This document shows, one piece after another, positions 1 through 64,000 of a stretch of DNA of 64,000 bases. This DNA is from Pigmentiphaga aceris (lineage in GTDB: Bacteria; Pseudomonadota; Gammaproteobacteria; Burkholderiales; Burkholderiaceae_B). Position numbers and translations under genes: made by a program. The stretch's first letter is position 1, and every line of letters starts with the position of its first letter. The notes below the pieces were generated by a model. The model was given only the letters and a program-made list of their open reading frames with translations. It had not been told where the DNA came from and ran no database searches. The stretch lies in the NCBI RefSeq assembly GCF_008119665.1, contig NZ_CP043046.1:1488001-1552000 (forward strand). The letters run 5' to 3'.

Positions 1-367
1 GTTGCAGGACCTGGGCTGGATCAAGATCAAGGCCAACTTCAATCCGGTCACGGCATCCGAGAAGGATGTGGAATCCAGCGCGAAGAACATCAAGCTGGTT
101 CCGCTCGAAGCCGCACAACTGCCGCGCTCGCTGGCAGACACCGATTTCTCGTTCGTGAACGGCAACTTCGCGATTGCATCCGGCCTGAAGCTGACCGATG
201 CGCTGTCGCTCGAAGCAATCCCGGACCAATACATGAACCTTGTCGCAGTGCGCACCGCAGACAAGGACCGCCAGTTCGTGAAAGATATCGCCGCGGCGTA
301 TCGCTCGGCAGAATTCGGCGATGTCGTGAAACAGCGCTTCGCCGGTTTCTACGTACCCAAGAAATAA
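1..367 (+). CDS. MetQ/NlpA-family substrate-binding lipoprotein, C-terminal part (5' end outside window)
   Basis: The reading frame is open to the left edge, and about 121 C-terminal residues are visible. The segment around residues 45-80 (a stretch reading DTDFSFVNGNFAIASGLK) and the closing pattern of conserved Asn/Lys residues match the C-terminal lobe of NlpA/MetQ lipoproteins, which bind D- or L-methionine for a MetNI ABC transporter. The family is usually about 260-275 residues, so just under half the protein is present; the lipobox and the ATPase and permease genes would lie upstream. The next gene is a homocysteine-forming sulfhydrylase, so a role in methionine or another sulfur compound fits. 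Substrate identity is inferred from family and context only. Confidence 0.85.
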   Translation, partial: LQDLGWIKIKANFNPVTASEKDVESSAKNIKLVPLEAAQLPRSLADTDFSFVNGNFAIASGLKLTDALSLEAIPDQYMNLVAVRTADKDRQFVKDIAAAYRSAEFGDVVKQRFAGFYVPKK

Positions 368-501
368 GCGGTTAGTAATCAGCAGCAGGCAGTAAACAGT
401 GCTGCGACGCGTTGACCACCATGGTCTGCGCGTGTCCGTCTGCATGCCCGACGGGCGTGACGTCATGAGACGCCGCGCCCCTGTCATTCCAAGGAGATGA
501 A

Positions 502-1803
502 GTGAGCGACACCACCCAGAACGCACCCGCCTGGAAGCTGGACACGATTGCCGTCCACGGCGGCTACCGCCCCGATCCGACCACCCGCGCAGCGGCTGTG
601 CCGATCTATCAGACTGTGGCCTTTGCGTTCGACGACACCCAGCACGGCGCAGACCTGTTCGACCTGAAGGTCGCAGGCAACATCTACTCGCGCATCATGA
701 ACCCCACCAACGACGTGCTGGAACAGCGCGTCGCGGCACTGGAAGGCGGCATTGCTGCGCTGGTGCTGGCATCGGGCCAGGCAGCGGTGACGTACGCGAT
801 CCAGACCATTGCCGAAGCCGGTGACAACATCGTGTCGGCCAGCGCTCTGTACGGTGGCACCTACAACCTGTTTGCCCACACCTTGCCGCTGTCGGGCATC
901 ACCACGCGGTTTGCCGACGCGCGCGATCCTGCAAGCTTCGCCGCATTGATCGACGACCGCACCAAGGCGATCTTCGTTGAGTCGATCGGCAACCCTTCGG
1001 GCGTCGTGACTGACATTGCCGCGATTGCCGACGTTGCCCATAGCCACGGCATTCCGCTGATCGTCGACAACACGGTGGCCAGCCCCTACTTGCTGCGCCC
1101 GATCGAACACGGTGCCGACATCGTCGTGCAATCGCTGACCAAGTATCTGGGCGGGCACGGTACCAGCCTGGGCGGCGCAATCATCGACTCGGGCAAGTTC
1201 CCGTGGGCTGAACACAAGGCGCGCTTCAACCGCCTGAACGAACCCGACGTCAGCTACCACGGCGTGGTCTACACCGAAGCCTTCGGCCCGGCCGCCTACA
1301 TCGGTCGCGCGCGCGTCGTGCCGCTGCGCAATACCGGCGCAGCACTCGCCCCGTTCAATGCCTTCCTGATCTTGCAGGGCATCGAAACCCTGGGCCTGCG
1401 CATGGACCGCATCAGCGAAAACGCGCTGAAGATCGCGCAGTTCCTGGAAGGCCATGAGAAGGTGGAATGGGTCAGCTACGCTGGCTTGCCTTCGCACCCC
1501 GACCATGCCCTGGCCAAGCGCTACCTGGGCGGCAAGTCCTCGGGCATTCTGACCTTCGGCGTGCGCGGTGGCCGAACCGGCGGTGCCGCGTTCCAGGACG
1601 CGCTGAAGCTCTTCACACGTCTGGTCAATATCGGTGACGCCAAGTCGCTGGCCACGCATCCGGCATCGACCACGCATCGTCAGTTGTCGCCGGCAGAACT
1701 GATCAAGGCGGGCGTGCGCGAAGAAACCGTGCGTCTGTCGGTGGGTATCGAGCACATCGATGATTTGCTGGCTGATCTGACGCAGGCGCTGGCTGCTGTC
1801 TGA
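502..1803 (+). CDS. metY: O-acetylhomoserine sulfhydrylase (aminocarboxypropyltransferase)
   Basis: This 433-aa cytoplasmic enzyme of the Cys/Met-metabolism PLP family makes homocysteine from O-acetylhomoserine and sulfide. Visible family features are the YSRIMNPT block (residues 62-69) that contacts PLP phosphate from the partner subunit, the VDN motif with the pyridine-binding Asp189, and the Schiff-base lysine Lys214 in [10 protein letters not shown]. The length equals that of MetY rather than the shorter MetB/MetC proteins (about 390 aa). The chosen start is GTG at 502, with an AAGGAG ribosome-binding site at 491-496. A MetQ-type transport gene lies upstream and a strong terminator downstream. 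O-succinylhomoserine sulfhydrylase (MetZ) is the main alternative, but it is usually shorter. Confidence 0.93.
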
Positions 1804-1823
1804 TTGACCCGGTGATTGGTGTA

Positions 1824-1851
1824 TTGGTCGGCGCATCCATGCGCTGACCAA
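1824..1851 (+). repeat. Stem-loop just after metY
   Basis: An 11-bp stem, including one G-T pair, is formed by 1824-1834 and 1841-1851 around a 6-nt loop. It begins 21 bases after the metY stop codon. No T-run follows, so on its own it would be a 3'-end stabilising structure rather than an intrinsic terminator. The true terminator is the next hairpin. Confidence 0.5.
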
Positions 1852-1874
1852 AAGGTTGATTTGCCGTTTGACAA

Positions 1875-1908
1875 GCGGGGCGACGCAGTATGGTCGCCCC
1901 GCGTTTTT
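1875..1908 (+). terminator. Rho-independent terminator of metY
   Basis: A perfect 10-bp GC-rich stem (GCGGGGCGAC at 1875-1884, GTCGCCCCGC at 1893-1902) has an 8-nt loop and is followed by GTTTTTAT. It lies 72 bases past the metY stop. The rest of the 340-base interval 1804-2143 holds no gene that I can support; it must carry the promoter of the PEBP-fold gene at 2144, but no convincing -35/-10 pair was found. Confidence 0.88.
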
Positions 1909-2143
1909 ATTGAATACCGGGAAGCGTTTGGTATCAGCCGTTTGGCAGCCGCCGCCTGGCTTTGGACACCGGCAATCTGTTCTTCGAATTGCACCAAAAT
2001 ATCAATTGACGTCAAATTGACTGGATAGAGAAACTCATTGATCGGCTGTGATGTTTTTGCGAGACCTTGCATCCTTAGAATCCTTCCGATAGCACGGTGC
2101 CCCACAGCATCGACCTCTCACCCAGATTCAGAACAGAACTTCC

Positions 2144-2779
2144 ATGCAAGTCACCAGCCAGAGTTTCCAGGACGGCCAGGCAATCCCCGGCGAATTCGCT
2201 TTCGCAGTGCCCGATGCCACCACCCGCATCGCGCTGTCGGCCAATCGCAATCCGCATCTCGCTTGGCACGATGTGCCTGCGGGCACGAAGTCGTTCGTTG
2301 TTGTCTGCCATGACCCCGACGTGCCCAGCCGTGGCGATGATGTGAACCAGGCCGATCGCGAAGTGCCGGCCAGCTTGCCGCGTGTGGACTTCTTCCACTG
2401 GCTGCTGCTCGATATTCCGGCCACCACCACCGAGATCGCCGCAGGCGCGCACTCGGATGCGGTTACCCCGTGTGGCAAGTCCGGTCCTGACGCCGCAGGC
2501 GGTTTGCGCCACGGCATCAATGACTACACCGGCTGGTTTGCCAATGATGAACAGATGAAGGGCGACTACTTCGGTTACGACGGCCCGTGCCCGCCGTGGA
2601 ACGACACCTTGGTGCACCACTACATCTTCACGGTCTATGCGCTGGCCACACCGTCGCTCGCCGTGACTGGCCCGCTGACGGGGGCGAACGTGCGTGCTGC
2701 GCTGGCGTCGGCGCAGGTGCTGGGGCAGGGCAGCCTGACCGGGCTTTACAGTCTGAACCCGTCGGTGGCGGTTGCTTGA
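2144..2779 (+). CDS. YbhB/YbcL-type Raf kinase inhibitor-like (PEBP-fold) protein
   Basis: This 211-aa protein belongs to the bacterial branch of the phosphatidylethanolamine-binding protein superfamily. The anion-binding pocket motifs are visible: CHDPDVP (residues 55-61), FHW (84-86), YDGPCPP (145-151) and a following HHY (158-160). It has no signal peptide, so it is probably cytoplasmic. Family members such as E. coli YbhB have solved structures but no firm biochemical role; ligand binding or protease/kinase modulation is only suggested by eukaryotic relatives. The gene stands alone, with an AraC regulator downstream on the same strand separated by the 11-bp repeat array. Confidence 0.85.
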   Translation: MQVTSQSFQDGQAIPGEFAFAVPDATTRIALSANRNPHLAWHDVPAGTKSFVVVCHDPDVPSRGDDVNQADREVPASLPRVDFFHWLLLDIPATTTEIAAGAHSDAVTPCGKSGPDAAGGLRHGINDYTGWFANDEQMKGDYFGYDGPCPPWNDTLVHHYIFTVYALATPSLAVTGPLTGANVRAALASAQVLGQGSLTGLYSLNPSVAVA

Positions 2780-2813
2780 GCGGTGAGTGAATCTGATCAA
2801 GTCTTGAAGACGA

Positions 2814-2890
2814 GTTGACCAAGCGTTGACCAAACGTCGACCGAAGGTTTACCAACCATCGACCTAATGTCGATCAAGCCTGAACCAAGC
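2814..2890 (+). repeat. Seven tandem degenerate 11-bp repeats, consensus GTTGACCAAGC
   Basis: Consecutive 11-mers beginning at 2814, 2825, 2836, 2847, 2858, 2869 and 2880 all resemble GTTGACCAAGC. The first two differ at one position; later units diverge by two to five bases but keep the central ACC/ATC core. The array fills the gap between the PEBP-fold gene (ends 2779) and the AraC gene (starts 2940). The period is close to one helical turn, so each unit presents the same DNA face. This could be a multi-site operator, for example for the AraC protein, or just a decaying minisatellite. Confidence 0.75.
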
Positions 2891-2939
2891 TTGGTCCAGA
2901 CCGCACCCGCCAGCAGCAACTGAGTAGACGACGCAAACG

Positions 2940-3821
2940 ATGAGCTTGCCAATCAAGGCGTATCCCTTGCCCGAAGCTGCTGCAGACAGGCAACTGCCGT
3001 CGGGGGCATCGCTGATGGCGCGCAGCGTATGCCAACTTGCGCGGCCATGCCTGACCCAGCCGCTGCACACGCCACGCTTTGTTTTTCATGAGGCGAGCTT
3101 GTTGCAGGTGCTGGGTGGCCGGCTCGATCTTGATGCCGGTATCGACGGAAGTATCGATCGGCTATCGGTTGATGACACCGCATCATTGCTGCTGGTCGAA
3201 CCGAATACATGTGTCGATCTAATGAAGACGCCCGATGGCCCTGAGCGGCCTTTCCGGTCCGTATTCATGGCCTTGCCGTCCGACTTGCTGGATGCGTTTT
3301 ACCGGGCGCACCCAGAGAAGATGAATACCAACGTCACTACCAACACCACCGCACCATTCCACCAAATCCCGTTCGATGACGATCTGGCCGCGACGTGGCT
3401 GCATGTGTGCAACAGCGCAGCCTCAGCCCAAGTCAGCGACACACGATTGCACTACCGATTGATGGATTTGCTGACGGCGTTGGCCGAGCGTGGCCATCGC
3501 TTCCGTCAGACAGGGCCGCGCGGAACAGCGGGGCGCTTGCGCACGCTGATCGGCGAAACCCCGGCACGTCATTGGACTGCGCACGAAGCCGGCAGCGCAT
3601 TGGCAATGAGCGAGGCAACCTTGCGCCGTCGCCTGGCCGGTGAGGCCACACGTTTCGAAGATGTGCTGATCGACACCCGCATGCATCACGCGATGATGCT
3701 GCTGCAAACCACGCCCTTGAGCATTCCGCGCATTGCGCTGGCCTGTGGTTACCAGTCGCGGGCGCGGTTCTCGGAACGCTTCCGAGCGCGCTTCGGCTAT
3801 CTGCCGTCTTCGGTGCGCTGA
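2940..3821 (+). CDS. AraC-family transcriptional regulator
   Basis: This is a 293-aa DNA-binding regulator. Residues 1 to about 190 form an N-terminal effector or dimerisation domain of the AraC_N type seen in regulators of alcohol and amine oxidation genes. Residues of about 195-293 carry the double helix-turn-helix; the second half includes ACGYQSRARFSERFRARFGYLPSSVR, the classic AraC signature. The target is unknown: the neighbours are housekeeping genes, and the 11-bp repeats directly upstream make autoregulation possible. ATG 2940 was chosen as the first Met of the conserved frame; its ribosome-binding site is weak. Confidence 0.9.
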   Translation: MSLPIKAYPLPEAAADRQLPSGASLMARSVCQLARPCLTQPLHTPRFVFHEASLLQVLGGRLDLDAGIDGSIDRLSVDDTASLLLVEPNTCVDLMKTPDGPERPFRSVFMALPSDLLDAFYRAHPEKMNTNVTTNTTAPFHQIPFDDDLAATWLHVCNSAASAQVSDTRLHYRLMDLLTALAERGHRFRQTGPRGTAGRLRTLIGETPARHWTAHEAGSALAMSEATLRRRLAGEATRFEDVLIDTRMHHAMMLLQTTPLSIPRIALACGYQSRARFSERFRARFGYLPSSVR

Positions 3822-3895
3822 AGTACCACCACTACGGGTGCGCGAGCTGCGCACCCGGATGTCCACCTATCACTTCCACCTATCACTTCCGTCTA

Positions 3896-4972
3896 TCAAT
3901 ACTTCGGAGCCGCTTCGATCTCGCTCAAGATACGCGTGAACAGCGTGTATCGCTCTGCGTGAATCTCACCGGCATCACGCGCCGCCAACACTGCACAGCC
4001 CGGTTCGTGGCGATGCGTGCAGTTATAGAAACGGCACTGCTCGGCGTACTTGGCGAATTCGGGGAAACCGCGTTCGATGTCTTCGACCGACAAGTGCTGC
4101 AATCCAAAACCCTGGAATCCGGGCGAGTCGATCAAGTCGCCATAACCGCCAGTGGGCGTTGCATCCGGCGATTCCGGCGTGTCACCGAACAGGCTGGGCG
4201 GCAGGTGGTACAGGCGGGTGGTGGTGGTGGTGTGCCTGCCTGCGTTGAGTGCCTCGGAATGCTCGCGGGTGGCGGCCATTGCATCGGGCACCAGGGCGTT
4301 CAACAGGGTCGATTTGCCCATCGCGCTTTGCCCCAGCAGGATGCTGGTCTTGCCACGCAGAATCGGGGCAAGCGTTGCACGCGTGGCGTCCAGGTCATGC
4401 GCCGACAGTTCGATCACCGGTACGCCAATCGATGCCAGTTGTGCCACACGGCGGCGCGCGTGTTCCAGCTTGGGCAGGCGGTCTACCTTGTTCAGCAACA
4501 GCACGGGCGAAATGCCGACGCTCCAGGCGCTGGCCAGCGCGCGTCCCACCAAGTCCTGAGAAAACTCCGGCTCGGTGGCCACCACGATCAGCAACTGATC
4601 GACATTGGCTGCGAACTGCTTGCTGCGCATATCGTCCGAGCGATACAGCAGGTTGCGGCGCGGCACGATGGCGTCGATGGCTCCTTCTTTCTGGCCTTCG
4701 ATGGCGATATCGACTTCATCGCCTACGGTGGCCAGGCCCTTCTTGCCGCGCGGGTAACACTGGCGCTGCGTGCCGTCCGGGAATTCCACCGTGAAGTGGC
4801 GGCCAAAGGCGGCGATCACCCGTCCGCGCAACTGCGTGGGGATGGGTGCAAAAGAAATGGCAGAAGTGTCGGTCTGGCCATCGGGCTGGAGTGCTTCGCG
4901 CAGCCCCAGCTGAATATCGTTCTGAATGGCTGCTGCGGCGGCAGCGGCTTTGCGCGAGGGTTTTTTGCTCAC
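3896..4972 (-). CDS. rsgA: Ribosome small subunit-dependent GTPase A
   Basis: RsgA is a circularly permuted GTPase that checks late maturation of the 30S subunit. The 358-aa product shows the permuted order: an OB-fold at about 45-105, G4 NKVD (161-164), G1 GQSAMGKS (214-221), switch threonines at about 248-252, then G3 DSPG (282-285). The C-terminal zinc-binding region has Cys313, Cys318, His320 and Cys326. The Ala- and Lys-rich N-terminus is longer than in E. coli and may bind rRNA. The start codon overlaps the stop of the upstream pterin dehydratase gene by 4 bp, so the two are probably co-translated. Confidence 0.96.
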   Translation of the reverse strand: MSKKPSRKAAAAAAAIQNDIQLGLREALQPDGQTDTSAISFAPIPTQLRGRVIAAFGRHFTVEFPDGTQRQCYPRGKKGLATVGDEVDIAIEGQKEGAIDAIVPRRNLLYRSDDMRSKQFAANVDQLLIVVATEPEFSQDLVGRALASAWSVGISPVLLLNKVDRLPKLEHARRRVAQLASIGVPVIELSAHDLDATRATLAPILRGKTSILLGQSAMGKSTLLNALVPDAMAATREHSEALNAGRHTTTTTRLYHLPPSLFGDTPESPDATPTGGYGDLIDSPGFQGFGLQHLSVEDIERGFPEFAKYAEQCRFYNCTHRHEPGCAVLAARDAGEIHAERYTLFTRILSEIEAAPKY

Positions 4973-5310
4973 CGATCGAAAACCATGTCTAGCTTGGCGG
5001 CGGCGATGAAATCGTTGATCGAGATTCCGTTCACCGAATGCGTGTTGAAGGCCACGCCAACGCGGTTGTAGGACACCGTCAGGTCAGGGTGGTGATCTTC
5101 ACGGTGGATGATCCATGCAATCGCGTTCACGAAGGCAATGGTCTCGTAGTAGTCGTTGAACTTGTACTCGCGGCGAATGGCCCCGTCGGTGTACGACCAC
5201 GCAGGCAGCACACTCAGTTGCTCGGCGATGGCGGCATCGCCAAGGGCTTTGCCGCCTTCCTGCGGCAAGCTGTAGGCCGCGCGCAGCGCGTCCAGGGTAA
5301 GAATGGTCAT
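4969..5310 (-). CDS. phhB: 4a-hydroxytetrahydrobiopterin (pterin-4a-carbinolamine) dehydratase
   Basis: This 113-aa PCD/DCoH-family enzyme dehydrates 4a-hydroxytetrahydropterin to recycle the cofactor of aromatic amino acid hydroxylases. The diagnostic block EDHHPDLTVSYNRV lies at residues 71-84 and the later histidine is His91 in NTHSVNG. Length and motif order match the family over the whole protein. No phenylalanine hydroxylase gene is in view, so the pterin partner may be encoded elsewhere; some bacterial members instead act in molybdopterin metabolism. It lies first in a pair with rsgA (ATGA overlap) and about 50 bases downstream of the M48 protease gene on the same strand. Confidence 0.92.
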   Translation of the reverse strand: MTILTLDALRAAYSLPQEGGKALGDAAIAEQLSVLPAWSYTDGAIRREYKFNDYYETIAFVNAIAWIIHREDHHPDLTVSYNRVGVAFNTHSVNGISINDFIAAAKLDMVFDR

Positions 5311-5363
5311 GGAAACTCCAGGAATCGGGGATGCGTCGCCGGCATGGGCATTGTCTGGACCGC

Positions 5364-6653
5364 TTACGCGGGTTGGGCCAGCGGCACGTCTGCACTGGGC
5401 AGGCGTGCACCGGCTGCAATCAGGCGACCGATGCGAATGGTGGCCGGCGGATGGCTGTCGTAGAACGCTGAGTGGATCGGGTCCGGGGTCAGGGTCGCGG
5501 CGTTGTCGTCGTACAGTTTTACCAGTGCCGACACCAGATGATTCGGATCGGCGTGATCGGCTGCGTACTGGTCGGCCTCGAATTCATGGCGGCGCGACCA
5601 CCAGCTTGCCACCGGGGTCAGGAAGAACATGAACACCGGTGCGACCAGGAAGAACAGCAGCAAGGCCATGCCCTGGTTGCCGCCAGTCAGTGATGGGGCC
5701 ACGCCCAGCGCTTCGTAGAACCAGATTTGCTGCGATACCCAGCCCAGCAGCGCAAACACGCCCAGCGCCATGGCAAAGCTGAACACGATGCGCTTGAAGA
5801 TGTGCTTGTGGCTGAAATGACCCAGCTCGTGGGCCAGCACCGCCTCGATTTCATCGCCGTTCAACTTGGCCAGCAAGGTGTCGAAAAACACAATGCGTTT
5901 GGACCGGCCAATGCCGGTGAAATACGCATTGCCGTGGGCGGAACGGCGCGAGCCGTCCATCACGAACAGGCCATCCAGCGCAAAGCCGCAGCGCTTGGCC
6001 AGTGCCTGGATGCGATCGACCAGCGCCGGGTCGTCGAGCGGCGAAAACTTGTTGAACAGCGGGGCGATGAAACGCGGGTAGACCAGCATGACCGTCAGAT
6101 TGAACCCGGCCCACACGGCCCAGGCCCAGATCCACCAGGCGGTGCCAGCGCTGCGCATCAGCCACAGAATGGCGGCAATCAGAGGCAGGCCCAGGACCAC
6201 CGACACCACCAGGCCCTTGATCGCGTCGCCCATGAACAGGCCGAAGCTCATCCGGTTGAAGCCGAAACGCGCTTCCAGCCCGAACTGACGGTAAATGCTG
6301 AAGGGCAGGCCCAGCAGGCCCAGCAGGCCCGCGACTGCGCCCAGCAAGGCCAGCTGATGCCAGAAGTCATTGCTGATGAAGCTGCCCACCCAGTCGTTGA
6401 TCCAGGCCAGGCCACCCAGCAGCGTCAGGCCGATCAGCACCGCGCTGTCGAACAGCAGCGACCACATCTTCAGGCGCACCCGCGCCACGGTGTAGTCGGC
6501 CGCGCGTTCGTGGCTGATGGCACCGATGCGACCGGCAAATTCAGCCGGCACGGTATCCCGGTTGCGGATCACATGCCGCATCTGGCGCGCACCCAGCCAC
6601 ATGCGAATCAGCACCCCCGCGACGAGAAAAACAACGAACAGCAGCGTGAACAT
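5364..6653 (-). CDS. M48-family zinc metallopeptidase, Ste24/CAAX prenyl protease-like
   Basis: This 429-aa integral membrane protease has several hydrophobic spans before residue 200, then the zinc motif HELGH (275-279), two further membrane segments (about 290-310 and 328-350) and the third zinc ligand Glu in EFEAD (357-361). This is the Ste24p/CAAX protease layout. Bacteria lack classic prenylated CAAX substrates, so a membrane-protein quality-control role is likely. The frame extends upstream to 6779, but the start at 6653 puts a hydrophobic span right at the N-terminus and leaves room for the divergent orn promoter. The gene is divergent from orn. Confidence 0.9.
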
Positions 6654-6786
6654 GTTGCGCAACCGAGGGAATCGCCGCGTTTGCATCCGGCAAGCGCGAC
6701 GGTATGAGAAGATTTTGGGTTTGGCGCGGGCGGCCGTATGCAAGTCGGCCCGGCATGACCCCGCGCGGCCCTGGAGCAAGGATTAT

Positions 6787-7371
6787 ATGGCGTCGAACCC
6801 GAACGCAACGTTGAAGCCCACCGAGTCGAAGCCCAATGACAGCCATCTGATATGGCTCGACATGGAAATGACCGGTCTGGACCCGGAAAAGGAACGCATC
6901 ATCGAAGTGGCGATCGTCGTCACCGATTCGAACCTGGAAACCGTGGCCGAAGGCCCGACCCTGGTCATTCACCAGTCGGATGAACAGCTGGACGCAATGG
7001 ACAACTGGAACAAGTCGACCCACGGCCGCACCGGCCTGATCGACAAGGTGAAGGCGTCCACCCTGACCGAAGCCCAGGCCGAAGACCAGTTGATCGCCTT
7101 CCTGCAGCAGTACGTGCCGGCCGGCAAGTCGCCCATGTGCGGCAATTCCATCAGCCAGGATCGTCGTTTCATGTTCCGCTACATGCCGCGCCTGGAAGAG
7201 TTCTTCCACTACCGCAATCTGGATGTCAGCACGCTGAAGGAACTGTGCAAGCGCTGGCAGCCCGAGGTGTACAAGGGCTTCCAGAAGAAGAACCCGCACG
7301 AGGCGCTGGCCGACATCTATGAGTCGATCGCCGAACTCAAGTACTACCGTGCCAACTTCCTGAAGGCCTGA
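6787..7371 (+). CDS. orn: Oligoribonuclease
   Basis: Orn is a DEDDh 3'-5' exonuclease that degrades diribonucleotides such as pGpG and is often essential. The 194-aa product contains the DxE motif in [10 protein letters not shown] (Asp25, Glu27), the second acidic motif in [12 protein letters not shown], and the HEALAD block with the catalytic His followed by Asp near the C-terminus. The frame is open further upstream, but ATG 6787 with a GGAGCAAGG ribosome-binding site a few bases before it gives a near-standard length (E. coli 181 aa) with a short unstructured N-terminal tail. Only 5 bases separate it from the carrier gene downstream. Confidence 0.96.
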
Positions 7372-7376
7372 ACGAC

Positions 7377-8264
7377 TTGGACGTCCTTGAGCGCGTTTTC
7401 GGGGCGATCATCCCCGTCTTCCTGATCATCGGGGTGGGTTTCCTGTACGGCCGCAAACGGCGGCCGGACATGCTGGCCCTCAACCGCATGACGCTGGAAG
7501 TGTTGACCCCGGCGCTGATCTTCACGGCGCTCACGGACAAGTCTTTCCATATCGGCGAACAATTGCCGCTGGCCATCGGCGGCGTGCTGCTGATCCTGAT
7601 CTGCGGCGCGATTGCCATTCCGCTGGCAAAGCCGCTGGGAATATCGCGGCGCGCGCTCATGCCGTCGATGATGTTCATGAACGCGGGCAACATGGGCTTG
7701 CCGATGGCAGTGCTGGCCTTCGGCCCGGCATCGCTGCCTGCCTTCGTGGCGCTGTGGCTGGTCTGCAACCTGTTGCAGTTCACCTTGGGCGTGCGCATTG
7801 TCAGCGACAACGCGTCGTGGCGAGCGCTGCTGCGATCCCCGCTGCTGATCGTGATGGCGCTCGGGCTGATTTTCTCGGTTGGCGGCTGGCATTTGCCGGC
7901 AATCATGATGCCGGGCCTGCGTATGATGGGCGACGCCAGCATTGCGCTGATGATCTTCTCGCTGGGCGTGCGCCTGACGGACGTGAACCTGCGCGACTGG
8001 CGCATCGGCGTGATCGGCGGGGCCTTGCGCCCGCTGGCAGGCATCATCGTGGCCTTGCCGCTGGCGTGGCTGCTGCCCCTGTCAGGGGAACAGCGCGGCC
8101 TGTTGTTGATGTACGCGGCGTTGCCGCCTGCCGTGGTCAATTATCTGATGGCAGAGCAGTATCAAAGCGAGCCGGAAAAAGTGGCGTCGATCGTGTTGAT
8201 CGGCAACGCGATGGCGCTGCTGTTCGTGCCGATCGGGCTGTGGCTGGGTTTGAAGATGGGGTGA
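7377..8264 (+). CDS. AEC-family (auxin efflux carrier-like) membrane transporter
   Basis: This 295-aa polytopic membrane protein has about ten predicted spans. Typical AEC features are the N-terminal PVFLIIGVGFLYGR segment, the conserved N-x-x-x-L-x-x-P pattern in the second span, and an inverted-repeat layout with MNAGNMGLPM after the middle of the first half. Bacterial AEC proteins carry malate, malonate or other organic acids; this substrate cannot be told. The apparent start is TTG at 7377, 5 bases after the orn stop, with AAGG about ten bases upstream, which suggests translational coupling. The exact start is uncertain. Confidence 0.85.
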   Translation: MDVLERVFGAIIPVFLIIGVGFLYGRKRRPDMLALNRMTLEVLTPALIFTALTDKSFHIGEQLPLAIGGVLLILICGAIAIPLAKPLGISRRALMPSMMFMNAGNMGLPMAVLAFGPASLPAFVALWLVCNLLQFTLGVRIVSDNASWRALLRSPLLIVMALGLIFSVGGWHLPAIMMPGLRMMGDASIALMIFSLGVRLTDVNLRDWRIGVIGGALRPLAGIIVALPLAWLLPLSGEQRGLLLMYAALPPAVVNYLMAEQYQSEPEKVASIVLIGNAMALLFVPIGLWLGLKMG

Positions 8265-8372
8265 TCCTCGCGCGGGCTGTCAGCCGCGGCGGGGTGTACG
8301 TGCATTGCAGAACCGCGTAAGTTCGTGGCAGCCTCGCACGATCGTCTTGCAAGGCTGCCTTGCTCGGCTGCT

Positions 8373-11216
8373 TTATACGATGAAATCACTTGCCTGGATG
8401 GCGGTCACTGCGACCCCAGACAGCTGGATGACGTTGGTGTAGCCATTCCCATCAATATCCGTCACCACATACGAGTCGTTCCCGATCTGCCCCAGGTAGT
8501 ACTGCACAGAGCTGTTGAGCATGCTATTTGCAATCGAGAGCAGCGCGTCCAGGGTGCCAGGGTCCGCAGTATTCTTGACAAGGCTTGTCACTGATGCAGC
8601 CGCGCTGCCAACGATCTTGAGCTTGTCCACCCCGGGCGCGAAGTCGGTGATGATGGTAGTGACCGCACCGCCTCGTGCGTTGGCGTCCGGCGTACTGAAC
8701 ACGAAGGTATCCGCCCCGTCGCCACCGGTCAGGGTATCCAGCGTACCGGACACGGCAGCCGCAGCGGATCTACCTTGGCTCACGACCGACGCGACGGCCG
8801 CTGCCGCCCCCGTTCCACTGGCTGCGAGATCACTCACGTTGCCGGTTACGGTTGATGTGAAGGTGACGGTGTTGTTCGAGACCGAACTGGTGTCGTAGCC
8901 GGTCAGTGTGCCGGTGTAGCTGCCCAGGGCGGTGGCAGAGCCCGTCATGGCACCGTTGGTCAGGTCGGCGAATACCTGTGCCACCTGTGCCCGGGTGAGG
9001 GGGCTGCCGTGTGCCGTGAAGGTCAGGTTTGCCACCGTGATGGAGGCCCCCGCTGCCAGTCCGCCAGCGTTGGCCGTCAGCGTGGCGACTTCCGCTGCCG
9101 CAGTCACGGCAGCTGTCCCCTGCGTTACCAGCCCGCCGTCGATGATGTCATCCCCTGCGCCACCCGTGATCGTGTCGCTTCGGCCCGACCCGGTGATGCT
9201 CAGCTTGCCGGTGAACGCGTTTGCATCGACCGTACTGCCCAGGGTCGATCCTGCCAGGGCATTGGTGATCGTCAGGTCGGTGTCGCCCTTGATGGTGATG
9301 GTCGCGTCGTCGGCCTGAGTCAGGCTCGTGATGACGTTGGCATTTCCGGTGGTCCCCAACGACGTCAGGGAAATAGCCTTTGTGCTGCCGAGTGCCAAGG
9401 TGCCGAGTGTCTTGGCACCTGCGACGGCTGCCGCATTGGTCAGCGTGATGTCGGTAAGGGTTTGCGCCAGGCCATTGACGATGTTCACGGCAGTCACGCC
9501 GCTGCTGTTGTCGATGCCGATCCGCATCGTGTCCTGCGCCCCGTTGAAGGTGGTGGTGCCGGTATTCACGACCGCGAACCGACCGATACCTGCAACGTCC
9601 GCTGCGTCCACGGTCGTGCCGCTGGCACCCAGGGCCAACACCTCGAACCCAAAGACACCCCCGATCCCGGTCAGATCGGTCGTATTCATCTGCAAGGTGT
9701 CGTTCCCCGCACCACCGGTGATGGTCCAGCCTCCGACGCCGAGCGGTGCCGACAGGATCAAGGTGTCATCGCCGTCGCCAAGATCGATGGAGGCATTGAC
9801 CGCCAGCGCACCCGCGATGCTGACCACGTCGTTGCCCGCGCCGACCTGAATCGATTTGACGCTTGCCCCCGCTGCGGTGATCGTGTCTTTGCCTGCGCCG
9901 GTGGTCACGGTCAATGCCGTGGTGCCGGTGGACGTGAGCTTGATCCCGCCGTCGCCTGCCGTGACGGTTTTCAGGGCCAGCAAGGCTTGTCCCGACAAAT
10001 CGACCGATCCCGTGCCGGTCACGGCCAGCGTCTGCACCGTTGCCGCCGTCGCTCCCGACAGGCTCAGTACGTTGGTATCGGTGGCGGTCACGTTCACCGT
10101 GGTGACGGCGGCGCCGAGGATGGTCTGTGCCAGCGCGGCATGGGCACGGTCGAGCACGATATCGTGAGTCGTGGCCAAGGGGGCGGCCCCGGAGGCGGCC
10201 AGGTTGACCGCGGTCGGGCTGCCCGCGATGCCGACCTGGGTCAGCGTCAAGGACAGTGTCGTCGCGCTGGAGCCGGTGAATGCAGCTGCCGCGCGCTGAT
10301 TCTCGACCGACAGACTGGCGTTGCCAACGTTGCGAATCGTGCCGCTTGACGAGAGGGTGCCGTCCACGAAGCCAGCGTGCGTGACGCCGGTGGCATTGGC
10401 GAGGTCCAGGACCGTGCCGCCATTACCCGATGTCGTGAGCCGGATCACCTCGATGTTCTTCAGCGTCGGGCTTACCAAGGTCGAGTTGATCAATGCCGCG
10501 TTCAGGGTGTCGGTCCCTCCGCCGCCATCCAGCACGTCGTTGGAATTCAAGGTGGCGGAATTGCCGACGATCGGCACGAGAACGAGCGGAGCGTTGAAGC
10601 TGTCGTTCGCGGTTCCGCCGGTGAAGGTGTCAAAATTGAGGGTCAGCGTGAAGACGGTCGGCGCGTCGGGCACGGTGGGCGTGCTGGGTGGCACCGGCGC
10701 ATTCACATTGGCAATGACCTGCTTGGCCAGCACCAGATCTTCACTTTTCAGGTTCAGCGCGAAATCCAGGCCGATCGTCACCTTCTTGCCAAAGGTATCG
10801 CGGTCTTTCACCGTATCGGCATATTGCGCATCGCTCAGGTCGGCCGGCTTGGTCGGCAGCGGTGTGCTGACGACTTCGATGATCTTCCATACCAGCGCGG
10901 CCCTTGCCGCCATCGACCCCACGCCGCCAGCGGCATTCAGTTCACCGGTCCAGAACGTCAGGCCACCGGCGTCGGGCGCGCGACCGAATACGGTCTGATA
11001 GAACGTTGTGACGAAAGCCGTTGCGCTTTGCGATGCGGGATAAATGCCTGCCGCTTCGGGGCTGCCCAGGAATACCGCAGTGATCGACGGCAGTGAGACA
11101 CCGGATGCCAGGCCCTGGCTCCAGAATTCAAAGCCAGATGCATCCGGAGCGCGATTGAACAGCGCAATGTACAGATTCGTGATTGCGGTTTGCTGAGCAG
11201 GGGTGGCAGTTGCCAT
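8373..11216 (-). CDS. Large secreted DUF4214 / RTX-like repeat protein
   Basis: A 947-aa Gly-, Thr-, Ala- and Asp-rich protein. The N-terminus has two DUF4214-like blocks (FNRAPDASGFEFWSQGL and the related FGRAPDAGGLTFWTGEL). The middle is a long Thr/Ala-rich beta region with scattered calcium-type nonapeptides (GAGNDVV, GDGDDTL, GGAGNDTL, GGAGDDIIDGG). The C-terminus has GGDGADTFVFS followed by an acidic FAPGVDKLKI stretch and ends in a hydrophobic DFIV, a layout typical of type I secretion substrates. There is no Sec signal. It is probably a surface-layer or adhesin-type protein. Start at 11216 (MATATPAQQ) was chosen over an upstream in-frame Met because family members begin this way; no ABC exporter gene is adjacent. 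Confidence 0.82.
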   Translation of the reverse strand: MATATPAQQTAITNLYIALFNRAPDASGFEFWSQGLASGVSLPSITAVFLGSPEAAGIYPASQSATAFVTTFYQTVFGRAPDAGGLTFWTGELNAAGGVGSMAARAALVWKIIEVVSTPLPTKPADLSDAQYADTVKDRDTFGKKVTIGLDFALNLKSEDLVLAKQVIANVNAPVPPSTPTVPDAPTVFTLTLNFDTFTGGTANDSFNAPLVLVPIVGNSATLNSNDVLDGGGGTDTLNAALINSTLVSPTLKNIEVIRLTTSGNGGTVLDLANATGVTHAGFVDGTLSSSGTIRNVGNASLSVENQRAAAAFTGSSATTLSLTLTQVGIAGSPTAVNLAASGAAPLATTHDIVLDRAHAALAQTILGAAVTTVNVTATDTNVLSLSGATAATVQTLAVTGTGSVDLSGQALLALKTVTAGDGGIKLTSTGTTALTVTTGAGKDTITAAGASVKSIQVGAGNDVVSIAGALAVNASIDLGDGDDTLILSAPLGVGGWTITGGAGNDTLQMNTTDLTGIGGVFGFEVLALGASGTTVDAADVAGIGRFAVVNTGTTTFNGAQDTMRIGIDNSSGVTAVNIVNGLAQTLTDITLTNAAAVAGAKTLGTLALGSTKAISLTSLGTTGNANVITSLTQADDATITIKGDTDLTITNALAGSTLGSTVDANAFTGKLSITGSGRSDTITGGAGDDIIDGGLVTQGTAAVTAAAEVATLTANAGGLAAGASITVANLTFTAHGSPLTRAQVAQVFADLTNGAMTGSATALGSYTGTLTGYDTSSVSNNTVTFTSTVTGNVSDLAASGTGAAAAVASVVSQGRSAAAAVSGTLDTLTGGDGADTFVFSTPDANARGGAVTTIITDFAPGVDKLKIVGSAAASVTSLVKNTADPGTLDALLSIANSMLNSSVQYYLGQIGNDSYVVTDIDGNGYTNVIQLSGVAVTAIQASDFIV

Positions 11217-11446
11217 GGCAAATATTCCGGTGTCGTGAGTGTGTTGGAACATCACGGAGAGAGAGTGCCGATTGTCCGAGATGGTCTGAGCGGCTTGCTT
11301 GCGTGCCAGGGGGGCAGGCAACGAGAAAGACGTACCAAGCTGCTGTCCGTAACTACGATGCGTTACGGGTTCCCAATTAATGGCCGGTTGGATTGGTCAA
11401 GTTGGGATGGGTGTGACGAGCGTCACAAACCGCGCTTGTGGCTAAT

Positions 11447-12883
11447 TCAAATAGATGGTGTTTTGGAGCCTGTTGGTGGCTCGCCCGCCATCGCCTTGCG
11501 CAACACCCGGTGATACCAGTACTGCAAACACGCCGTCGTCAACACCATCGCCAGAATCGCCATCAGCCACAAGGTTGCCGCTCCCACTGGAGCCCCAGGC
11601 AGCCATTGCCCGATCACTCCAGCCAGCGGGTTGGACGCCGACCCAAAACCCAGCCACCAGCCGCCACCCAACCCGATCCCCCACAGCGTGACCGCCTGGA
11701 TCAGCATTGGCACCACCGCAATCTTGTGCGCCCGCAAGATGTAGCTGGTAATGCACTGCAAGGCATCCAGCATGTGAAACACCACCAGCAGGCGGATCAG
11801 CGCCATGGCACCCAGGGCAACCTGGGCATCGCTGGTGTAGCCATCCACAATCCAGGCGCGCCCGACGATCAGCAGGCTGATGGTCAGCATGGCCCCGGCC
11901 ACGCCTATACCCAGCCCGGCGAGCGCCGTTCGGCGTGCACGGTCAGGGGAACCTGCACCGATTGCCTGCGCGGTCAGTGTGGACGTAGCCACGCCAATCG
12001 ACATCGGCATCATGAAACACAGCGCCGCCAGATTCGACATGATCTGGTGGCTGCCCAGCGCAAAGGTGCCGCCGCGTGCCACCAGCAGCGCCATGAAGGT
12101 GAAGGACGTGACTTCGATCAGGTAGGACGCGCCCATGGGCAAGCCCAGGCGTATCAGGCCGCCCAGAATCTTCCAGTCAGGCCGATACAGGCGGATCTTG
12201 AAGCGTGCGTAGAAGGGGTCACGCAGCAAGATCGTGATGCTGATGGTGGCCGAGATCCAGAACACGATGGCGCTCGACATGCCGGCACCCACCGCACCGA
12301 GTGCGGGTATGCCGAACTTGCCGTAGATCAGCACCCAGTTGAAACAGGCCTTCAGGCAGACGCCAACAATGTTGATCGCCATGATGACTTTCGGGCGCGA
12401 CACGGCAGTGCTCAGCGCGTAGACGGTGCGGAACAGCAACGCGGCGGGGAGCGCAATCACCAGGCAGCGCAGGTAATTGGTCATCAGCTCGCGGACAGTC
12501 GGGTCGACTTCGCCAGACATGCTCAGCCACACGTCGGGGAACAGCATGGCCACGCCGCCCACCACTGACAAGGCAGCTGCAAGCCATACGCCTTGCGCCC
12601 AGGTACGGCCGATCTCGGCCATGCGGCCGCCGCCGAAGTCCTGCGCAATGATCGGGATCATGGCGTGCAGCACGCCCATCAAGCCCACGAACACGCTGAT
12701 GAATACCGATGCCGCCAAGGCCATCGCTGCCAGGTCGGTGGGCGAGGCGTGGCCCGTCATCGCGGTGTCCATCACCCCAAATGCCATGCTGGCCCACTGA
12801 CTGATCAATACCGGCCAGGCTTGCTTGACGATGCGCCATGCTGCGCGCCGGAATCCACCCGGCGCGCTTACCGCTGAAGTCAT
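11447..12883 (-). CDS. MATE-family multidrug/cation antiporter
   Basis: This 478-aa protein has twelve predicted membrane spans in two homologous halves. The first half begins with VLISQWASMAFGVMDTAMTGH, the NorM-type MATE signature, and the second half with LGLPMGASYLIEVTSF, including the conserved Pro-Met-Gly. MATE proteins export cationic drugs or metabolites using Na+ or H+ gradients; substrate and ion cannot be assigned here. The start overlaps the stop of the upstream ArnT-like gene (12880-12883, ATGA), so the two form a unit. No antibiotic resistance should be inferred from family membership alone. Confidence 0.92.
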   Translation of the reverse strand: MTSAVSAPGGFRRAAWRIVKQAWPVLISQWASMAFGVMDTAMTGHASPTDLAAMALAASVFISVFVGLMGVLHAMIPIIAQDFGGGRMAEIGRTWAQGVWLAAALSVVGGVAMLFPDVWLSMSGEVDPTVRELMTNYLRCLVIALPAALLFRTVYALSTAVSRPKVIMAINIVGVCLKACFNWVLIYGKFGIPALGAVGAGMSSAIVFWISATISITILLRDPFYARFKIRLYRPDWKILGGLIRLGLPMGASYLIEVTSFTFMALLVARGGTFALGSHQIMSNLAALCFMMPMSIGVATSTLTAQAIGAGSPDRARRTALAGLGIGVAGAMLTISLLIVGRAWIVDGYTSDAQVALGAMALIRLLVVFHMLDALQCITSYILRAHKIAVVPMLIQAVTLWGIGLGGGWWLGFGSASNPLAGVIGQWLPGAPVGAATLWLMAILAMVLTTACLQYWYHRVLRKAMAGEPPTGSKTPSI

Positions 12884-14637
12884 GGTGCGGTTGCCTCGGG
12901 AACGCGTACCAGCCTGAAGCGTTCACGCAAGTCACTGGCGCGGCCACCGTCCCAACGCACCACGGCACCTTCCAGATCAGGGCGGCGCTGGTAGATCACC
13001 AGTTGGTCTGGTGAGCCTTGAATCAGGACCAGCGGGCAGTTCGGTGAGGGCGTGAACACCAACTGGTCGAACAACGCGAACGAGGCGCGCTGGGGCAGGC
13101 CCAGGCCGATGGTACGCACGCAGGCGGTCTTGCCGACGACACGGTGCTCGGCTTCCAGCGCCTGTGCCAAGCCTTGCGACACCACGCGATAGCTCTTGCT
13201 GTAGTTGATTGATGGCAGCCACAGGGTCATCAACAGCAGCCAGCTGACCACCATGCCGCCCGCCGACAGCACGGAACCGCGCCACATGGCCGCCGGACGC
13301 ATGCGCACCCGCCAGGTCACCAGCGCAATCCAGGCGACCGTGGCGGCCACTGCAATGCCGATCGACAGAATCGAGAACTCGGCGATGAAACCCGGGGTCT
13401 GGCGGGCGATATTGCGGGCCAGCCGGGGCGGCACGCCGGTCGACAGCGCGGTCCAGCCCAGCCAGATCACGAACAGCGCAAACGAATAGCTCATCAGCGC
13501 GAACCAGTCGAGCGCGTTGACCAGCCCGCGTCGCAGGGTGGGCAGCACGAAGACACCGAGTGCTGCGCAGGGAATCACCAAGGCCAGGAATTCCGGGTCG
13601 CTGGGTCGCTGGGTGAAGAACAGCATCACAAAAGCGGCTGCGCCCAGCGCCAGCGGCAGTTGCACATGCAGCATGGCGCGATGGCCGCGCCAGCGCCAGG
13701 CAGCCAGCGCAGCCAGCGGCAAGGTCGGCCACAGGAACCAGGGCAGATTGCGCAAGGTACCAATGGCCCCCTGCTGCGAAATCCAGCCCAGCACATTGCC
13801 GTGCCAATGCCACCAGCCGTTCATCCAGTAAGGATTGCTGTTGGCAGCCGGAATCCACCAGGCCAGCGACAGCGCAATGCCAATCGGCAATGCAAGCAGG
13901 AACAGCCAACGGATTTCCCGCACCAGGGTCGTGCCCGGACGGAACAGCACCGGCAGTGTGATCAGCAAGGGGGCGACGGCAGGCAGGCCACGCGCCAAGA
14001 ACGCCGCCGCCAATGCCACGCCCAGGGTGATCGCCCCGCTGCGCGGCCGGTCGGCCATGCGGGCCAGGGCGTAGAAGGCCAGCGCCTGCGCAGCCACGGC
14101 TGCGGGTTCAGCCGAGGTTTCATGGCTGCGCCACAAAAATCCCAGGGTTGCCAACAACAGCAGCAGGGCTGCATCGGCCAGCATGCGCCCATAGGCGGAC
14201 GGCGAAGGCTGGCCACCGAAAGGCAGCGCAAGCGGTTGCGCTTCGGCACGTCGTCCAAGCAGGTACACGCCGTACCAAAGACTGGAAGCGGTGATCGTGA
14301 ACCACAGAATGTTGGCAACCCGACCCGCCATGATCGGGTCGAGAATCGGCCCGAGCAGCACCATCAGGCCACCACCCACCCAGGTGGCAAGCGGGCCTTT
14401 CTGAGACACCGCAATGCCCGCCACCTGCGGATGCATCCAGGCGTTGTCGCTGAATGCGGCCGTCCACATCTGCGCCAGGCCGATCACGTCGTCCGATTTC
14501 CAGGGCTCGCGCCCGATCAGCCCGGCCAGGATATACACCGCGCACAAGGCGAACAAAGCCCAGCGTGGAAGCTTGGCAGTGGCCGGCGCGGTCAGGCGGG
14601 CAGGGGTGGACAACTTGGATGGCGTGGTGCTGATCAT
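12880..14637 (-). CDS. ArnT-like (GT83/GT39-type) lipid-linked glycosyltransferase
   Basis: This 585-aa integral membrane protein has roughly a dozen hydrophobic spans. The first periplasmic loop has the REPWKSDD motif with the acidic residues typical of ArnT/PMT-type enzymes, which move a sugar from undecaprenyl phosphate to lipid A or another acceptor. A C-terminal soluble domain of about 130 residues follows, ending with the INYSKSYR to VVRWDGGRASDLRERFRL region seen in ArnT relatives. The acceptor and sugar are unknown, and no arnABCDEF operon is present. It is cotranscribed with the MATE gene (4-bp overlap). Confidence 0.82.
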   Translation of the reverse strand: MISTTPSKLSTPARLTAPATAKLPRWALFALCAVYILAGLIGREPWKSDDVIGLAQMWTAAFSDNAWMHPQVAGIAVSQKGPLATWVGGGLMVLLGPILDPIMAGRVANILWFTITASSLWYGVYLLGRRAEAQPLALPFGGQPSPSAYGRMLADAALLLLLATLGFLWRSHETSAEPAAVAAQALAFYALARMADRPRSGAITLGVALAAAFLARGLPAVAPLLITLPVLFRPGTTLVREIRWLFLLALPIGIALSLAWWIPAANSNPYWMNGWWHWHGNVLGWISQQGAIGTLRNLPWFLWPTLPLAALAAWRWRGHRAMLHVQLPLALGAAAFVMLFFTQRPSDPEFLALVIPCAALGVFVLPTLRRGLVNALDWFALMSYSFALFVIWLGWTALSTGVPPRLARNIARQTPGFIAEFSILSIGIAVAATVAWIALVTWRVRMRPAAMWRGSVLSAGGMVVSWLLLMTLWLPSINYSKSYRVVSQGLAQALEAEHRVVGKTACVRTIGLGLPQRASFALFDQLVFTPSPNCPLVLIQGSPDQLVIYQRRPDLEGAVVRWDGGRASDLRERFRLVRVPEATAP

Positions 14638-14782
14638 GAAGGCAACGTGGATCCGGCTCCGCGGCGGGCGAGGGCCGCACTATACCCCGGTGGCGTCGAG
14701 CCGGCAGTCATAGTCTTGCGACCGATGGGGCCGATCGGCAGTGGATGGCGACAGGCGTGTATCGCCTGAAACGATGAAAAAC

Positions 14783-14810
14783 AAAAAAGGCAGCCGAAGC
14801 TGCCTTTTTT
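14783..14810 (-). terminator. Bidirectional rho-independent terminator
   Basis: A perfect 12-bp hairpin with a 4-nt CGAA loop has its left arm at 14783-14794 (A-run then GGCAGC) and right arm at 14799-14810 (GCTGCC then a T-run). Because the stem itself carries A6 and T6, it can terminate either strand. It lies 31 bases beyond the rpmE2 stop on the minus strand, which is the transcript it most likely ends. Confidence 0.9.
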
Positions 14811-14841
14811 ACCGGACCTGAGGTCAGCGCAAGCCGTTGGC

Positions 14842-15105
14842 TTATGCAGTCTTCGTGGTCGGGGTGGTGCGGGCGAAACGCTGGCGGAACTTTTCAACGC
14901 GGCCGGTTTCGACGATGCGGGTTTGCGCACCGGTGTAGAACGGATGCGATTCCGAGGTCACGTCGCACTTGAACAGCGGATACTCTTTGCCATCGAGTTC
15001 GATGGTTTCGCGCGAGTTCAGGGTCGAACGGCTGATGAACTTGGTGCCGGTCTGCAGATCGTGGAAGACCACGTCGCGGTAGTTCGGGTGAATGCCTTCT
15101 TTCAT
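14842..15105 (-). CDS. rpmE2: 50S ribosomal protein L31, type B
   Basis: This is an 87-aa ribosomal protein. The N-terminal [16 protein letters not shown] block and the later SHPFYTGAQ motif are typical of L31 type B. Only one cysteine is visible (in LFKCDV), so the CxxC zinc ligands of type A are absent; this is the zinc-independent form. The start at 15105 was chosen by homology and an AGGAA ribosome-binding site. It is followed by a strong terminator and preceded by its own promoter and a hairpin-bearing leader. It lies next to rho, as in related betaproteobacteria. Confidence 0.95.
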
Positions 15106-15176
15106 GGCAATTTCCTGGTAGTGGGTCGCCAGTCGGGCGGGGCAAAAGCCCTGCGGGGAAAGTGCCCCCATTTGCC

Positions 15177-15196
15177 CGACAACGTTCCCGTTGTCG
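15177..15196 (-). promoter_or_regulatory. rpmE2: Hairpin in the rpmE2 5' leader
   Basis: A perfect 7-bp stem (CGACAAC / GTTGTCG) with a 6-nt loop lies in the predicted untranslated leader of rpmE2, a few bases after the expected transcription start. Ribosomal protein genes are often controlled by binding of the protein to their own leader, so this may be such a site; that role is inference. Confidence 0.4.
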
Positions 15197-15208
15197 ATTA
15201 AGCCCTAC

Positions 15209-15237
15209 ATTATCGCGTGAGGGCGTCGCGTTGACAA
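15209..15237 (-). promoter_or_regulatory. rpmE2: Sigma-70 promoter of rpmE2
   Basis: On the minus strand a -35 TTGTCA (15237-15232) and a -10 GATAAT (15214-15209) are separated by exactly 17 bases. Transcription would start near 15202, giving a leader of about 97 bases before the rpmE2 ATG. Confidence 0.72.
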
Positions 15238-15240
15238 GCC

Positions 15241-15273
15241 AAAACGGTCTGGTTGTTGCCGATCCGACCGTTT
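15241..15273 (-). terminator. Probable terminator downstream of rho
   Basis: Read on the minus strand, AAACGGTC (15273-15266) pairs with GACCGTTT (15249-15242) around a 16-base loop, and the second arm runs into a short T-run. It starts 21 bases after the rho stop. The large loop makes it weaker than other terminators in the window. Confidence 0.5.
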
Positions 15274-15293
15274 CAGGGCTGCACCAGCGGAAA

Positions 15294-16559
15294 TCAGCTG
15301 CCGCCGCGCTTCATCATGTCGAAGAATTCGCCGTTGTTCTTGGTGGCGCGCATCTTGTCCAGCAGGAATTCCATCGACTGGATTTCGTCCATGTCGTAGA
15401 TGAACTTGCGCAGCACCCAGACCTTCTGCAGCACATCGGGCTTGATCAGCAGTTCTTCGCGGCGGGTACCCGACTTGTTCAGGTTGATGGCCGGGTAGAC
15501 ACGCTTTTCAGCCAGGCGACGCTCCAGGTGCACTTCGCAGTTGCCGGTGCCCTTGAATTCTTCGTAGATCACGTCGTCCATGCGGCTGCCGGTTTCGATC
15601 AGCGCCGTGCCGATGATGGTCAGCGAACCGCCTTCTTCCAGATTGCGCGCGGCACCGAAGAAACGCTTCGGGCGTTGCAGCGCATTGGCGTCCACACCAC
15701 CGGTCAGTACCTTGCCCGAGGCCGGCACCACGGTGTTGTATGCACGCGCCAGACGGGTGATCGAGTCCAGCAGAATCACCACGTCTTTCTTCAGCTCGAC
15801 CAGGCGCTTGGCTTTTTCGATCACCATTTCTGCAACCTGCACGTGGCGGGTGGCCGGTTCGTCGAAGGTGGATGCAACCACTTCGCCGCGCACCGAGCGC
15901 TGCATTTCGGTCACTTCTTCAGGGCGCTCGTCGATCATCAGCACGATCATCACGGCGTCGGGATGGTTGCTGGTGATGGCGTGGGCCATGTGCTGCATCA
16001 TCACCGTCTTGCCGGACTTCGGGCTGGCGACCAGCAGGCCGCGCTGGCCGTGGCCGATGGGCGCGAAGATGTCCAGAATACGGCCGGTCAGGTTCTCTTC
16101 GCTCTTGATGTCGCGTTCCAGGCGCATCGGGCGGTTCGGGTGCAGCGGCGTCAGGTTCTCGAACATGATGCGGTGCTTGACCTGTTCCGGCGGCAGGTTG
16201 TTCACCTTGTCCACCTTCACCAGCGCAAAGTAACGCTCGCCGTCCTTCGGAACGCGCACTTCACCTTCGATCGAATCGCCAGTGTGCAGATTGAAACGGC
16301 GAATTTGCGACGGCGAAATATAGATGTCGTCGGTGCTGGCCAGGTAAGACGTTTCCGGCGAACGCAGGAAGCCGAAGCCGTCCGGCAGCACTTCCAGCAC
16401 ACCGTCGCCGAAGATCTGTTCGCCCTGCTTGGCGCGGCGTTTCATGATCGCGAACATCAGTTCCTGCTTGCGCAGGCGGCTGGCGTTGTCGATCTCAAGG
16501 GTGGCGGCCATTTCCAACAGTGCGGAAACGTGCAGCGCCTTCAATTCGTTCAGATGCAT
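15294..16559 (-). CDS. rho: Transcription termination factor Rho
   Basis: This 421-aa hexameric RNA helicase releases untranslated transcripts. The N-terminal Rho_N domain begins [18 protein letters not shown] and is followed by the cold-shock-like RNA-binding domain (about 50-115, GFGFLRSP). Walker A SPKSGKT is at 179-185 and the [12 protein letters not shown] block further on is characteristic of Rho. Length matches E. coli Rho (419 aa). The frame is open to 16640, but Met 16559 matches the universal N-terminus. The order trxA-rho-rpmE2 is common in betaproteobacteria. Confidence 0.98.
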
Positions 16560-16763
16560 TGCGGGTATTACTCCGGGATTTTTGGCTGGGGGACGCTGCG
16601 GTGAGCATCCTGCGCGCCGGCAGGGCCGGATCTCGGGCAATCGGGAAACCGATGCGGACGATCCGGCGTGCGATGAGGTGACGAGTGTCTGAAGCGTGTT
16701 CTTTCGGTGGAGCAGGGCGGGTCTGCGACGTGGCGGCCCGCCCGTGTTATTTGACTCTTCGGT

Positions 16764-17090
16764 TTACAGCGAGCCGTCCAGGAATGCGGTGAGCTGCGAC
16801 TTCGACAGCGCGCCGACCTTGGTGGCAACAACCTGACCGCCCTTGAACAACATCAGGGTGGGAATGCCACGAATACCGAATTTGGAAGCGGTAGCCTGAT
16901 TATCGTCCACATTCAGTTTGGCGACCGTCAGTTTGCCGGCATATTGCGCGGCAGCTTCTTCCAGAATCGGCGCAATCATCTTGCAAGGGCCGCACCATTC
17001 GGCCCAGTAGTCCACCAGCACCGGTTGGTCCGACTGGAGTACATCCGTGTCGAAGCTCGTGTCGCTGACGTGCTTGATCGCGTCGCTCAT
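16764..17090 (-). CDS. trxA: Thioredoxin
   Basis: This 108-aa thioredoxin reduces protein disulfides in the cytoplasm with electrons from thioredoxin reductase. The active site WCGPC is at residues 32-36 and the cis-proline lies in RGIPTLML. Residue spacing and length are those of E. coli Trx1. The frame continues upstream, but ATG 17090 has an AAGGA ribosome-binding site immediately before it and gives the standard N-terminus. It lies upstream of rho on the same strand and divergent from recC. Confidence 0.97.
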
Positions 17091-17522
17091 GGTGTTCCTT
17101 CTTGTCGCGCCACGGCGCGGAAAAAATGATGGATACAGAAACTTTGTTGGCTTGCCCGACTGCAGCACACTGCGTCTACCGCAATCGGCATGCCCAATCG
17201 ATCCTGTCGGCGGGTGCGGCGGCTCGCGCACGACAACACGCGTGAGGGGGCAGGCGCAGACAGGGGGGAGGGCAAGAGGGGCGCTGGAAAAAACAGCAAA
17301 AGGCCCGAGATAACGTTAATGGTAACTGTAAAAAGCGCGGCGCTCAACGTGGCCGGCTTTTTATGTGTTTTCGTCCGCTTTTCGTGCCTGTTCAGCGGCA
17401 TTTGAGCCACCACCGCTGCTTGTATCAGCCCCCCTACAATGCCTGTAGTGCCACCGCGCGCGTTGCCGCCCGCTGTGCGTTGATCCGTTTCAGCCTTTCC
17501 ATCGTCCGGGAACTCCACTCTC
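17091..17522. other. Intergenic region between divergent trxA and recC
   Basis: 432 bases with no supportable gene. It must hold divergent promoters for trxA and the recCBD operon. A TACAAT at 17435-17440 is a possible -10 for recC, but no matching -35 lies at the right distance. Nothing else was recognised. Confidence 0.4.
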
Positions 17523-20500
17523 ATGTCGCAGGCCACCCCGCTTCAGCCGGGATTCATGATCGTCCAGAGCAATCGCCTGGAAGACCTGCGCCAGCTCGCG
17601 GTCGGCTGGATGCGCCGGTATCCGCTGAACCCGCTTGAAAACGAAGTCATCCTGGTGCAAAGCAACGGGATTGCGCAGTGGCTCAAGCTGGCGCTGGCCG
17701 CCGACCCCGACGCGGCAGATGGCGGCGGTTGTGGCATTGCTGCGGCCATCGACGTGCAACTGCCGGCCCGTTTCCAGTGGCAAGCCTATCGCAGCGTGCT
17801 GGAACGCGGAACGATTCCGGCCACCTCGCTGCTGGATCGCGCCCCGCTTACCTGGCGATTGATGCGCTTGTTGCCCGCGCTGCTGGCGCAGCCGGTTTTT
17901 GCGCCGTTGCACCGTTTTTTGCATGGTGACGATGATTTGCGCAAGCGTCATCAGTTGTCTGAACGGCTGGCCGATCTGTTTGATCAATATCAAGTCTATC
18001 GAGCTGATTGGCTGACCGACTGGGCGGCGGGGCGCGATGTGTTGCGCACGGTGGCAGGCACCACCCGACCGCTGGATGCCGAGCAATCCTGGCAACCGGC
18101 GCTGTGGCGGGCGGTGCTGGCAGACGTGGGGCCTGAAGGCCTGGCGCAAAGCCGCGCCGGGGTGCATCAGCGTTTTCTCGAACAACTGTCGGCGCTGGAT
18201 CAAGCGCCCCAACGCCTGCCGCGCCGGGTAATGGTGTTCGGTATTTCCTCAATGCCTGCGCAAACGCTGGAAGCGCTGGCGGCCATGGCCAGGTTTGTCC
18301 AGGTGCTGCTGTGTGTGCACAACCCCTCGCAGCACCACTGGGGCGATATCGTGGCCGACAAGGAATTGTTGCGCCACGAATATCGTCGTCAGCAACGCCG
18401 GCCCGGTACGCCGGACCAGCTTGATGCCGACGCCATGCACGCACACGGCCAGCCTTTGCTGGCGGCCTGGGGCAAGCAGGGCCGGGACTACATTTCCCTG
18501 CTGGATCGTTACGACGAACCTGCGCTGTACAGCGCGCTGTTCCAGGACGTCGTCAGCGGCCGCATCGACCTGTTCGACGCAGCGCCCCCCGACACCTTGC
18601 TGGCCCAGTTGCAGAACGATGTGCTCAATCTGCGACCGCTTGCGGAAACCCGGCAGACCTGGCCGCCGGTCGATCCGCGTAGCGACCGGTCCATCCGGTT
18701 CGAAGTCAGCCACAGCCCGCAGCGCGAAGTGGAAATCCTGCACGACCAGTTGCTGGCCCGTTTCAACGCAGACCCCAGCCTGCGCCCCCGCGACGTGATC
18801 GTGATGGTCCCGGACATCGACGCTTACGCGCCGCACATTCGGGCCGTGTTCGGACAGGTGGCGCGCGACGATCTGCGCTTTGTGCCCTTCACGATTGCCG
18901 ACCAGGGCCAGCGCGGGCGCGAGCCTTTGCTGATTGCGGTCGAGTTGCTGCTGAAACTGCCCGACAGCCGCTTTGCCGTCAGCGAAGTGCTGGACCTGCT
19001 GGATGTGCCGGCCGTCAGGGCGCGCTTTGGCATCAGTGATGTGCACCTGCCAGTGATTCATCGCTGGATCGAAGGGGCAGGGGTTCGCTGGGGCGTCGAT
19101 GGTGAACACCGTCAGCAGTTCGGCATGCCGGCTGCGCTCGATCAGAACAGCTGGTATTTCGGCCTGCGCCGCATGTTGCTGGGTTATGCCGTGGGCAACG
19201 GTGATGCGCTGGGGGAGATCGAGCCTTACGACGAAGTGGGCGGGCTTGACGCGGCGCTGGCCGGGTTGCTGGCCGAACTGCTGGCGCGTCTGGACATGGC
19301 GCGCGAAGAGTTGTCGCAGCCGGCCACCCCAGTGGTGTGGACGGCGCGGCTGCGTGCCTTGTTGTCAATCTTCCTGCTGGTCGAAGACGACCGTGATGCC
19401 TTGCACATCGACCGCCTGATCACGCTGCTGGAAGACTGGGCGGCGCTGTGCCGCGATGCCGGGCTGGAAACCGAGCTGCCGCTGAGTGTGGTGCGCGAAG
19501 CCTGGTTGGCGGGGCTGGATCAGGGTGGGCTGACTCAGCGCTTCCTGAGCGGTTCGGTCAATTTCTGCACGCTGATGCCGATGCGCGCGATTCCGTTCCG
19601 GGTCGTGTGTCTGCTGGGCATGAACGACGGCGACTATCCGCGCATCCAGCGTCCTATGGACTTCGATCTGATGGGCAACGATTATCGGCCTGGTGACCGT
19701 TCGCGCCGCGAAGACGACCGCTACCTGTTGCTTGAAGCCATGCTGTCAGCGCGCGATCACCTGTATGTCAGCTGGGTCGGCCGCAGCATTCAGGACAATA
19801 GCGAGCGTGCCCCTTCGGTGTTGATCGGCCAGTTGCGAGACCACCTGGCCGCAGGGTGGCGACTGGATCGGGGCGAGGGTGACGCCGCCTTGCCGGAGAC
19901 CATGTCGCTGGTCGATGCACTGACCTGCGAACACCCGCTGCAGCCCTTCAGTCGCCGGTATTTCGGTTCGACTGAGCCGCAGGATCAGGCGCAATCCGAA
20001 GGCCAACCCAACCTTCAACCTAAAGCTTGGCCGCATTACTTCACCTACGCCCGTGAATGGCGCGACGCCCTGTCGTCCGACCAAGGACGCGACGATGAAG
20101 CACCCTTGCCACCCCTGGTGGTGACCGAACCTCTGAACCTGGCCACGCTGAGCGATTTCCTGGTCAACCCGGTGGCGGCCTTCCTGCGACAGCGGCTGAA
20201 CGTGCGTTTCGACCGCGCCTTGCCCACCAGCGAAGACAACGAAGTATTCGAACTGGACGGCTTGCAGACCTGGCAGTTGCAGGACGAACTAAGCGATCGG
20301 CTGCGCGACTGGGCCGAAACCGATGGCGACGAGACCACCCTTGCGCCGCGTCTGGCGCAGGAGATGCAACGCTTGCAGCGTCAGGGGCGTTTGCCGATGG
20401 CGGCTTTCGGTCAATTTGCGGCTCGGCGTCTGGAAACGCCATTGCCCGCTTTGCTGTCGCGCTATCGCGATGCATTGCAGGAATGGACCACGCCGGTGCC

Positions 20501-21098
20501 GGGGCAGATTGCGATTCATCATGTCTCGCGTACCGATCCCGAACTGGTGATTGAAGACTGGGCCGAGGGCTTGCGTCGCCATGTCGACGGACGTCTGGCA
20601 CGCGTACAGCTGATCAGCAGCAAGCTGCATCAAGGGCCAAGCCTGCGCTGGCATGTGTTGCTGCGCCATTGGGTGCGGCACCTGGCCTTGCAGACCATTG
20701 GTGAACCCGTTGCCAGCGTGCTGGTCAGCATGACCGACACCGTGGTGTTGAAGCCTGTGGCAGCACCAATCGCCGCATCTGAACTGGACACCTTGCTGGG
20801 CGCGTGGCGTGACGGCATGCAGCGCGCTCTGCCGGTTGCCTGCAAGACCGCATTTGCATGGTTGGAAGATGGCGACTACGCCGCGTCGGTTGCCTACGAT
20901 GGTGCCTACAACCGGCCCGGCGAAGCCGCGCAGTCGGCTGCGCTGGCACGGGTCTACGCCGATTATGCGGCGCTGACCGCAGATGGCACTTTCAGCGAAT
21001 GGGCGCAGACCTTGTATGGGCCGCTGCTCAATACCTTGGGTCGCAAAAGCGCTGACCACAGTGCAGATGCCGATGCAGGCGGGGAGCAATCGCAATGA
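17523..21098 (+). CDS. recC: Exodeoxyribonuclease V, RecC (gamma) subunit
   Basis: RecC is the Chi-recognising, inactive-helicase/nuclease scaffold of RecBCD, which repairs double-strand breaks and degrades linear foreign DNA. The 1191-aa product is close to the usual size (E. coli 1122 aa). Recognisable blocks are the N-terminal MIVQSNRLEDLRQL, the central LCLVHNPSQ-like segment (here LLCVHNPSQHHWGDI), and LLGMNDGDYPRIQRPMDFDLM, a RecC hallmark. It is the first gene of recC-recB-recD; its stop overlaps the recB start by 4 bp. Confidence 0.95.
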   Translation: MSQATPLQPGFMIVQSNRLEDLRQLAVGWMRRYPLNPLENEVILVQSNGIAQWLKLALAADPDAADGGGCGIAAAIDVQLPARFQWQAYRSVLERGTIPATSLLDRAPLTWRLMRLLPALLAQPVFAPLHRFLHGDDDLRKRHQLSERLADLFDQYQVYRADWLTDWAAGRDVLRTVAGTTRPLDAEQSWQPALWRAVLADVGPEGLAQSRAGVHQRFLEQLSALDQAPQRLPRRVMVFGISSMPAQTLEALAAMARFVQVLLCVHNPSQHHWGDIVADKELLRHEYRRQQRRPGTPDQLDADAMHAHGQPLLAAWGKQGRDYISLLDRYDEPALYSALFQDVVSGRIDLFDAAPPDTLLAQLQNDVLNLRPLAETRQTWPPVDPRSDRSIRFEVSHSPQREVEILHDQLLARFNADPSLRPRDVIVMVPDIDAYAPHIRAVFGQVARDDLRFVPFTIADQGQRGREPLLIAVELLLKLPDSRFAVSEVLDLLDVPAVRARFGISDVHLPVIHRWIEGAGVRWGVDGEHRQQFGMPAALDQNSWYFGLRRMLLGYAVGNGDALGEIEPYDEVGGLDAALAGLLAELLARLDMAREELSQPATPVVWTARLRALLSIFLLVEDDRDALHIDRLITLLEDWAALCRDAGLETELPLSVVREAWLAGLDQGGLTQRFLSGSVNFCTLMPMRAIPFRVVCLLGMNDGDYPRIQRPMDFDLMGNDYRPGDRSRREDDRYLLLEAMLSARDHLYVSWVGRSIQDNSERAPSVLIGQLRDHLAAGWRLDRGEGDAALPETMSLVDALTCEHPLQPFSRRYFGSTEPQDQAQSEGQPNLQPKAWPHYFTYAREWRDALSSDQGRDDEAPLPPLVVTEPLNLATLSDFLVNPVAAFLRQRLNVRFDRALPTSEDNEVFELDGLQTWQLQDELSDRLRDWAETDGDETTLAPRLAQEMQRLQRQGRLPMAAFGQFAARRLETPLPALLSRYRDALQEWTTPVPGQIAIHHVSRTDPELVIEDWAEGLRRHVDGRLARVQLISSKLHQGPSLRWHVLLRHWVRHLALQTIGEPVASVLVSMTDTVVLKPVAAPIAASELDTLLGAWRDGMQRALPVACKTAFAWLEDGDYAASVAYDGAYNRPGEAAQSAALARVYADYAALTADGTFSEWAQTLYGPLLNTLGRKSADHSADADAGGEQSQ

Positions 21099-24000
21099 GC
21101 GCTGCACATCTGAAGAACCATTTGAACGACGATCTGAAAGACCACTCCGACGCTGACCTGAACTCAGGTTCACGTGCGCTTGATCCGCTGCGCTTCCCCT
21201 TGCACGGCAGCCGCTTGATCGAGGCCAGCGCGGGCACCGGCAAGACCTACACCATCGCCTTGTTGTATGTCCGCTTGGTACTGGGGCACGGCGACGAGCA
21301 GGCTTTCGACCGCCCCCTGAATCCGCCCGACATCCTGGTGGTGACCTTCACCGAAGCCGCCACGCAGGAGCTTCGTGAACGCATCCGCAAACGCCTGGGA
21401 GAAACCGCACGGTGCTTCCTGGACAGCGACGACAAGCACGACGATGCGGCTCTGGCGCTGCGTGACACTTATGCACAGGCCGAATGGCCGGGTTGTGCAC
21501 GCCGCCTGCAACTGGCCGCCGAATGGATGGACGAATCCGCCGTGTCCACCATCCACGGCTGGTGTTATCGCATGCTGCGCGAACACGCTTTTGATAGCGG
21601 CAGCCTGTTTCTTCAGGAACTGGCCACCGACCAGCAAGACCTGATTTCCGAAGTGGTGCGCGACTACTGGCGGCGCAACTTCTACGGCCTGAATGCAAAC
21701 GCAGCCCAGGCCGTTGCGCAAAGCTATGCCGGCCCGGCACAACTGGCGCAGGCCCTGCGTCCTTTGCTGGCCCAGGGCGATGCGGGATTTTTGTATGGCG
21801 GCGAAATCACCAAGGCACCTGCATCCTTGACCCCGCTGCTGGAAGACGCAGGGGCGTGGCTGCAAGAATGCGAAACCTTGCATGGGCGGGCGCGCGATGC
21901 GTGGGCCGCCGACGGTTCAGGGGCAGCGAAGGTCTTGCACGACGTGCGGGGCAACATGCATCGATCGACCTACGCGGATCGTGACGACGACACGGTTTTC
22001 GAAGGCTGGCTGTCTGCCCTGGATGCCTGGAGCCAGGGCGCGGACGCACCACCGAAGATCGCCACCTTCGGCCACAAACGCCTGCGGCTCACGGGCAAAA
22101 AAACGGCGTCTGAACATCCCGCCTTGCTGGCCATCGACGCCTGGCAAGACATGCTGGAAGCACCGCCGGAATTAGGTGCCGCGATTTTGCTGCATGCCTT
22201 GCGCGAAGTCGGGTGTGATCTGGAAGTGCAGAAGCAGCGCCGCGCCGAACTCGGGTTCGACGACCTGCTGATCCGTCTGGATACGGCTTTGCGCGGGCCG
22301 GGCGGCGAGCGCTTGGCTGCCTTGATCCACCAGCAATTCCCGGTGGCCATGATCGACGAATTTCAGGACACCGACCCGGTTCAGTACCGAATCTTCGACA
22401 CGATCTACCGCGTGAAGGAATCACCCGCAGATCGCGGTCTGTTCCTGATTGGCGATCCCAAGCAGGCGATCTATTCGTTCCGGGGGGCCGACATTAATAC
22501 CTATCTTCGTGCGCGGTTTGCGACCGAGGGCAGGCATTACACCCTGGCGACCAACTACCGTTCGACCTCCACGATGGTGGACGCCGTGAATCAGGTCTTT
22601 GCGATGGCCGAAACGCATCCCCGTGGCGCGTTCCGGTTCCGTTCCGACGGCGATGATTCCGTGCCTTTTGTGACGGTAGCCGCGCAAGGCCGCAAGGACA
22701 CGCTGGAGATCGACGGCAAGCCGGTGTCCGCACTGACCTTTTGGCAATTGCCCCCGGAAGGCGACAGTGACGTGGTGGGTGCCACGCGGTATCGCGAGCG
22801 CATGGCTGCCCACGCGGCGTCTAGCGTGCGTGAATGGCTGGCGCTTGCACAGGAAGGCCGTGCCGGGCTGCGCGACGAGGCAGGAAAGCTGTCGCCGCTG
22901 CGGCCTGCCGACATCGCAATACTGGTGCGCAGTGGAACCGAGGCCCAGGCTATTCGTGACGCTTTGGCCGCGCGTGAGCTGCCCAGTGTCTACTTGTCGG
23001 ACCGAGACTCGGTATTCGCCAGCGCACAGGCCGCAGACGTATTGGTGTGGTTGCGCGCATGTGCCGAACCTGCCAATGACTTGCTTTTGCGCAGTGCACT
23101 GGCCACCCGCACCTTGGACCAGGATTGGGCCACCCTGGATCGCCTGAGCCACGACGAAATGTTCTGGGAAGAACAGGTCATGCGCTTTCGGGGCTATCAC
23201 GAATGCTGGCAGCGCCAGGGCGTGTTGCCCATGCTGCGCAGCATGCTCAGCGATTTTTCCTTGCCTGCCCGGCTGCTGCACCAGCCCGATGGAGAGCGCA
23301 GCCTGACCAACCTGCTGCACTTGGCAGAATGGTTGCAGCGCGAGGCGGCGGAACTCGACGGCGAACACGCGCTCATCCGTCACTTGGCGGAACAGCTGGC
23401 CTCGCCCTCGGGTGAAGAAGTGCTGCGCCTGGAAAGCGATGACGATCTGATCAAGGTGGTCACCATCCACAAGTCCAAGGGGCTGGAATATCCCCTGGTG
23501 CTGCTGCCCTTTGCCGCCAGTTGGCGCGAAGTGGGCGGGCGGGGCGCTGCGCCGCCAAGTTATTTCGACCCGATCACCAAGGGCCGCCTGGTGGAATTGC
23601 TGCGCGACACCAAAGTGTCCAAAGATGCCTACGTTCAGGCCGATGACGAGCGTCAGGGCGAAGACATGCGATTGCTGTACGTGGCGCTGACGCGTGCTCG
23701 TCATGCCACCTGGCTGGGGGTGGCTCCGCTGGTGTCGGGCAATGCCAAGCGCAATGAATTGCACAAGGGCGCGCTTGGCTATCTGCTGGGGGGCGGCGAG
23801 GCGCTGGACCTGACGCAGATCGACGAGGCGTTGGCCAAACTTGCCGCCCGCAGCCCGGCGATTGCAATTGCGCCAGCCCCTGCCATCACCGACTTAAGCC
23901 TGGCCCCGCCACCGGTCACGGCACCCGGCCCGGCGCGCATGCCGGTACGATCCTGCCGCGAGTCGTGGTGGATCGCCAGCTATTCCGCCTTGGCCTTCGA

Positions 24001-24910
24001 TAACGTATTGCGTAGCGGTGGTGATGCGCCGGTTGCCGACGACGCGAATGCGGTGCGCCTGCCTGTCGTGGCGTCACGCCGTGGCATCGAGCCGGAAAGC
24101 GCCGTGCAGGCCCTGGTGTTGGAAGAGCGCGAACAACCTTTGCAGGCCGACCTGGGCTCGCCGGGGCGAACTCAGATCGACGACTTGCATCGCTTCCCGC
24201 GCGGCCCTGCTGCGGGCACCTTCCTGCACAGCTTGCTTGAATGGGCGGGCGACGAAACCTTTGCGTTGGCCGCCGACGATGGCGTGTTGCGTGAAGACGC
24301 GATTGCCCGACGCGCCAACCTGCGCGGCTGGACCCACTGGATTCCCGTGCTGGATGCCTGGCTGGCAGAGCTGCTCACGTGCCCGCTGCCATTGCCTGGC
24401 GGAAACCGCATGACCCTGGCGTCGCTGCGCACCTACCAGGTTGAACTTGAATTCTGGTTCGCCAGCCATCGCGTGGATGTTCAGCGCGTCGATGCATTGG
24501 TGGCCGCACATACGCTGGAAGGCCGGTCCCGTCCGGCCTTGGCTCCCAGCCTGCTCAACGGCATGTTCAAAGGCTTCATCGACCTGAGCTTTGAATATGA
24601 GGGCAGGTATTACGTGGCCGACTACAAGTCCAACTGGCTAGGTGAGAACGCGTCCGCCTATACCGTGGCCGCGATGCGCGACACGGTGCTGGAAGCGCGT
24701 TATGAACTTCAGTATGTGATTTATCTGCTGGCCTTGCACCGGCAGTTGAAGGCGCGTTTGCCTGACTATGACTACGACGAACACGTAGGGGGCGCTTTGT
24801 GTATTTTCCTGCGGGGGACCACCGCCTCCAGTCGCGGCGTTCATGTGGAACGGCCACCCGCCGCGCTGATCCACGCGCTTGATGAATTGTTCAGCGGAGG
24901 CACCGCATGA
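21095..24910 (+). CDS. recB: Exodeoxyribonuclease V, RecB (beta) subunit
   Basis: RecB is a 3'-5' helicase and nuclease of 1271 aa. Walker A EASAGTGKTYT is at about 43-53, helicase motifs include VAMIDEFQDTDPVQ (motif II) and TIHKSKGLEYPLV (motif V), and the C-terminal nuclease domain has GFIDLSFEYEGRYYVADYKSN, containing the catalytic Asp...Asp-Tyr-Lys. Length is slightly above E. coli RecB (1180 aa), partly through an acidic, non-conserved N-terminal tail of about 30 residues. Start and stop both overlap neighbours by 4 bp, so expression is coupled. Confidence 0.97.
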   Translation: MSAAHLKNHLNDDLKDHSDADLNSGSRALDPLRFPLHGSRLIEASAGTGKTYTIALLYVRLVLGHGDEQAFDRPLNPPDILVVTFTEAATQELRERIRKRLGETARCFLDSDDKHDDAALALRDTYAQAEWPGCARRLQLAAEWMDESAVSTIHGWCYRMLREHAFDSGSLFLQELATDQQDLISEVVRDYWRRNFYGLNANAAQAVAQSYAGPAQLAQALRPLLAQGDAGFLYGGEITKAPASLTPLLEDAGAWLQECETLHGRARDAWAADGSGAAKVLHDVRGNMHRSTYADRDDDTVFEGWLSALDAWSQGADAPPKIATFGHKRLRLTGKKTASEHPALLAIDAWQDMLEAPPELGAAILLHALREVGCDLEVQKQRRAELGFDDLLIRLDTALRGPGGERLAALIHQQFPVAMIDEFQDTDPVQYRIFDTIYRVKESPADRGLFLIGDPKQAIYSFRGADINTYLRARFATEGRHYTLATNYRSTSTMVDAVNQVFAMAETHPRGAFRFRSDGDDSVPFVTVAAQGRKDTLEIDGKPVSALTFWQLPPEGDSDVVGATRYRERMAAHAASSVREWLALAQEGRAGLRDEAGKLSPLRPADIAILVRSGTEAQAIRDALAARELPSVYLSDRDSVFASAQAADVLVWLRACAEPANDLLLRSALATRTLDQDWATLDRLSHDEMFWEEQVMRFRGYHECWQRQGVLPMLRSMLSDFSLPARLLHQPDGERSLTNLLHLAEWLQREAAELDGEHALIRHLAEQLASPSGEEVLRLESDDDLIKVVTIHKSKGLEYPLVLLPFAASWREVGGRGAAPPSYFDPITKGRLVELLRDTKVSKDAYVQADDERQGEDMRLLYVALTRARHATWLGVAPLVSGNAKRNELHKGALGYLLGGGEALDLTQIDEALAKLAARSPAIAIAPAPAITDLSLAPPPVTAPGPARMPVRSCRESWWIASYSALAFDNVLRSGGDAPVADDANAVRLPVVASRRGIEPESAVQALVLEEREQPLQADLGSPGRTQIDDLHRFPRGPAAGTFLHSLLEWAGDETFALAADDGVLREDAIARRANLRGWTHWIPVLDAWLAELLTCPLPLPGGNRMTLASLRTYQVELEFWFASHRVDVQRVDALVAAHTLEGRSRPALAPSLLNGMFKGFIDLSFEYEGRYYVADYKSNWLGENASAYTVAAMRDTVLEARYELQYVIYLLALHRQLKARLPDYDYDEHVGGALCIFLRGTTASSRGVHVERPPAALIHALDELFSGGTA

Positions 24911-27630
24911 CTTCGTCCCGCAAACGACGCGGTTCCGATGGCGACGACGGGCAATTTGCGCTGCCTGGGATGGGAGCGGAGGCGGAGTCTCCTGCGGTTG
25001 TGCCACAGGCTGCGCAGCATGCGGTTCCTGTGCCCGCGACAGTGACTGCTGTTGCCGAAACTGCTACTGCTGAGAATGCTGCCGCTGAGCCTCCTGCTGC
25101 TAGAAATGCCGCCGCCGCTGGAACGTCCGCCAGCGAACCGGAATGGTTGATGGACTCTGACCTGAACGGTGCCTGGGAACCGGATTTCGAATCCGAGCCA
25201 GACTTCGCGTCCGAGTCCTCTTTGGAACTTGCTGACGAGCCCGCGTGGTTGACTGCGTTCCTGGACGAAGGCGTCACCCACACTGAGTCCGCACCCGCAC
25301 CCGCACCCGCACCTGGGTCTGCACCTGTGTCTGCACCTGGGTCTGCTGCTGCGTCTGCACCCGCATCTACCGCCAAGACAGCGCCAGCAAAGCCAGCTGT
25401 GCCGTCCGTGCGTGCCCACGCGCCTGCCACTGCACCGAACATCGAACCATTGACCGGCGCAACTCGGTCACTGGCCCAGTTCGCCGCCGATCGCAACGAC
25501 CCCGTACAACCCGGTGGCCTGCGCCCGCTGGAAAACGCAGACGATCTGCTGCGCCAGCTCGATCTCTGGGTCGGGCGCGGCTGGCTGCGCGCGCTCGATC
25601 GCGCCTTTGTCGATCTGCTGCATGGCATCGCGCCGCAGTCCGACTCACTGGTCTTGCTGGCAGCCGCGCTGACCAGTCATCAATTGGGTCACGGTCATGT
25701 GTGTCTGGACCTCGCCGCCACCTTGGACGAGCCTGACTTTGCCTTGTCGCTGCCGCCAGAAGGCGATGCCCTGCGCAACACCATGCTGCCCTCGCAACTG
25801 CTGTCCGGGTTGACGCCAGACGTCTGGCGCGATGCCTTGCTGGCCAATCCGCTGGTCGATCACGGCAGCAACCTGGCAGCCGGCGACCGGCCGATGGTGC
25901 TGGCCGGCAATCGGCTGTATCTGCGCCGGTACTGGAACTACGAATTGAGTGTCGCGGCATCGCTGCGCGACCGTCTGGCCGAACCCTTGCCGGTGCCGCC
26001 CGATCTGCCTGCGCGCCTGGCCGACCTGTTCCCCGAGCCGCCCCCGCAGGTAGATGGCAAGCCAGTCAGCGACTGGCAGAAAGTGGCCTGCGCGCTGGCT
26101 GCCCGTGGCCGCTTCAGCCTGATCACGGGCGGGCCCGGTACCGGCAAGACCACCACGGTAGTCCGGCTGCTGGGCATGTTGCAGGCTTCGGCATTGGCCG
26201 ATGGTCAAGCCCTGCGTATTCGCCTTGCCGCCCCGACCGGCAAAGCGGCCGCGCGCCTGGGGGAATCGATTGGCGTGCAACTGAGCCGCCTGCCGCTGAC
26301 CGACGACGTGAAAGCTCATGTGCCGACAACGGTCAGCACCTTGCACCGTTTGCTCGGCAACCGGCCGGACAGCCGGCGTTTCCGCCACGACCGGCGTCAC
26401 CCACTGTCGCTGGACGTACTGGTGATCGATGAAGCATCGATGATCGACCTGGAAATGATGGCCAGCGTGCTGGATGCCTTGCCCGCTTCGGCCCGCCTGA
26501 TCCTGCTGGGCGACAAAGACCAGTTGGCGTCCGTGGAAGCAGGTGCGGTGCTGGGTGACCTGTGCCGTGACGCAGAAATCGGTGCCTACCGCGCCGATAC
26601 CCGTGCGTGGCTGGAAGCCATGACCGGCGCACCGCTGGTCGATCCCATGCTTGAACCAGGCGAACAAGCGCTGGCGCAGCAGACGGTGATGCTGCGTCAC
26701 TCGCGCCGCTTCGGTGGGGCCAGCGGCATCGGCCGTCTGGCGCGCGCCGTCAATGCGCAAGACCCGGCGCAGGCCCGCGTGGTGTTCGCCCAGTCGCCCC
26801 AGGATCTGAGCACCTTGCGTGTGGATGGCGAGCGCGATGCGGCGCTGCTTACGCTGATCGTCGGCGCAACATCACGCCGCGCAGCGGGTGCCGGGCGGAC
26901 AGGCAGTGCGGCTGCAGCCGCGAGCAACGACGTGCCGTCAGACGCCGCGAATGCGGGTCCCCAAGGCTACGCCCACTACCTGAACCGCCTGCACAACGGC
27001 CGTCCACCCGCCACTACCCACCACGACGACCCCGCCTGGGCCAAATGGGCCGCCGATGTGCTCGCGGCCTTTGACGACTTTCGCTTGTTGTGCGCGCTGC
27101 GCAAAGGCCCTTGGGGCGTCGAAGGCCTGAACCAGCGGGTTGCCGACACCTTGCAGGCGCGCGGGCTGATCCGTGCCACAGACATCTGGTACGAAGGCCG
27201 TCCGGTCCTGTCCACCCGCAACGACTACAGCCTGGGCCTGATGAACGGCGACATCGGCATCGCCATGCAGGTGCCCACCGCAGAAGGAACGATGGCGCTT
27301 CGGGTTGCTTTCCCCCGCAACGACGGGCAGGGCGGCGTGCGCTTCGTGCTGCCGAGCCGCATCGGCGCGATTGAAACTGTGTTTGCGATGACCGTGCACA
27401 AGTCGCAGGGGTCTGAATTCGCGCACACCGCGCTGGTCTTGCCGCCCGCCTTGAATCCGGTGCTGACCAAGGAATTGATCTACACGGGCATAACCCGCGC
27501 CCGGCAGTGGTTCACGCTGGTGGAAAGTGGGGAGGGCGTGTTCGACGCCGCCGTGGCGCGCCGGGTCAGGCGGCTGAGCGGCTTGTCGCTGCATCTGGAT
27601 GCGCCGTCGCAGGCGGTGGGGGCAGGATAG
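24907..27630 (+). CDS. recD: Exodeoxyribonuclease V, RecD (alpha) subunit with low-complexity extension
   Basis: RecD is the 5'-3' helicase of RecBCD. The conserved core starts with the LAQFAADRNDP region at about residue 187, has Walker A GGPGTGKTTT at about 408-417, VIDEASMIDLEMM as motif II, and a C-terminal MTVHKSQGSEFAHTALVLP block. At 907 aa it is about 300 longer than E. coli RecD (608). Most of the excess is an N-terminal Ala/Pro/Glu/Ser-rich tract (about 15-180), including an Ala-Pro run encoded by short DNA repeats near 25290-25360, plus an Ala/Gly-rich insert at about 655-680. The extension looks disordered. Confidence 0.94.
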   Translation: MTSSRKRRGSDGDDGQFALPGMGAEAESPAVVPQAAQHAVPVPATVTAVAETATAENAAAEPPAARNAAAAGTSASEPEWLMDSDLNGAWEPDFESEPDFASESSLELADEPAWLTAFLDEGVTHTESAPAPAPAPGSAPVSAPGSAAASAPASTAKTAPAKPAVPSVRAHAPATAPNIEPLTGATRSLAQFAADRNDPVQPGGLRPLENADDLLRQLDLWVGRGWLRALDRAFVDLLHGIAPQSDSLVLLAAALTSHQLGHGHVCLDLAATLDEPDFALSLPPEGDALRNTMLPSQLLSGLTPDVWRDALLANPLVDHGSNLAAGDRPMVLAGNRLYLRRYWNYELSVAASLRDRLAEPLPVPPDLPARLADLFPEPPPQVDGKPVSDWQKVACALAARGRFSLITGGPGTGKTTTVVRLLGMLQASALADGQALRIRLAAPTGKAAARLGESIGVQLSRLPLTDDVKAHVPTTVSTLHRLLGNRPDSRRFRHDRRHPLSLDVLVIDEASMIDLEMMASVLDALPASARLILLGDKDQLASVEAGAVLGDLCRDAEIGAYRADTRAWLEAMTGAPLVDPMLEPGEQALAQQTVMLRHSRRFGGASGIGRLARAVNAQDPAQARVVFAQSPQDLSTLRVDGERDAALLTLIVGATSRRAAGAGRTGSAAAAASNDVPSDAANAGPQGYAHYLNRLHNGRPPATTHHDDPAWAKWAADVLAAFDDFRLLCALRKGPWGVEGLNQRVADTLQARGLIRATDIWYEGRPVLSTRNDYSLGLMNGDIGIAMQVPTAEGTMALRVAFPRNDGQGGVRFVLPSRIGAIETVFAMTVHKSQGSEFAHTALVLPPALNPVLTKELIYTGITRARQWFTLVESGEGVFDAAVARRVRRLSGLSLHLDAPSQAVGAG

Positions 27631-27730
27631 GGGGCGTGGTTGGTGCTTGGGTGCGAAGCGGGCTTGGAGATTACGAAGCCTGATTCCCACCATCTGCAAC
27701 CGTTCAGCACAATTGTCGGCCTCGGCCCAA

Positions 27731-27777
27731 CGAAGGGCCCGCCGATTTGCTACACTGCTCCCCGGCGGGCCCCTTCG
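27731..27777. repeat. Inverted repeat flanking the ffs promoter -10 region
   Basis: The left arm CGAAGGGCCCGCCG (27731-27744) and right arm CGGCGGGCCCCTTCG (27763-27777) are complementary with a single bulged base. The 18-base interval between them contains TACACT (27751-27756), a plausible -10 for the SRP RNA. No T-run follows, so this is not an ordinary terminator. Confidence 0.7.
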
Positions 27778-27860
27778 CATGGCGGAGCGGTGAACCTGGT
27801 CAGGTCGGGAACGAAGCAGCCACAGTCGTATCCCGTTAGTGCCGAAGTCAGGCTCGCCAC
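27763..27860 (+). ncRNA. ffs: Signal recognition particle RNA (4.5S-type, small)
   Basis: The region 27791-27825 contains the universal domain IV core: GGTGAACC, then CAGGTCGGGAACGAAGCAG (27801-27819), with the GNRA-like tetraloop and the symmetric internal loops that bind Ffh. Flanking strands GGCGGAGC (27781-27788) and GGCTCGCC (27851-27858) pair to close the hairpin. A -10 TACACT lies at 27751-27756. SRP RNA immediately before dnaX-ybaB-recR is a recurrent bacterial arrangement. The mature 5' end is uncertain within about 18 bases because the upstream inverted repeat overlaps it. Confidence 0.88.
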
Positions 27861-28021
27861 CTCATTCATCGCGGTTCTCACCGCGCGCAACATCGCTTTT
27901 CCCGTGCCCGGCTTGCATGCCGCGGCGCGCGGCGACACAAGCGGTGTGTTGTCTTCCCTGTTGATCTTCCCCTTACCGTTTCACTGGCAACGCGCTTGCT
28001 GCGCACAGCTACAATGCCGCT

Positions 28022-30901
28022 ATGAGCTATCTCGTGCTGGCCCGCAAATGGCGGCCTCGTTCGTTCGACACGCTGGTGGGCCAGGAACACGTCGTCCGCG
28101 CGCTGACGCATGCCCTGACCACTCAGCGTCTTCATCACGCCTGGCTGTTCACCGGCACGCGTGGCGTCGGCAAGACCACCTTGTCGCGCATCCTCGCCAA
28201 ATCGCTGAATTGCGAAACCGGCATCACGGCTACGCCTTGCGGCAAGTGTCGCGCCTGTACCGAGATCGATAGCGGCCGTTTTGTCGACTATCTTGAACTC
28301 GATGCCGCGTCCAACCGCGGCGTGGACGAGATGACGCAGTTGCTTGAGCAGGCCGTGTATTCGCCTACTGTGGGCCGTTTCAAGGTCTATATGATCGACG
28401 AAGTGCACATGCTCACCGGGCACGCGTTCAATGCCATGCTGAAAACGCTGGAAGAGCCGCCCGCGCATGTCAAATTCATTCTGGCGACCACTGATCCGCA
28501 GAAAATTCCGGTCACGGTCCTGAGCCGCTGCCTGCAATTCAATCTGAAGCAGATGCCGCCGGAATCCATCGTCGGCCATTTGTCGCACGTGCTTGACGCC
28601 GAGCAGATGCCCTACGAGACGCCCGCACTGCGGCTGATCGGGCAGGCTGCGCGCGGTTCGATGCGTGACGCCTTGTCGCTGACCGACCAGGCCATTGCCT
28701 TCAGTGCTGGTAACCTGACCGACGACGCCGTGCGCAGCATGCTGGGCACCATCGATCAGCGTCACCTGGTGCGTCTGCTGGACGCGCTGGCCGACGGCGA
28801 TGGCGCAGCGGTGCTGGCGGTGGCCGACGAATTGTCGATCCGCAGCCTGTCTTATTCCGGCGCGCTGGGCGATCTGGCAGTGATGCTGTCGCAGATTGCA
28901 ATCGCGCAACGGGTTGCCACGGCAGCCGTGGCGGAACACCCGCTGGGCGAAGACCTGATTCGTCTGGCATCGCGCTTGAACCCCGATGCCGTGCAATTGT
29001 TCTATTCGATTGCCGTGCACAGCCGGGCTGAATTGGCCTTGGCACCGGACGAATACGCCGGTTTTGCAATGGCCTGCGTGCGCATGTTGGCCTTCAGTGC
29101 AGAATCGGGCGGTGCCACGGTGCCGCCAGGAACGTCTGCCATCGTGCCTGCGGCGGCGAAGTCGGCTGCGCCGGTGGCGGCAGCGCAAGCGGCTGTTTCG
29201 GCCCCGGCCCCGACCCCGGCTTCGACCGCGATTGCTGTGGCTGGACAGACGGCTGCGGTGTCGCCGGCACAGAACCAGGGTGCGGCAAACGGTGAACCGC
29301 CTGCAGTCGCTCAAGGCGCTGCTACCGCTGCTGAATCTCGTGCCTCGGCAACCGCTTCGCAGAGCGACTCGTCGGCTGCAGTGAATCCTGCATCGGTGGC
29401 TTCTGCGACGGTCAATCCTGGCGCGGTCAGTTCTGTTGCGGGTAATTCCACTGCTGTTGACCCTGCTCCGGCCAGTCCCGCTGCAATTGCTTCGTCCTCT
29501 GTTATTACTGACGCAGTGTCTTCTACTGCGACGTCCTCGGGCGCAGTCACAGATTCGGCCAGCGCTTTGAACGCAGTTGCGGACTTAAACGCAGCCGCGG
29601 AATCAAGCACGCTCCCGGACCCCAGCGCAGCCATCAACAAGCCTGTTGCGTCGCAAGCTGACGTAGCCGTGCCCAGCGCCGCTGCCGATATGGCTACGCT
29701 GGAAACCGTGCCGACTGCGGCGGCTACTGCCGTGTTGCCTGAAGTGCCGGGTACACCGCCAAGCGCAGAATCCGGCGCGGTATCGCCTCCTGTCCAATCC
29801 GACTCAGCATCCACCGCCACCGATGATTCGCCGCCGTGGGATGTGACACAGGATGCTGTTGCAACACCTGCTGTTCCCGCAGCGTCGGCAACCGTCAGCG
29901 CCGCACCCGCCACTGCGCCAGCAGCATCGCAAAACACGTCAACCGACGCCCCGGTTAACAGCCCGCGCGCCGCGATGGCGCGTGCGCTGGCAGCCGGGCC
30001 CGCCTCGTCGCGCGATGCCAGTGCTGCGCAGTCGGCACCCGCCAACACGCCTGCACCAACGCGTGGCTCTGCTGCCCCGGCACGCGCCCCCGCGCCTGCC
30101 CCGCCGCCAGCTCGCCAGTCGCGCGCCAGCAGCGGCCCCCCGGATCTGGAACCGCCCCCGTGGCTGATGGACGACGCCGAGCCCAGCTTTGCCGAGCCGC
30201 CACCGGGCACCCAAGGTCGCCGGGATGGGGCAGGCAGCGCGTCACGCGGCTACGATGCCGACACGTCGCCAAGGCAGTCACCCCAGCCAAGCGCCCGTGC
30301 GTCCGCCCCGGCCTCTGCGACCGCGCGTCAAGCCGCACGCCAGCCTGCACAACAACCCGCTGCAGCCGCCTACGGTGATCCGCGCGACGCTCAAGACAAC
30401 GGCTTCGACGACGAATTCGAGTCGCCGGCACCCAGTCGCGCGCCAGCGCCTGCTGCTGCACCGGCTTTTACTGGCAACCCCGGCGACGCGCTGGTCCTGA
30501 ACGAACCCTGGTCCGCGCTGGCGGCCCGCTTGCCGGTACGCGGCATTGCGGCGCAGTTGGCGCGCCAAAGCGAATTGCTACGAATCGACGGCAATCTGCT
30601 TGTATTGCGCGTATCCGCCCGCACTCTTGCTGAAGGGCAGGGCGCGGAGCGCTTGCGCAGTGTGCTTGAAACCCATTTCGGTCGCCCCGTGCGGATCAGC
30701 GTCGAAGTAGGTACTACTGGCTCGGAAACCGCCCATGCGGTCGAGCAATCCGTACGCAGCGCTCGCCAGCAGGCAGCGGAAGAAGCGATCCTTGCCGATC
30801 CCTTCGTGCGTACGCTGATGGATAATTTCGGCGGACAGATCGTGCCCAATTCGATCAGTCCGGTCTCCCCAGAACTCCCCGTGAAGGAAACGCCAAAATG
30901 A
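28022..30901 (+). CDS. dnaX: DNA polymerase III subunits gamma/tau
   Basis: DnaX is the clamp-loader ATPase that links polymerase cores to the helicase. The 959-aa product has Walker A GTRGVGKT (45-52), four zinc cysteines (Cys64, 73, 76, 79), the Walker B/IDEVHML block and the SRC sensor motif in TVLSRCLQ. Residues from about 365 to about 820 form a very long Ala/Ser/Pro-rich linker; the conserved tau-type C-terminal domain follows at about 830-930 ([15 protein letters not shown]). E. coli DnaX is 643 aa, so the linker is the difference. I saw no A-rich slippery heptamer for making gamma. The stop overlaps ybaB. Confidence 0.95.
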
Positions 30902-31224
30902 TGAAAGGTCAGATCGCTGGTTTGATGCGCCAGGCGCAGCAAATGCAAGAAAACATGAAGAAGGCGCAGGAACAGCTGGCCGACATTCTGGTGGAAGGTG
31001 CCGCAGGTGGTGGTCTGGTCAAGGCCACCGTCAGCTGCCGCAACGACGTCAAGCGCATCGTCATCGATCCCAGCCTGCTGGCTGACGACAAGGACATGCT
31101 GGAAGACCTCGTGGTTGCCGCATTGAACGACGCACTGCGCAAGGCCGAAGCCACCAGCCAGGAAAAGATGTCGGCGCTGACCGCCGGCCTGCCGATCCCC
31201 CCGGGCATGAAGCTGCCGTTCTAA
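30898..31224 (+). CDS. ybaB: YbaB/EbfC-family nucleoid-associated protein
   Basis: This 108-aa DNA-binding protein has the family's N-terminal [30 protein letters not shown] helix rich in Gln and Met (here split across residues 1-25), the central [18 protein letters not shown] beta region and the C-terminal [12 protein letters not shown]. YbaB dimers bind and bridge DNA and are almost always encoded between dnaX and recR, as here. The ATGATG start overlaps the dnaX stop by 4 bp. Confidence 0.96.
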
Positions 31225-31291
31225 AAGCAGCTTTTCAAGACCGTTCTCGAAAACAGGTTTCCATGATGTCTGCGCCCAAGCGCGTGCCCCA

Positions 31292-31897
31292 ATGAGCGAC
31301 CGGAACGCACCTGTTCCGCTGGCTGCCCTGGTCGATGCCTTGCGTCGCCTGCCGGGCGTGGGCGCGCGTTCTGCGCAGCGCATGGCGTATCACCTGTTGC
31401 AGCACGATCCGCAGGGCGCACGCATGCTGGGTCAGTCGTTGACCAATGCGGTCGAAAAACTGCGCCACTGCGCGAAATGCAATACGTTTACCGAGGTCGA
31501 GATCTGCGAGGTCTGCCTCAACCCCCGGCGCGACGCCACGCAGCTTTGCGTGGTGGAAACGCCGGCGGACCAGAACATGATCGAAGCCAGCCACAGTTAC
31601 CAGGGGCTGTACTTCGTGTTGATGGGTCGCCTGTCGCCACTTGAAGGTGTGGGCCCCCGCGACATCCGTTTCGACCGCTTGCTGGAACGTGCCACCGATG
31701 GGGTGGTGAACGAGGTCATCCTCGCCACCAACTTCACCACCGAAGGCGAAACCACCGCGCATTACCTGACTGAATTGATGCGTGCGCGTGGCTTGCGTGT
31801 CACCCGCCTTGCGCGTGGTGTGCCGGTCGGCAGCGAACTGGAATATGTCGATGCCGGCACCATTGCCTGGGCCTTGATGGACCGCCGCGCGCCTTGA
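31292..31897 (+). CDS. recR: Recombination mediator RecR
   Basis: RecR works with RecO and RecF to load RecA onto SSB-coated gaps. The 201-aa protein has the N-terminal helix-hairpin-helix ([16 protein letters not shown], about 18-33), a C4 zinc finger with Cys60, Cys63, Cys72 and Cys75, and a TOPRIM domain beginning [13 protein letters not shown] (about 86-98). Length is exactly that of typical RecR. It follows ybaB by 67 bases. The presence of both RecBCD and RecFOR-type functions in one block is notable but normal. Confidence 0.97.
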
Positions 31898-32167
31898 GCG
31901 CATTGTCATCACACCAGGTGATGCAGCAACAGGCTGGAAAGTTCGGTCTGCCCAAGCGCTCCGCAATGTGCCAATCTGCAAGTGTCAATCTCTGCTTATC
32001 GCCCAAAGTGCCATATTGCGGTTTTTGTGGTGCTGATTCGGGATCATCCTCATGCGTTACCTTGAGGCAAACCGATATCATCGTGCGGCGATAGACGCGC
32101 TGGAAAAAGAGGGTGCACCGCTTGTGCCCCGGCCGGCGTCGCTGCTTTCCATCGCCGGAGACCCTCG

Positions 32168-33208
32168 ATGACCTTCACCCGACGCGACATCATCAAGCTG
32201 GCCGGCACGGCCGCTGCCCTCCAACTGTTCCCGGCATTCGTGCACGCCCAGGGCCTCGAAAAGAAAAAGGTCAGCATTGCGGTTGGCGGCAAGAACCTCT
32301 TCTATTACTTGCCGCTGACGATCGCAGAACAGCGCGGTTATTTCAAAGATGAAGGTCTGGACGTCGAAATCTCGGACTTCGCCGGTGGCTCGCGCGCCTT
32401 GCAGGCCGTGGTCGGCGGTAGCGCCGACGTGTGCTCGGGCGCGTTCGAACACACCATCAGCCTGCAGAACAAGGGCCAGGCCTTCCGCGCCTTCGCCCTG
32501 CAAGGCCGTGCGCCGCAGATCGTGATGGCGGTGTCCACCAAGACTTTCGCCAACTACAAGACGCCGGCCGACCTGAAAGGCAAAAAGATCGGCGTGACGG
32601 CACCGGGCTCGTCGACCAACATGATGGTCAACTTCTTCCTGGCCAAGCACGGCCTGAAGGCGTCCGATGTGTCGATCATCGGCGTGGGCGCTGCCGCTGG
32701 CGCGGTTGCCGCCATGCGTTCGGGCCAGATCGATGCGATCTCCAACCTTGACCCGGTCATCACCACGCTGGAACGTGCTGGCGATATCCGCATCATCTCG
32801 GACACCCGCAGCCTGAAGGACACGGAAACCATCTTCGGTGGCCCGATGCCCGCCGCGTGCCTGTACGCGGCGCAAGCCTTCCTGGACAAGAACCCGAACA
32901 CGGCGCAAGCCCTGGCCAACGCCATCGTGCGCGCCAACAAGTGGCTGCAAACGGCCGGCCCCTCGGAAATCGTGAAAAACGTGCCGGAATCCTTCCTGCT
33001 GGGTGACCGCGCGCTGTACATCGATTCCTTCCAGAAGGGCAAGGAAGCGATCTCGCCGGACGGCGTGGTCCCGGAAGCTGGTGCGGCAACCGCACTGCGC
33101 GCCCTGGCTGCCTACGACACGGCCATCGACGCCAAGAAGATCGACTTGTCGCGCATCTACACGAACGAGTTCGTGAAGAAGGCGAACCAGAAATACCCGA
33201 ACGGCTAA
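32168..33208 (+). CDS. ABC transporter substrate-binding protein, NitT/TauT family
   Basis: This 346-aa periplasmic binding protein has a twin-arginine-type leader (TRRDIIKLAG at 4-13), a hydrophobic stretch and a probable cleavage after Ala27 (FVHA-Q). The body matches the NMT1/SsuA-like fold used for taurine, nitrate, sulfonates, thiamine precursors or aromatic acids (LPLTIAEQRGYFKDEGLDVEI in two blocks near residues 50-75). It is the first gene of a three-gene operon with ATPase and permease. A GGAGA ribosome-binding site lies 6-7 bases before ATG 32168. The ligand cannot be told. Confidence 0.92.
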   Translation: MTFTRRDIIKLAGTAAALQLFPAFVHAQGLEKKKVSIAVGGKNLFYYLPLTIAEQRGYFKDEGLDVEISDFAGGSRALQAVVGGSADVCSGAFEHTISLQNKGQAFRAFALQGRAPQIVMAVSTKTFANYKTPADLKGKKIGVTAPGSSTNMMVNFFLAKHGLKASDVSIIGVGAAAGAVAAMRSGQIDAISNLDPVITTLERAGDIRIISDTRSLKDTETIFGGPMPAACLYAAQAFLDKNPNTAQALANAIVRANKWLQTAGPSEIVKNVPESFLLGDRALYIDSFQKGKEAISPDGVVPEAGAATALRALAAYDTAIDAKKIDLSRIYTNEFVKKANQKYPNG

Positions 33209-33220
33209 GTTCGTCACTGC

Positions 33221-33261
33221 GCCGCGGCGTGTGTCCAGTGGGCACACGCCGCGGCTTTTTT
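33221..33261 (+). terminator. Strong hairpin with T-run between binding protein and ATPase genes
   Basis: A perfect 13-bp GC-rich stem (33221-33233 with 33243-33255) has a 9-base loop and six T residues after it. It starts 12 bases after the binding-protein stop and ends 20 bases before the ATPase start. It should terminate most transcripts, leaving more mRNA for the binding protein than for ATPase and permease. Confidence 0.9.
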
Positions 33262-33281
33262 CATGATTACAGGAGTCGGGT

Positions 33282-34121
33282 TTGTCGACCGTATCATCCG
33301 CCACCCCCGCGTCCGCACCCGCGCTTCGCTTTGAAAACCTGACCTGCACCTTCGTGTCGCGTGAAGACCGCTCGCAGCGCTACACCGCTGTGAGGGACAC
33401 CACCATGTCGGTGGAAGCAGGCGAGTTCGTCTCCGTCGTCGGCCCCACGGGCTGCGGCAAATCCACCTTGCTGAACATCGCTGCCGGCCTGTTGCAACCC
33501 TCGTCGGGCAGCATCAGTGTGTTCGGCAAACCGCTGGAAGGCATCAACACGCGCGCGGGCTACATGTTCCAGGGCGATGCATTGCTGCCCTGGCGCAATG
33601 CGCTGGACAACGTGGTTGCAGGACTGGAATTCGCGGGCGTGGGCCGCAGCGAAGCCGTCGAGCGCGGTGAAGAATGGCTGCGTCGGGTTGGTCTGGGTGG
33701 CTTCGGCGACCGCTTCCCGCACCAGATGTCGGGCGGCATGCGCAAGCGCACCATGCTGGCACAGACGCTGATCCGCGACCCGGACATCATCCTGATGGAC
33801 GAACCGTTCTCGGCGCTTGATATCCAGACGCGTCAGCTGATGGAAAACGAAGTGCTGGAATTGTGGATGGCCAAGCGCAAGGCCGTGCTGTTCATCACGC
33901 ACGATCTGGATGAAGCCATTGCCATGAGCGACCGGGTCATCGTGCTGTCAGCAGGCCCGGGCACCCACCCGATCGGTGAATTCGCGATCGACCTGCCGCG
34001 CCCGCGCGACGTGTCGGAAGTGCGCATGCACCCCCGTTTCGTCGAGCTGCACGCCGCCATCTGGGGCGTGTTGCGCGAAGAAGTTCTCAAGGGCTATGCC
34101 CAGCAAAAGTTGGTCGCGTAA
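33282..34121 (+). CDS. ABC transporter ATP-binding protein, NitT/TauT family
   Basis: This 279-aa ATPase energises the import system encoded on both sides. Walker A GPTGCGKST is at 54-62, the signature is MSGGMRKRTMLAQ (with the Met-Arg variation usual in SsuB/TauB), and Walker B is IILMDEPFSALD. The start is TTG 33282, supported by AGGAG at 33271-33275; no nearby ATG gives a better fit. A terminator lies directly upstream, so read-through or a minor promoter must supply this gene. Confidence 0.92.
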   Translation: MSTVSSATPASAPALRFENLTCTFVSREDRSQRYTAVRDTTMSVEAGEFVSVVGPTGCGKSTLLNIAAGLLQPSSGSISVFGKPLEGINTRAGYMFQGDALLPWRNALDNVVAGLEFAGVGRSEAVERGEEWLRRVGLGGFGDRFPHQMSGGMRKRTMLAQTLIRDPDIILMDEPFSALDIQTRQLMENEVLELWMAKRKAVLFITHDLDEAIAMSDRVIVLSAGPGTHPIGEFAIDLPRPRDVSEVRMHPRFVELHAAIWGVLREEVLKGYAQQKLVA

Positions 34122-34147
34122 GCGCCATACCAAAGGGCATCAGCATT

Positions 34148-34942
34148 ATGTGGAATCTCATCAAACCCAGTCACAAGACCCTGCGCCTGTGGCAGTTGGC
34201 GGTACTGGTCGTCATCCTGGCCGTCTGGCACGGCATCACACGTGACCCGGCGGTTGCGTTCTTCTTCGGTGAACCGATCAAGGTCTTCCTGCGCGTGTGG
34301 CAGTGGTTCGTCACCGACGCCGACATCTATACCCACCTGGGCATCACGCTGCTGGAAACCATGCTGGCGTTTGCCATCGGCACGATTGCCGGTCTGGGCT
34401 TCGGCCTGTGGCTCGCGCTGTCGACCATGGCGGGTGCCATCCTGGACCCGTACATCAAGGCCATGAACTCGATGCCACGGGTGATCCTGGCGCCGATCTT
34501 CGCGCTGTGGTTCGGCCTGGGCATCTGGTCCAAGGTGGCACTGGCCGTCACGCTGGTGTTCTTCATCGTGTTCTTCAACGTCTACCAAGGCGTGAAGGAA
34601 GTCAGCCCGGTGGTCCTGGCCAACGCCCGCATGCTGGGTGCCAATGGTCGTCAGCTGCTGCGTCAGGTCTACCTGCCGTCGGCCACCAGCTGGGTGTTCT
34701 CCAGCCTGCATACGTCGGTCGGTCTGGCCTTCGTGGGCGCGGTGGTGGGTGAATACCTGGGCAGCGCACGCGGGGTCGGTTATCTGATTCTGCAGGCCGA
34801 AGGCACCTTCGACGTGAACACCGTGTTTGCCGGCATCATCGTGCTGACGGCGTGCGCGCTGTTCCTGGATCTGATGGTGGGCGTGGTCGAAAAGCGCCTG
34901 ATGAAGTGGCAACCAAAGTCGGGTGAAACCGAGCGCCTGTAA
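34148..34942 (+). CDS. ABC transporter permease, NitT/TauT family
   Basis: This 264-aa inner-membrane protein has about six spans and the EAA-type cytoplasmic loop typical of SsuC/TauC (ANARMLGANGRQLLRQVYLP). It completes the transporter with the two upstream genes, 26 bases after the ATPase stop, and is followed by a terminator. Confidence 0.92.
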   Translation: MWNLIKPSHKTLRLWQLAVLVVILAVWHGITRDPAVAFFFGEPIKVFLRVWQWFVTDADIYTHLGITLLETMLAFAIGTIAGLGFGLWLALSTMAGAILDPYIKAMNSMPRVILAPIFALWFGLGIWSKVALAVTLVFFIVFFNVYQGVKEVSPVVLANARMLGANGRQLLRQVYLPSATSWVFSSLHTSVGLAFVGAVVGEYLGSARGVGYLILQAEGTFDVNTVFAGIIVLTACALFLDLMVGVVEKRLMKWQPKSGETERL

Positions 34943-35023
34943 GCGCACGGTACGAACGTGCTGCGCCGTCGATCCGGTCACGCAGCACGAACCAGTTGTT
35001 GTCACACGCAATAAAAGCGTACC

Positions 35024-35058
35024 AAACGGCCTTGGGGTTATCCCGAGGCCGTTTTCAT
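35024..35058 (+). terminator. Terminator of the NitT/TauT-type operon
   Basis: The left arm AAACGGCCTTGGG (35024-35036) and right arm CCCGAGGCCGTTT (35042-35054) form a 13-bp stem with one G-T pair, followed by TTCATTT. It lies about 80 bases after the permease stop. Confidence 0.85.
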
Positions 35059-35135
35059 TTCCGCGTCAGTCATGGGAAGTCGAAAGGTCGTCACCTTCCC
35101 GCCCAGCGCCAGACGTGACGTTTTGTAATCCAGTC

Positions 35136-35150
35136 ACGAATAAAATTCGT
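35136..35150. promoter_or_regulatory. Palindrome upstream of the aldolase operon
   Basis: ACGAAT-AAA-ATTCGT is a perfect 6-3-6 inverted repeat in an AT-rich stretch 85 bases before the aldolase start. It is a plausible operator for the operon, perhaps for the LysR regulator encoded at its end; no direct support. The wider interval 35059-35234 holds no gene. Confidence 0.35.
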
Positions 35151-35234
35151 ACATCAGGCCGAATTAATATCGTTTTGCGCTGAAACCACACGGCTTTTAA
35201 ATGGGCGTTCGTTCACCAACCGAGCCTCATTCAG

Positions 35235-35912
35235 ATGAATCCCATCGGCTACCGCATGCTTGAGCGGTCCTCCTCGCCCGTGACCAGTGATGTTCTGCAG
35301 CAATTTGCCACCGTCGGCACCGCGCAGATCAGCGATTGCATGCAGCGCCTGTACGGCGCAGACGGTCTGCGACCGATGCATGGCGGCACGGGCCGGATGG
35401 TTGGCCTGGCAGTGACCGTGAAGGTACGCCCGGGCGACAACCTGATGATCCACAAGGCGATCGAGATGGCTGGCCCCGGCGACATCATCGTGGTCGATGG
35501 CAGCGGCGACACCACCAACGCGCTGGTCGGCGAACTGATGATGATGGCTGCCCACGAGCGCGGCATTCTCGGTTTTGTGATCGACGGCGCGATCCGCGAT
35601 CTGGACGTGTTCGCCCAAGGCGAATTCGGCTGCTTCGCACGCGGCGTGTCGCACAAGGGTCCGTACAAGGATGGCCCGGGCGAAATCAACGTGCCGGTGT
35701 CGATCGGTGGCCAGGTCATCTGCGCAGGCGACGTGATCGTCGGTGACGCCGATGGCGTGGTGGGCATTCCTGCTGCGCATGCCGCAGACATCCTGGTGCT
35801 GGCGCTGAAGAAAGAGAACGCCGAACTGGTTTCCAAAGAAAAAATCCTGGCCGGCACGTACCAAAAGCCCTGGCTTGAAAAAACCATTGCTGAAAAGACC
35901 GGAGCAGCCTGA
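35235..35912 (+). CDS. RraA-like / 4-hydroxy-4-methyl-2-oxoglutarate (HMG/CHA)-type aldolase
   Basis: This 225-aa protein has the RraA/MenG fold. The class II pyruvate aldolases of this family (HMG/CHA aldolase) use a metal held near the G-x-x-R-D-x-D motif; here it is GAIRDLD (118-124), with Arg121, Asp122 and Asp124. The GELMMMAA stretch (99-106) forms the substrate loop, and GDADGVVGIP lies near the end. The alternative name, RNase E regulator RraA, applies to a shorter relative (about 160 aa) lacking the aldolase role. It is first in a unit with an aminotransferase (1-base overlap) and an amino acid importer, favouring an aldolase role in amino acid breakdown. Confidence 0.85.
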   Translation: MNPIGYRMLERSSSPVTSDVLQQFATVGTAQISDCMQRLYGADGLRPMHGGTGRMVGLAVTVKVRPGDNLMIHKAIEMAGPGDIIVVDGSGDTTNALVGELMMMAAHERGILGFVIDGAIRDLDVFAQGEFGCFARGVSHKGPYKDGPGEINVPVSIGGQVICAGDVIVGDADGVVGIPAAHAADILVLALKKENAELVSKEKILAGTYQKPWLEKTIAEKTGAA

Positions 35913-37114
35913 TGTCCTTCATTTCCGAAAAAATCCGTCGCATCAAGCTGTCGCCCAGCGTGGCCGCGCGCGCCATCATCGCTGAACTGCGTGAGCAAGG
36001 CCGTCGTGTCATCGACCTGACCATCGGCGAGCCCGATTTCTCGACCCCCAAGCACATCTGCGACGCGGCCAAGGCTGCGATGGACCGAGGCGAAACCAAG
36101 TACCCCGCCGCCCAGGGCACCCCGGCGCTGCGCAAGGCTGCCCGCGTGCGCCTGTTGCTGGACACCGGTGTGGACTACCCGGTCGGCCAGATCATCGTCA
36201 GCACTGGTGCCAAGCAAGTGTTGTTCAACGGCCTGGCTGCCACGCTGAACGACGGCGACGAAGTGATCATTCCCGCGCCGTTCTGGGTGTCGTACCCCGA
36301 CATGGTGCTGGTCAACGGCGGCGTGCCGGTGCCGGTCACCACCACGCCGGCCACCGGCTACAAGCTGACCCCGGAAGCCCTGGAAGCCGCGATCACCCCG
36401 CGCACCAAGTGGCTGATGATGAACGCCCCCAGCAATCCCACCGGTGCCGTCTATGGCAAGGAAGAATGGGAAGCGCTGGCTGCGGTGCTGCGTCGCCACC
36501 CGCACGTCTGGTTGATGACCGACGACATCTACGCGCGTCTGGGCTTCCTCGACACCGCCGCTGTGCATCCGCTGCAAGTCGCGCCCGATCTGGCGCCGCG
36601 CACCCTGGTGGTCAATGGTGTGTCGAAGGCCTACGCGATGACGGGCTGGCGCATCGGTTATGGTGCAGGCCCGGATGAACTGATCAAGGCCATGGCCATC
36701 CTGCAATCGCAAAGCACCTCGGGTGCCTCGTCGATCAGCCAGGCCGCCGCGCTGGAAGCGCTGTCCGGCCCGCAGGATTGCGTGGTCGAATTCGCCAAGA
36801 TCTTCCGTGCACGCCGTGACGTCGCCGTGGCCGAACTGTCGAAGACGCCGGGCCTGACGGTAGTCGTGCCGGAAGGCGCGTTCTACGTCTTCCCCGACTG
36901 CAATGCACTGCTGGGCAAGAAGACGCCCGACGGCAAGGTGATCGCCACCGACAACGATCTGACAAATTACTTCCTGCGCGATGCAGGTGTGGCCGTGATC
37001 GACGGTCATGCCTACGGCGCGCCGGGCACGTTCCGCCTGTCGTTCGCGGCATCGGAAGACGACATTCGGGCTGGTTGCGCAGGCATCCGGGCCGCTTGCG
37101 AAAAGCTGAGCTAA
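35912..37114 (+). CDS. Class I/II PLP-dependent aminotransferase (AspC-like)
   Basis: This 400-aa fold-type I aminotransferase has the N-terminal LTIGEPDFSTP (substrate-binding) block, NPTG (175-178), the Asp in MTDDIYARL that binds pyridine nitrogen, Lys239 in VSKAYAMTGWRIGY as the Schiff-base residue, and the C-terminal FRLSFA arginine that binds the substrate carboxylate. Sequence type is the Asp/aromatic 1-gamma group. With the aldolase gene directly upstream (stop and start share one base) and a polar amino acid transporter downstream, the likely role is to convert an imported amino acid to the 2-oxo acid that the aldolase cleaves. Confidence 0.92.
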   Translation: MSFISEKIRRIKLSPSVAARAIIAELREQGRRVIDLTIGEPDFSTPKHICDAAKAAMDRGETKYPAAQGTPALRKAARVRLLLDTGVDYPVGQIIVSTGAKQVLFNGLAATLNDGDEVIIPAPFWVSYPDMVLVNGGVPVPVTTTPATGYKLTPEALEAAITPRTKWLMMNAPSNPTGAVYGKEEWEALAAVLRRHPHVWLMTDDIYARLGFLDTAAVHPLQVAPDLAPRTLVVNGVSKAYAMTGWRIGYGAGPDELIKAMAILQSQSTSGASSISQAAALEALSGPQDCVVEFAKIFRARRDVAVAELSKTPGLTVVVPEGAFYVFPDCNALLGKKTPDGKVIATDNDLTNYFLRDAGVAVIDGHAYGAPGTFRLSFAASEDDIRAGCAGIRAACEKLS

Positions 37115-37150
37115 GACCAATCCCCCCCTTAGATCCACCGAGGAGCACAC

Positions 37151-37972
37151 ATGAAACTGACCAACATCGCATACGGCCTGCTGGCCCTGACGCTCGCAAG
37201 CGCCGCCACTGTGGCGAAAGCCGACCAATTGGACGACGTGAAGAAGAAGGGCGAACTGGTGTGCGGCACCCTCGGCACCTCGCAGCCCTTCAGCTTCCAG
37301 GACCCGGCCACCCGTGAACTGGTGGGCTACGACATCGACATGTGCACCCTGGTTGCCAAGAAGATTGGCGTGAAGATCCAGTTCAAGCAGATCTCGGTCG
37401 CCGCGCGTATCCCTGAGCTGAACGAAAGCCGCGTCGACATTCTGGCCGCGAACCTGGGTTACTCGCCTGATCGCGCCGAGCAGATCTCGTTCAGCCACGC
37501 CTACTACGTCAGCCCGCAGAAGCTGCTGGTTCGCGCTGATTCGCCCTACCAGACCATCGACTCGCTGGACGGCCAGCGCATCGGTGCGACCAAGGGTTCC
37601 AGCTCGGAGCGCCAGATCAAGGAACGCTTCACCAAGTCGCAAGTGATCGGCTACGCCGACAGCCCGGCCGCTTACCTCGCCCTGCAGCAAAAGAAGGTCG
37701 AGGCGCAATTCGCGTCCGAGCTGATCATGGCCCGCCTGGTCATGCAATCGCCCCCGAGCTCGCCGGTTCGCATGATCGAACAGCCGGTGTTCAACGAGGC
37801 CTGGGGCCTGGGCGTACGCAAGTCTGAAGGTCAATTCCTGCGTCAGGTGAACCGCGCGCTGGAAGAAGCCGAAGCAACCGGTGAAGCCAAGAAGATCTTC
37901 GAGAAGTGGTTCGGTCCCAACACCGAATACAAGATCAATCGTTCGTTCACCATTGGCCGTATCGTTGGCTGA
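37151..37972 (+). CDS. Polar amino acid ABC transporter substrate-binding protein
   Basis: This 273-aa family 3 periplasmic binding protein starts with a Sec signal (about residues 1-24, ending ATVAKA). Conserved parts are CGTLGTSQPFSFQDP, the VGYDIDMC block and DGQRIGATKGSSSERQI, which form the alpha-carboxylate site of amino acid binders. An AGGAG ribosome-binding site lies about 7 bases before ATG 37151. It is third in the catabolic unit with two permeases and an ATPase behind it. Binding of a glutamate-like compound would fit the enzymes but is not proven. Confidence 0.92.
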   Translation: MKLTNIAYGLLALTLASAATVAKADQLDDVKKKGELVCGTLGTSQPFSFQDPATRELVGYDIDMCTLVAKKIGVKIQFKQISVAARIPELNESRVDILAANLGYSPDRAEQISFSHAYYVSPQKLLVRADSPYQTIDSLDGQRIGATKGSSSERQIKERFTKSQVIGYADSPAAYLALQQKKVEAQFASELIMARLVMQSPPSSPVRMIEQPVFNEAWGLGVRKSEGQFLRQVNRALEEAEATGEAKKIFEKWFGPNTEYKINRSFTIGRIVG

Positions 37973-38188
37973 TTGAACGTCTGATCGAAGCTTCGATCTT
38001 TCGTGTGTCCCGGCCGTGCTATTGAGCGGCCGGCAGGCAACGGGCTGGCCTATCGACTGAACGGCTGGCCCGTTGCCATGTGCGCCGCTGCCTCGGGGCG
38101 GCGTGCACACCGCTTCACGGCGCCATGTTCCATGGCGTTCCGCCCGTCATTCGTCGCCGCTGGCGACTTCCACGAGAAAACCCGCCAC

Positions 38189-38878
38189 ATGAGCTTTCTC
38201 ACTAACGCCCAATTGCTCTCGATGCTCGAAGGCATGCTGACCACGGTTCAGCTGTTCGCGATCTGTTGGGTGATGGCCTTCATGCTTGCCGTGGTGCTGG
38301 TGGTAATTCGCACCATCGACTTCGCGCCTTGCCGCTGGTTCGTCGACGCCTACGTCGAGTTCCATCGCAACGTGCCCTTGCTGGTGCTGGTGCTGTTCTG
38401 GTATTTCGGCATGCCCGAGTTGCTGCCCGAATCCTTCCGCACCTGGCTCTACGCCCACAATGCCGAAATGTCGCTGGCTGCCATCGCCTTGTCGCTTGGC
38501 TCGGCCGCCTACATCTCTGAGGACATCCGCAGCGGGCTGCGCGCCATCCCGGCTACGCAGTTCGAAGCGTCGCGTGCCCTGGGTTCCAGCTTCCTGCAGA
38601 CCATGCGTTTCGTGATTGTGCCGCAGGCCATCCGCACCTCGATTCCGCCGCTGGTCAGCCGCGCGCTGCTGCTGTTCAAGAACACCTCGGTGGCCATGGC
38701 CATCGGCGTGGTGGAACTGACCTACCGCGCTCGCGAGATCGAAAGCGAGACCTACCGCACCTACGCCACCTTCGGCGCAGCGACCATCATGTACCTGCTT
38801 GGCTCGTTCCTGATCATGTTTGTCGGGTCCCGTCTCTACAAGCGTTATCGCATCAACACGGGAGCCGGCCATGCTTGA
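38189..38878 (+). CDS. Amino acid ABC transporter permease (HisMQ-type), first
   Basis: This 229-aa His/Glu/Gln/Arg-type permease has the EAA-loop pattern AIPATQFEASRALGSSFLQTM in two parts near residues 120-140 and about five membrane spans. The frame is open from 38003, but Met at 38189 (MSFLTNAQLL) matches family N-termini. The 216-base gap upstream holds no gene. It overlaps the second permease by 8 bases. Confidence 0.92.
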   Translation: MSFLTNAQLLSMLEGMLTTVQLFAICWVMAFMLAVVLVVIRTIDFAPCRWFVDAYVEFHRNVPLLVLVLFWYFGMPELLPESFRTWLYAHNAEMSLAAIALSLGSAAYISEDIRSGLRAIPATQFEASRALGSSFLQTMRFVIVPQAIRTSIPPLVSRALLLFKNTSVAMAIGVVELTYRAREIESETYRTYATFGAATIMYLLGSFLIMFVGSRLYKRYRINTGAGHA

Positions 38879-39560
38879 GATCCTGCAGGACTTCTGGCTC
38901 CAGCTGCTGATCGGCCAGTACCCCAAGGGGCCGCTCGGCGGCGTGGTGATGACGCTGATCCTGGCGGTGTGCGGCATGCTCGCATCGCTGCCCTTGGCCG
39001 TGCTGCTGGCCATCGCCCGCGTCAGTCCCTATCGCTGGGTGGCCCGCAGCGCAGCGGTCTTCGTCAACTGCGTGCGCGGCATGCCGCTGCTGATGCTGAT
39101 CTTCTGGTCCTACTTCGTGTTGCCCAAGCTGACTGGCTTTTCGCTGAGCGGCTTCTGGACCTTGCTGATCGCGCTCGTAGTCTATGAAAGCGCCTACATG
39201 TCCGAGGTGGTGCGTTCTGGCATCGAAGCCTTGCCGCGTGGCCAGATCGAGGCCTCGCGCTCGCTGGGCGTGGGCTACTGGACCACCATGCGCAAGGTGG
39301 TACTGCCGCAGGCCTTGTTCAACGTCTTGCCCAGCATGACCAGCCAATTCGTCTCCACCATCAAGGAGACCTCGCTCGGTTACGTGATCAGCGTGAACGA
39401 ACTGACTTTCGCAGCCAACCAGGTCAACAACATGTTGCTGACCAAGCCGCTCGAAGTGTTCGGCTTGCTGGCCCTGATTTATTTCATCGTGTGTTTCAGC
39501 ATGAGCCGCGCGCTGCGCTCGCTGGAATGGCGGGTGCGCCGTGCGCGCGCCATGGTTTGA
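38871..39560 (+). CDS. Amino acid ABC transporter permease (HisMQ-type), second
   Basis: This 229-aa partner permease carries the family motifs VRGMPLLMLIFWSYFVLP and ALPRGQIEASRSLGVGYWTTM (EAA loop). Start 38871 (MLEILQDFW) was chosen by homology; it overlaps the previous stop by 8 bases, so translation is coupled. Together with the first permease it forms the channel of the importer. Confidence 0.92.
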   Translation: MLEILQDFWLQLLIGQYPKGPLGGVVMTLILAVCGMLASLPLAVLLAIARVSPYRWVARSAAVFVNCVRGMPLLMLIFWSYFVLPKLTGFSLSGFWTLLIALVVYESAYMSEVVRSGIEALPRGQIEASRSLGVGYWTTMRKVVLPQALFNVLPSMTSQFVSTIKETSLGYVISVNELTFAANQVNNMLLTKPLEVFGLLALIYFIVCFSMSRALRSLEWRVRRARAMV

Positions 39561-39569
39561 GGATTCGTC

Positions 39570-40298
39570 ATGATCAAGCTCCAGCAAGTCAATAAATGGT
39601 ACGGCGAGCACCACGTGCTCAAGGAAGTGGACCTGGACGTCGCACGCGGTGAAGTGGTGGTGGTGTGCGGGCCGTCGGGCTCGGGCAAGTCCACCCTGAT
39701 CCGCACGATCAACCGTCTGGAACCGATCGGCAAGGGCAAGATTCTGGTCGATGGCGAAGACGTGCATGCCAAGGGCACGAACATCAATCGCCTGCGCCAG
39801 AAGATCGGCTTCGTGTTCCAGCAGTTCAACCTGTTCCCGCACATGAGCGTGCTGGACAACGTGATGTATGCGCCGATCAACATCCTGAAGCAGCCGCGCG
39901 CGGAAGCCACCGAGCTTGCCCGCAGCCTGCTTGAGCGCGTTGGCCTGGCCGACAAGGTCAAGGCCTTCCCGGGCAATCTGTCGGGTGGTCAGCAACAGCG
40001 CGTGGCGATTGCCCGCGCGTTGGCGCTCAAGCCGCCGGTCATGTTGTTCGACGAACCCACCAGCGCACTCGACCCGGAAATGGTCGGCGAAGTCTTGCAG
40101 GTGATGAAGTCGCTGGCACGTGACGGCATGACCATGGTCTGCGTCACCCACGAAATGGGCTTTGCCCGCGAAGTGTGTGACCGCGTGATCTTCATGGACG
40201 GTGGTGTGATCCTGGAAAGCGCCACGCCCGAGGAGTTCTTCAGTGCACCGAAGACCCCGCGTGCGCAGCGCTTCCTGGCCGACGTGATCGGCCACTGA
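39570..40298 (+). CDS. Amino acid ABC transporter ATP-binding protein (GlnQ-type)
   Basis: This 242-aa ATPase has Walker [10 protein letters not shown] (34-42), the signature [16 protein letters not shown], Walker [15 protein letters not shown] and the switch His in [10 protein letters not shown], all as in GlnQ/HisP. It begins 9 bases after the second permease and completes the transporter. Confidence 0.95.
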
Positions 40299-40354
40299 GC
40301 CTGATCGTGCATTGAGTCTGCTTGGGGTAATCGGCATGTGCGCAAGGGGGTGTT

Positions 40355-41332
40355 ATGGTTGACCGTCGTCACCCGGTGCCCACTGCGCGCATGTACACCC
40401 TCAAGCAACTCGAAGCGTTCTACTGGAGCGCCACCCTTGGCAGCTTCAACGCATCGTCGAACCGGCTGCACACCACGCAGTCGGCCATCGCCAAGCGTGT
40501 AGGCGAACTCGAATCGTTTGCCGGCATGCCGCTGTTCGAGCGGCAGGCGCGCCGTCTGCTGCTGACGCAGCAAGGGCACAAGTTGCTGGTCATGGCGCGC
40601 GAAATGCTGGAACTGAACCAGCGCATCGTGCAGAGCATTGGCGACCCTTCCTCGCTGGAAGGCGTCGTTCGGCTGGGCGTGACCGAGCTGGTCGGCCTGA
40701 CCTGGCTGGCCACCTTGATCGACGAGATCAGCCGCCGTTATCCCAATGTGCAATTGATGCCCGAGATCGATGGCGGGCTGACGCTGTACGAACGCTTGCA
40801 ACGCGACGAACTGGACTTGGCGTTCATGCCCGGGCCGTTCTGGAGCTACGAATACGACAGCACGCCGCTGGGTTCGGTGCGCAACGTGTGGATGGCCAGC
40901 CCCGACATCGACATTGAATCCGGACGGGAGCTGACACCGCATGACCTGGCACCGTATCCGGTGATCTCACAGCCGCCGAATTCGGCCTTGTCGCACATTT
41001 ACGATGCCTGGTTTGCCGAGCAAGGCATGTCGGTCAAGCGGGTGTTCACCTGCAATAACCTGGGTGTGACAGCGCAACTGACAGCGCTGGGCATGGGCAT
41101 CAGTTATCTGCCCGATGCGTACTTTTCGCCGGTGGTGGCGCGCGGTGTATTGCGGCGGCTGGACGTGAAGCCGGATCTTCCGCCCATCCATTACTACTCG
41201 GTCTGCAAGAAGAGTTTCGTCACGCCCTTGCTGTCCACACTGGTGGATGTGGCGTGCGAAGTGGCGCGTTTCGATATTCCGGGTGGGACGTCGAGACGGC
41301 AGGGGGGTACGCCGTCGGAAGCGTCTCCGTGA
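40355..41332 (+). CDS. LysR-family regulator (probable controller of the aldolase/transport unit)
   Basis: This 325-aa LysR protein has an N-terminal winged HTH at about residues 13-70 (YTLKQLEAFYWSATLGSF, then ASNRLHTTQSAIAKRVGELE), the dimerisation helix and a type 2 periplasmic-binding-like effector domain. ATG 40355 has AAGGGGG 5 bases upstream; Met13 (40391) is an alternative start. It is 56 bases after the ATPase gene on the same strand, so it is likely part of, or closely tied to, the upstream unit. Confidence 0.92.
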   Translation: MVDRRHPVPTARMYTLKQLEAFYWSATLGSFNASSNRLHTTQSAIAKRVGELESFAGMPLFERQARRLLLTQQGHKLLVMAREMLELNQRIVQSIGDPSSLEGVVRLGVTELVGLTWLATLIDEISRRYPNVQLMPEIDGGLTLYERLQRDELDLAFMPGPFWSYEYDSTPLGSVRNVWMASPDIDIESGRELTPHDLAPYPVISQPPNSALSHIYDAWFAEQGMSVKRVFTCNNLGVTAQLTALGMGISYLPDAYFSPVVARGVLRRLDVKPDLPPIHYYSVCKKSFVTPLLSTLVDVACEVARFDIPGGTSRRQGGTPSEASP

Positions 41333-41389
41333 TGGGCGCGGGCGGTCGTTAGAAGATCGCTTGAACGTATTCTTTGGACCTGCCTCGCA

Positions 41390-42295
41390 TCATTCCTTGG
41401 TCCGCATCGCATTCGCAAAATCAACGAACGCCCGCAGCGGTGCCGGCAGGTGCCGACGCCCCGAGTAGTACAGGAAAGGACCGGAGAAGCCCGGCCACCA
41501 GTCGCTCAGCACGGGTTCCAATTCGCCACGATCGAAGTAGGGCTGCAACCAATCTTCAAACAGGAAGATGATGCCGTTGCCAGCCACCGCTGCCGCCACC
41601 GCGAGTTCGATGGCAGCGCCGATTTCTACAACCAGCGGCCCCTTCGCATCCACGGTTACCGTTTCGCCATCGCGCTCGAATTGCCACGGAGGAGCCGCAC
41701 CGCTTGCGTGCCGAATGCGCAGGCAACTGTGGTCAAGCAGGTCACGCGGGTGGGCAGGGCGACCGCGCTGGTTCAGGTAGGCGGGCGCTGCGGCCGTCGC
41801 AAAACGCTGCCATCTTGGCCCGATGGGCACGGCGATCATGTCCTGTTCCAGCCGTTCCTCGTAGCGGATGCCGGCGTCGCAGTTTTCTGCCACCAGATCC
41901 ACAAAACGATCCTGCGCGATCACTTCCACGCAGATGTCCGGGTAGGCCGCCAGGAAAGGCGGCACGATGCGCGGCAAGATGGTGTGCGCCACATTCACCG
42001 GCACGTTTAGACGCAGACGGCCTGCCGGGCGATCCCGAAAACCGTTGACCACATCCAGTGCCGATTCCACCTCGGACAGTGCCGGACGCAAACGCTCCAG
42101 CAGACGTGCACCCGCATCGGTGGGGGCCACGTTGCGGGTAGTCCGGTGCAGCAGCCGCACCCCTAACTGGGTTTCCAGACGGCGCAGCGCTTCGCTCAGC
42201 CGTGACGCGCTGGTACCAGTTGCCCGGGCCGCACCGCGAAAGCCGCCTTCGCGCACCACGGCGACAAACGCCGCCAGATCTTCAAGGTTTGCCAT
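41390..42295 (-). CDS. LysR-family transcriptional regulator divergent from aldo/keto reductase
   Basis: This 301-aa regulator begins MANLEDLAAFVAVVREGGFRG with the HTH segment SASRLSEALRRLETQLGVRLLHRTTR, which is characteristic of the large LysR subgroup that often controls a divergent oxidoreductase gene. The effector domain contains the usual FVDLVAENCDAGIRYEERL pattern. It is transcribed away from the reductase gene, sharing a 111-base intergenic region with a palindrome. Confidence 0.92.
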   Translation of the reverse strand: MANLEDLAAFVAVVREGGFRGAARATGTSASRLSEALRRLETQLGVRLLHRTTRNVAPTDAGARLLERLRPALSEVESALDVVNGFRDRPAGRLRLNVPVNVAHTILPRIVPPFLAAYPDICVEVIAQDRFVDLVAENCDAGIRYEERLEQDMIAVPIGPRWQRFATAAAPAYLNQRGRPAHPRDLLDHSCLRIRHASGAAPPWQFERDGETVTVDAKGPLVVEIGAAIELAVAAAVAGNGIIFLFEDWLQPYFDRGELEPVLSDWWPGFSGPFLYYSGRRHLPAPLRAFVDFANAMRTKE

Positions 42296-42310
42296 TCAAG
42301 ATTTACCATT

Positions 42311-42326
42311 GTGCTGAATTCAGTAC
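42311..42326. promoter_or_regulatory. Palindrome in the LysR-aldo/keto reductase intergenic region
   Basis: CTGAATTCAG (42314-42323) is a perfect 10-bp palindrome, extended by GT/AC at 42311-42312 and 42325-42326 with one mismatch between. It is 16 bases from the LysR start, a usual place for an autoregulatory LysR site. Confidence 0.4.
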
Positions 42327-42406
42327 GCCTCGTGCTGATTGCACCGGATAGTCGGCCAATCGTACACGCCTTAGTCTGGCAATTCACCTTGATTCAGGAC
42401 GCCGAC

Positions 42407-43300
42407 ATGACCTCCACCACCTCCAACATCACTTCCACTGGCACCTTCCAATTGGGCGATCGCACCGTCAATCGCATGGGCTACGGTGCCATGCAGCTTG
42501 CCGGGCCTGGCGTGTTCGGCCCGCCGAAAGACCGCGCCGCAGCACTGGCGGTACTGCGGGCGGCGGTGGACGCAGGCGTCAACCACTTGGACACCAGCGA
42601 TTTCTATGGTCCCCACATCACCAATCAGCTGATTCGTGAAGCGCTGCACCCGTACCGAGATGATCTGGTCATCGTCACTAAAGTGGGCGCCAAGCGCGGG
42701 GCCAACGGCTCCTGGGACTCGGCATTCACCCCTGCCGAACTGGAACGCGCAGTGCATGACAACCTGCGCAATCTGGGCTTGGACGTGTTGGACGTGGTGA
42801 ACCTGCGTGTGATGTTCGATGTTCACGGACCGGCCGAAGGGTCCATCGAAGCGCAGGTTGCGGCTTTGGCGAAGCTGAAGCAGAAGGGCTTGGTGCGGCA
42901 CGTTGGGTTGAGCAATGTCACCCGCACGCAGATTGCCGAGGGGCGCGCCATTACCGACATTGCCTGCGTGCAAAATCAGTACAACCTGGTGCACCGTGGG
43001 GATGACGCACTGATCGATGAATTGGCAGCGGCAGGCACCGCCTACGTGCCATTTTTCCCGCTGGGTGGTTTCAGCCCGCTGCAATCTTCAACACTGGATG
43101 ACGTAGCCAAACAGCTTGGTGCTACGTCCATGCAGACTGCGCTTGTCTGGTTGCTGCATCGCTCGCCGAACATCTTGCTGATCCCGGGCACCTCGTCGGT
43201 GAAGCACCTTGAACAGAACCTGGCCAGTGCCAGCCTGCGTTTGCCTGCGGATGCGCTGGCGGTGCTGGATGGCTTGGACAAGCACGCCGAGTCTTATTGA
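42407..43300 (+). CDS. Aldo/keto reductase
   Basis: This 297-aa NADPH-dependent oxidoreductase has the TIM-barrel AKR pattern: LDTSDFYGPH contains the catalytic Asp and Tyr, VIVTKVGAKRG the catalytic Lys, and LIPGTSSVKHLEQN binds the cofactor phosphate. GYGAMQLAGPG is the first-strand motif. The frame is open upstream to 42311, but ATG 42407 gives the standard N-terminus with a short Thr/Ser-rich tail. Substrate unknown; probably regulated by the divergent LysR protein. Confidence 0.92.
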   Translation: MTSTTSNITSTGTFQLGDRTVNRMGYGAMQLAGPGVFGPPKDRAAALAVLRAAVDAGVNHLDTSDFYGPHITNQLIREALHPYRDDLVIVTKVGAKRGANGSWDSAFTPAELERAVHDNLRNLGLDVLDVVNLRVMFDVHGPAEGSIEAQVAALAKLKQKGLVRHVGLSNVTRTQIAEGRAITDIACVQNQYNLVHRGDDALIDELAAAGTAYVPFFPLGGFSPLQSSTLDDVAKQLGATSMQTALVWLLHRSPNILLIPGTSSVKHLEQNLASASLRLPADALAVLDGLDKHAESY

Positions 43301-43345
43301 TATCTGCAGTGGTGCAGGCCAAGCTGCTCCCGCATCACCAACGCC

Positions 43346-44236
43346 TTATCGCGTAGCCGGTGCAGTCATCGCCTGCGAGCCCGACGCCTGCTCGACATAC
43401 GCCACCACCCGATCCAGCACCGGAGCCCGGAACCGCAACGGACGCGCAAAACTGCCGATCATCATCGCGTGACCGATACCGTCGAAAGTATCGGTCTGCA
43501 CCGGCACCCCCACTGCGCGCAGCTTTTCGGCCAACTGGCGGGTATTGCGCACCGGGTCCACAGTCTTGTCGTCGCCGCCCGCCAACAGCAGTGCCGGTAC
43601 ACGTGCTTCACCCACGTGATTGATGGGCTGGGAGTCCGGTGGCGTGTTCGGTGCCAGGAAAGCAGGCTTGATGTCTTCGCCGGTGATCGGCGTGAAGTCA
43701 TAAGGTCCGGCCAAGCCGATCCAACCGCGCAGCATCGCCGGTTTTTCGCCGTAGGTCGCCAGCCAGCGTGGGTCCATCGCCACCATGGCCGCGTTGTAGC
43801 CACCCGCGCTGTGCCCCATCACGAATAACTCGTCTCGATTGCCGCCGTGTTCAGCAATGTGCGCCCGTGTCCAGGCCAGTGCACGTGCCGAGTCGTCCAG
43901 GAAACCGGAGTAGGTCACCTGAGGTGACAGGCGGTAGTCCACCACCACGGTGGTGATGCCGCGCGCCGCCAGCGCTTCGCCCACGAACAGGTAGTCGTCG
44001 CGGTCACCGCTGGTCCAGTTGCCACCGTAGAAAAACACCACCACTGGGGCGTTCTGTGTACCCGTGGGCCGGTAGATATCCAGCCGCTGTCGCGGGTCGG
44101 TGCCGTAGGCAATGTCCTGGTCGCGGCTGAAATGACTGCTGGGCGTCAGGGCGTTCAGCGTACCCAGCGGCGAGCAGGCCGCCAGCGCGGTCAACGCAGG
44201 GACAGCAACCATCAGCATCTTCAACACACGTTTCAT
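43346..44236 (-). CDS. Alpha/beta-hydrolase lipoprotein (esterase/lipase-like)
   Basis: This 296-aa exported hydrolase starts with a lipoprotein signal: LAAC with Cys21. Family features are the oxyanion motif FFYGGNWTSGD (about 68-78), nucleophile Ser143 in GHSAGG, the acid in GGDDKTVDP and catalytic His in GIGHAMM. It belongs with BD-FAE/carboxylesterase-type enzymes. The lipid anchor places it on the inner or outer membrane facing the periplasm. It is divergent from the crotonase operon and convergent with the aldo/keto reductase. Confidence 0.88.
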   Translation of the reverse strand: MKRVLKMLMVAVPALTALAACSPLGTLNALTPSSHFSRDQDIAYGTDPRQRLDIYRPTGTQNAPVVVFFYGGNWTSGDRDDYLFVGEALAARGITTVVVDYRLSPQVTYSGFLDDSARALAWTRAHIAEHGGNRDELFVMGHSAGGYNAAMVAMDPRWLATYGEKPAMLRGWIGLAGPYDFTPITGEDIKPAFLAPNTPPDSQPINHVGEARVPALLLAGGDDKTVDPVRNTRQLAEKLRAVGVPVQTDTFDGIGHAMMIGSFARPLRFRAPVLDRVVAYVEQASGSQAMTAPATR

Positions 44237-44461
44237 CTCGACTTCCTTCAGCTAGGGGGAAGGCCCGCGCGTACTGCCATCTGGCCGACAAGTCCCGACA
44301 AACAGTTCTACGCAGGCCACGCTCGCTTGGTTGCATCAAACGCATCGATTCCATCGAGAAGCCTGATTCGCCCGATGCATCGCGGGTTTGGCTCGCAAGC
44401 CTCGTGCCGACGCTTGAGTTCCTCCCTTCGTCGTGACGAATTCCGGTCGTGTAGTTGCCGA

Positions 44462-44502
44462 TTGCCGATCTACAAAAGTGGCGTTATATTGTTCTGCAAC
44501 AA
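44462..44502 (+). promoter_or_regulatory. Promoter and overlapping palindrome of the crotonase operon
   Basis: A -35 TTGCCG (44462-44467) and -10 TATATT (44485-44490) are spaced by 17 bases. The perfect inverted repeat TTGTT-CTGC-AACAA (44489-44502) overlaps the expected start point, an ideal position for a repressor. The IclR-family gene at the other end of the operon is the obvious candidate regulator. The start codon follows about 30 bases downstream. Confidence 0.6.
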
Positions 44503-44530
44503 GAGTTATTTCTATGAGATAGGAGACGGC

Positions 44531-45307
44531 ATGACGCAGTTCATCGAAATCGAGACCCACGGCCAGACCGGACTGCTTCGGCTGAACCGTCCCGAGAAGC
44601 TCAACGCCTGGCACAAGCCCATGCGCGACGAGATCATCGCGACGCTGAAAAGCTTCGATGCGAACGAGTCGATTCGCGCAATCATCATGACCGGGGCAGG
44701 GGACCGCGCCTTCTGCGCAGGCCAGGACTTGGCCGAGGCGCATGGCTTTGACGTGACTGCGTCGGAAGCGTGGATGCACGAGTGGGAGGACTACTACGAC
44801 ACCATTCGCAGCCTGAGCAAGCCGCTGATCATGGCCTTGAACGGCACGGCCGCAGGCTCGGCTTTCCAGGTCGCGCTGCTGGGCGACATCCGCGTCGGCC
44901 ACCCGGGCGTGCGCATGGGCCAGCCGGAAATCAATTCCGGCATCGCCAGCGTGACCGGCCCGTGGATCATGCAATCGATGATCGGTATGTCACGCACCAT
45001 CGAACTGACGCTGACCGGGCGCATGATGGAAGCCGAGGAATGCCATCGCATCGGCCTGATCCATCACTTGGTTCCCGCCGACCAGGTCCTGCCCCGCGCG
45101 ATGGAAGTTGCCGCCTTGCTGGCGAGCAAGCCGCCCGTTGCTATGCGTCTGGACAAGGCCCGTTTCCGTGAAATGACCCAGCCCGGTTTCGAAGAAGCCA
45201 TCCGCGCTGGCATTCGCATCCAGGGCGAGTCCTACGCCACCGGTGAGCCGCAACGCATGATGGAAGAATTCTTCCGCGTGCGCGGGCATTCGGTGCCGAA
45301 GGGCTGA
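44531..45307 (+). CDS. Enoyl-CoA hydratase/isomerase (crotonase family)
   Basis: This 258-aa crotonase has the FCAGQDLAEA oxyanion block and both acidic residues of true hydratases: Glu in GQPEINSG and Glu in SRTIELTLTG. Hydration of an enoyl-CoA is therefore likely. Start ATG 44531 has AGGAG at 44521-44525; the frame is open much further upstream, but that part overlaps the divergent hydrolase gene. It is the first gene of a unit with a polyamine-type ABC transporter and an acyl-CoA ligase, as in catabolism of an imported acid or quaternary amine. Confidence 0.92.
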   Translation: MTQFIEIETHGQTGLLRLNRPEKLNAWHKPMRDEIIATLKSFDANESIRAIIMTGAGDRAFCAGQDLAEAHGFDVTASEAWMHEWEDYYDTIRSLSKPLIMALNGTAAGSAFQVALLGDIRVGHPGVRMGQPEINSGIASVTGPWIMQSMIGMSRTIELTLTGRMMEAEECHRIGLIHHLVPADQVLPRAMEVAALLASKPPVAMRLDKARFREMTQPGFEEAIRAGIRIQGESYATGEPQRMMEEFFRVRGHSVPKG

Positions 45308-45469
45308 AGCCGTCTTGGCAGATCAGGCACGGCGCAAAGACCAATCCTGCAAGACCGGGCACACCGCAACGCGGCCGTGCCCGATGACCACAAGGCCGAA
45401 CATACGGCCGCCGCAAGACAAAGGCTTCCCCCAAGCGTTGCACGCCCCCGAAAAAAGCGAGGAGACACC

Positions 45470-46543
45470 ATGAGCCAAAAGACCAACCAAGCCATCAATA
45501 CAACCCGCCGCCGCATCCTGCAAGCATCCGCAGGTGCCGGTGCCGCGTTGATGTTGCCCGCAGGCGTGCACGCCCAGGCCAAGCGCCTGATCGTGTCCGA
45601 TCCGGGCGGCCCGTACACCGACGCCTATCGCAAAGCCTTTTACGATCCGTTCTTCAAAGAAACCGGCACCGTGGTGGTCAACGTCGCGCGTGAATCGCAG
45701 CCGGTATCGCTGTTCACCGCCATGGTCCAGACCAAGAACTACATCTGGGACGCGACCATCCTGACCCTGTCCAGCGACATCCCGATTCTGGAATCGCGTG
45801 GCCTGCTGGAACCCATCGGCCTGAAGGCTGACGAATTCCCCGGCATCATGCCCGAAGCTATCCGCCCCGACTGGCTGGGGGTGGACGTGTACGCCACCAC
45901 CATGGCCTACCGCACCGACAAGTTCGGCGCCAATGGCCCCAAGACCTGGGCCGACTTCTGGGACGTGCAGAAATTCCCGGGCCGCCGCAGCCTGCGCCGC
46001 AACGCGCTCGACACGCTGGAACAGGCCCTGATGGCCGACGGTGTGCCCGCCGACAAGCTCTACCCGATGGACCTGGACCGCGCCTTCAAGAGCCTCGACA
46101 AGATCAAGGCCCACATCTCGGTGTGGTGGACCAGTGGCGCGCAATCCACGCAACTGATCCAGTCTGGTGAAGTGGACATGATCTCGACCTGGAACGGCCG
46201 CAGCCAAAGCGCCATCGACGGCGGCGCACCGGTTGCCATCAACTGGAACCAGGGCCTGTATTCCATCGAAGGCTGGGGCATCCCGAAGGGCACGCCGCGC
46301 GCCGACATCGCCAAGCAGTTCGTGCGCTTCTGCGGCGACGCCAAGCGCCAGGCCATGTTCACCGACCTGCTGGCCTACGGCCCGACCAACCTGAAGGCCT
46401 ACGACAGCATCGCACCGGCACGTGCGGCCTTGCTGCCGACTGCCGCGCCCAACATCGCCGGCATGGTGCTGCCCAGCCCGCAATGGTGGAACGACAACCG
46501 TACCAAGGCGACCGAGCGTTTCAATGCCTGGTTGCTGGGCTGA
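45470..46543 (+). CDS. ABC transporter substrate-binding protein, spermidine/putrescine type
   Basis: This 357-aa family 1 binding protein has a twin-arginine leader (TRRRILQASAGAGAAL, about 12-27) with cleavage expected after VHA. The body resembles PotD-like proteins that bind polyamines or other organic ions (SDPGGPYTDAYRKAFYDPF, then the STWNGRSQSAI block). ATG 45470 was chosen over an upstream in-frame Met because a GGAG ribosome-binding site precedes it. The 162-base gap after the crotonase gene holds no gene. Confidence 0.9.
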   Translation: MSQKTNQAINTTRRRILQASAGAGAALMLPAGVHAQAKRLIVSDPGGPYTDAYRKAFYDPFFKETGTVVVNVARESQPVSLFTAMVQTKNYIWDATILTLSSDIPILESRGLLEPIGLKADEFPGIMPEAIRPDWLGVDVYATTMAYRTDKFGANGPKTWADFWDVQKFPGRRSLRRNALDTLEQALMADGVPADKLYPMDLDRAFKSLDKIKAHISVWWTSGAQSTQLIQSGEVDMISTWNGRSQSAIDGGAPVAINWNQGLYSIEGWGIPKGTPRADIAKQFVRFCGDAKRQAMFTDLLAYGPTNLKAYDSIAPARAALLPTAAPNIAGMVLPSPQWWNDNRTKATERFNAWLLG

Positions 46544-46555
46544 GTCGAGGTAAGC

Positions 46556-47596
46556 ATGCATCCAAAGCTGTCCACCCGAGGTCTTGCCAAACGCTACGGC
46601 GCGGTCAATGCGCTCTTGCCGACCGATCTCGACGTCCTGCCGGGCGAATTGCTGACCCTGCTCGGACCTTCCGGTTCGGGCAAGACGACCCTGCTGCAAA
46701 TGCTGGCAGGGCTTGTCGAGCCGACCGGTGGACAGCTGTTCATCGACGGCAAAGACGCTACCGACCTGCCCGCAGGCGAACGCGGCATCGGCATGGTGTT
46801 CCAAAGCTACGCGCTGTTCCCGCATATGACGGTGGCCGAAAACGTCGGCTACCCCTTGCGCATGCGGCGGCGCAAGCCTGCAGAAATCGATGCTGATGTT
46901 GCCAGCGCGCTGGCCATGGTGAAGATGGACGCCTTCGGCGCGCGTTATCCGCGCGAGCTGTCGGGCGGGCAGCAGCAGCGCATTGCGCTGGCGCGCTGCT
47001 TTGTCTATCGCCCCGGCATCATCTTGCTGGACGAACCGCTGGGTGCGCTGGACAAGAATCTGCGTGAACACATGCAGGGCGAAATTCGCAGCCTGCATCG
47101 TGAACTGGGTGCCACCTTCATCTACGTCACGCACGATCAGGACGAAGCGCTGAGCCTGTCCGACCGCGTGTGCCTGATGAACGATGCGCGTATCGAACAG
47201 ATCGGTTCGCCGCGTGACTTGTACGACCGCCCCGTATCGCGCTTTGCCGCCAACTTCATTGGTCAATCCAACCTGCTGGATGGCCGTGTCGATGCCGGTG
47301 GTTTTGTGTGGCGGGACCGCAAGCTGGCTGTAGCGGATGCGGGTGCAAACAGCTTGCCCAAGGCCAGCCTGATGGTGCGGCCTGAAGTGGTGCAAGTGGT
47401 GCCGGCAGAGCAGGGCATATTGCAAGGCACCGTGCGCGAATTGGTGTTCCAGGGTTCGGATATCAAGCTGATCGCAAGCTTGCCCGGTGGCGAAGAATTC
47501 AGTGCGCGTGTGTCGTGCAAGACGCCGCATCCGCAAGTCGGTGAAGCCGTCGGCCTGTCCTGGGACCCGCAGCACGCCGTTGTGTTGTCGAGGTAA
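46556..47596 (+). CDS. ABC transporter ATP-binding protein, spermidine/putrescine type
   Basis: This 346-aa ATPase has Walker A GPSGSGKT (37-44), the signature [14 protein letters not shown] and Walker B IILLDEPLGALDKNL, plus a C-terminal TOBE-type domain of about 100 residues (from about 245), typical of PotA/FbpC proteins. It is 12 bases after the binding-protein gene. Confidence 0.95.
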   Translation: MHPKLSTRGLAKRYGAVNALLPTDLDVLPGELLTLLGPSGSGKTTLLQMLAGLVEPTGGQLFIDGKDATDLPAGERGIGMVFQSYALFPHMTVAENVGYPLRMRRRKPAEIDADVASALAMVKMDAFGARYPRELSGGQQQRIALARCFVYRPGIILLDEPLGALDKNLREHMQGEIRSLHRELGATFIYVTHDQDEALSLSDRVCLMNDARIEQIGSPRDLYDRPVSRFAANFIGQSNLLDGRVDAGGFVWRDRKLAVADAGANSLPKASLMVRPEVVQVVPAEQGILQGTVRELVFQGSDIKLIASLPGGEEFSARVSCKTPHPQVGEAVGLSWDPQHAVVLSR

Positions 47597-47602
47597 GCGG
47601 CC

Positions 47603-49333
47603 ATGCGCACGCGATCCCTCTGGCATACCTGCCGGCCCTGGCTGCCCGGCATTCCCGCGATCCTGTTCCTGATCGTGTTCTTCATCGTCCCGGTGCTGGA
47701 AATCCTGGTCAACTCGTTCAGCAGTTCGGACGGCACCTGGGGTTTTGCGCAATACGTGCGCATCGGCCAGCAAACCGCTTACCTGCGGGTGCTGGGCGTC
47801 ACCTTGATGATCTCGGCGCTGACGGCACTGCTGGCGGTGGCGCTCGCCTATCCGTTTGCCTACCTGCTTAGCCAGATCACCGCCAAGCAGCGCGCGCGCT
47901 GGTTGATCTGGCTGCTGATCCCGTTCTGGACCAGCTATCTGGTCAAGACCTTTGCATGGATTCTGCTGCTGTCGCGTACCGGCGTGCTGCGTTCGCTGGC
48001 CGATGCCTTCGGCGCGGGTGAAATGACCGCCTCGCTGATCCCGTCGCTGACGGGCGTGTTGGTCGGCATGGTCCACGCGATGGTGCCCCTGGCCGTGATG
48101 AGCATGCTGCCCATCATGCAAGGCATCGACGCGCAGTTGTCCCGCGCTGCCCACACCCTGGGCGCGGGCCGTCGCACCGCGTTCTTCACCATCTTCATGC
48201 CCTTGTCGATGTCGGGTGCGGCCGCTGCCGGGCTGCTGGTGTTCATCACCAGCCTGGGCTTCTTCATCGTGCCTGCGCTGTTGGGCACCCCGCGTGAAAC
48301 CATGGTCGGTCAGCTGGTCATCTCGGTGATTCTGGAACTGTTCGACATGCCGTTTGCGGGCGCACTGTCGGTGCTGCTGCTGGCGGTGACCATCGTCGTC
48401 TTCATCGCCTACGACCGCTGGGTGGGTTTGTCGTCAATGAGTGGCGATGCACCCGCAGGGCGGGGCGGCAGTCGGCGCATGCAAGCCTTCTGGGGCACGC
48501 TGGGTCGCTGGGCAGATCAGGTATTCCCTGCGCCCAAGCGCGGCACCGTCGCACGTCGTTCCTGGACCTTGCACTTGTACGGCGCGCTGGTGGCCTTGTT
48601 CCTGATGCTGCCGGTACTGACCGTGGTGCCGATCTCGTTCACCAGTTCCAACTTCCTGGCCTTCCCGCCGCAAGGCTTCAGCCTGCGCTGGTACGAAACC
48701 TTCATGACCTCGCCCGCGTGGCAATCGGCCTTCATTCGTTCGGTGCTGGTGGCAACGTCCACCGCATTGATCGCAGTTGCCTTGGGCCTGGGTGCCGCGC
48801 TGATGCTGGTGAAGATGCGCGGAAAGATTGGCAACGCGCTGTTCTCGTTCTTCGTCGCCCCGCTGATCCTGCCGCGCATCGTGATTGCCGTGGGCTTGTT
48901 CTACCTGTTTGCCCGCATGGGCCTGACGGGTACCGATGCGGGTCTGATTCTGGGCCACACCGTGCTGGCCATTCCCTATGTCGTCGTAACGATGGCAGCC
49001 GCCTTGAAGCGCTACGACTGGCGACTGGACGACGCAGCCAAGATTTTGGGTGCCAGCGCATCGGCCCGCATGCGCACGGTCATGTTGCCGATCCTGCTGC
49101 CCTCGATGGCGTCCGCCTTCCTGTTCGCTTTCCTGACTTCGTTCGACGAACTGACGATTGCGATCTTCGTCAGCGGCGGCCTGAAGACCACGCTGCCCAA
49201 GCAGATGTGGGACGACATGCTGCTTCAGGTCAACCCCACGCTGGCGGCGGTATCCACCACGCTGCTGGCCATCATCACTCTTATTATTTTCGCGATGGCC
49301 ATGCTGCGACGCGAACGAAAAAATCATGCATGA
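47603..49333 (+). CDS. ABC transporter permease with two fused permease domains
   Basis: A 576-aa membrane protein made of two complete binding-protein-dependent permease units. The first (about 15-280) has the EAA loop DAQLSRAAHTLGAGRRTAFF; the second (about 315-576) has DWRLDDAAKILGASASARMR. In most polyamine-type systems these are separate proteins (PotB and PotC); fusion is better known in FbpB-type iron transporters. A cytoplasmic linker of about 40 residues joins them. It starts 6 bases after the ATPase gene and overlaps the ligase gene by 8 bases. Confidence 0.92.
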   Translation: MRTRSLWHTCRPWLPGIPAILFLIVFFIVPVLEILVNSFSSSDGTWGFAQYVRIGQQTAYLRVLGVTLMISALTALLAVALAYPFAYLLSQITAKQRARWLIWLLIPFWTSYLVKTFAWILLLSRTGVLRSLADAFGAGEMTASLIPSLTGVLVGMVHAMVPLAVMSMLPIMQGIDAQLSRAAHTLGAGRRTAFFTIFMPLSMSGAAAAGLLVFITSLGFFIVPALLGTPRETMVGQLVISVILELFDMPFAGALSVLLLAVTIVVFIAYDRWVGLSSMSGDAPAGRGGSRRMQAFWGTLGRWADQVFPAPKRGTVARRSWTLHLYGALVALFLMLPVLTVVPISFTSSNFLAFPPQGFSLRWYETFMTSPAWQSAFIRSVLVATSTALIAVALGLGAALMLVKMRGKIGNALFSFFVAPLILPRIVIAVGLFYLFARMGLTGTDAGLILGHTVLAIPYVVVTMAAALKRYDWRLDDAAKILGASASARMRTVMLPILLPSMASAFLFAFLTSFDELTIAIFVSGGLKTTLPKQMWDDMLLQVNPTLAAVSTTLLAIITLIIFAMAMLRRERKNHA

Positions 49334-50876
49334 CTACACGCGTTATTTCCCCGTCCGCGGTGACGACGATCAGCTCGACGTACAAGGCATTCTGCATGCC
49401 GGTTTGAATGCCACGCCCGATCGCATGGTGCTGGCTTTCGACGCAGAGGAATGGACAGTGTCACGCCTGCGCCGTCATGTCGCGCTCAGCCAGGCCTGGC
49501 TGGCTACGCAAGGCATGGTGCCGGGCGACCGCGTGGCCGTGATGCTGAAAAACCATCCGGCCCATGTCGCCCTGATCTATGCCCTGATTCTGTCCGGCAT
49601 GGTCTGGGTGCCCGTCAACACGCGCCTGAAGTCAGCAGGCCTGCAATACCTGATCGACCACGCCAAGCCGTCCTTAGTCGTGGTGGAACCCGAGTTCGAT
49701 GAACAGGTGACGCAAGCCGGGGCCACGCATCCGTTCAAGTTGGTGCATGCCGAGTTGGTCGAATCGGAAGTGGAGGGCGCAGCCATTGTGCGTGCCCCTT
49801 GCGTGCCCAGCGACCTGCTGTGCTTGATCTATACCTCTGGCACCACCGGCGCGCCCAAGGGCGTGCGCTTCACGCATCGCATGCTGCGCATCGCCAGCGA
49901 AGCCGCCTTGATCGCGGCGGATGCCCACGATGGCGACCGCCTGTTCCTGTGGGAACCGCTGTGCCATATCGGCGGCGCGCAGATGCTGATGGCCCCGTTC
50001 CTGGCCAAGGTATCTTTGCACGTCGTGCCCGCGTTTTCGCTCAGCCGCTTCTGGCAGCAGATCGAAACCTCTGGCGCGACTCACCTGCATTACCTGGGTG
50101 GCGTGCTGGAACTGCTGATGCGCCAGCCGGAAACCATTCCGGCCAAGCACAGCATTCGCGTGGCCTGGGGCGCAGGGCTGAACAAGCTGACCTGGAAACA
50201 GGCCCAAGACACCCTCGGCATGGGACTGCGCGAATGCTACGGCATGACCGAATGTTCCAGCTTTGGCTGCTTCAATCAGAACGGCAAACCGGGGTCGATG
50301 GGGCGTGTGCTGCCCTGGATGACGCTGGAACTGCTGGATGAAAACGGCAAACCAGTGGGCGTGGGCGAGCATGGCGAGATCGTGCTGGCTACCGATGTAG
50401 AAGGCGCTTTCCTGGCCGGTTATCTGGACAACCCGGAAGCCACCGCCAGTACCTTGCGCGATGGCCGCCTGTACACCGGCGACATTGCGTGGCGCGATGC
50501 CGATGGCGACCTGTTCTTCGTGGGCCGTCGCACCGACAGCATGCGGGTGCGGGGCGAGAACGTATCCGCCTGGGAAATCGAACGGGTGTTTGCACAGCAC
50601 CCGGATGTCAGCTCGGTGGCGGCGGTGGGCGTGAAAAGCGATATCGGCGAACAGGAAGTGCTGCTGTATGTGCAGTGCGAAGATAGCTCGCCGGAAAACC
50701 TCGCGCGCTTGGCACCGACCTTGTCCGCGTGGGCTTCGAACCGCTTGGCCAGTTATCAGCTGCCGCGCTACTACCGACTGGTCGAACGCTTCGACCTGAC
50801 CCCCAGCGAACGCATCCGCAAACACTTGCTGCCGCGTGAGTTGGACGGGGCGTGGGATCGCTCGGTTCGGGGTTGA
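49326..50876 (+). CDS. AMP-binding acyl-CoA ligase (CaiC-like)
   Basis: This 516-aa adenylate-forming enzyme activates a carboxylic acid with ATP and CoA. The P-loop-like motif YTSGTTGAPKGV is at 169-180, the YGMTE aromatic/acid-binding motif and GRLYTGDIAWRD follow. At the C-terminus the A10 motif reads TPSERIRK, where the usual TxSGKIxK has Gly-Lys replaced by Glu-Arg, so the catalytic Lys of the adenylation step is an Arg. Gene context resembles carnitine/crotonobetaine-type ligases, but the substrate is unknown. Confidence 0.88.
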   Translation: MHDYTRYFPVRGDDDQLDVQGILHAGLNATPDRMVLAFDAEEWTVSRLRRHVALSQAWLATQGMVPGDRVAVMLKNHPAHVALIYALILSGMVWVPVNTRLKSAGLQYLIDHAKPSLVVVEPEFDEQVTQAGATHPFKLVHAELVESEVEGAAIVRAPCVPSDLLCLIYTSGTTGAPKGVRFTHRMLRIASEAALIAADAHDGDRLFLWEPLCHIGGAQMLMAPFLAKVSLHVVPAFSLSRFWQQIETSGATHLHYLGGVLELLMRQPETIPAKHSIRVAWGAGLNKLTWKQAQDTLGMGLRECYGMTECSSFGCFNQNGKPGSMGRVLPWMTLELLDENGKPVGVGEHGEIVLATDVEGAFLAGYLDNPEATASTLRDGRLYTGDIAWRDADGDLFFVGRRTDSMRVRGENVSAWEIERVFAQHPDVSSVAAVGVKSDIGEQEVLLYVQCEDSSPENLARLAPTLSAWASNRLASYQLPRYYRLVERFDLTPSERIRKHLLPRELDGAWDRSVRG

Positions 50877-50907
50877 ACGTCAGCGCTTGATCGTAAGTAG
50901 AAAAAAA

Positions 50908-50940
50908 GGGGGACCGCAAATAATTGCGATCCCCCATTTT
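50908..50940. terminator. Bidirectional terminator between ligase and IclR genes
   Basis: A 12-bp stem with one mismatch (50908-50919 with 50924-50935) has a four-base loop; an A-run precedes it and TTTTG follows. It serves the two converging transcripts. Confidence 0.85.
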
Positions 50941-50969
50941 GTTTGATCTATGGTCTGTAGCGACCTTGT

Positions 50970-51812
50970 CTACCTTCGCCCGGAAATCGCCCCGGCCGCC
51001 GTGATCACCAAGTCCGACAAGTGCTTTTCATCTTCCGCACGCCAACGCGGCTTGGTCACCGCCACGTTGATGCCACCCAGTGGGCGTCCTTCCGCATCCA
51101 CAATCGCCGCCGCCACCGAGATATCGCCCATGTAGTATTCCTCGGCCGTTATCGCATACCCCGCATCGCGGATGCGAGCCAGCCGCGCGTGAATGGCCGC
51201 GCGATCGTTCACCGTGTTCGGCGTGTGGGCAATCAGCTGCGTGTCGTCCAAGATGGCATCGACCTGCTCAGTGGGCATCTGCGCCAGCATCGCCAGGCCG
51301 GGCGAGGTGCAATAAGCAGGCAGACGATTGCCCACGATCACCGTCGGGTTCAGCACGTTGCGGCTGACGATACGCAGCACGTACACAATGTCCGGGCCGT
51401 CCAGCACCGTGATGTTCGTGGTCTCCTCCGTCTCGCGGCTTAGCTGCTGCAAGTAGGGCGTGGCGCGATACACCAAGTCGTTCGACGCCACGTAGTTGTA
51501 CGTGAAATCAAACAGTTTCACGCCCAGCGAATACGTCTTGCTGGACTCATCTTTCTGCAAGTAGCCCAGCGTCACCAAGGTGTAGGTGAAACGCTGCGCC
51601 GTGCTCACGTCCATGCCGGTCTGCGCCGCCACTTGCGACAGCGTCAGACGCTTGCGGGTGCCATCGAATGCGGACAGTACCCGCATCGCCTTTTCCACCG
51701 AATTGACGAACAGCGACGAGCGCTCCGGCGCATTGGCGTCCGGTGCGGTTTTCGCGGCGGATTGCGACGGAATGGTAGGCGAGCGGTGCGGAGCGGGTGA
51801 CTTGTTGGACAT
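50970..51812 (-). CDS. IclR-family transcriptional regulator
   Basis: This 280-aa regulator has the winged HTH at about 35-95 (VEKAMRVLSAFDGTRKRLTLSQVAAQTGMDVSTAQRF in two parts) and the effector domain (about 110-275) with the GxRLPAYCTSPGLAMLA ligand-pocket block. IclR proteins usually control catabolic operons. It converges on the crotonase-transporter-ligase operon, so it is the probable regulator of that unit, acting at the palindrome overlapping the 44462 promoter. The N-terminal 30 residues are Ser/Pro/Ala-rich and non-conserved. Confidence 0.92.
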   Translation of the reverse strand: MSNKSPAPHRSPTIPSQSAAKTAPDANAPERSSLFVNSVEKAMRVLSAFDGTRKRLTLSQVAAQTGMDVSTAQRFTYTLVTLGYLQKDESSKTYSLGVKLFDFTYNYVASNDLVYRATPYLQQLSRETEETTNITVLDGPDIVYVLRIVSRNVLNPTVIVGNRLPAYCTSPGLAMLAQMPTEQVDAILDDTQLIAHTPNTVNDRAAIHARLARIRDAGYAITAEEYYMGDISVAAAIVDAEGRPLGGINVAVTKPRWRAEDEKHLSDLVITAAGAISGRR

Positions 51813-51994
51813 GGAATCTGCTGGCCTGCGCCAAGCAGTTGGTGCGGAAGGGACCCGGCAATCTTACCGTGCCCCACCGGCACCCGCCGCCGGGAAAAAC
51901 CTGGATGAGTCGTTCTGAATCGTGCGTTTGAAGGCGGTGGATTTCACAGCGGTTTAATGCCGCATCAGAGCAATATCACCGCGTTCACAGCACC

Positions 51995-53383
51995 TTAATT
52001 CTGCTGCATGAAGCGCGCCTTGAAGCGCTTGCCCTTGATGTTGGTCTTCAACAGCTTTTCCAGCGTGGCGTCCGCAATTTCCTGCTTCAGCGCGACGAAG
52101 GTCACGAACTCGGTGATGTTGATCTTGCCCACTTGGTCCATCGTCAGGCCGATGTCCTTGGTCAGCGCACCCAGGAAGTCGCCCGGACGCAGCTTGTCCT
52201 TCTTGCCGCCATGCACGCACACCGTCACCATCGGCGGGCGCAGCATGTCGCCAGGCGCGGGCTTCAGCTTCTCAATGTCACGCCATTGCAGCGGGCTGCC
52301 AATAAAGGTCTCGATCAGGTTGGCAAAGTGAACTTCTTCCGGCGAAGCCAGGTTCAGCGCCAAGCCTTTTTCACCACTGCGACCGGTACGGCCGATACGG
52401 TGAACGTAGATTTCCTTGTCGCGCGTGACTTCCACGTTGATCACCGCGTCCAGGTTCGGAATATCCAACCCACGTGCGGCCACGTCAGTAGCCACCAGAA
52501 TCGAACAGCTGCGATTGGCGAACATCACCAGCACGTCGTCACGATCGCGTTGTTCCAGATCGCCATGCAGAGCCAGCGCGCTGAAACCCTGGCGCACCAA
52601 GTCGTCAACCAGTTCGCGGCACTGCGCCTTGGTATTGCAGAACGCAATCGCCGACTCCGGGCGGAAATGCTTCAGCAGCTTCACCACGGCTTCGGTGCGC
52701 TCGTCTTCGTCGATCTCGTAGAAATACTGCTCGATCTGCGCCGACTGGTGGATCGATTCCACCTTGATCTCTTCCGCGTTGCGCATCAAGCGCCCGCTGA
52801 TCTTCTTGATGTCGTCGGGGAAGGTCGCCGAGAACAGCAGCGTCTGGCGACGCGGCGGGCACAGCGCCACGATCTGCGAAATCTGGTCGATGAAGCCCAT
52901 GTCGACCATGCGGTCGGCCTCGTCCAGCACCAGCGTGCGCAGTTCGTGCAGTTCCAGGCTGCCGCGATCCAGGTGATCGAAGATCCGGCCCGGCGTGCCC
53001 ACAATCACGTGCGCGCCATACAGCAGCGATTCCACCTGCGGGCGCATCGGCGCGCCGCCCGACAAATTAAGAATCTTCAGATTCGGGATCGAACGCGCCA
53101 GCTTGCGCACTTCCTGCGACACCTGGTCAGCCAGTTCGCGCGTCGGGCACAAGACCAGTGCCTGCACCTTGAAGCTCGTCACATCAAGGTTCTGCAACAG
53201 GCCAATACCAAAGGCCGCAGTCTTGCCGCTACCCGTCTTCGCCTGGGCGATCAGATCGCGACCATTCAGAATGGTCGGCAGGCTCTGCGCCTGGATCGCG
53301 GTCATGTTGTGGTAGCCAAGCGTGTCCAGCGTCGCGAGCATCGCGGGGGACAAGGGCAAGCTGGAGAAGGCGCTGGTGGTCAC
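51995..53383 (-). CDS. dbpA: ATP-dependent RNA helicase DbpA
   Basis: DbpA is a DEAD-box helicase that acts on 23S rRNA hairpin 92 during 50S assembly. The 462-aa product has the Q motif region (about 26-33), Walker A AKTGSGKT (48-55), DEAD (154-157), SAT in LLFSATFPDD and the C-terminal HRIGRTGRSGEKG motif VI. A DbpA-type RNA-binding domain covers about 388-462, ending FKARFMQQN. Length and domain order match E. coli DbpA (457 aa). Confidence 0.95.
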   Translation of the reverse strand: MTTSAFSSLPLSPAMLATLDTLGYHNMTAIQAQSLPTILNGRDLIAQAKTGSGKTAAFGIGLLQNLDVTSFKVQALVLCPTRELADQVSQEVRKLARSIPNLKILNLSGGAPMRPQVESLLYGAHVIVGTPGRIFDHLDRGSLELHELRTLVLDEADRMVDMGFIDQISQIVALCPPRRQTLLFSATFPDDIKKISGRLMRNAEEIKVESIHQSAQIEQYFYEIDEDERTEAVVKLLKHFRPESAIAFCNTKAQCRELVDDLVRQGFSALALHGDLEQRDRDDVLVMFANRSCSILVATDVAARGLDIPNLDAVINVEVTRDKEIYVHRIGRTGRSGEKGLALNLASPEEVHFANLIETFIGSPLQWRDIEKLKPAPGDMLRPPMVTVCVHGGKKDKLRPGDFLGALTKDIGLTMDQVGKINITEFVTFVALKQEIADATLEKLLKTNIKGKRFKARFMQQN

Positions 53384-53488
53384 GGCAGGCAGTCAAAAAG
53401 GGGCAACCGGGTAGTTTACCAGTTAGGTGATGACAGGGCGTGCGGGACTGTGCGCGGGGCGGTGGGTATTGATATGGTTGTGCATACC

Positions 53489-53516
53489 TTGATGATTCGA
53501 ATCTGCCTCGTATAGC
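53489..53516 (+). promoter_or_regulatory. Possible promoter for the second crotonase gene
   Basis: TTGATG (53489-53494) and TATAGC (53511-53516) are 16 bases apart, 145 bases before the gene start. The match is moderate and the long leader is unexplained. Confidence 0.3.
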
Positions 53517-53660
53517 GTTCCTGTAAGGGCCAGATCCGCCGTAAGGGTAATCGCCGTCTTAAATTACCGATGACTAATACCTAGACTTTGGCCCCATACG
53601 CCCTGGTCTTGATGCCTCCCCGCCAAAGGCCGCTGCGGCCATCACCGACCGAGGTTTTGC

Positions 53661-54602
53661 ATGTCCAGTTCCAGCACGTCTCCGCTTGGTACATCCGTGT
53701 CCAGCGCTTCCGCATCTGCTGCGGCTACGTCCGGCAGTTCTGCATCTGCTGCAGCTACATCCGGCAGTTCCGCATCTGGTAAGTCCACATCTGGTGCGAC
53801 CACATCCAGCACGCCGGATGCCGCAGCAACATCCCCCGTTCTGCTCGACATCGATGGCCCCGTGGCACGTCTCACCTTCAACCGTCCCGCCGTGCTCAAC
53901 GCGCTGGACGGAGCAATGGCAAGCGCCTGGCAAGCCGCCCTGCAAACCGTTCGCGACACTGCCGGGCTGCGCGTATTGGTGATGCGCGGCGCAGGCCGCG
54001 CCTTCATGGCGGGCGGCGATCTGGGAGCCTTGCAGCAAGACCCGGTCGCCAAAGTGCAAGCCTTGCTGCCCGTCGCCCACGACTGCGTGCGGATAATCAC
54101 CGATCTGCAGATACCCGTCGTAGCCAGCCTGCACGGTGCCGTAGCAGGTGCCGGCGTCAGCATCGCGCTTGCCGCCGACCTTGCCATCGCCGCCGAGAAC
54201 ACCCAGTTCACCCTGGCCTACGCCCGCATCGGAGCCAGCCCCGACGTAGGCGCAACCTGGCACTTGCCGCAGGTCGTAGGCCTGCGCAAAGCCATGGAAA
54301 TCGCCATGCTGGCCGACACGCTGGATGCACAGGAAGCCTTGCGGCTGTCACTGGTGAATCGCGTCGTGCCGACCAATGCGCTCGAAGCAGAAACCGATGC
54401 GTTGGTGCAGCGCCTGGCCAACGGCCCGACCGCCGCCTACGCAAAGATTCGGCACCTGCTGAGGGATGCGGGTCAACGCAGTTTGTCTGCGCAGCTGGAT
54501 GCGGAACAGGCTGCTTTCGAGGCCTCCGCGGCGACCGAGGACTTCCAGGAAGGCGTGGCGGCGTTCCTGGGTAAGCGACCGGCTAAGTACACGGGTCGCT
54601 GA
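53661..54602 (+). CDS. Enoyl-CoA hydratase/isomerase with repetitive N-terminal extension
   Basis: A 313-aa crotonase whose fold starts at about residue 55 (PVLLDIDGPVARLTF). The oxyanion block is MAGGDLGAL. The first catalytic Glu of hydratases is replaced in YARIGASPDVGATW; the SPD form is usual for PaaG-like isomerases, so isomerisation is more likely than hydration. Residues 1-54 are almost only Ser, Ala, Thr and Gly, encoded by two near-identical 30-bp repeats (53712-53741 and 53742-53771). No alternative start lies between this tail and the fold, and GAGG precedes ATG 53661. Confidence 0.9.
   Translation: MSSSSTSPLGTSVSSASASAAATSGSSASAAATSGSSASGKSTSGATTSSTPDAAATSPVLLDIDGPVARLTFNRPAVLNALDGAMASAWQAALQTVRDTAGLRVLVMRGAGRAFMAGGDLGALQQDPVAKVQALLPVAHDCVRIITDLQIPVVASLHGAVAGAGVSIALAADLAIAAENTQFTLAYARIGASPDVGATWHLPQVVGLRKAMEIAMLADTLDAQEALRLSLVNRVVPTNALEAETDALVQRLANGPTAAYAKIRHLLRDAGQRSLSAQLDAEQAAFEASAATEDFQEGVAAFLGKRPAKYTGR
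53712..53771 (+). repeat. Two tandem 30-bp repeats inside the crotonase gene
   Basis: Units 53712-53741 and 53742-53771 differ at three positions, all silent. Each encodes ASAAATSGSS. A partial third copy begins at 53772. The period is a multiple of three, so expansion or contraction keeps the frame. Confidence 0.85.
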
Positions 54603-54638
54603 CGCATTGGTCTACACACATTCTCTTCCAAGGTCGTC

Positions 54639-55607
54639 ATGACACTTCCAGCCATTCTGCAAAACCTGCGCTTGCCCGTCATCGCCTCGCCCATGTTCAT
54701 CGCCAGCGGCCCTGAACTGGTCATCGCGCAATGCAAAGCCGGCATCGTCGGCGCATTCCCCGCACTGAACGCCCGACCGGCAAGCATGTTGGACACTTGG
54801 CTTGGCGACATAAAAGAAGCGCTGGCCGAACATCGCCGCCTGAACCCCGACGCCATCATCGGCCCGCTAGCGGTCAACCAGATCGTCCACCAGTCCAACA
54901 CCCGCTTGGCAGAGGACATAGAAACCTGCGTGCGCCATCAGGTGCCCATCGTCATCTCCAGCCTGCGCGCGCCGCCAAAAGAAATGCTGGACGCCGTGCA
55001 CAGCTACGGCGGCATCGTGCTGCACGACGTGATCTCCATCCGCCATGCCAACAAAGCGCTGGAAGCCGGCGTCGACGGCCTGATCCTGGTCGCAGCCGGG
55101 GCGGGCGGACACGCGGGCACCTTGTCGCCCTTCGCGCTGGTAGGCGAAGTGCGCCGATTCTTCGACGGCCCGGTCGTGCTGTCAGGTTCCATTGCCACCG
55201 GCTCCGCCGTGCTGTCCGCGCAAGCCATGGGCGCAGACCTGGCCTACATCGGCACCCGCTGGCTGGCCAGCCGGGAATCGAACATCGGCGACGCCTACCG
55301 CCAAGCCATCATCGACTCGGCTGCGGACGAAGTGATCTACACGCCCGTGTTCACCGGCGTGCATGGCAACTATCTGAAGCGCTCGATTGTGGCTGCGGGT
55401 TATGACCCGGCAGCGTTGCCCACTGAACCTGCCAAAGCAATGGACTTCGGTTCAGGCGGTGGCAGCGAAGCAAAAGCTTGGCGCGACATTTGGGGCGCAG
55501 GGCAGGGCGTAGGCTTGATGGACGACGCGCCACCGGTGGCGGAGTTGGTGGATCGGCTGCATGCGGAATATGTGGCGGCTCGCGCTCGGCTGAATGCGTT
55601 GGCTTGA
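54639..55607 (+). CDS. FMN-dependent nitronate monooxygenase / enoyl-reductase-like oxidoreductase
   Basis: This 322-aa TIM-barrel flavoprotein has the N-terminal LRLPVIASPMFIASGPELV block, the AAGAGGHAGTLSPFAL phosphate-binding motif (about 151-166) and GADLAYIGTRWLAS, all typical of the 2-nitropropane dioxygenase/NMO family. His in GGHAG is the usual active-site residue. It follows the crotonase gene by 36 bases on the same strand, so the two may be cotranscribed. Substrate unknown. Confidence 0.88.
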   Translation: MTLPAILQNLRLPVIASPMFIASGPELVIAQCKAGIVGAFPALNARPASMLDTWLGDIKEALAEHRRLNPDAIIGPLAVNQIVHQSNTRLAEDIETCVRHQVPIVISSLRAPPKEMLDAVHSYGGIVLHDVISIRHANKALEAGVDGLILVAAGAGGHAGTLSPFALVGEVRRFFDGPVVLSGSIATGSAVLSAQAMGADLAYIGTRWLASRESNIGDAYRQAIIDSAADEVIYTPVFTGVHGNYLKRSIVAAGYDPAALPTEPAKAMDFGSGGGSEAKAWRDIWGAGQGVGLMDDAPPVAELVDRLHAEYVAARARLNALA

Positions 55608-55621
55608 ATACCGCCTGGCAT

Positions 55622-55640
55622 CGTCCAGGCTGCCTGGACG
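55622..55640 (+). repeat. Short perfect hairpin after the flavoprotein gene
   Basis: CGTCCAGG-CTG-CCTGGACG is a perfect 8-bp stem with a 3-base loop, 14 bases after the stop codon. It is followed by only GGCCGGTTT, so terminator function is doubtful. Confidence 0.45.
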
Positions 55641-55731
55641 GGCCGGTTTGCGCGGTGTTGGCTAGGGCACACGCTAGGCGAAGGTCTTTGGAAAAACCAC
55701 TATTCTTTCGGAACTCTCGAAGGAAGCAAAC

Positions 55732-56904
55732 ATGACAGTCATCACCTCGGTCGAAGACCTGCGTATCTTGGCCAAACGCCGCGTGCCCCGGATGTTCTAC
55801 GACTACGCGGATTCCGGCGCTTGGACCGAGTCCACCTACCGCAACAACGAAACCGACTTCGGCAAGATCAAACTGCGCCAGCGCGTCGCGGTCAACATGG
55901 AAAACCGCACGCTGAAAAGCACCATGATCGGTCAGGAAGTCTCCATGCCTGTGGCGATTGCACCCACCGGCCTGACCGGCATGCAGCACGCCGACGGCGA
56001 AATCCTGGCCGCACGCGCTGCTGAAAAATTCGGCATCCCGTTCACGCTCTCGACCATGAGCATCTGCTCCATCGAAGACGTAGCCGAGAACACCAGCAAA
56101 CCCTTCTGGTTCCAACTGTACATGATGCGCGACCGCGCCTTTATGGAACGCCTGATCAACCGCGCCAAAGCCGCAGGCTGCTCGGCGCTGGTCGTCACGC
56201 TCGACCTGCAAATCCTCGGTCAGCGCCACAAAGACATCAAGAACGGCCTTTCCGCGCCGCCGAAGCCCACGCTGCGCAACATGATCAACCTGGCCACCAA
56301 GCCGCGCTGGTGCCTAGGCATGTTGGGCACGCAACGCCGCACCTTCCGCAATATCGCGGGACACGTGGACGGCATTGCGGACATGAGTTCGCTGTCTTCG
56401 TGGACCGCTACGCAGTTCGACCCCGCGCTGAGCTGGGACGACGTGCAGTGGATCAAGGAACGCTGGGGCGGCAAGATGATCATCAAGGGCATTCTTGATG
56501 AAGAAGATGCCGAGATGGCCGTTCGCTCAGGTGCGGATGCGCTGATCGTGTCGAACCACGGAGGGCGTCAGTTGGATGGGGCGCTGTCGTCGATTGAGGC
56601 ACTGCCGCGCATTGTGCGGACGGTGGGTGATCGCATTGAAGTGCATATGGATGGTGGCGTGCGTTCAGGCCAGGATGTGCTGAAGGCCGTGGCGCTGGGC
56701 GCGCGTGGGGTTTATATCGGCCGTGCGTTCTTGTATGGGCTGGGTGCGATGGGTGAAGCGGGCGTGACGAAGACGCTTTCGCTGATTCGCAATGAGATGG
56801 ATATCACGATGGCGCTGTGCGGGCTGCGTGACGTGCAGAATGTAGATCGGAAGATTTTGGTGCCGGGGACTTGGAATGAGGGGAGTTCGGTCACCTCGCG
56901 CTGA
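55732..56904 (+). CDS. FMN-dependent alpha-hydroxy acid dehydrogenase (LldD-like)
   Basis: This 390-aa enzyme of the glycolate oxidase/lactate dehydrogenase family oxidises an L-2-hydroxy acid to the 2-oxo acid and passes electrons to the quinone pool. Key blocks are the N-terminal PRMFYDYADSGAWTE, the IAPTGLTGMQH flavin-binding region, and SNHGGRQLDGA with the catalytic His and Arg. GLRDV follows near the C-terminus. L-lactate is the commonest substrate, but mandelate- or glycolate-type acids are possible. It is the last clearly core gene before the AT-rich region. Confidence 0.92.
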   Translation: MTVITSVEDLRILAKRRVPRMFYDYADSGAWTESTYRNNETDFGKIKLRQRVAVNMENRTLKSTMIGQEVSMPVAIAPTGLTGMQHADGEILAARAAEKFGIPFTLSTMSICSIEDVAENTSKPFWFQLYMMRDRAFMERLINRAKAAGCSALVVTLDLQILGQRHKDIKNGLSAPPKPTLRNMINLATKPRWCLGMLGTQRRTFRNIAGHVDGIADMSSLSSWTATQFDPALSWDDVQWIKERWGGKMIIKGILDEEDAEMAVRSGADALIVSNHGGRQLDGALSSIEALPRIVRTVGDRIEVHMDGGVRSGQDVLKAVALGARGVYIGRAFLYGLGAMGEAGVTKTLSLIRNEMDITMALCGLRDVQNVDRKILVPGTWNEGSSVTSR

Positions 56905-56944
56905 CTGCATGGCCCTGAATATTTCGTGCAGGTTTTTGAGATTG

Positions 56945-56982
56945 CTTGGTGTGGCTTCCGGTTAACCGGAGGTCACACCAAG
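56945..56982. repeat. 38-bp inverted repeat at the core/accessory boundary
   Basis: 19-base arms (56945-56963 and 56964-56982) meet at a central GTTAAC. As RNA the stem is fully paired with two G-U pairs. No T-run follows, so it is not a classic terminator. It lies 41 bases after the lldD-like stop, exactly where base composition drops. Confidence 0.75.
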
Positions 56983-57369
56983 ATATAGAGAAATCGCCGA
57001 ATATTGGATCGATCAAGATTCGCTTGATAAGTACAGCCGATAGCAATTTATAGAACAGTTCTTCAAGCTTCCTGGCATTCATGTGGCCTCGTAAAAATTC
57101 TTGTTTCTACGTTAGCTACGGCGATAGTAATTTTGAAATAAATTGAGTGAGCTGGGGGGCACGGTTATGCTGAGCATGTCCGCACGGTGCAGCTGATGAA
57201 GACTACCTGTATAGCACTTTGATCCGAAATCAATGGTGTTGACCATATTTGTGTGCATTAATTTATTTTTGACTTGGTTTATTCGTGGTTTGAGGGTCTT
57301 GTTGGGAGATGCTGGGTATTATCTTTTCATGTGCTAGGTTAAATATGTTATCAATGACAGGAGTAAATT
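56983..57369. other. AT-rich region without a supported gene
   Basis: 387 bases of clearly lower GC than the core. A minus-strand frame of 63 codons (56891-57082) shows no recognisable family and overlaps the inverted repeat, so I do not call it. A TTGACC at 57239 may be part of a promoter for the small gene at 57370, but no clear -10 follows. Confidence 0.4.
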
Positions 57370-57648
57370 GTGCCAGTATCTGCATCGTCCGTACAGGTTG
57401 GAGAATATTTCATTACCTCCAGCGGTCAGCTGCGAAAGGTGACGCAGCTTGATCAAGATGGGAAAGGGCGAGGTCGTGTCTATTATTTGAGCAAGAGCGC
57501 AAATATTACAAATCAAAGCTTCCATCCTGGACACAGTGTTTCTAATCCTCCGCTTCTGGAGAATTTTGCTAATGACTGTGCGAAGCTGCTAAGCAACGCA
57601 GATGTTGTTGCCTTCAGGAGCAATAATATTATTCTGCCGGGTGAATAA
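57370..57648 (+). CDS. Small protein of unknown function (92 aa)
   Basis: The GTG start at 57370 has AGGAG at 57359-57363, and the protein reads as a real soluble domain: VGEYFITSSGQLRKVTQLDQDGKGRGRVYYL suggests a small beta-barrel (split at residues 11-40), followed by an Asn/Pro-rich stretch and an acidic helix, ending ILPGE. No signal peptide, membrane span or catalytic motif is visible. It precedes the OLD-type nuclease gene by 261 bases on the same strand. Function unknown; a small partner or regulator of the nuclease is possible but unproven. Confidence 0.65.
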   Translation: MPVSASSVQVGEYFITSSGQLRKVTQLDQDGKGRGRVYYLSKSANITNQSFHPGHSVSNPPLLENFANDCAKLLSNADVVAFRSNNIILPGE

Positions 57649-57909
57649 TTTGTAATTGTTTATTTAGGTTGACGTCTCTGTATGCGGATTGCGGACGGTA
57701 GACGTCCACTTTCACTGGAAATGTGTTGCATCATCCGAGCTGACCTCTCTTCTAGCTTTTGGCTAAATGCGGGGTAGGTCTGCAAGGTCTTTGACTTACT
57801 AGCCCTTGATCGCCTAGGCGTGCTCGGCAAATAGTTTGATGTTTCGTTGATGTTGCATGCGTCCAACCGATTCGAAAGCTATTGATTTTCATCTAATTGG
57901 AGATGCCGC

Positions 57910-60030
57910 GTGATCGAGTCTACAACCTCTTCGGGAAATAGTATGAAGTTGATCAAGTACCGGGTTACAAATTTCCGATCTGTGAGGGATAGTGGCTATA
58001 TCGATGCTGGTGATGTCGCCGCATTAATCGGTGTTAACGAATCGGGGAAGACAAATTTGCTGCTTCCGCTTTGGAAACTTAATCCTGCTCGTGAAGGCGA
58101 GATTCAGCCGACATCAGACTATCCGAAGACCATGTTTGCCGATGTGCGAGACGCACCAGAAAAATATAAATTTATCAGCGCCGATTTTGACGTCGCCCAG
58201 TTCAAAGAGAATCTAATAACCATTACGAACCTCGACGGTGCACAACTAGAAGTTGTTCGTGTTGATAGGTACTTCGATGGAAGCCACAAAATCTCGTTTC
58301 CCCAGTATGCTCCCAAGACGACAGTCGCTGCATCGGAGATCAAAGGCGAATTGGCGAATTTAGTCTCGGCTATTCAGCGAACCGACGCGCTCAAGAGCGA
58401 AGATCATCTTAAGTCAACGATCGTTGAGAACGTTCGTGCTTTGGCAGAGTTCACTGATCAGTACTGGACGGCTCAGGATCTAGATACTGCCATCGAGTCC
58501 TTAGGAAAGTTACTGCCAGACCAGCCAGCCAAGACGTCAACGATTGTTCCTCGTCTTCAGCAGACGATCGACGTGATGGGCTTATGGCTGTCCAACATCA
58601 AGTCGCCTACACCGGAAAATATTGAGGGCGTTAGGGACCTTGTTCTGAGCGCGATCCCTAAATTTGTCTACTATTCCAACTATGGAAATCTGGATTCGGA
58701 GATTTATCTGCCGCATGTGGTCGATAATTTAAAAAGAGGGGACCTTGGCGCAAAGGAAGCGTCTAAGGCGCGGACCCTCCGCGTGCTCTTCAGTTTTGTT
58801 CGTCTCCAACCCAAAGAGATCCTTGAACTTGGTCGCGATTTCAAAGATCTAAATAACCAGAATCGCCAGCCCACCGCAGAAGAAATTGCTCAAATAGCTG
58901 AACGCAAGCGAGAACGCTCAATCTTGCTACAGTCTGCAGGCACGACTCTAACCAAGGAGTTTAAGTCTTGGTGGAAGCAAGGCGACTATCGTTTTCGATT
59001 CGAAGCCGACGGCGATCACTTCCGCATTTGGGTTTCGGATGACCGACGCCCAGAAGAAGTAGAGCTTGAGAATCGCAGTACGGGGCTGCAGTGGTTCCTA
59101 AGTTTCTACCTCGTATTTTTGGTCGAAAGCCAGGGTGATCACGAGGGCGCAATTCTTCTGCTCGATGAGCCAGGACTATCTCTTCATCCACTCGCTCAAC
59201 GCGATCTTTCAGCCTTTTTCGATGGACTGACGAGGACTAATCAGATCATCTACACGACGCACTCGCCTTTCCTCGTCGACCCAGATCGGTTGGATCGAGT
59301 GCGAAAAGTCTATGTTGCTGCGGATGGCTCCACCGAGGCATCACCAAACTTGCGTCAGTCGGGCGTTGACCCGGCACAGGCCGGCGCAGCATATGCCGTG
59401 TACTCAGCACTCAACCTGAACGTCGCTGAAAGCCTTTTGTTAGGTTGCCTCCCGATCGTTGTCGAAGGTGCCTCCGATCAACATTATCTGACGATGATCA
59501 AGGCTCTTCTTATTGGTTCCGGGAAGATCAAGCCTCGCCGCGAGCTTGTGTTTCCCCCCGCAGGCGGAACTAAGACGTTGAGAATTACCGCGTCTATCTT
59601 GACCGGCCGGGACGAGAGTCTTCCAGTCGTTCTGTTAGACGGTGACCAGATGGGTCTTAGAATGGCGACTGAGTTAAAAAGCAGTCTTTATAACGGTGAG
59701 GAAAAGAAGGTTCTGACAACAGAAGAGTTCACCGATTTCAACGGATCGGAGCTAGAGGATCTGATACCACATGAGCGTTTTGTCGAGGCGGTGGACCGAC
59801 ATTTCCGTGCATCGGAACAGCAGTTCTTGGAAGTCGCTTCGAAAGAGAAACCAATCGTGCCGCAGGTTGAAGCCTGGGCTAAGAGTGAAAGTATTGAACT
59901 TACGGCTGGGTGGAAGGTTGAAGTAGCTAAGCGGGTGAAAGTTGTCCTGCTAACCAAGGGAATTGGTGAAATCGACGATGGTCTGGTTGAGCTATGGGTC
60001 CAGCTCTTTAGCCGATTTGAACCCTCTTAA
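57910..60030 (+). CDS. OLD-family ATP-dependent nuclease (ATPase plus TOPRIM)
   Basis: This 706-aa protein has an ABC-type ATPase split around a middle region: Walker A GVNESGKT (41-48), a signature-like NRSTGLQWFL, Walker B LLLDEPGLSLHP (Asp419, Glu420) and the H-loop YTTHSPFLV. The C-terminal TOPRIM nuclease domain has the acidic Glu519 in VVEGASDQ and Asp577/Asp579 in LLDGDQ. This is the overcoming-lysogenisation-defect layout; relatives include phage P2 Old and GajA of Gabija. Start GTG 57910 has GGAGA upstream; Met12 is an alternative. GC is clearly lower than the core. No UvrD-type helicase partner is beside it. Confidence 0.92.
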   Translation: MIESTTSSGNSMKLIKYRVTNFRSVRDSGYIDAGDVAALIGVNESGKTNLLLPLWKLNPAREGEIQPTSDYPKTMFADVRDAPEKYKFISADFDVAQFKENLITITNLDGAQLEVVRVDRYFDGSHKISFPQYAPKTTVAASEIKGELANLVSAIQRTDALKSEDHLKSTIVENVRALAEFTDQYWTAQDLDTAIESLGKLLPDQPAKTSTIVPRLQQTIDVMGLWLSNIKSPTPENIEGVRDLVLSAIPKFVYYSNYGNLDSEIYLPHVVDNLKRGDLGAKEASKARTLRVLFSFVRLQPKEILELGRDFKDLNNQNRQPTAEEIAQIAERKRERSILLQSAGTTLTKEFKSWWKQGDYRFRFEADGDHFRIWVSDDRRPEEVELENRSTGLQWFLSFYLVFLVESQGDHEGAILLLDEPGLSLHPLAQRDLSAFFDGLTRTNQIIYTTHSPFLVDPDRLDRVRKVYVAADGSTEASPNLRQSGVDPAQAGAAYAVYSALNLNVAESLLLGCLPIVVEGASDQHYLTMIKALLIGSGKIKPRRELVFPPAGGTKTLRITASILTGRDESLPVVLLDGDQMGLRMATELKSSLYNGEEKKVLTTEEFTDFNGSELEDLIPHERFVEAVDRHFRASEQQFLEVASKEKPIVPQVEAWAKSESIELTAGWKVEVAKRVKVVLLTKGIGEIDDGLVELWVQLFSRFEPS

Positions 60031-60162
60031 ACTCACTCGCTCTAGGCGTCAAGTCCCATGCGCAGGTCAGCGAAGCCTTTCATTTAGATCTAGAGCATGT
60101 CGGGAACTTCCCGCAGCGGCCAAAATCTGTGTAGCGGCGGGAAGCATCAGGATAGAGAACAC

Positions 60163-60885
60163 CTAAAAATGCAGCCCGCTCAAGACTGAGGAGAAGCGCT
60201 CATAACCTCGTGTAAAACGGTGGCAGCATGCTAGCCAGTCGAAACTGCGTTCGACCACCCAACGCCTGGGCAGCAAGACGAAATTTTTCTTGACTGCGGG
60301 CAGCTCAAGGATCTGTAGATCAATCCAGCGGTTCAGTGCTGCCTGCTGGGCGTTCTCACCCGTATAGCCTTGATCGGCCCACGCCAGCTTGAATGTCTCA
60401 ACAGTGACCTGCTGAACCGCATCGCATAAGACCTAGACCTGCGCACGATTTTGCTCATCGGCCGGGGTGACGTGAACGGCGAGTAAATGTCCAATGGTAT
60501 CGACACGCCGTGTGAACCTTGCTGCCGCGTTTGCGCTCGTAGACATCGTAGCCAGCACGTGGGCCACTGTCACAACTTGATTGCAGCGTTCGGCCATCCA
60601 GAACGATCGCGCCGGGATGGCCTTTGGGTCGTTTTGCAGCGCGAACGACCGGCCGCAGGTCCGATACCATCACCTCAAAACAACCTGCTTCAACCCAGCG
60701 CCGACACTGCTGGTAGACCGCTTCTCAAGGAGGAAAATGTATCGGCAGCATACGCACTGCGCGTCAGTACGTACGATCCAGCGCAGCGACATCGCACAGT
60801 TCATGTTGACGCTGTGGCGCAGCCGTTTCCAACAGCGTCAGATATGGGCTGCAATCTCCATTTTTCATCGATGACACGGGTGGAA
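60163..60885 (-). pseudogene. Decayed IS5-family transposase
   Basis: Minus-strand translation gives IS5-type pieces in order across frames: PYLTLLETAAPQRQHEL near 60850, EAVYQQCRRWVEAGCFEVMV near 60700, GHPGAIVLDGRTLQSSCDSG, KRGSKVHTA, a shifted GHLLAVHVTPADEQNRAQV, then WADQGYTGENAQQAA and LLPRRWVVERSFDWLA ending at stop 60165-60163. There are in-frame stops near 60770, 60727 and 60431, and a one-base insertion near 60508. The catalytic DDE residues are recognisable. Terminal inverted repeats could not be placed. Confidence 0.85.
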
Positions 60886-60947
60886 TAAGGCTTGCGAAAC
60901 ATCCGGAAATTTTAGCTATGAACCAACCCTGAATTTCATAACGCGCC

Positions 60948-61484
60948 CTAGTAGAATTTATAGCCATCTCTAAAATTAATTCCATTAATTGCTTGCTGGT
61001 GTTCCATTCCATTTCCATCTAAAGCTGTGATGATGATTGTCATAGCATCCGTTCCGCGAGGAGTAGTTACTGTGATAGAGGTGTGACGTCCGCGAGATAT
61101 TTTAGGGAAATTAAATTCTTTTGAAAAAACATCTGATTGCAGATTTACGTTATAGCAATCTCCACCTCGATTGTGAATCTGAAGTCTGTGTTCTGGATCT
61201 TGTCCAGATATCAAGGTGCGACCGGATGGCTTAATGAAAAAAATTGGTTTTGCAAGTTTTGTTGGGATGCTATTTTCTTTCACGATAATTGAGCCCACAG
61301 CGATGTCGCCGGAGCCTTGGATATTCACGGCATTTCTAGTAGCGATCTGATTGGTAGTGGGAGGGTCCTTTTCTTTAGTCTTGTTGCGTAAAAAATTAAA
61401 AATGGCGCTTATTGCAACAACTCCTGCGCCGCTAAAAAACCATTCCTTGTTTATGCGTATAAAATCGAGCATCGCTTGAATCAT
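60948..61484 (-). CDS. Small membrane-anchored protein of unknown function (178 aa)
   Basis: One hydrophobic span (about residues 14-30, after INKEWFFSG) anchors the N-terminus; a charged Lys-rich segment follows (NKTKEKD), so the rest is probably cytoplasmic. The segment VNIQGSGDIAVGSIIV looks like short repeated turns, and the C-terminal half (about 90-178) is a beta-rich domain. The NKEWFFSGAGVVAIS pattern resembles N-terminal anchors seen in some bacterial defence-associated proteins, but I cannot name a family. It has its own promoter and lies between the two decayed transposases. Confidence 0.7.
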   Translation of the reverse strand: MIQAMLDFIRINKEWFFSGAGVVAISAIFNFLRNKTKEKDPPTTNQIATRNAVNIQGSGDIAVGSIIVKENSIPTKLAKPIFFIKPSGRTLISGQDPEHRLQIHNRGGDCYNVNLQSDVFSKEFNFPKISRGRHTSITVTTPRGTDAMTIIITALDGNGMEHQQAINGINFRDGYKFY

Positions 61485-61546
61485 TTTGTTTATTTTCTAT
61501 GGGTTTCGGAGATTATTTGTCGCTAATTATTGATGTTTTTATGGAT

Positions 61547-61576
61547 ATTGTGGTGTTTTCATATTTTTTTTGTCAA
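61547..61576 (-). promoter_or_regulatory. Promoter of the 178-aa membrane protein gene
   Basis: On the minus strand TTGACA (61576-61571) and CACAAT (61552-61547) are 18 bases apart, with an A-rich spacer, 63 bases before the ATG at 61484. Confidence 0.5.
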
Positions 61577-61659
61577 GGGGGAATAAGTGTATAGAAAATA
61601 AAATTCGCAGAAAGCCGGACGCAGAATTAATAATCCAAGCATAGACCATTGCCTACGTT

Positions 61660-61925
61660 CAATTTTCAATGCTTGGTCGGCAGCACAAAGCCCTTTCCTC
61701 GCCTCGGTCAGTTTGGCGCTCTGCAAGTCGATGCCATGTAAATCTGCCGCCTGCTAGGCGTTTTCACCCAATAACGATATTCCGTTCATTCCAGCTCCAC
61801 CGTATCGCGCGTCCCTTGCTGGACGGCATCACACAAAACCTAGGCGCGCTAGTTCCTGTTTACTGGTGAAATTCATATGGACGACCAGTAATGGCCCCAT
61901 CGTGCTGACTGCCATGTGCACCTTA
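61660..61925 (-). pseudogene. Second decayed IS5-family transposase fragment
   Basis: The minus strand encodes fragments aligning to the C-terminal half of IS5-type transposases: HMAVSTMGPLLVVHMNF near 61910, then GENA-stop-QAADLHGIDLQSAKLTEARKG and, after a one-base shift, FVLPTKH near 61670. Several stops and shifts are present, and the catalytic C-terminal glutamate region is lost. It is more diverged than the copy at 60163-60885 and not a direct duplicate. Confidence 0.7.
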
Positions 61926-62185
61926 TATTAAAATACTTAAATTTTAAATTCTTGTTAGCCTATGCGTGTCTCGCTTCCGCAATTTTATTTTAGTTTACGG
62001 ACGCAAAAGCGTGTGAAGCTGCAGCTCAGGCGCTTACATCGGCGTTATATACAGAGCCGCGAAGCTCCGTTCTTCATCGACAAAGTCAGCATTCGGCACG
62101 GTTGAAAAAATTACATCAAATATCTACCCGCAGTTTTTTGAATAATACGCTCTAGACTTGAGGTGCTCCACTATTAGTTGGCGGG
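61926..62185. other. AT-rich non-coding stretch
   Basis: 260 bases between the transposase fragment and the HNH-ATPase stop. No gene, hairpin or recognisable mobile-element end was seen. Confidence 0.4.
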
Positions 62186-63466
62186 CTATCGAGTTAGTTG
62201 AATTAGATCCCAAGACCGAAGGTGTGCAACGTCCTTTAAACGCAGCAATCCTTCGCGTTTTTCCAAGAGAAACTGCTCCTGCCGAGGTGGCAGGCAAAGA
62301 ACGGCTTGAAACTCCTCTGCCGCGATTGTGTTGAGAAGATTCTGGTAATTAGGTTCGTCAAAATTGAACGAAATGCCATCAACCAGAAATAAAGTTAGTC
62401 GCTGTTTGGCGACTTCCCGTGCCTTAGCAATGAAGAGATCAAGAATAACCTTGTCGGTACTACTCTTCGACAGTGATGAAAGCGGAAGCCATGAATTTCC
62501 GTCGGAAAATTGGAGTTCAAAATGGGGCTTGCCGTTGATCTTGAATCTCAGCTGAACATCAGTGCCGTGTTCATTGTCTTCATAGCCTTGAGCTATACGA
62601 TATTTACCAGGCAATAACTTCCCAACTGCCAGACTGAGAAGTGCGTGTACGGTACTGTGGTCTATATTTAGCAATCTCATCAAAAATTCGACATCGTCTT
62701 CATCTGTTCGTTGCTCGGCGTCGTTCGAACTGCAAAGTATCACCTCAATATCACCCGGCGGGAGGAGGCAGGGTGTCGATCCTTCCCGTCGTCTAAAGTG
62801 TCCAGCATCGATGTCAAGTTGAACGACCTTGTCTAATACATCGACCGTCGTGTATAAAACTTTGCCCGACCACGTGGGTAAATTTGATGCTGCGCGCGGT
62901 CCCTGGCTTTGAGAGAGCATCCGACGAGCATTATGTGAGTTTGTGATCGAGGCCGCGAGCTCAAGGAGTACGGACTTCCCGCTGTTTGAGGGGCCGTGTA
63001 GAAGATTGAAGCGCGATAGCTTTATCTGTAGCTTTGCTGATACCGCGAATGGCAAGAGCGTGAGTTCGATGACATCGACCCAGCCTCGTGGAGACGGAAC
63101 CTGATCAACCTGCTTTCTGGCGCGTGCTTCAACCAGTTTCTTCCAATTAAACAGCTTCTCCGCCGCGAACTCTTTTCCTCCTTTCTTGTCGATCAGGTCG
63201 CCATGGACGGCGCAGCACCAGAGACCGTTCTCTGCACTCCGGATGAACGCTTCGTTTTTGCCACCACGACCTCTCGGCCCATCCTCTGATGCACTATATA
63301 TGTGCGCCGCTTTTCCCATATTTATCGCGCTAGAGTCCACTTCTGCGGGTGCAGCGGTGGAATTATTGCATCTAGGGAGCGAACATTTTCCGTTTGCGCG
63401 CTTGAATAGATCGAGGGGCACGCCGGACAGGAAATCCCATCTTTCAGGCTTCGTGTTGATACTCAT
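62186..63466 (-). CDS. HNH-type zinc domain fused to a compact ABC-like ATPase
   Basis: 426 aa. Residues 20-95 form an HNH-like module: Cys28 and Cys33, AHI (54-56) in AHIYSASEDGPRG, and ENGLWCCAVHGDLID (79-93) with Cys84/Cys85 and His88. The ATPase follows: Walker A GPSNSGKS (158-165), a signature-like LSSLSKSSTDKV (about 330-340) and a Walker B-type LTLFLVDG (357-364) that lacks the usual catalytic Glu after Asp363. No coiled coil separates the ATPase halves, unlike SMC/RecN proteins. Start 63466 was chosen because GGAGA lies 4 bases upstream; the frame also allows 63493. Likely a DNA-targeting defence-type protein; family unknown to me. Confidence 0.82.
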   Translation of the reverse strand: MSINTKPERWDFLSGVPLDLFKRANGKCSLPRCNNSTAAPAEVDSSAINMGKAAHIYSASEDGPRGRGGKNEAFIRSAENGLWCCAVHGDLIDKKGGKEFAAEKLFNWKKLVEARARKQVDQVPSPRGWVDVIELTLLPFAVSAKLQIKLSRFNLLHGPSNSGKSVLLELAASITNSHNARRMLSQSQGPRAASNLPTWSGKVLYTTVDVLDKVVQLDIDAGHFRRREGSTPCLLPPGDIEVILCSSNDAEQRTDEDDVEFLMRLLNIDHSTVHALLSLAVGKLLPGKYRIAQGYEDNEHGTDVQLRFKINGKPHFELQFSDGNSWLPLSSLSKSSTDKVILDLFIAKAREVAKQRLTLFLVDGISFNFDEPNYQNLLNTIAAEEFQAVLCLPPRQEQFLLEKREGLLRLKDVAHLRSWDLIQLTR

Positions 63467-63493
63467 ACTTTCTCCATTAATCCTGGCAGCCAT

Positions 63494-63748
63494 TAGTAAC
63501 TGCTGTGCGAGCTCGCCTCAAGTTTCCAAAGCGAGATTATTTGAGAGCTGACAATTGTTTGTTCAGCATGTAGGGCAATGGAACATTGCTTCGTTAGTGC
63601 TAAAACTGACCATCATCCTTAAGCTGTCGGCTAAAACTGGTATGGGTCAGCAGCTTCTGGCGATATCAGCACTACCCTGATGCAGAGCGAAACTAACTTT
63701 CATCGGAACTGATTCTTTGCGCTGAGTCGGTTTGCCGTCAACCAAAGT
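63494..63748. other. Intergenic region with short direct repeats
   Basis: GCTAAAACTG occurs at 63599-63608 and 63630-63639. On the minus strand TTGACG (63741-63736) and AAGAAT (63717-63712), 18 bases apart, form a weak promoter candidate for the HNH-ATPase gene. No gene was seen. Confidence 0.35.
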
Positions 63749-64000
63749 TCAGCGAATGGCTTGAATGAAACACGCTACGTTACCGAAGCTTGCCGGACCG
63801 TTGGGACCAGAGTCGCTCGTATTTGAGCTCGTCGACCAGTTCGATAGATAATCTGCGCCCTGGCGATAACCGGCTTCGTTAAGGCTTTCTGCGACAGTTC
63901 GGGCATGGTGCCGCACGCCCGCGTTGTTTGGTCCAGTACGGCGACCTACGTGCACTGCTCCGGCGAGCAGTTGCAAAGCCTGCTCTAGCGGTGTGGCAGC
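63749..64000 (-). CDS. C-terminal part of an unknown protein (5' end outside window)
   Basis: The minus-strand frame is open to the right edge, giving 83 residues. Visible text such as LLAGAVHVGRRTGPNNAG and NEAGYRQGADYLSNW looks like a folded helical region followed by a Ser/Asn/Gly-rich tail. No family was recognised. It is transcribed towards the HNH-ATPase gene, which lies 282 bases downstream on the same strand. Confidence 0.45.
   Translation of the reverse strand, partial: AATPLEQALQLLAGAVHVGRRTGPNNAGVRHHARTVAESLNEAGYRQGADYLSNWSTSSNTSDSGPNGPASFGNVACFIQAIR

Follow-up and report, generated by a model that had tools for sequence, protein, structure and literature searches.

A Cap5-type HNH domain joined to an SMC/RecF-type ATPase head in Pigmentiphaga aceris: a candidate stand-alone defence nuclease

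A gene on the (-) strand of the 64,000-nucleotide stretch of Pigmentiphaga aceris DNA analysed here (the window) encodes, at 62186..63466, a protein of 426 residues (plus stop) that we read, tentatively and somewhat short of probable, as a stand-alone phage-defence nuclease in which a Cap5-type HNH domain would be switched by a nucleotide-binding SMC/RecF head. As judged from alignments and a structure model, the chain has two domains, retains the HNH residues and the Walker A and signature motifs of its head, has lost the Glu and His of the hydrolysis site and is accompanied by no recurring partner. From these features we infer how the protein would be gated, what would trigger it, what it would cut and that it would serve in defence.

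Gene and homologues

The reading frame is intact, with 426 codons, no internal stops and an ATG at 63466 that is preceded at a distance of 5 bases by GGAG (63472..63475, (-)), a likely ribosome-binding site. A longer in-frame start is available (ATG at 63493); relatives instead align from the shorter one. The gene is single-copy in its own 6.17-Mb genome. A second, weak HNH match was seen elsewhere in that genome (G000:C1:2441599-2441862, (-), E 2e-9, in a 266-aa frame). With the query itself, 62 proteins are listed by the protein search; the 61 homologues besides its own entry (best E 1e-200) indicate that the ORF is not a chance one. Three of the listed relatives are 70% identical to the query, one is 69% identical and the remainder lie at 36–49%. 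The relative in the soil bacterium Caballeronia glathei (L003) has 46% identity.

The first-pass annotation, made from the letters alone, had described a zinc HNH-like module fused to an ABC-type ATPase, which profile matches and the structure model bear out. It could match the protein to no named system, and scans with Pfam, NCBIfam and PADLOC likewise found no family spanning its full length. The HNH half does match a described family, Cap5, so that half of the protein is not unknown.

The HNH domain

Residues 9–121 (63104..63442, (-)) are a Cap5-type HNH domain according to both sequence and fold matches. Conservation was followed in alignment A2 (52 rows: 32 of the 62 listed proteins, query included, and 20 of the 33 loci from a genome scan) and in a wider set of 73 distinct HNH rows from 76 loci (locus L081 gave no row, and two duplicates were dropped from the other 75). 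Equivalences to PsCap5 residues were counted by eye on the printed alignment. His55 (63302..63304, (-)), the predicted catalytic base, corresponds to PsCap5 His56, and Asn80 (63227..63229, (-)), the middle residue of the H-N-H motif, to PsCap5 Asn82; a PDB entry among the matches is titled as a His56Ala mutant without Mg. Cys28 and Cys33 (63368..63385, (-)) form the first half of a predicted zinc knuckle and the segment from Cys85 to His88 (63203..63214, (-)) its second half. Cys85 is equivalent to PsCap5 Cys87. His88 is predicted to be a zinc ligand because it aligns with PsCap5 Cys90, and position 88 alternates between His and Cys in the 73-row set, as a zinc ligand would. Cys28, Cys33, His55, Arg65, Asn80, Cys85, His88 and Asp93 are each invariant in A2 (52/52 rows), and His55, Arg65 and Asn80 also in the wider set (73/73 rows).

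The last His of the H-N-H motif is a metal ligand in HNH nucleases. Its place, that of PsCap5 His91, is taken by Gly89 (63200..63202, (-)), so that the fold is that of an HNH domain and two residues of the canonical triad are present without the third. The position is occupied in A2 by Ala in 28 rows, Gly in 19, Ser in 4 and His in 1 (n = 52), and in the five solved relatives printed by His in four and Gly in 8ysq. The HNH metal site had been taken as complete in the first-pass annotation: this stands for the zinc knuckle (Cys28, Cys33, Cys85, His88) and fails for the third H-N-H ligand (Ala, Gly or Ser in 51 of 52 rows). On the alignments, the family has a whole zinc knuckle and the catalytic pair His55/Asn80, and lacks the third metal ligand throughout. 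Among the 73 HNH rows, which are related by descent and do not represent independent events, 44 have Trp83 without His89, 23 have His89 without Trp83, 3 have both and 3 neither. Domains with Trp83 and without the last His likely constitute a separate HNH class (Trp-class below), as far as sequence comparison can tell.

The ATPase head

The C-terminal part of the chain (residues 126–426; 62189..63091, (-)) is an ABC ATPase head of the SMC/RecF/Rad50 type. Walker A spans Gly158–Ser165 (62972..62995, (-)), and its Lys164 is retained in 47 of 52 rows; the five rows that lack it are all among the 36 close ones. The P-loop pattern used misses four known heads (L006, L007, L009 and L023). The signature motif LSKSS (residues 332–336; 62459..62473, (-)) retains its Ser335 in 40/52 rows. 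The Walker B motif (LFLVD-G, residues 359–364; 62375..62392, (-)) lacks the catalytic Glu, and the Asp363-Gly364 pair noticed in the first pass is confirmed. Asp-Glu is found in 6/52 rows (1/36 close and 5/16 distant), and Glu at position 364 in 8/52. The H-loop place, Gln387 to Pro393 (62288..62308, (-)), has no His: Gln387 is invariant (52/52) and His occurs at position 393 in 3/52 rows. Of the motifs of a hydrolysing ABC ATPase, Walker A and signature are present, while Asp-Gly replaces the Asp-Glu of Walker B and Pro393 the His of the H-loop. Read across the alignment, the Asp-Gly pair belongs to a loosening of the hydrolysis site that runs through the family. The loss of hydrolysis residues together with the mostly kept Walker A Lys favours nucleotide binding over turnover, which supports the earlier suggestion, on alignment grounds, of ATP as a switch and not a fuel; the six rows keeping Asp-Glu may hydrolyse ATP.

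Helices between Walker A and signature are at most 11 residues long in the structure model (mean pLDDT 90.5), in agreement with the compact fusion without coiled coil that had been proposed. Heads of the SMC/RecF/Rad50 type dimerise on ATP. The top Foldseek match is 5h68, an engaged-dimer entry, and PtuA heads are found further down (9o4a at rank 13, 8eea at rank 37). The NCBIfam RecF model scores 12.6 bits against a cut-off of 172.

Distribution of relatives

Full-length relatives are found in eight phyla: Pseudomonadota, Actinomycetota, Myxococcota, Acidobacteriota, Binatota, Verrucomicrobiota, Chloroflexota and Bacteroidota (represented by the long-branched row L022). One listed relative, P0027, derives from an archaeal MAG. 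Scanning genomes with alignment A1 gave 33 loci; a scan with the single query protein found no relative. Searches of 369 genomes of the class, 399 of the order and 200 of the family, which scored only 4 or 8 candidates per genome and may have missed some, showed the full fusion in no genome but the window's own at the cut-offs applied; the remaining matches in these genomes cover the HNH part only. The HNH module itself occurs in 29 of 398 genomes of the phylum. The fusion is thus patchy and rare among the genomes searched. With support 100/90, the HNH domains of L011, a Verrucomicrobiota MAG, and L013, a Burkholderiaceae MAG, form one group, which suggests transfer as far as this tree can indicate it. 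A single origin of the fusion was considered and not retained: the best tree has one change, with support 45/83, in 46% of bootstrap trees and over 127 columns.

No full-length relative with 80% cover was found in phage or plasmid records. An IMG/VR contig (L093) holds one whose gene sequence is identical to that of Nitrospirillum locus L004. The query matches 100 plasmid records (34 from Salmonella, 22 from Escherichia). The E. coli plasmid relative (L059) and that of phage P2-EC46 (L060) have the HNH part and no ABC head by Pfam. The former (L059:3992-4780) is a 262-aa protein whose HNH is of the Trp-class and whose C-terminal part matches nothing in Pfam. The latter (L060:488-1594), ORF2 of the phage Z region, lies between inverted repeats, is named a “putative lysogenic conversion protein” and joins a Trp-class HNH to a different C-terminal part. 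The gene at L031:7998-9077 combines a Trp-class HNH with a segment that weakly resembles HATPase_c (GHKL; E 5.7e-4, below the cut-off), possibly another ATP-binding partner of this class. Two adjacent similar ORFs of 1354 and 1331 aa, plus a third fragment, were observed at L042:11163-19234, beyond the window. Both large ORFs begin MERYELVEGSASKFWEV after the extra start of the first, and this repeated gene array adjoins VWA and MoxR-like genes.

Genomic setting

The gene lies in a stretch of low GC content (57.0–64.0 kb of the window; 40–54% against 58–65% on either side). The same stretch holds an OLD/AriA-like ATPase gene (57910-60030, (+), 706 aa; Pfam AAA_15 E 1.5e-19, PADLOC AriA 1.7e-20 and Old 1e-19, with a weak Toprim_2 match), which fits the defence-like island proposed in the first-pass annotation. 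A 178-aa protein encoded at 60948-61484 (-) has an N-terminal membrane-like stretch and a weak PADLOC PDC-M43A match (E 7.9e-6); it was rejected as a partner, being 702 bases away and not seen in the other loci. The flanks do not show a clean insertion site among 11 genus genomes: the upstream flanking gene is present in 11/11, with 67–72% identity in the others, and the downstream one in the own genome only.

The absence of an obvious partner, also remarked on earlier, extends to the relatives. Among 434 ORFs called at 27 loci (26 of the 33 genome loci and the window), the fusion is the only family found in more than two loci (E 1e-5), in a comparison where ORF calling was crude, some contigs were short and a very divergent partner could be missed. 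Since no neighbour recurs in more than two of these loci, the HNH-ATPase looks like a one-gene module, on sequence comparison. The 25 top families listed for 139 neighbour ORFs (of 147 listed, three ORFs longer than 1,100 residues having been left out before, and with no control set) include four phage integrases, three N6/N4 methylases, two TIR domains and one each of a type I restriction enzyme, HerA, PDC-S06 and DzbA, among others. Eight hand-picked neighbours of relatives include an integrase, HerA, a PrrC-like AAA_13 protein and SIR2, with a TIR match below the cut-off. No CD-NTase is found among the matches listed for the window and the relatives' scanned neighbours.

Proposed mechanism and alternatives

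The pairing and switching of HNH domains in Cap5, combined with the inhibition of GajA by nucleotide (both described in the last section), lead to the following proposal. Before infection, ATP would be clamped between two heads, and the paired HNH domains would be held in a geometry that does not cut. Infection would open or rearrange the heads, either because nucleotide runs low or because a phage product or a DNA end contacts the head; the HNH pair would come into register and cut DNA, ending the infection or the cell.

The opposite polarity is unlikely in our estimate. Closure of two heads driven by ATP would join the HNH domains and start cutting, the trigger being a ligand that admits ATP or allows the heads to meet, as in SMC/Rad50 engagement. 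The query keeps signature and Walker A, heads of this type dimerise on ATP and the engaged dimer 5h68 is the top Foldseek match; Septu, too, requires its Walker motifs (PMC13096335). However, high cellular ATP with little turnover would tend to leave such a protein always on, and the P-loop Lys is lost in 5 of 36 close relatives. An inactive state with bound nucleotide is preferred because ATP is always abundant in the cell and no turnover of it by this head is expected.

We consider it doubtful that the HNH is dead, Gly89 marking a zinc module that binds nucleic acid in a RecF-type sensor, a repair or a regulatory factor. Such a role would agree with the missing last His (51/52 rows) and with the likeness of the head to RecF. 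The retention of His55, Asn80, Arg65 and Asp93 in 52/52 rows, and of the first three of these in 73/73 wider rows, is unexpected for a dead site and argues against a dead nuclease, the activity of the HNH being a prediction from these residues. The RecF score falls far below its cut-off (12.6 against 172), and the distribution is patchy, unlike that of a repair gene.

Cleavage of RNA such as tRNA to stop growth, for which Septu and retron Eco7 PtuAB use an HNH and an ABC ATPase, appears quite improbable. The Septu HNH-ABC pair cleaves tRNA-Tyr (PMC13096335), and a remodelled metal site may mean a different substrate; yet the HNH is of the Cap5 type, which degrades double-stranded DNA (PMC8568899, PMC12804361), and no PtuB model matches it at E up to 10. 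A selfish, homing-like function on mobile elements can practically be set aside, since the integrases near four scanned neighbours are outweighed by the lack of a fixed site, by neighbours that differ across all 27 loci and by homing having no role for an ABC head.

Several observations weigh on the defence nuclease held off by bound ATP itself. With the last HNH ligand missing, nuclease activity may be reduced, changed or absent, and a strict need for ATP cannot hold for all members when 5 of 36 close relatives lack the Walker A Lys. The signature Ser335 is kept in only 40/52 rows, and no full-length relative was seen among phage or plasmid records at 80% cover. The main counter-example is Septu, in which Walker A and B mutants abolish defence (PMC13096335), arguing for turnover in a similar HNH-ABC pair.

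Carried to its full extent, the proposal would be of a one-gene immune system in eight phyla, in which the SMC/RecF head replaces the Cap5 sensor and a Trp-class HNH cuts with His and Asn only, its third ligand traded for a small residue facing the new Trp83; we hold this whole to be unlikely. If true, the Cap5 HNH would be a plug-in cutter whose control can change from the second-messenger domain SAVED to a nucleotide-binding SMC/RecF head, and 426 residues would provide a self-contained defence with no cyclase and no partner. An HNH class with a rebuilt metal site could also be put to the test, and so could, directly and in a single protein, “ATP as switch, not fuel” for ABC-type immune proteins.

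Comparison with known systems

No account of a Cap5-type HNH and an SMC/RecF head in a single chain was met in the literature searched; an earlier description may exist. Two described entries match the HNH region alone: the PADLOC candidate PDC-M68A (E 1.1e-16, residues 20–121 of the query on a model of 253 positions) and PDB 9om4, an “HNH endonuclease” of 435 residues that is the best solved-chain sequence match (E 5.2e-19) and differs in matching only over residues 6–112 and in keeping the last HNH His. In 20 of the 24 members of alignment A4 the HNH region also matches PADLOC's model for SduA of Shedu (best E 3.8e-16); part of Shedu may share the Cap5-type HNH module.

Septu and the PtuAB of retron I-A resemble the query in combining an HNH nuclease with an ABC ATPase, and PtuA heads are among its Foldseek matches. 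They differ in that ABC-ATPase and HNH are separate genes there whereas one chain holds both here, and in the HNH type, which no PtuB model matched. Dyads of an HNH gene and an OLD-ABC gene in BREX surroundings likewise tie an HNH to an ABC ATPase; they are described as paired genes (PMC12839542), though some may be equivalent to the one-chain query. LmuA of Lamassu can carry an HNH effector (PMC10586767), while the long coiled coil between head halves that marks Lamassu and SMC proteins is missing from the model of the query.

Cap5 of CBASS is alike in its nuclease: sequence and fold place the N-terminal HNH of the query in the same type, and the C-terminal sensor of the query could order an HNH pair. 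In Cap5 the HNH domains are paired side by side, and ligand binding at the C-terminal SAVED domain reorders and switches the pair (PMC8568899, PMC12804361). The query differs in its SMC/RecF head in SAVED's place and its Gly for the last HNH His; no SAVED was found in a Pfam scan at E up to 10. By this analogy, the job of the head would be equivalent to that of SAVED.

GajA of Gabija is alike in fusing a nuclease to an ABC domain, and differs in having a Toprim nuclease and an OLD-type ABC where the query has an HNH on its N-terminal side and no partner. The nuclease part of the query is HNH, with no Toprim domain in the Pfam scan. GajA needs GajB. The nucleotide that GajA binds is not hydrolysed and inhibits the protein (PMC8136825). 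Mutation of the Lys matching the Walker A Lys is reported not to relieve this inhibition. The best reading, by analogy, is that the HNH-ATPase would work like GajA with another nuclease.
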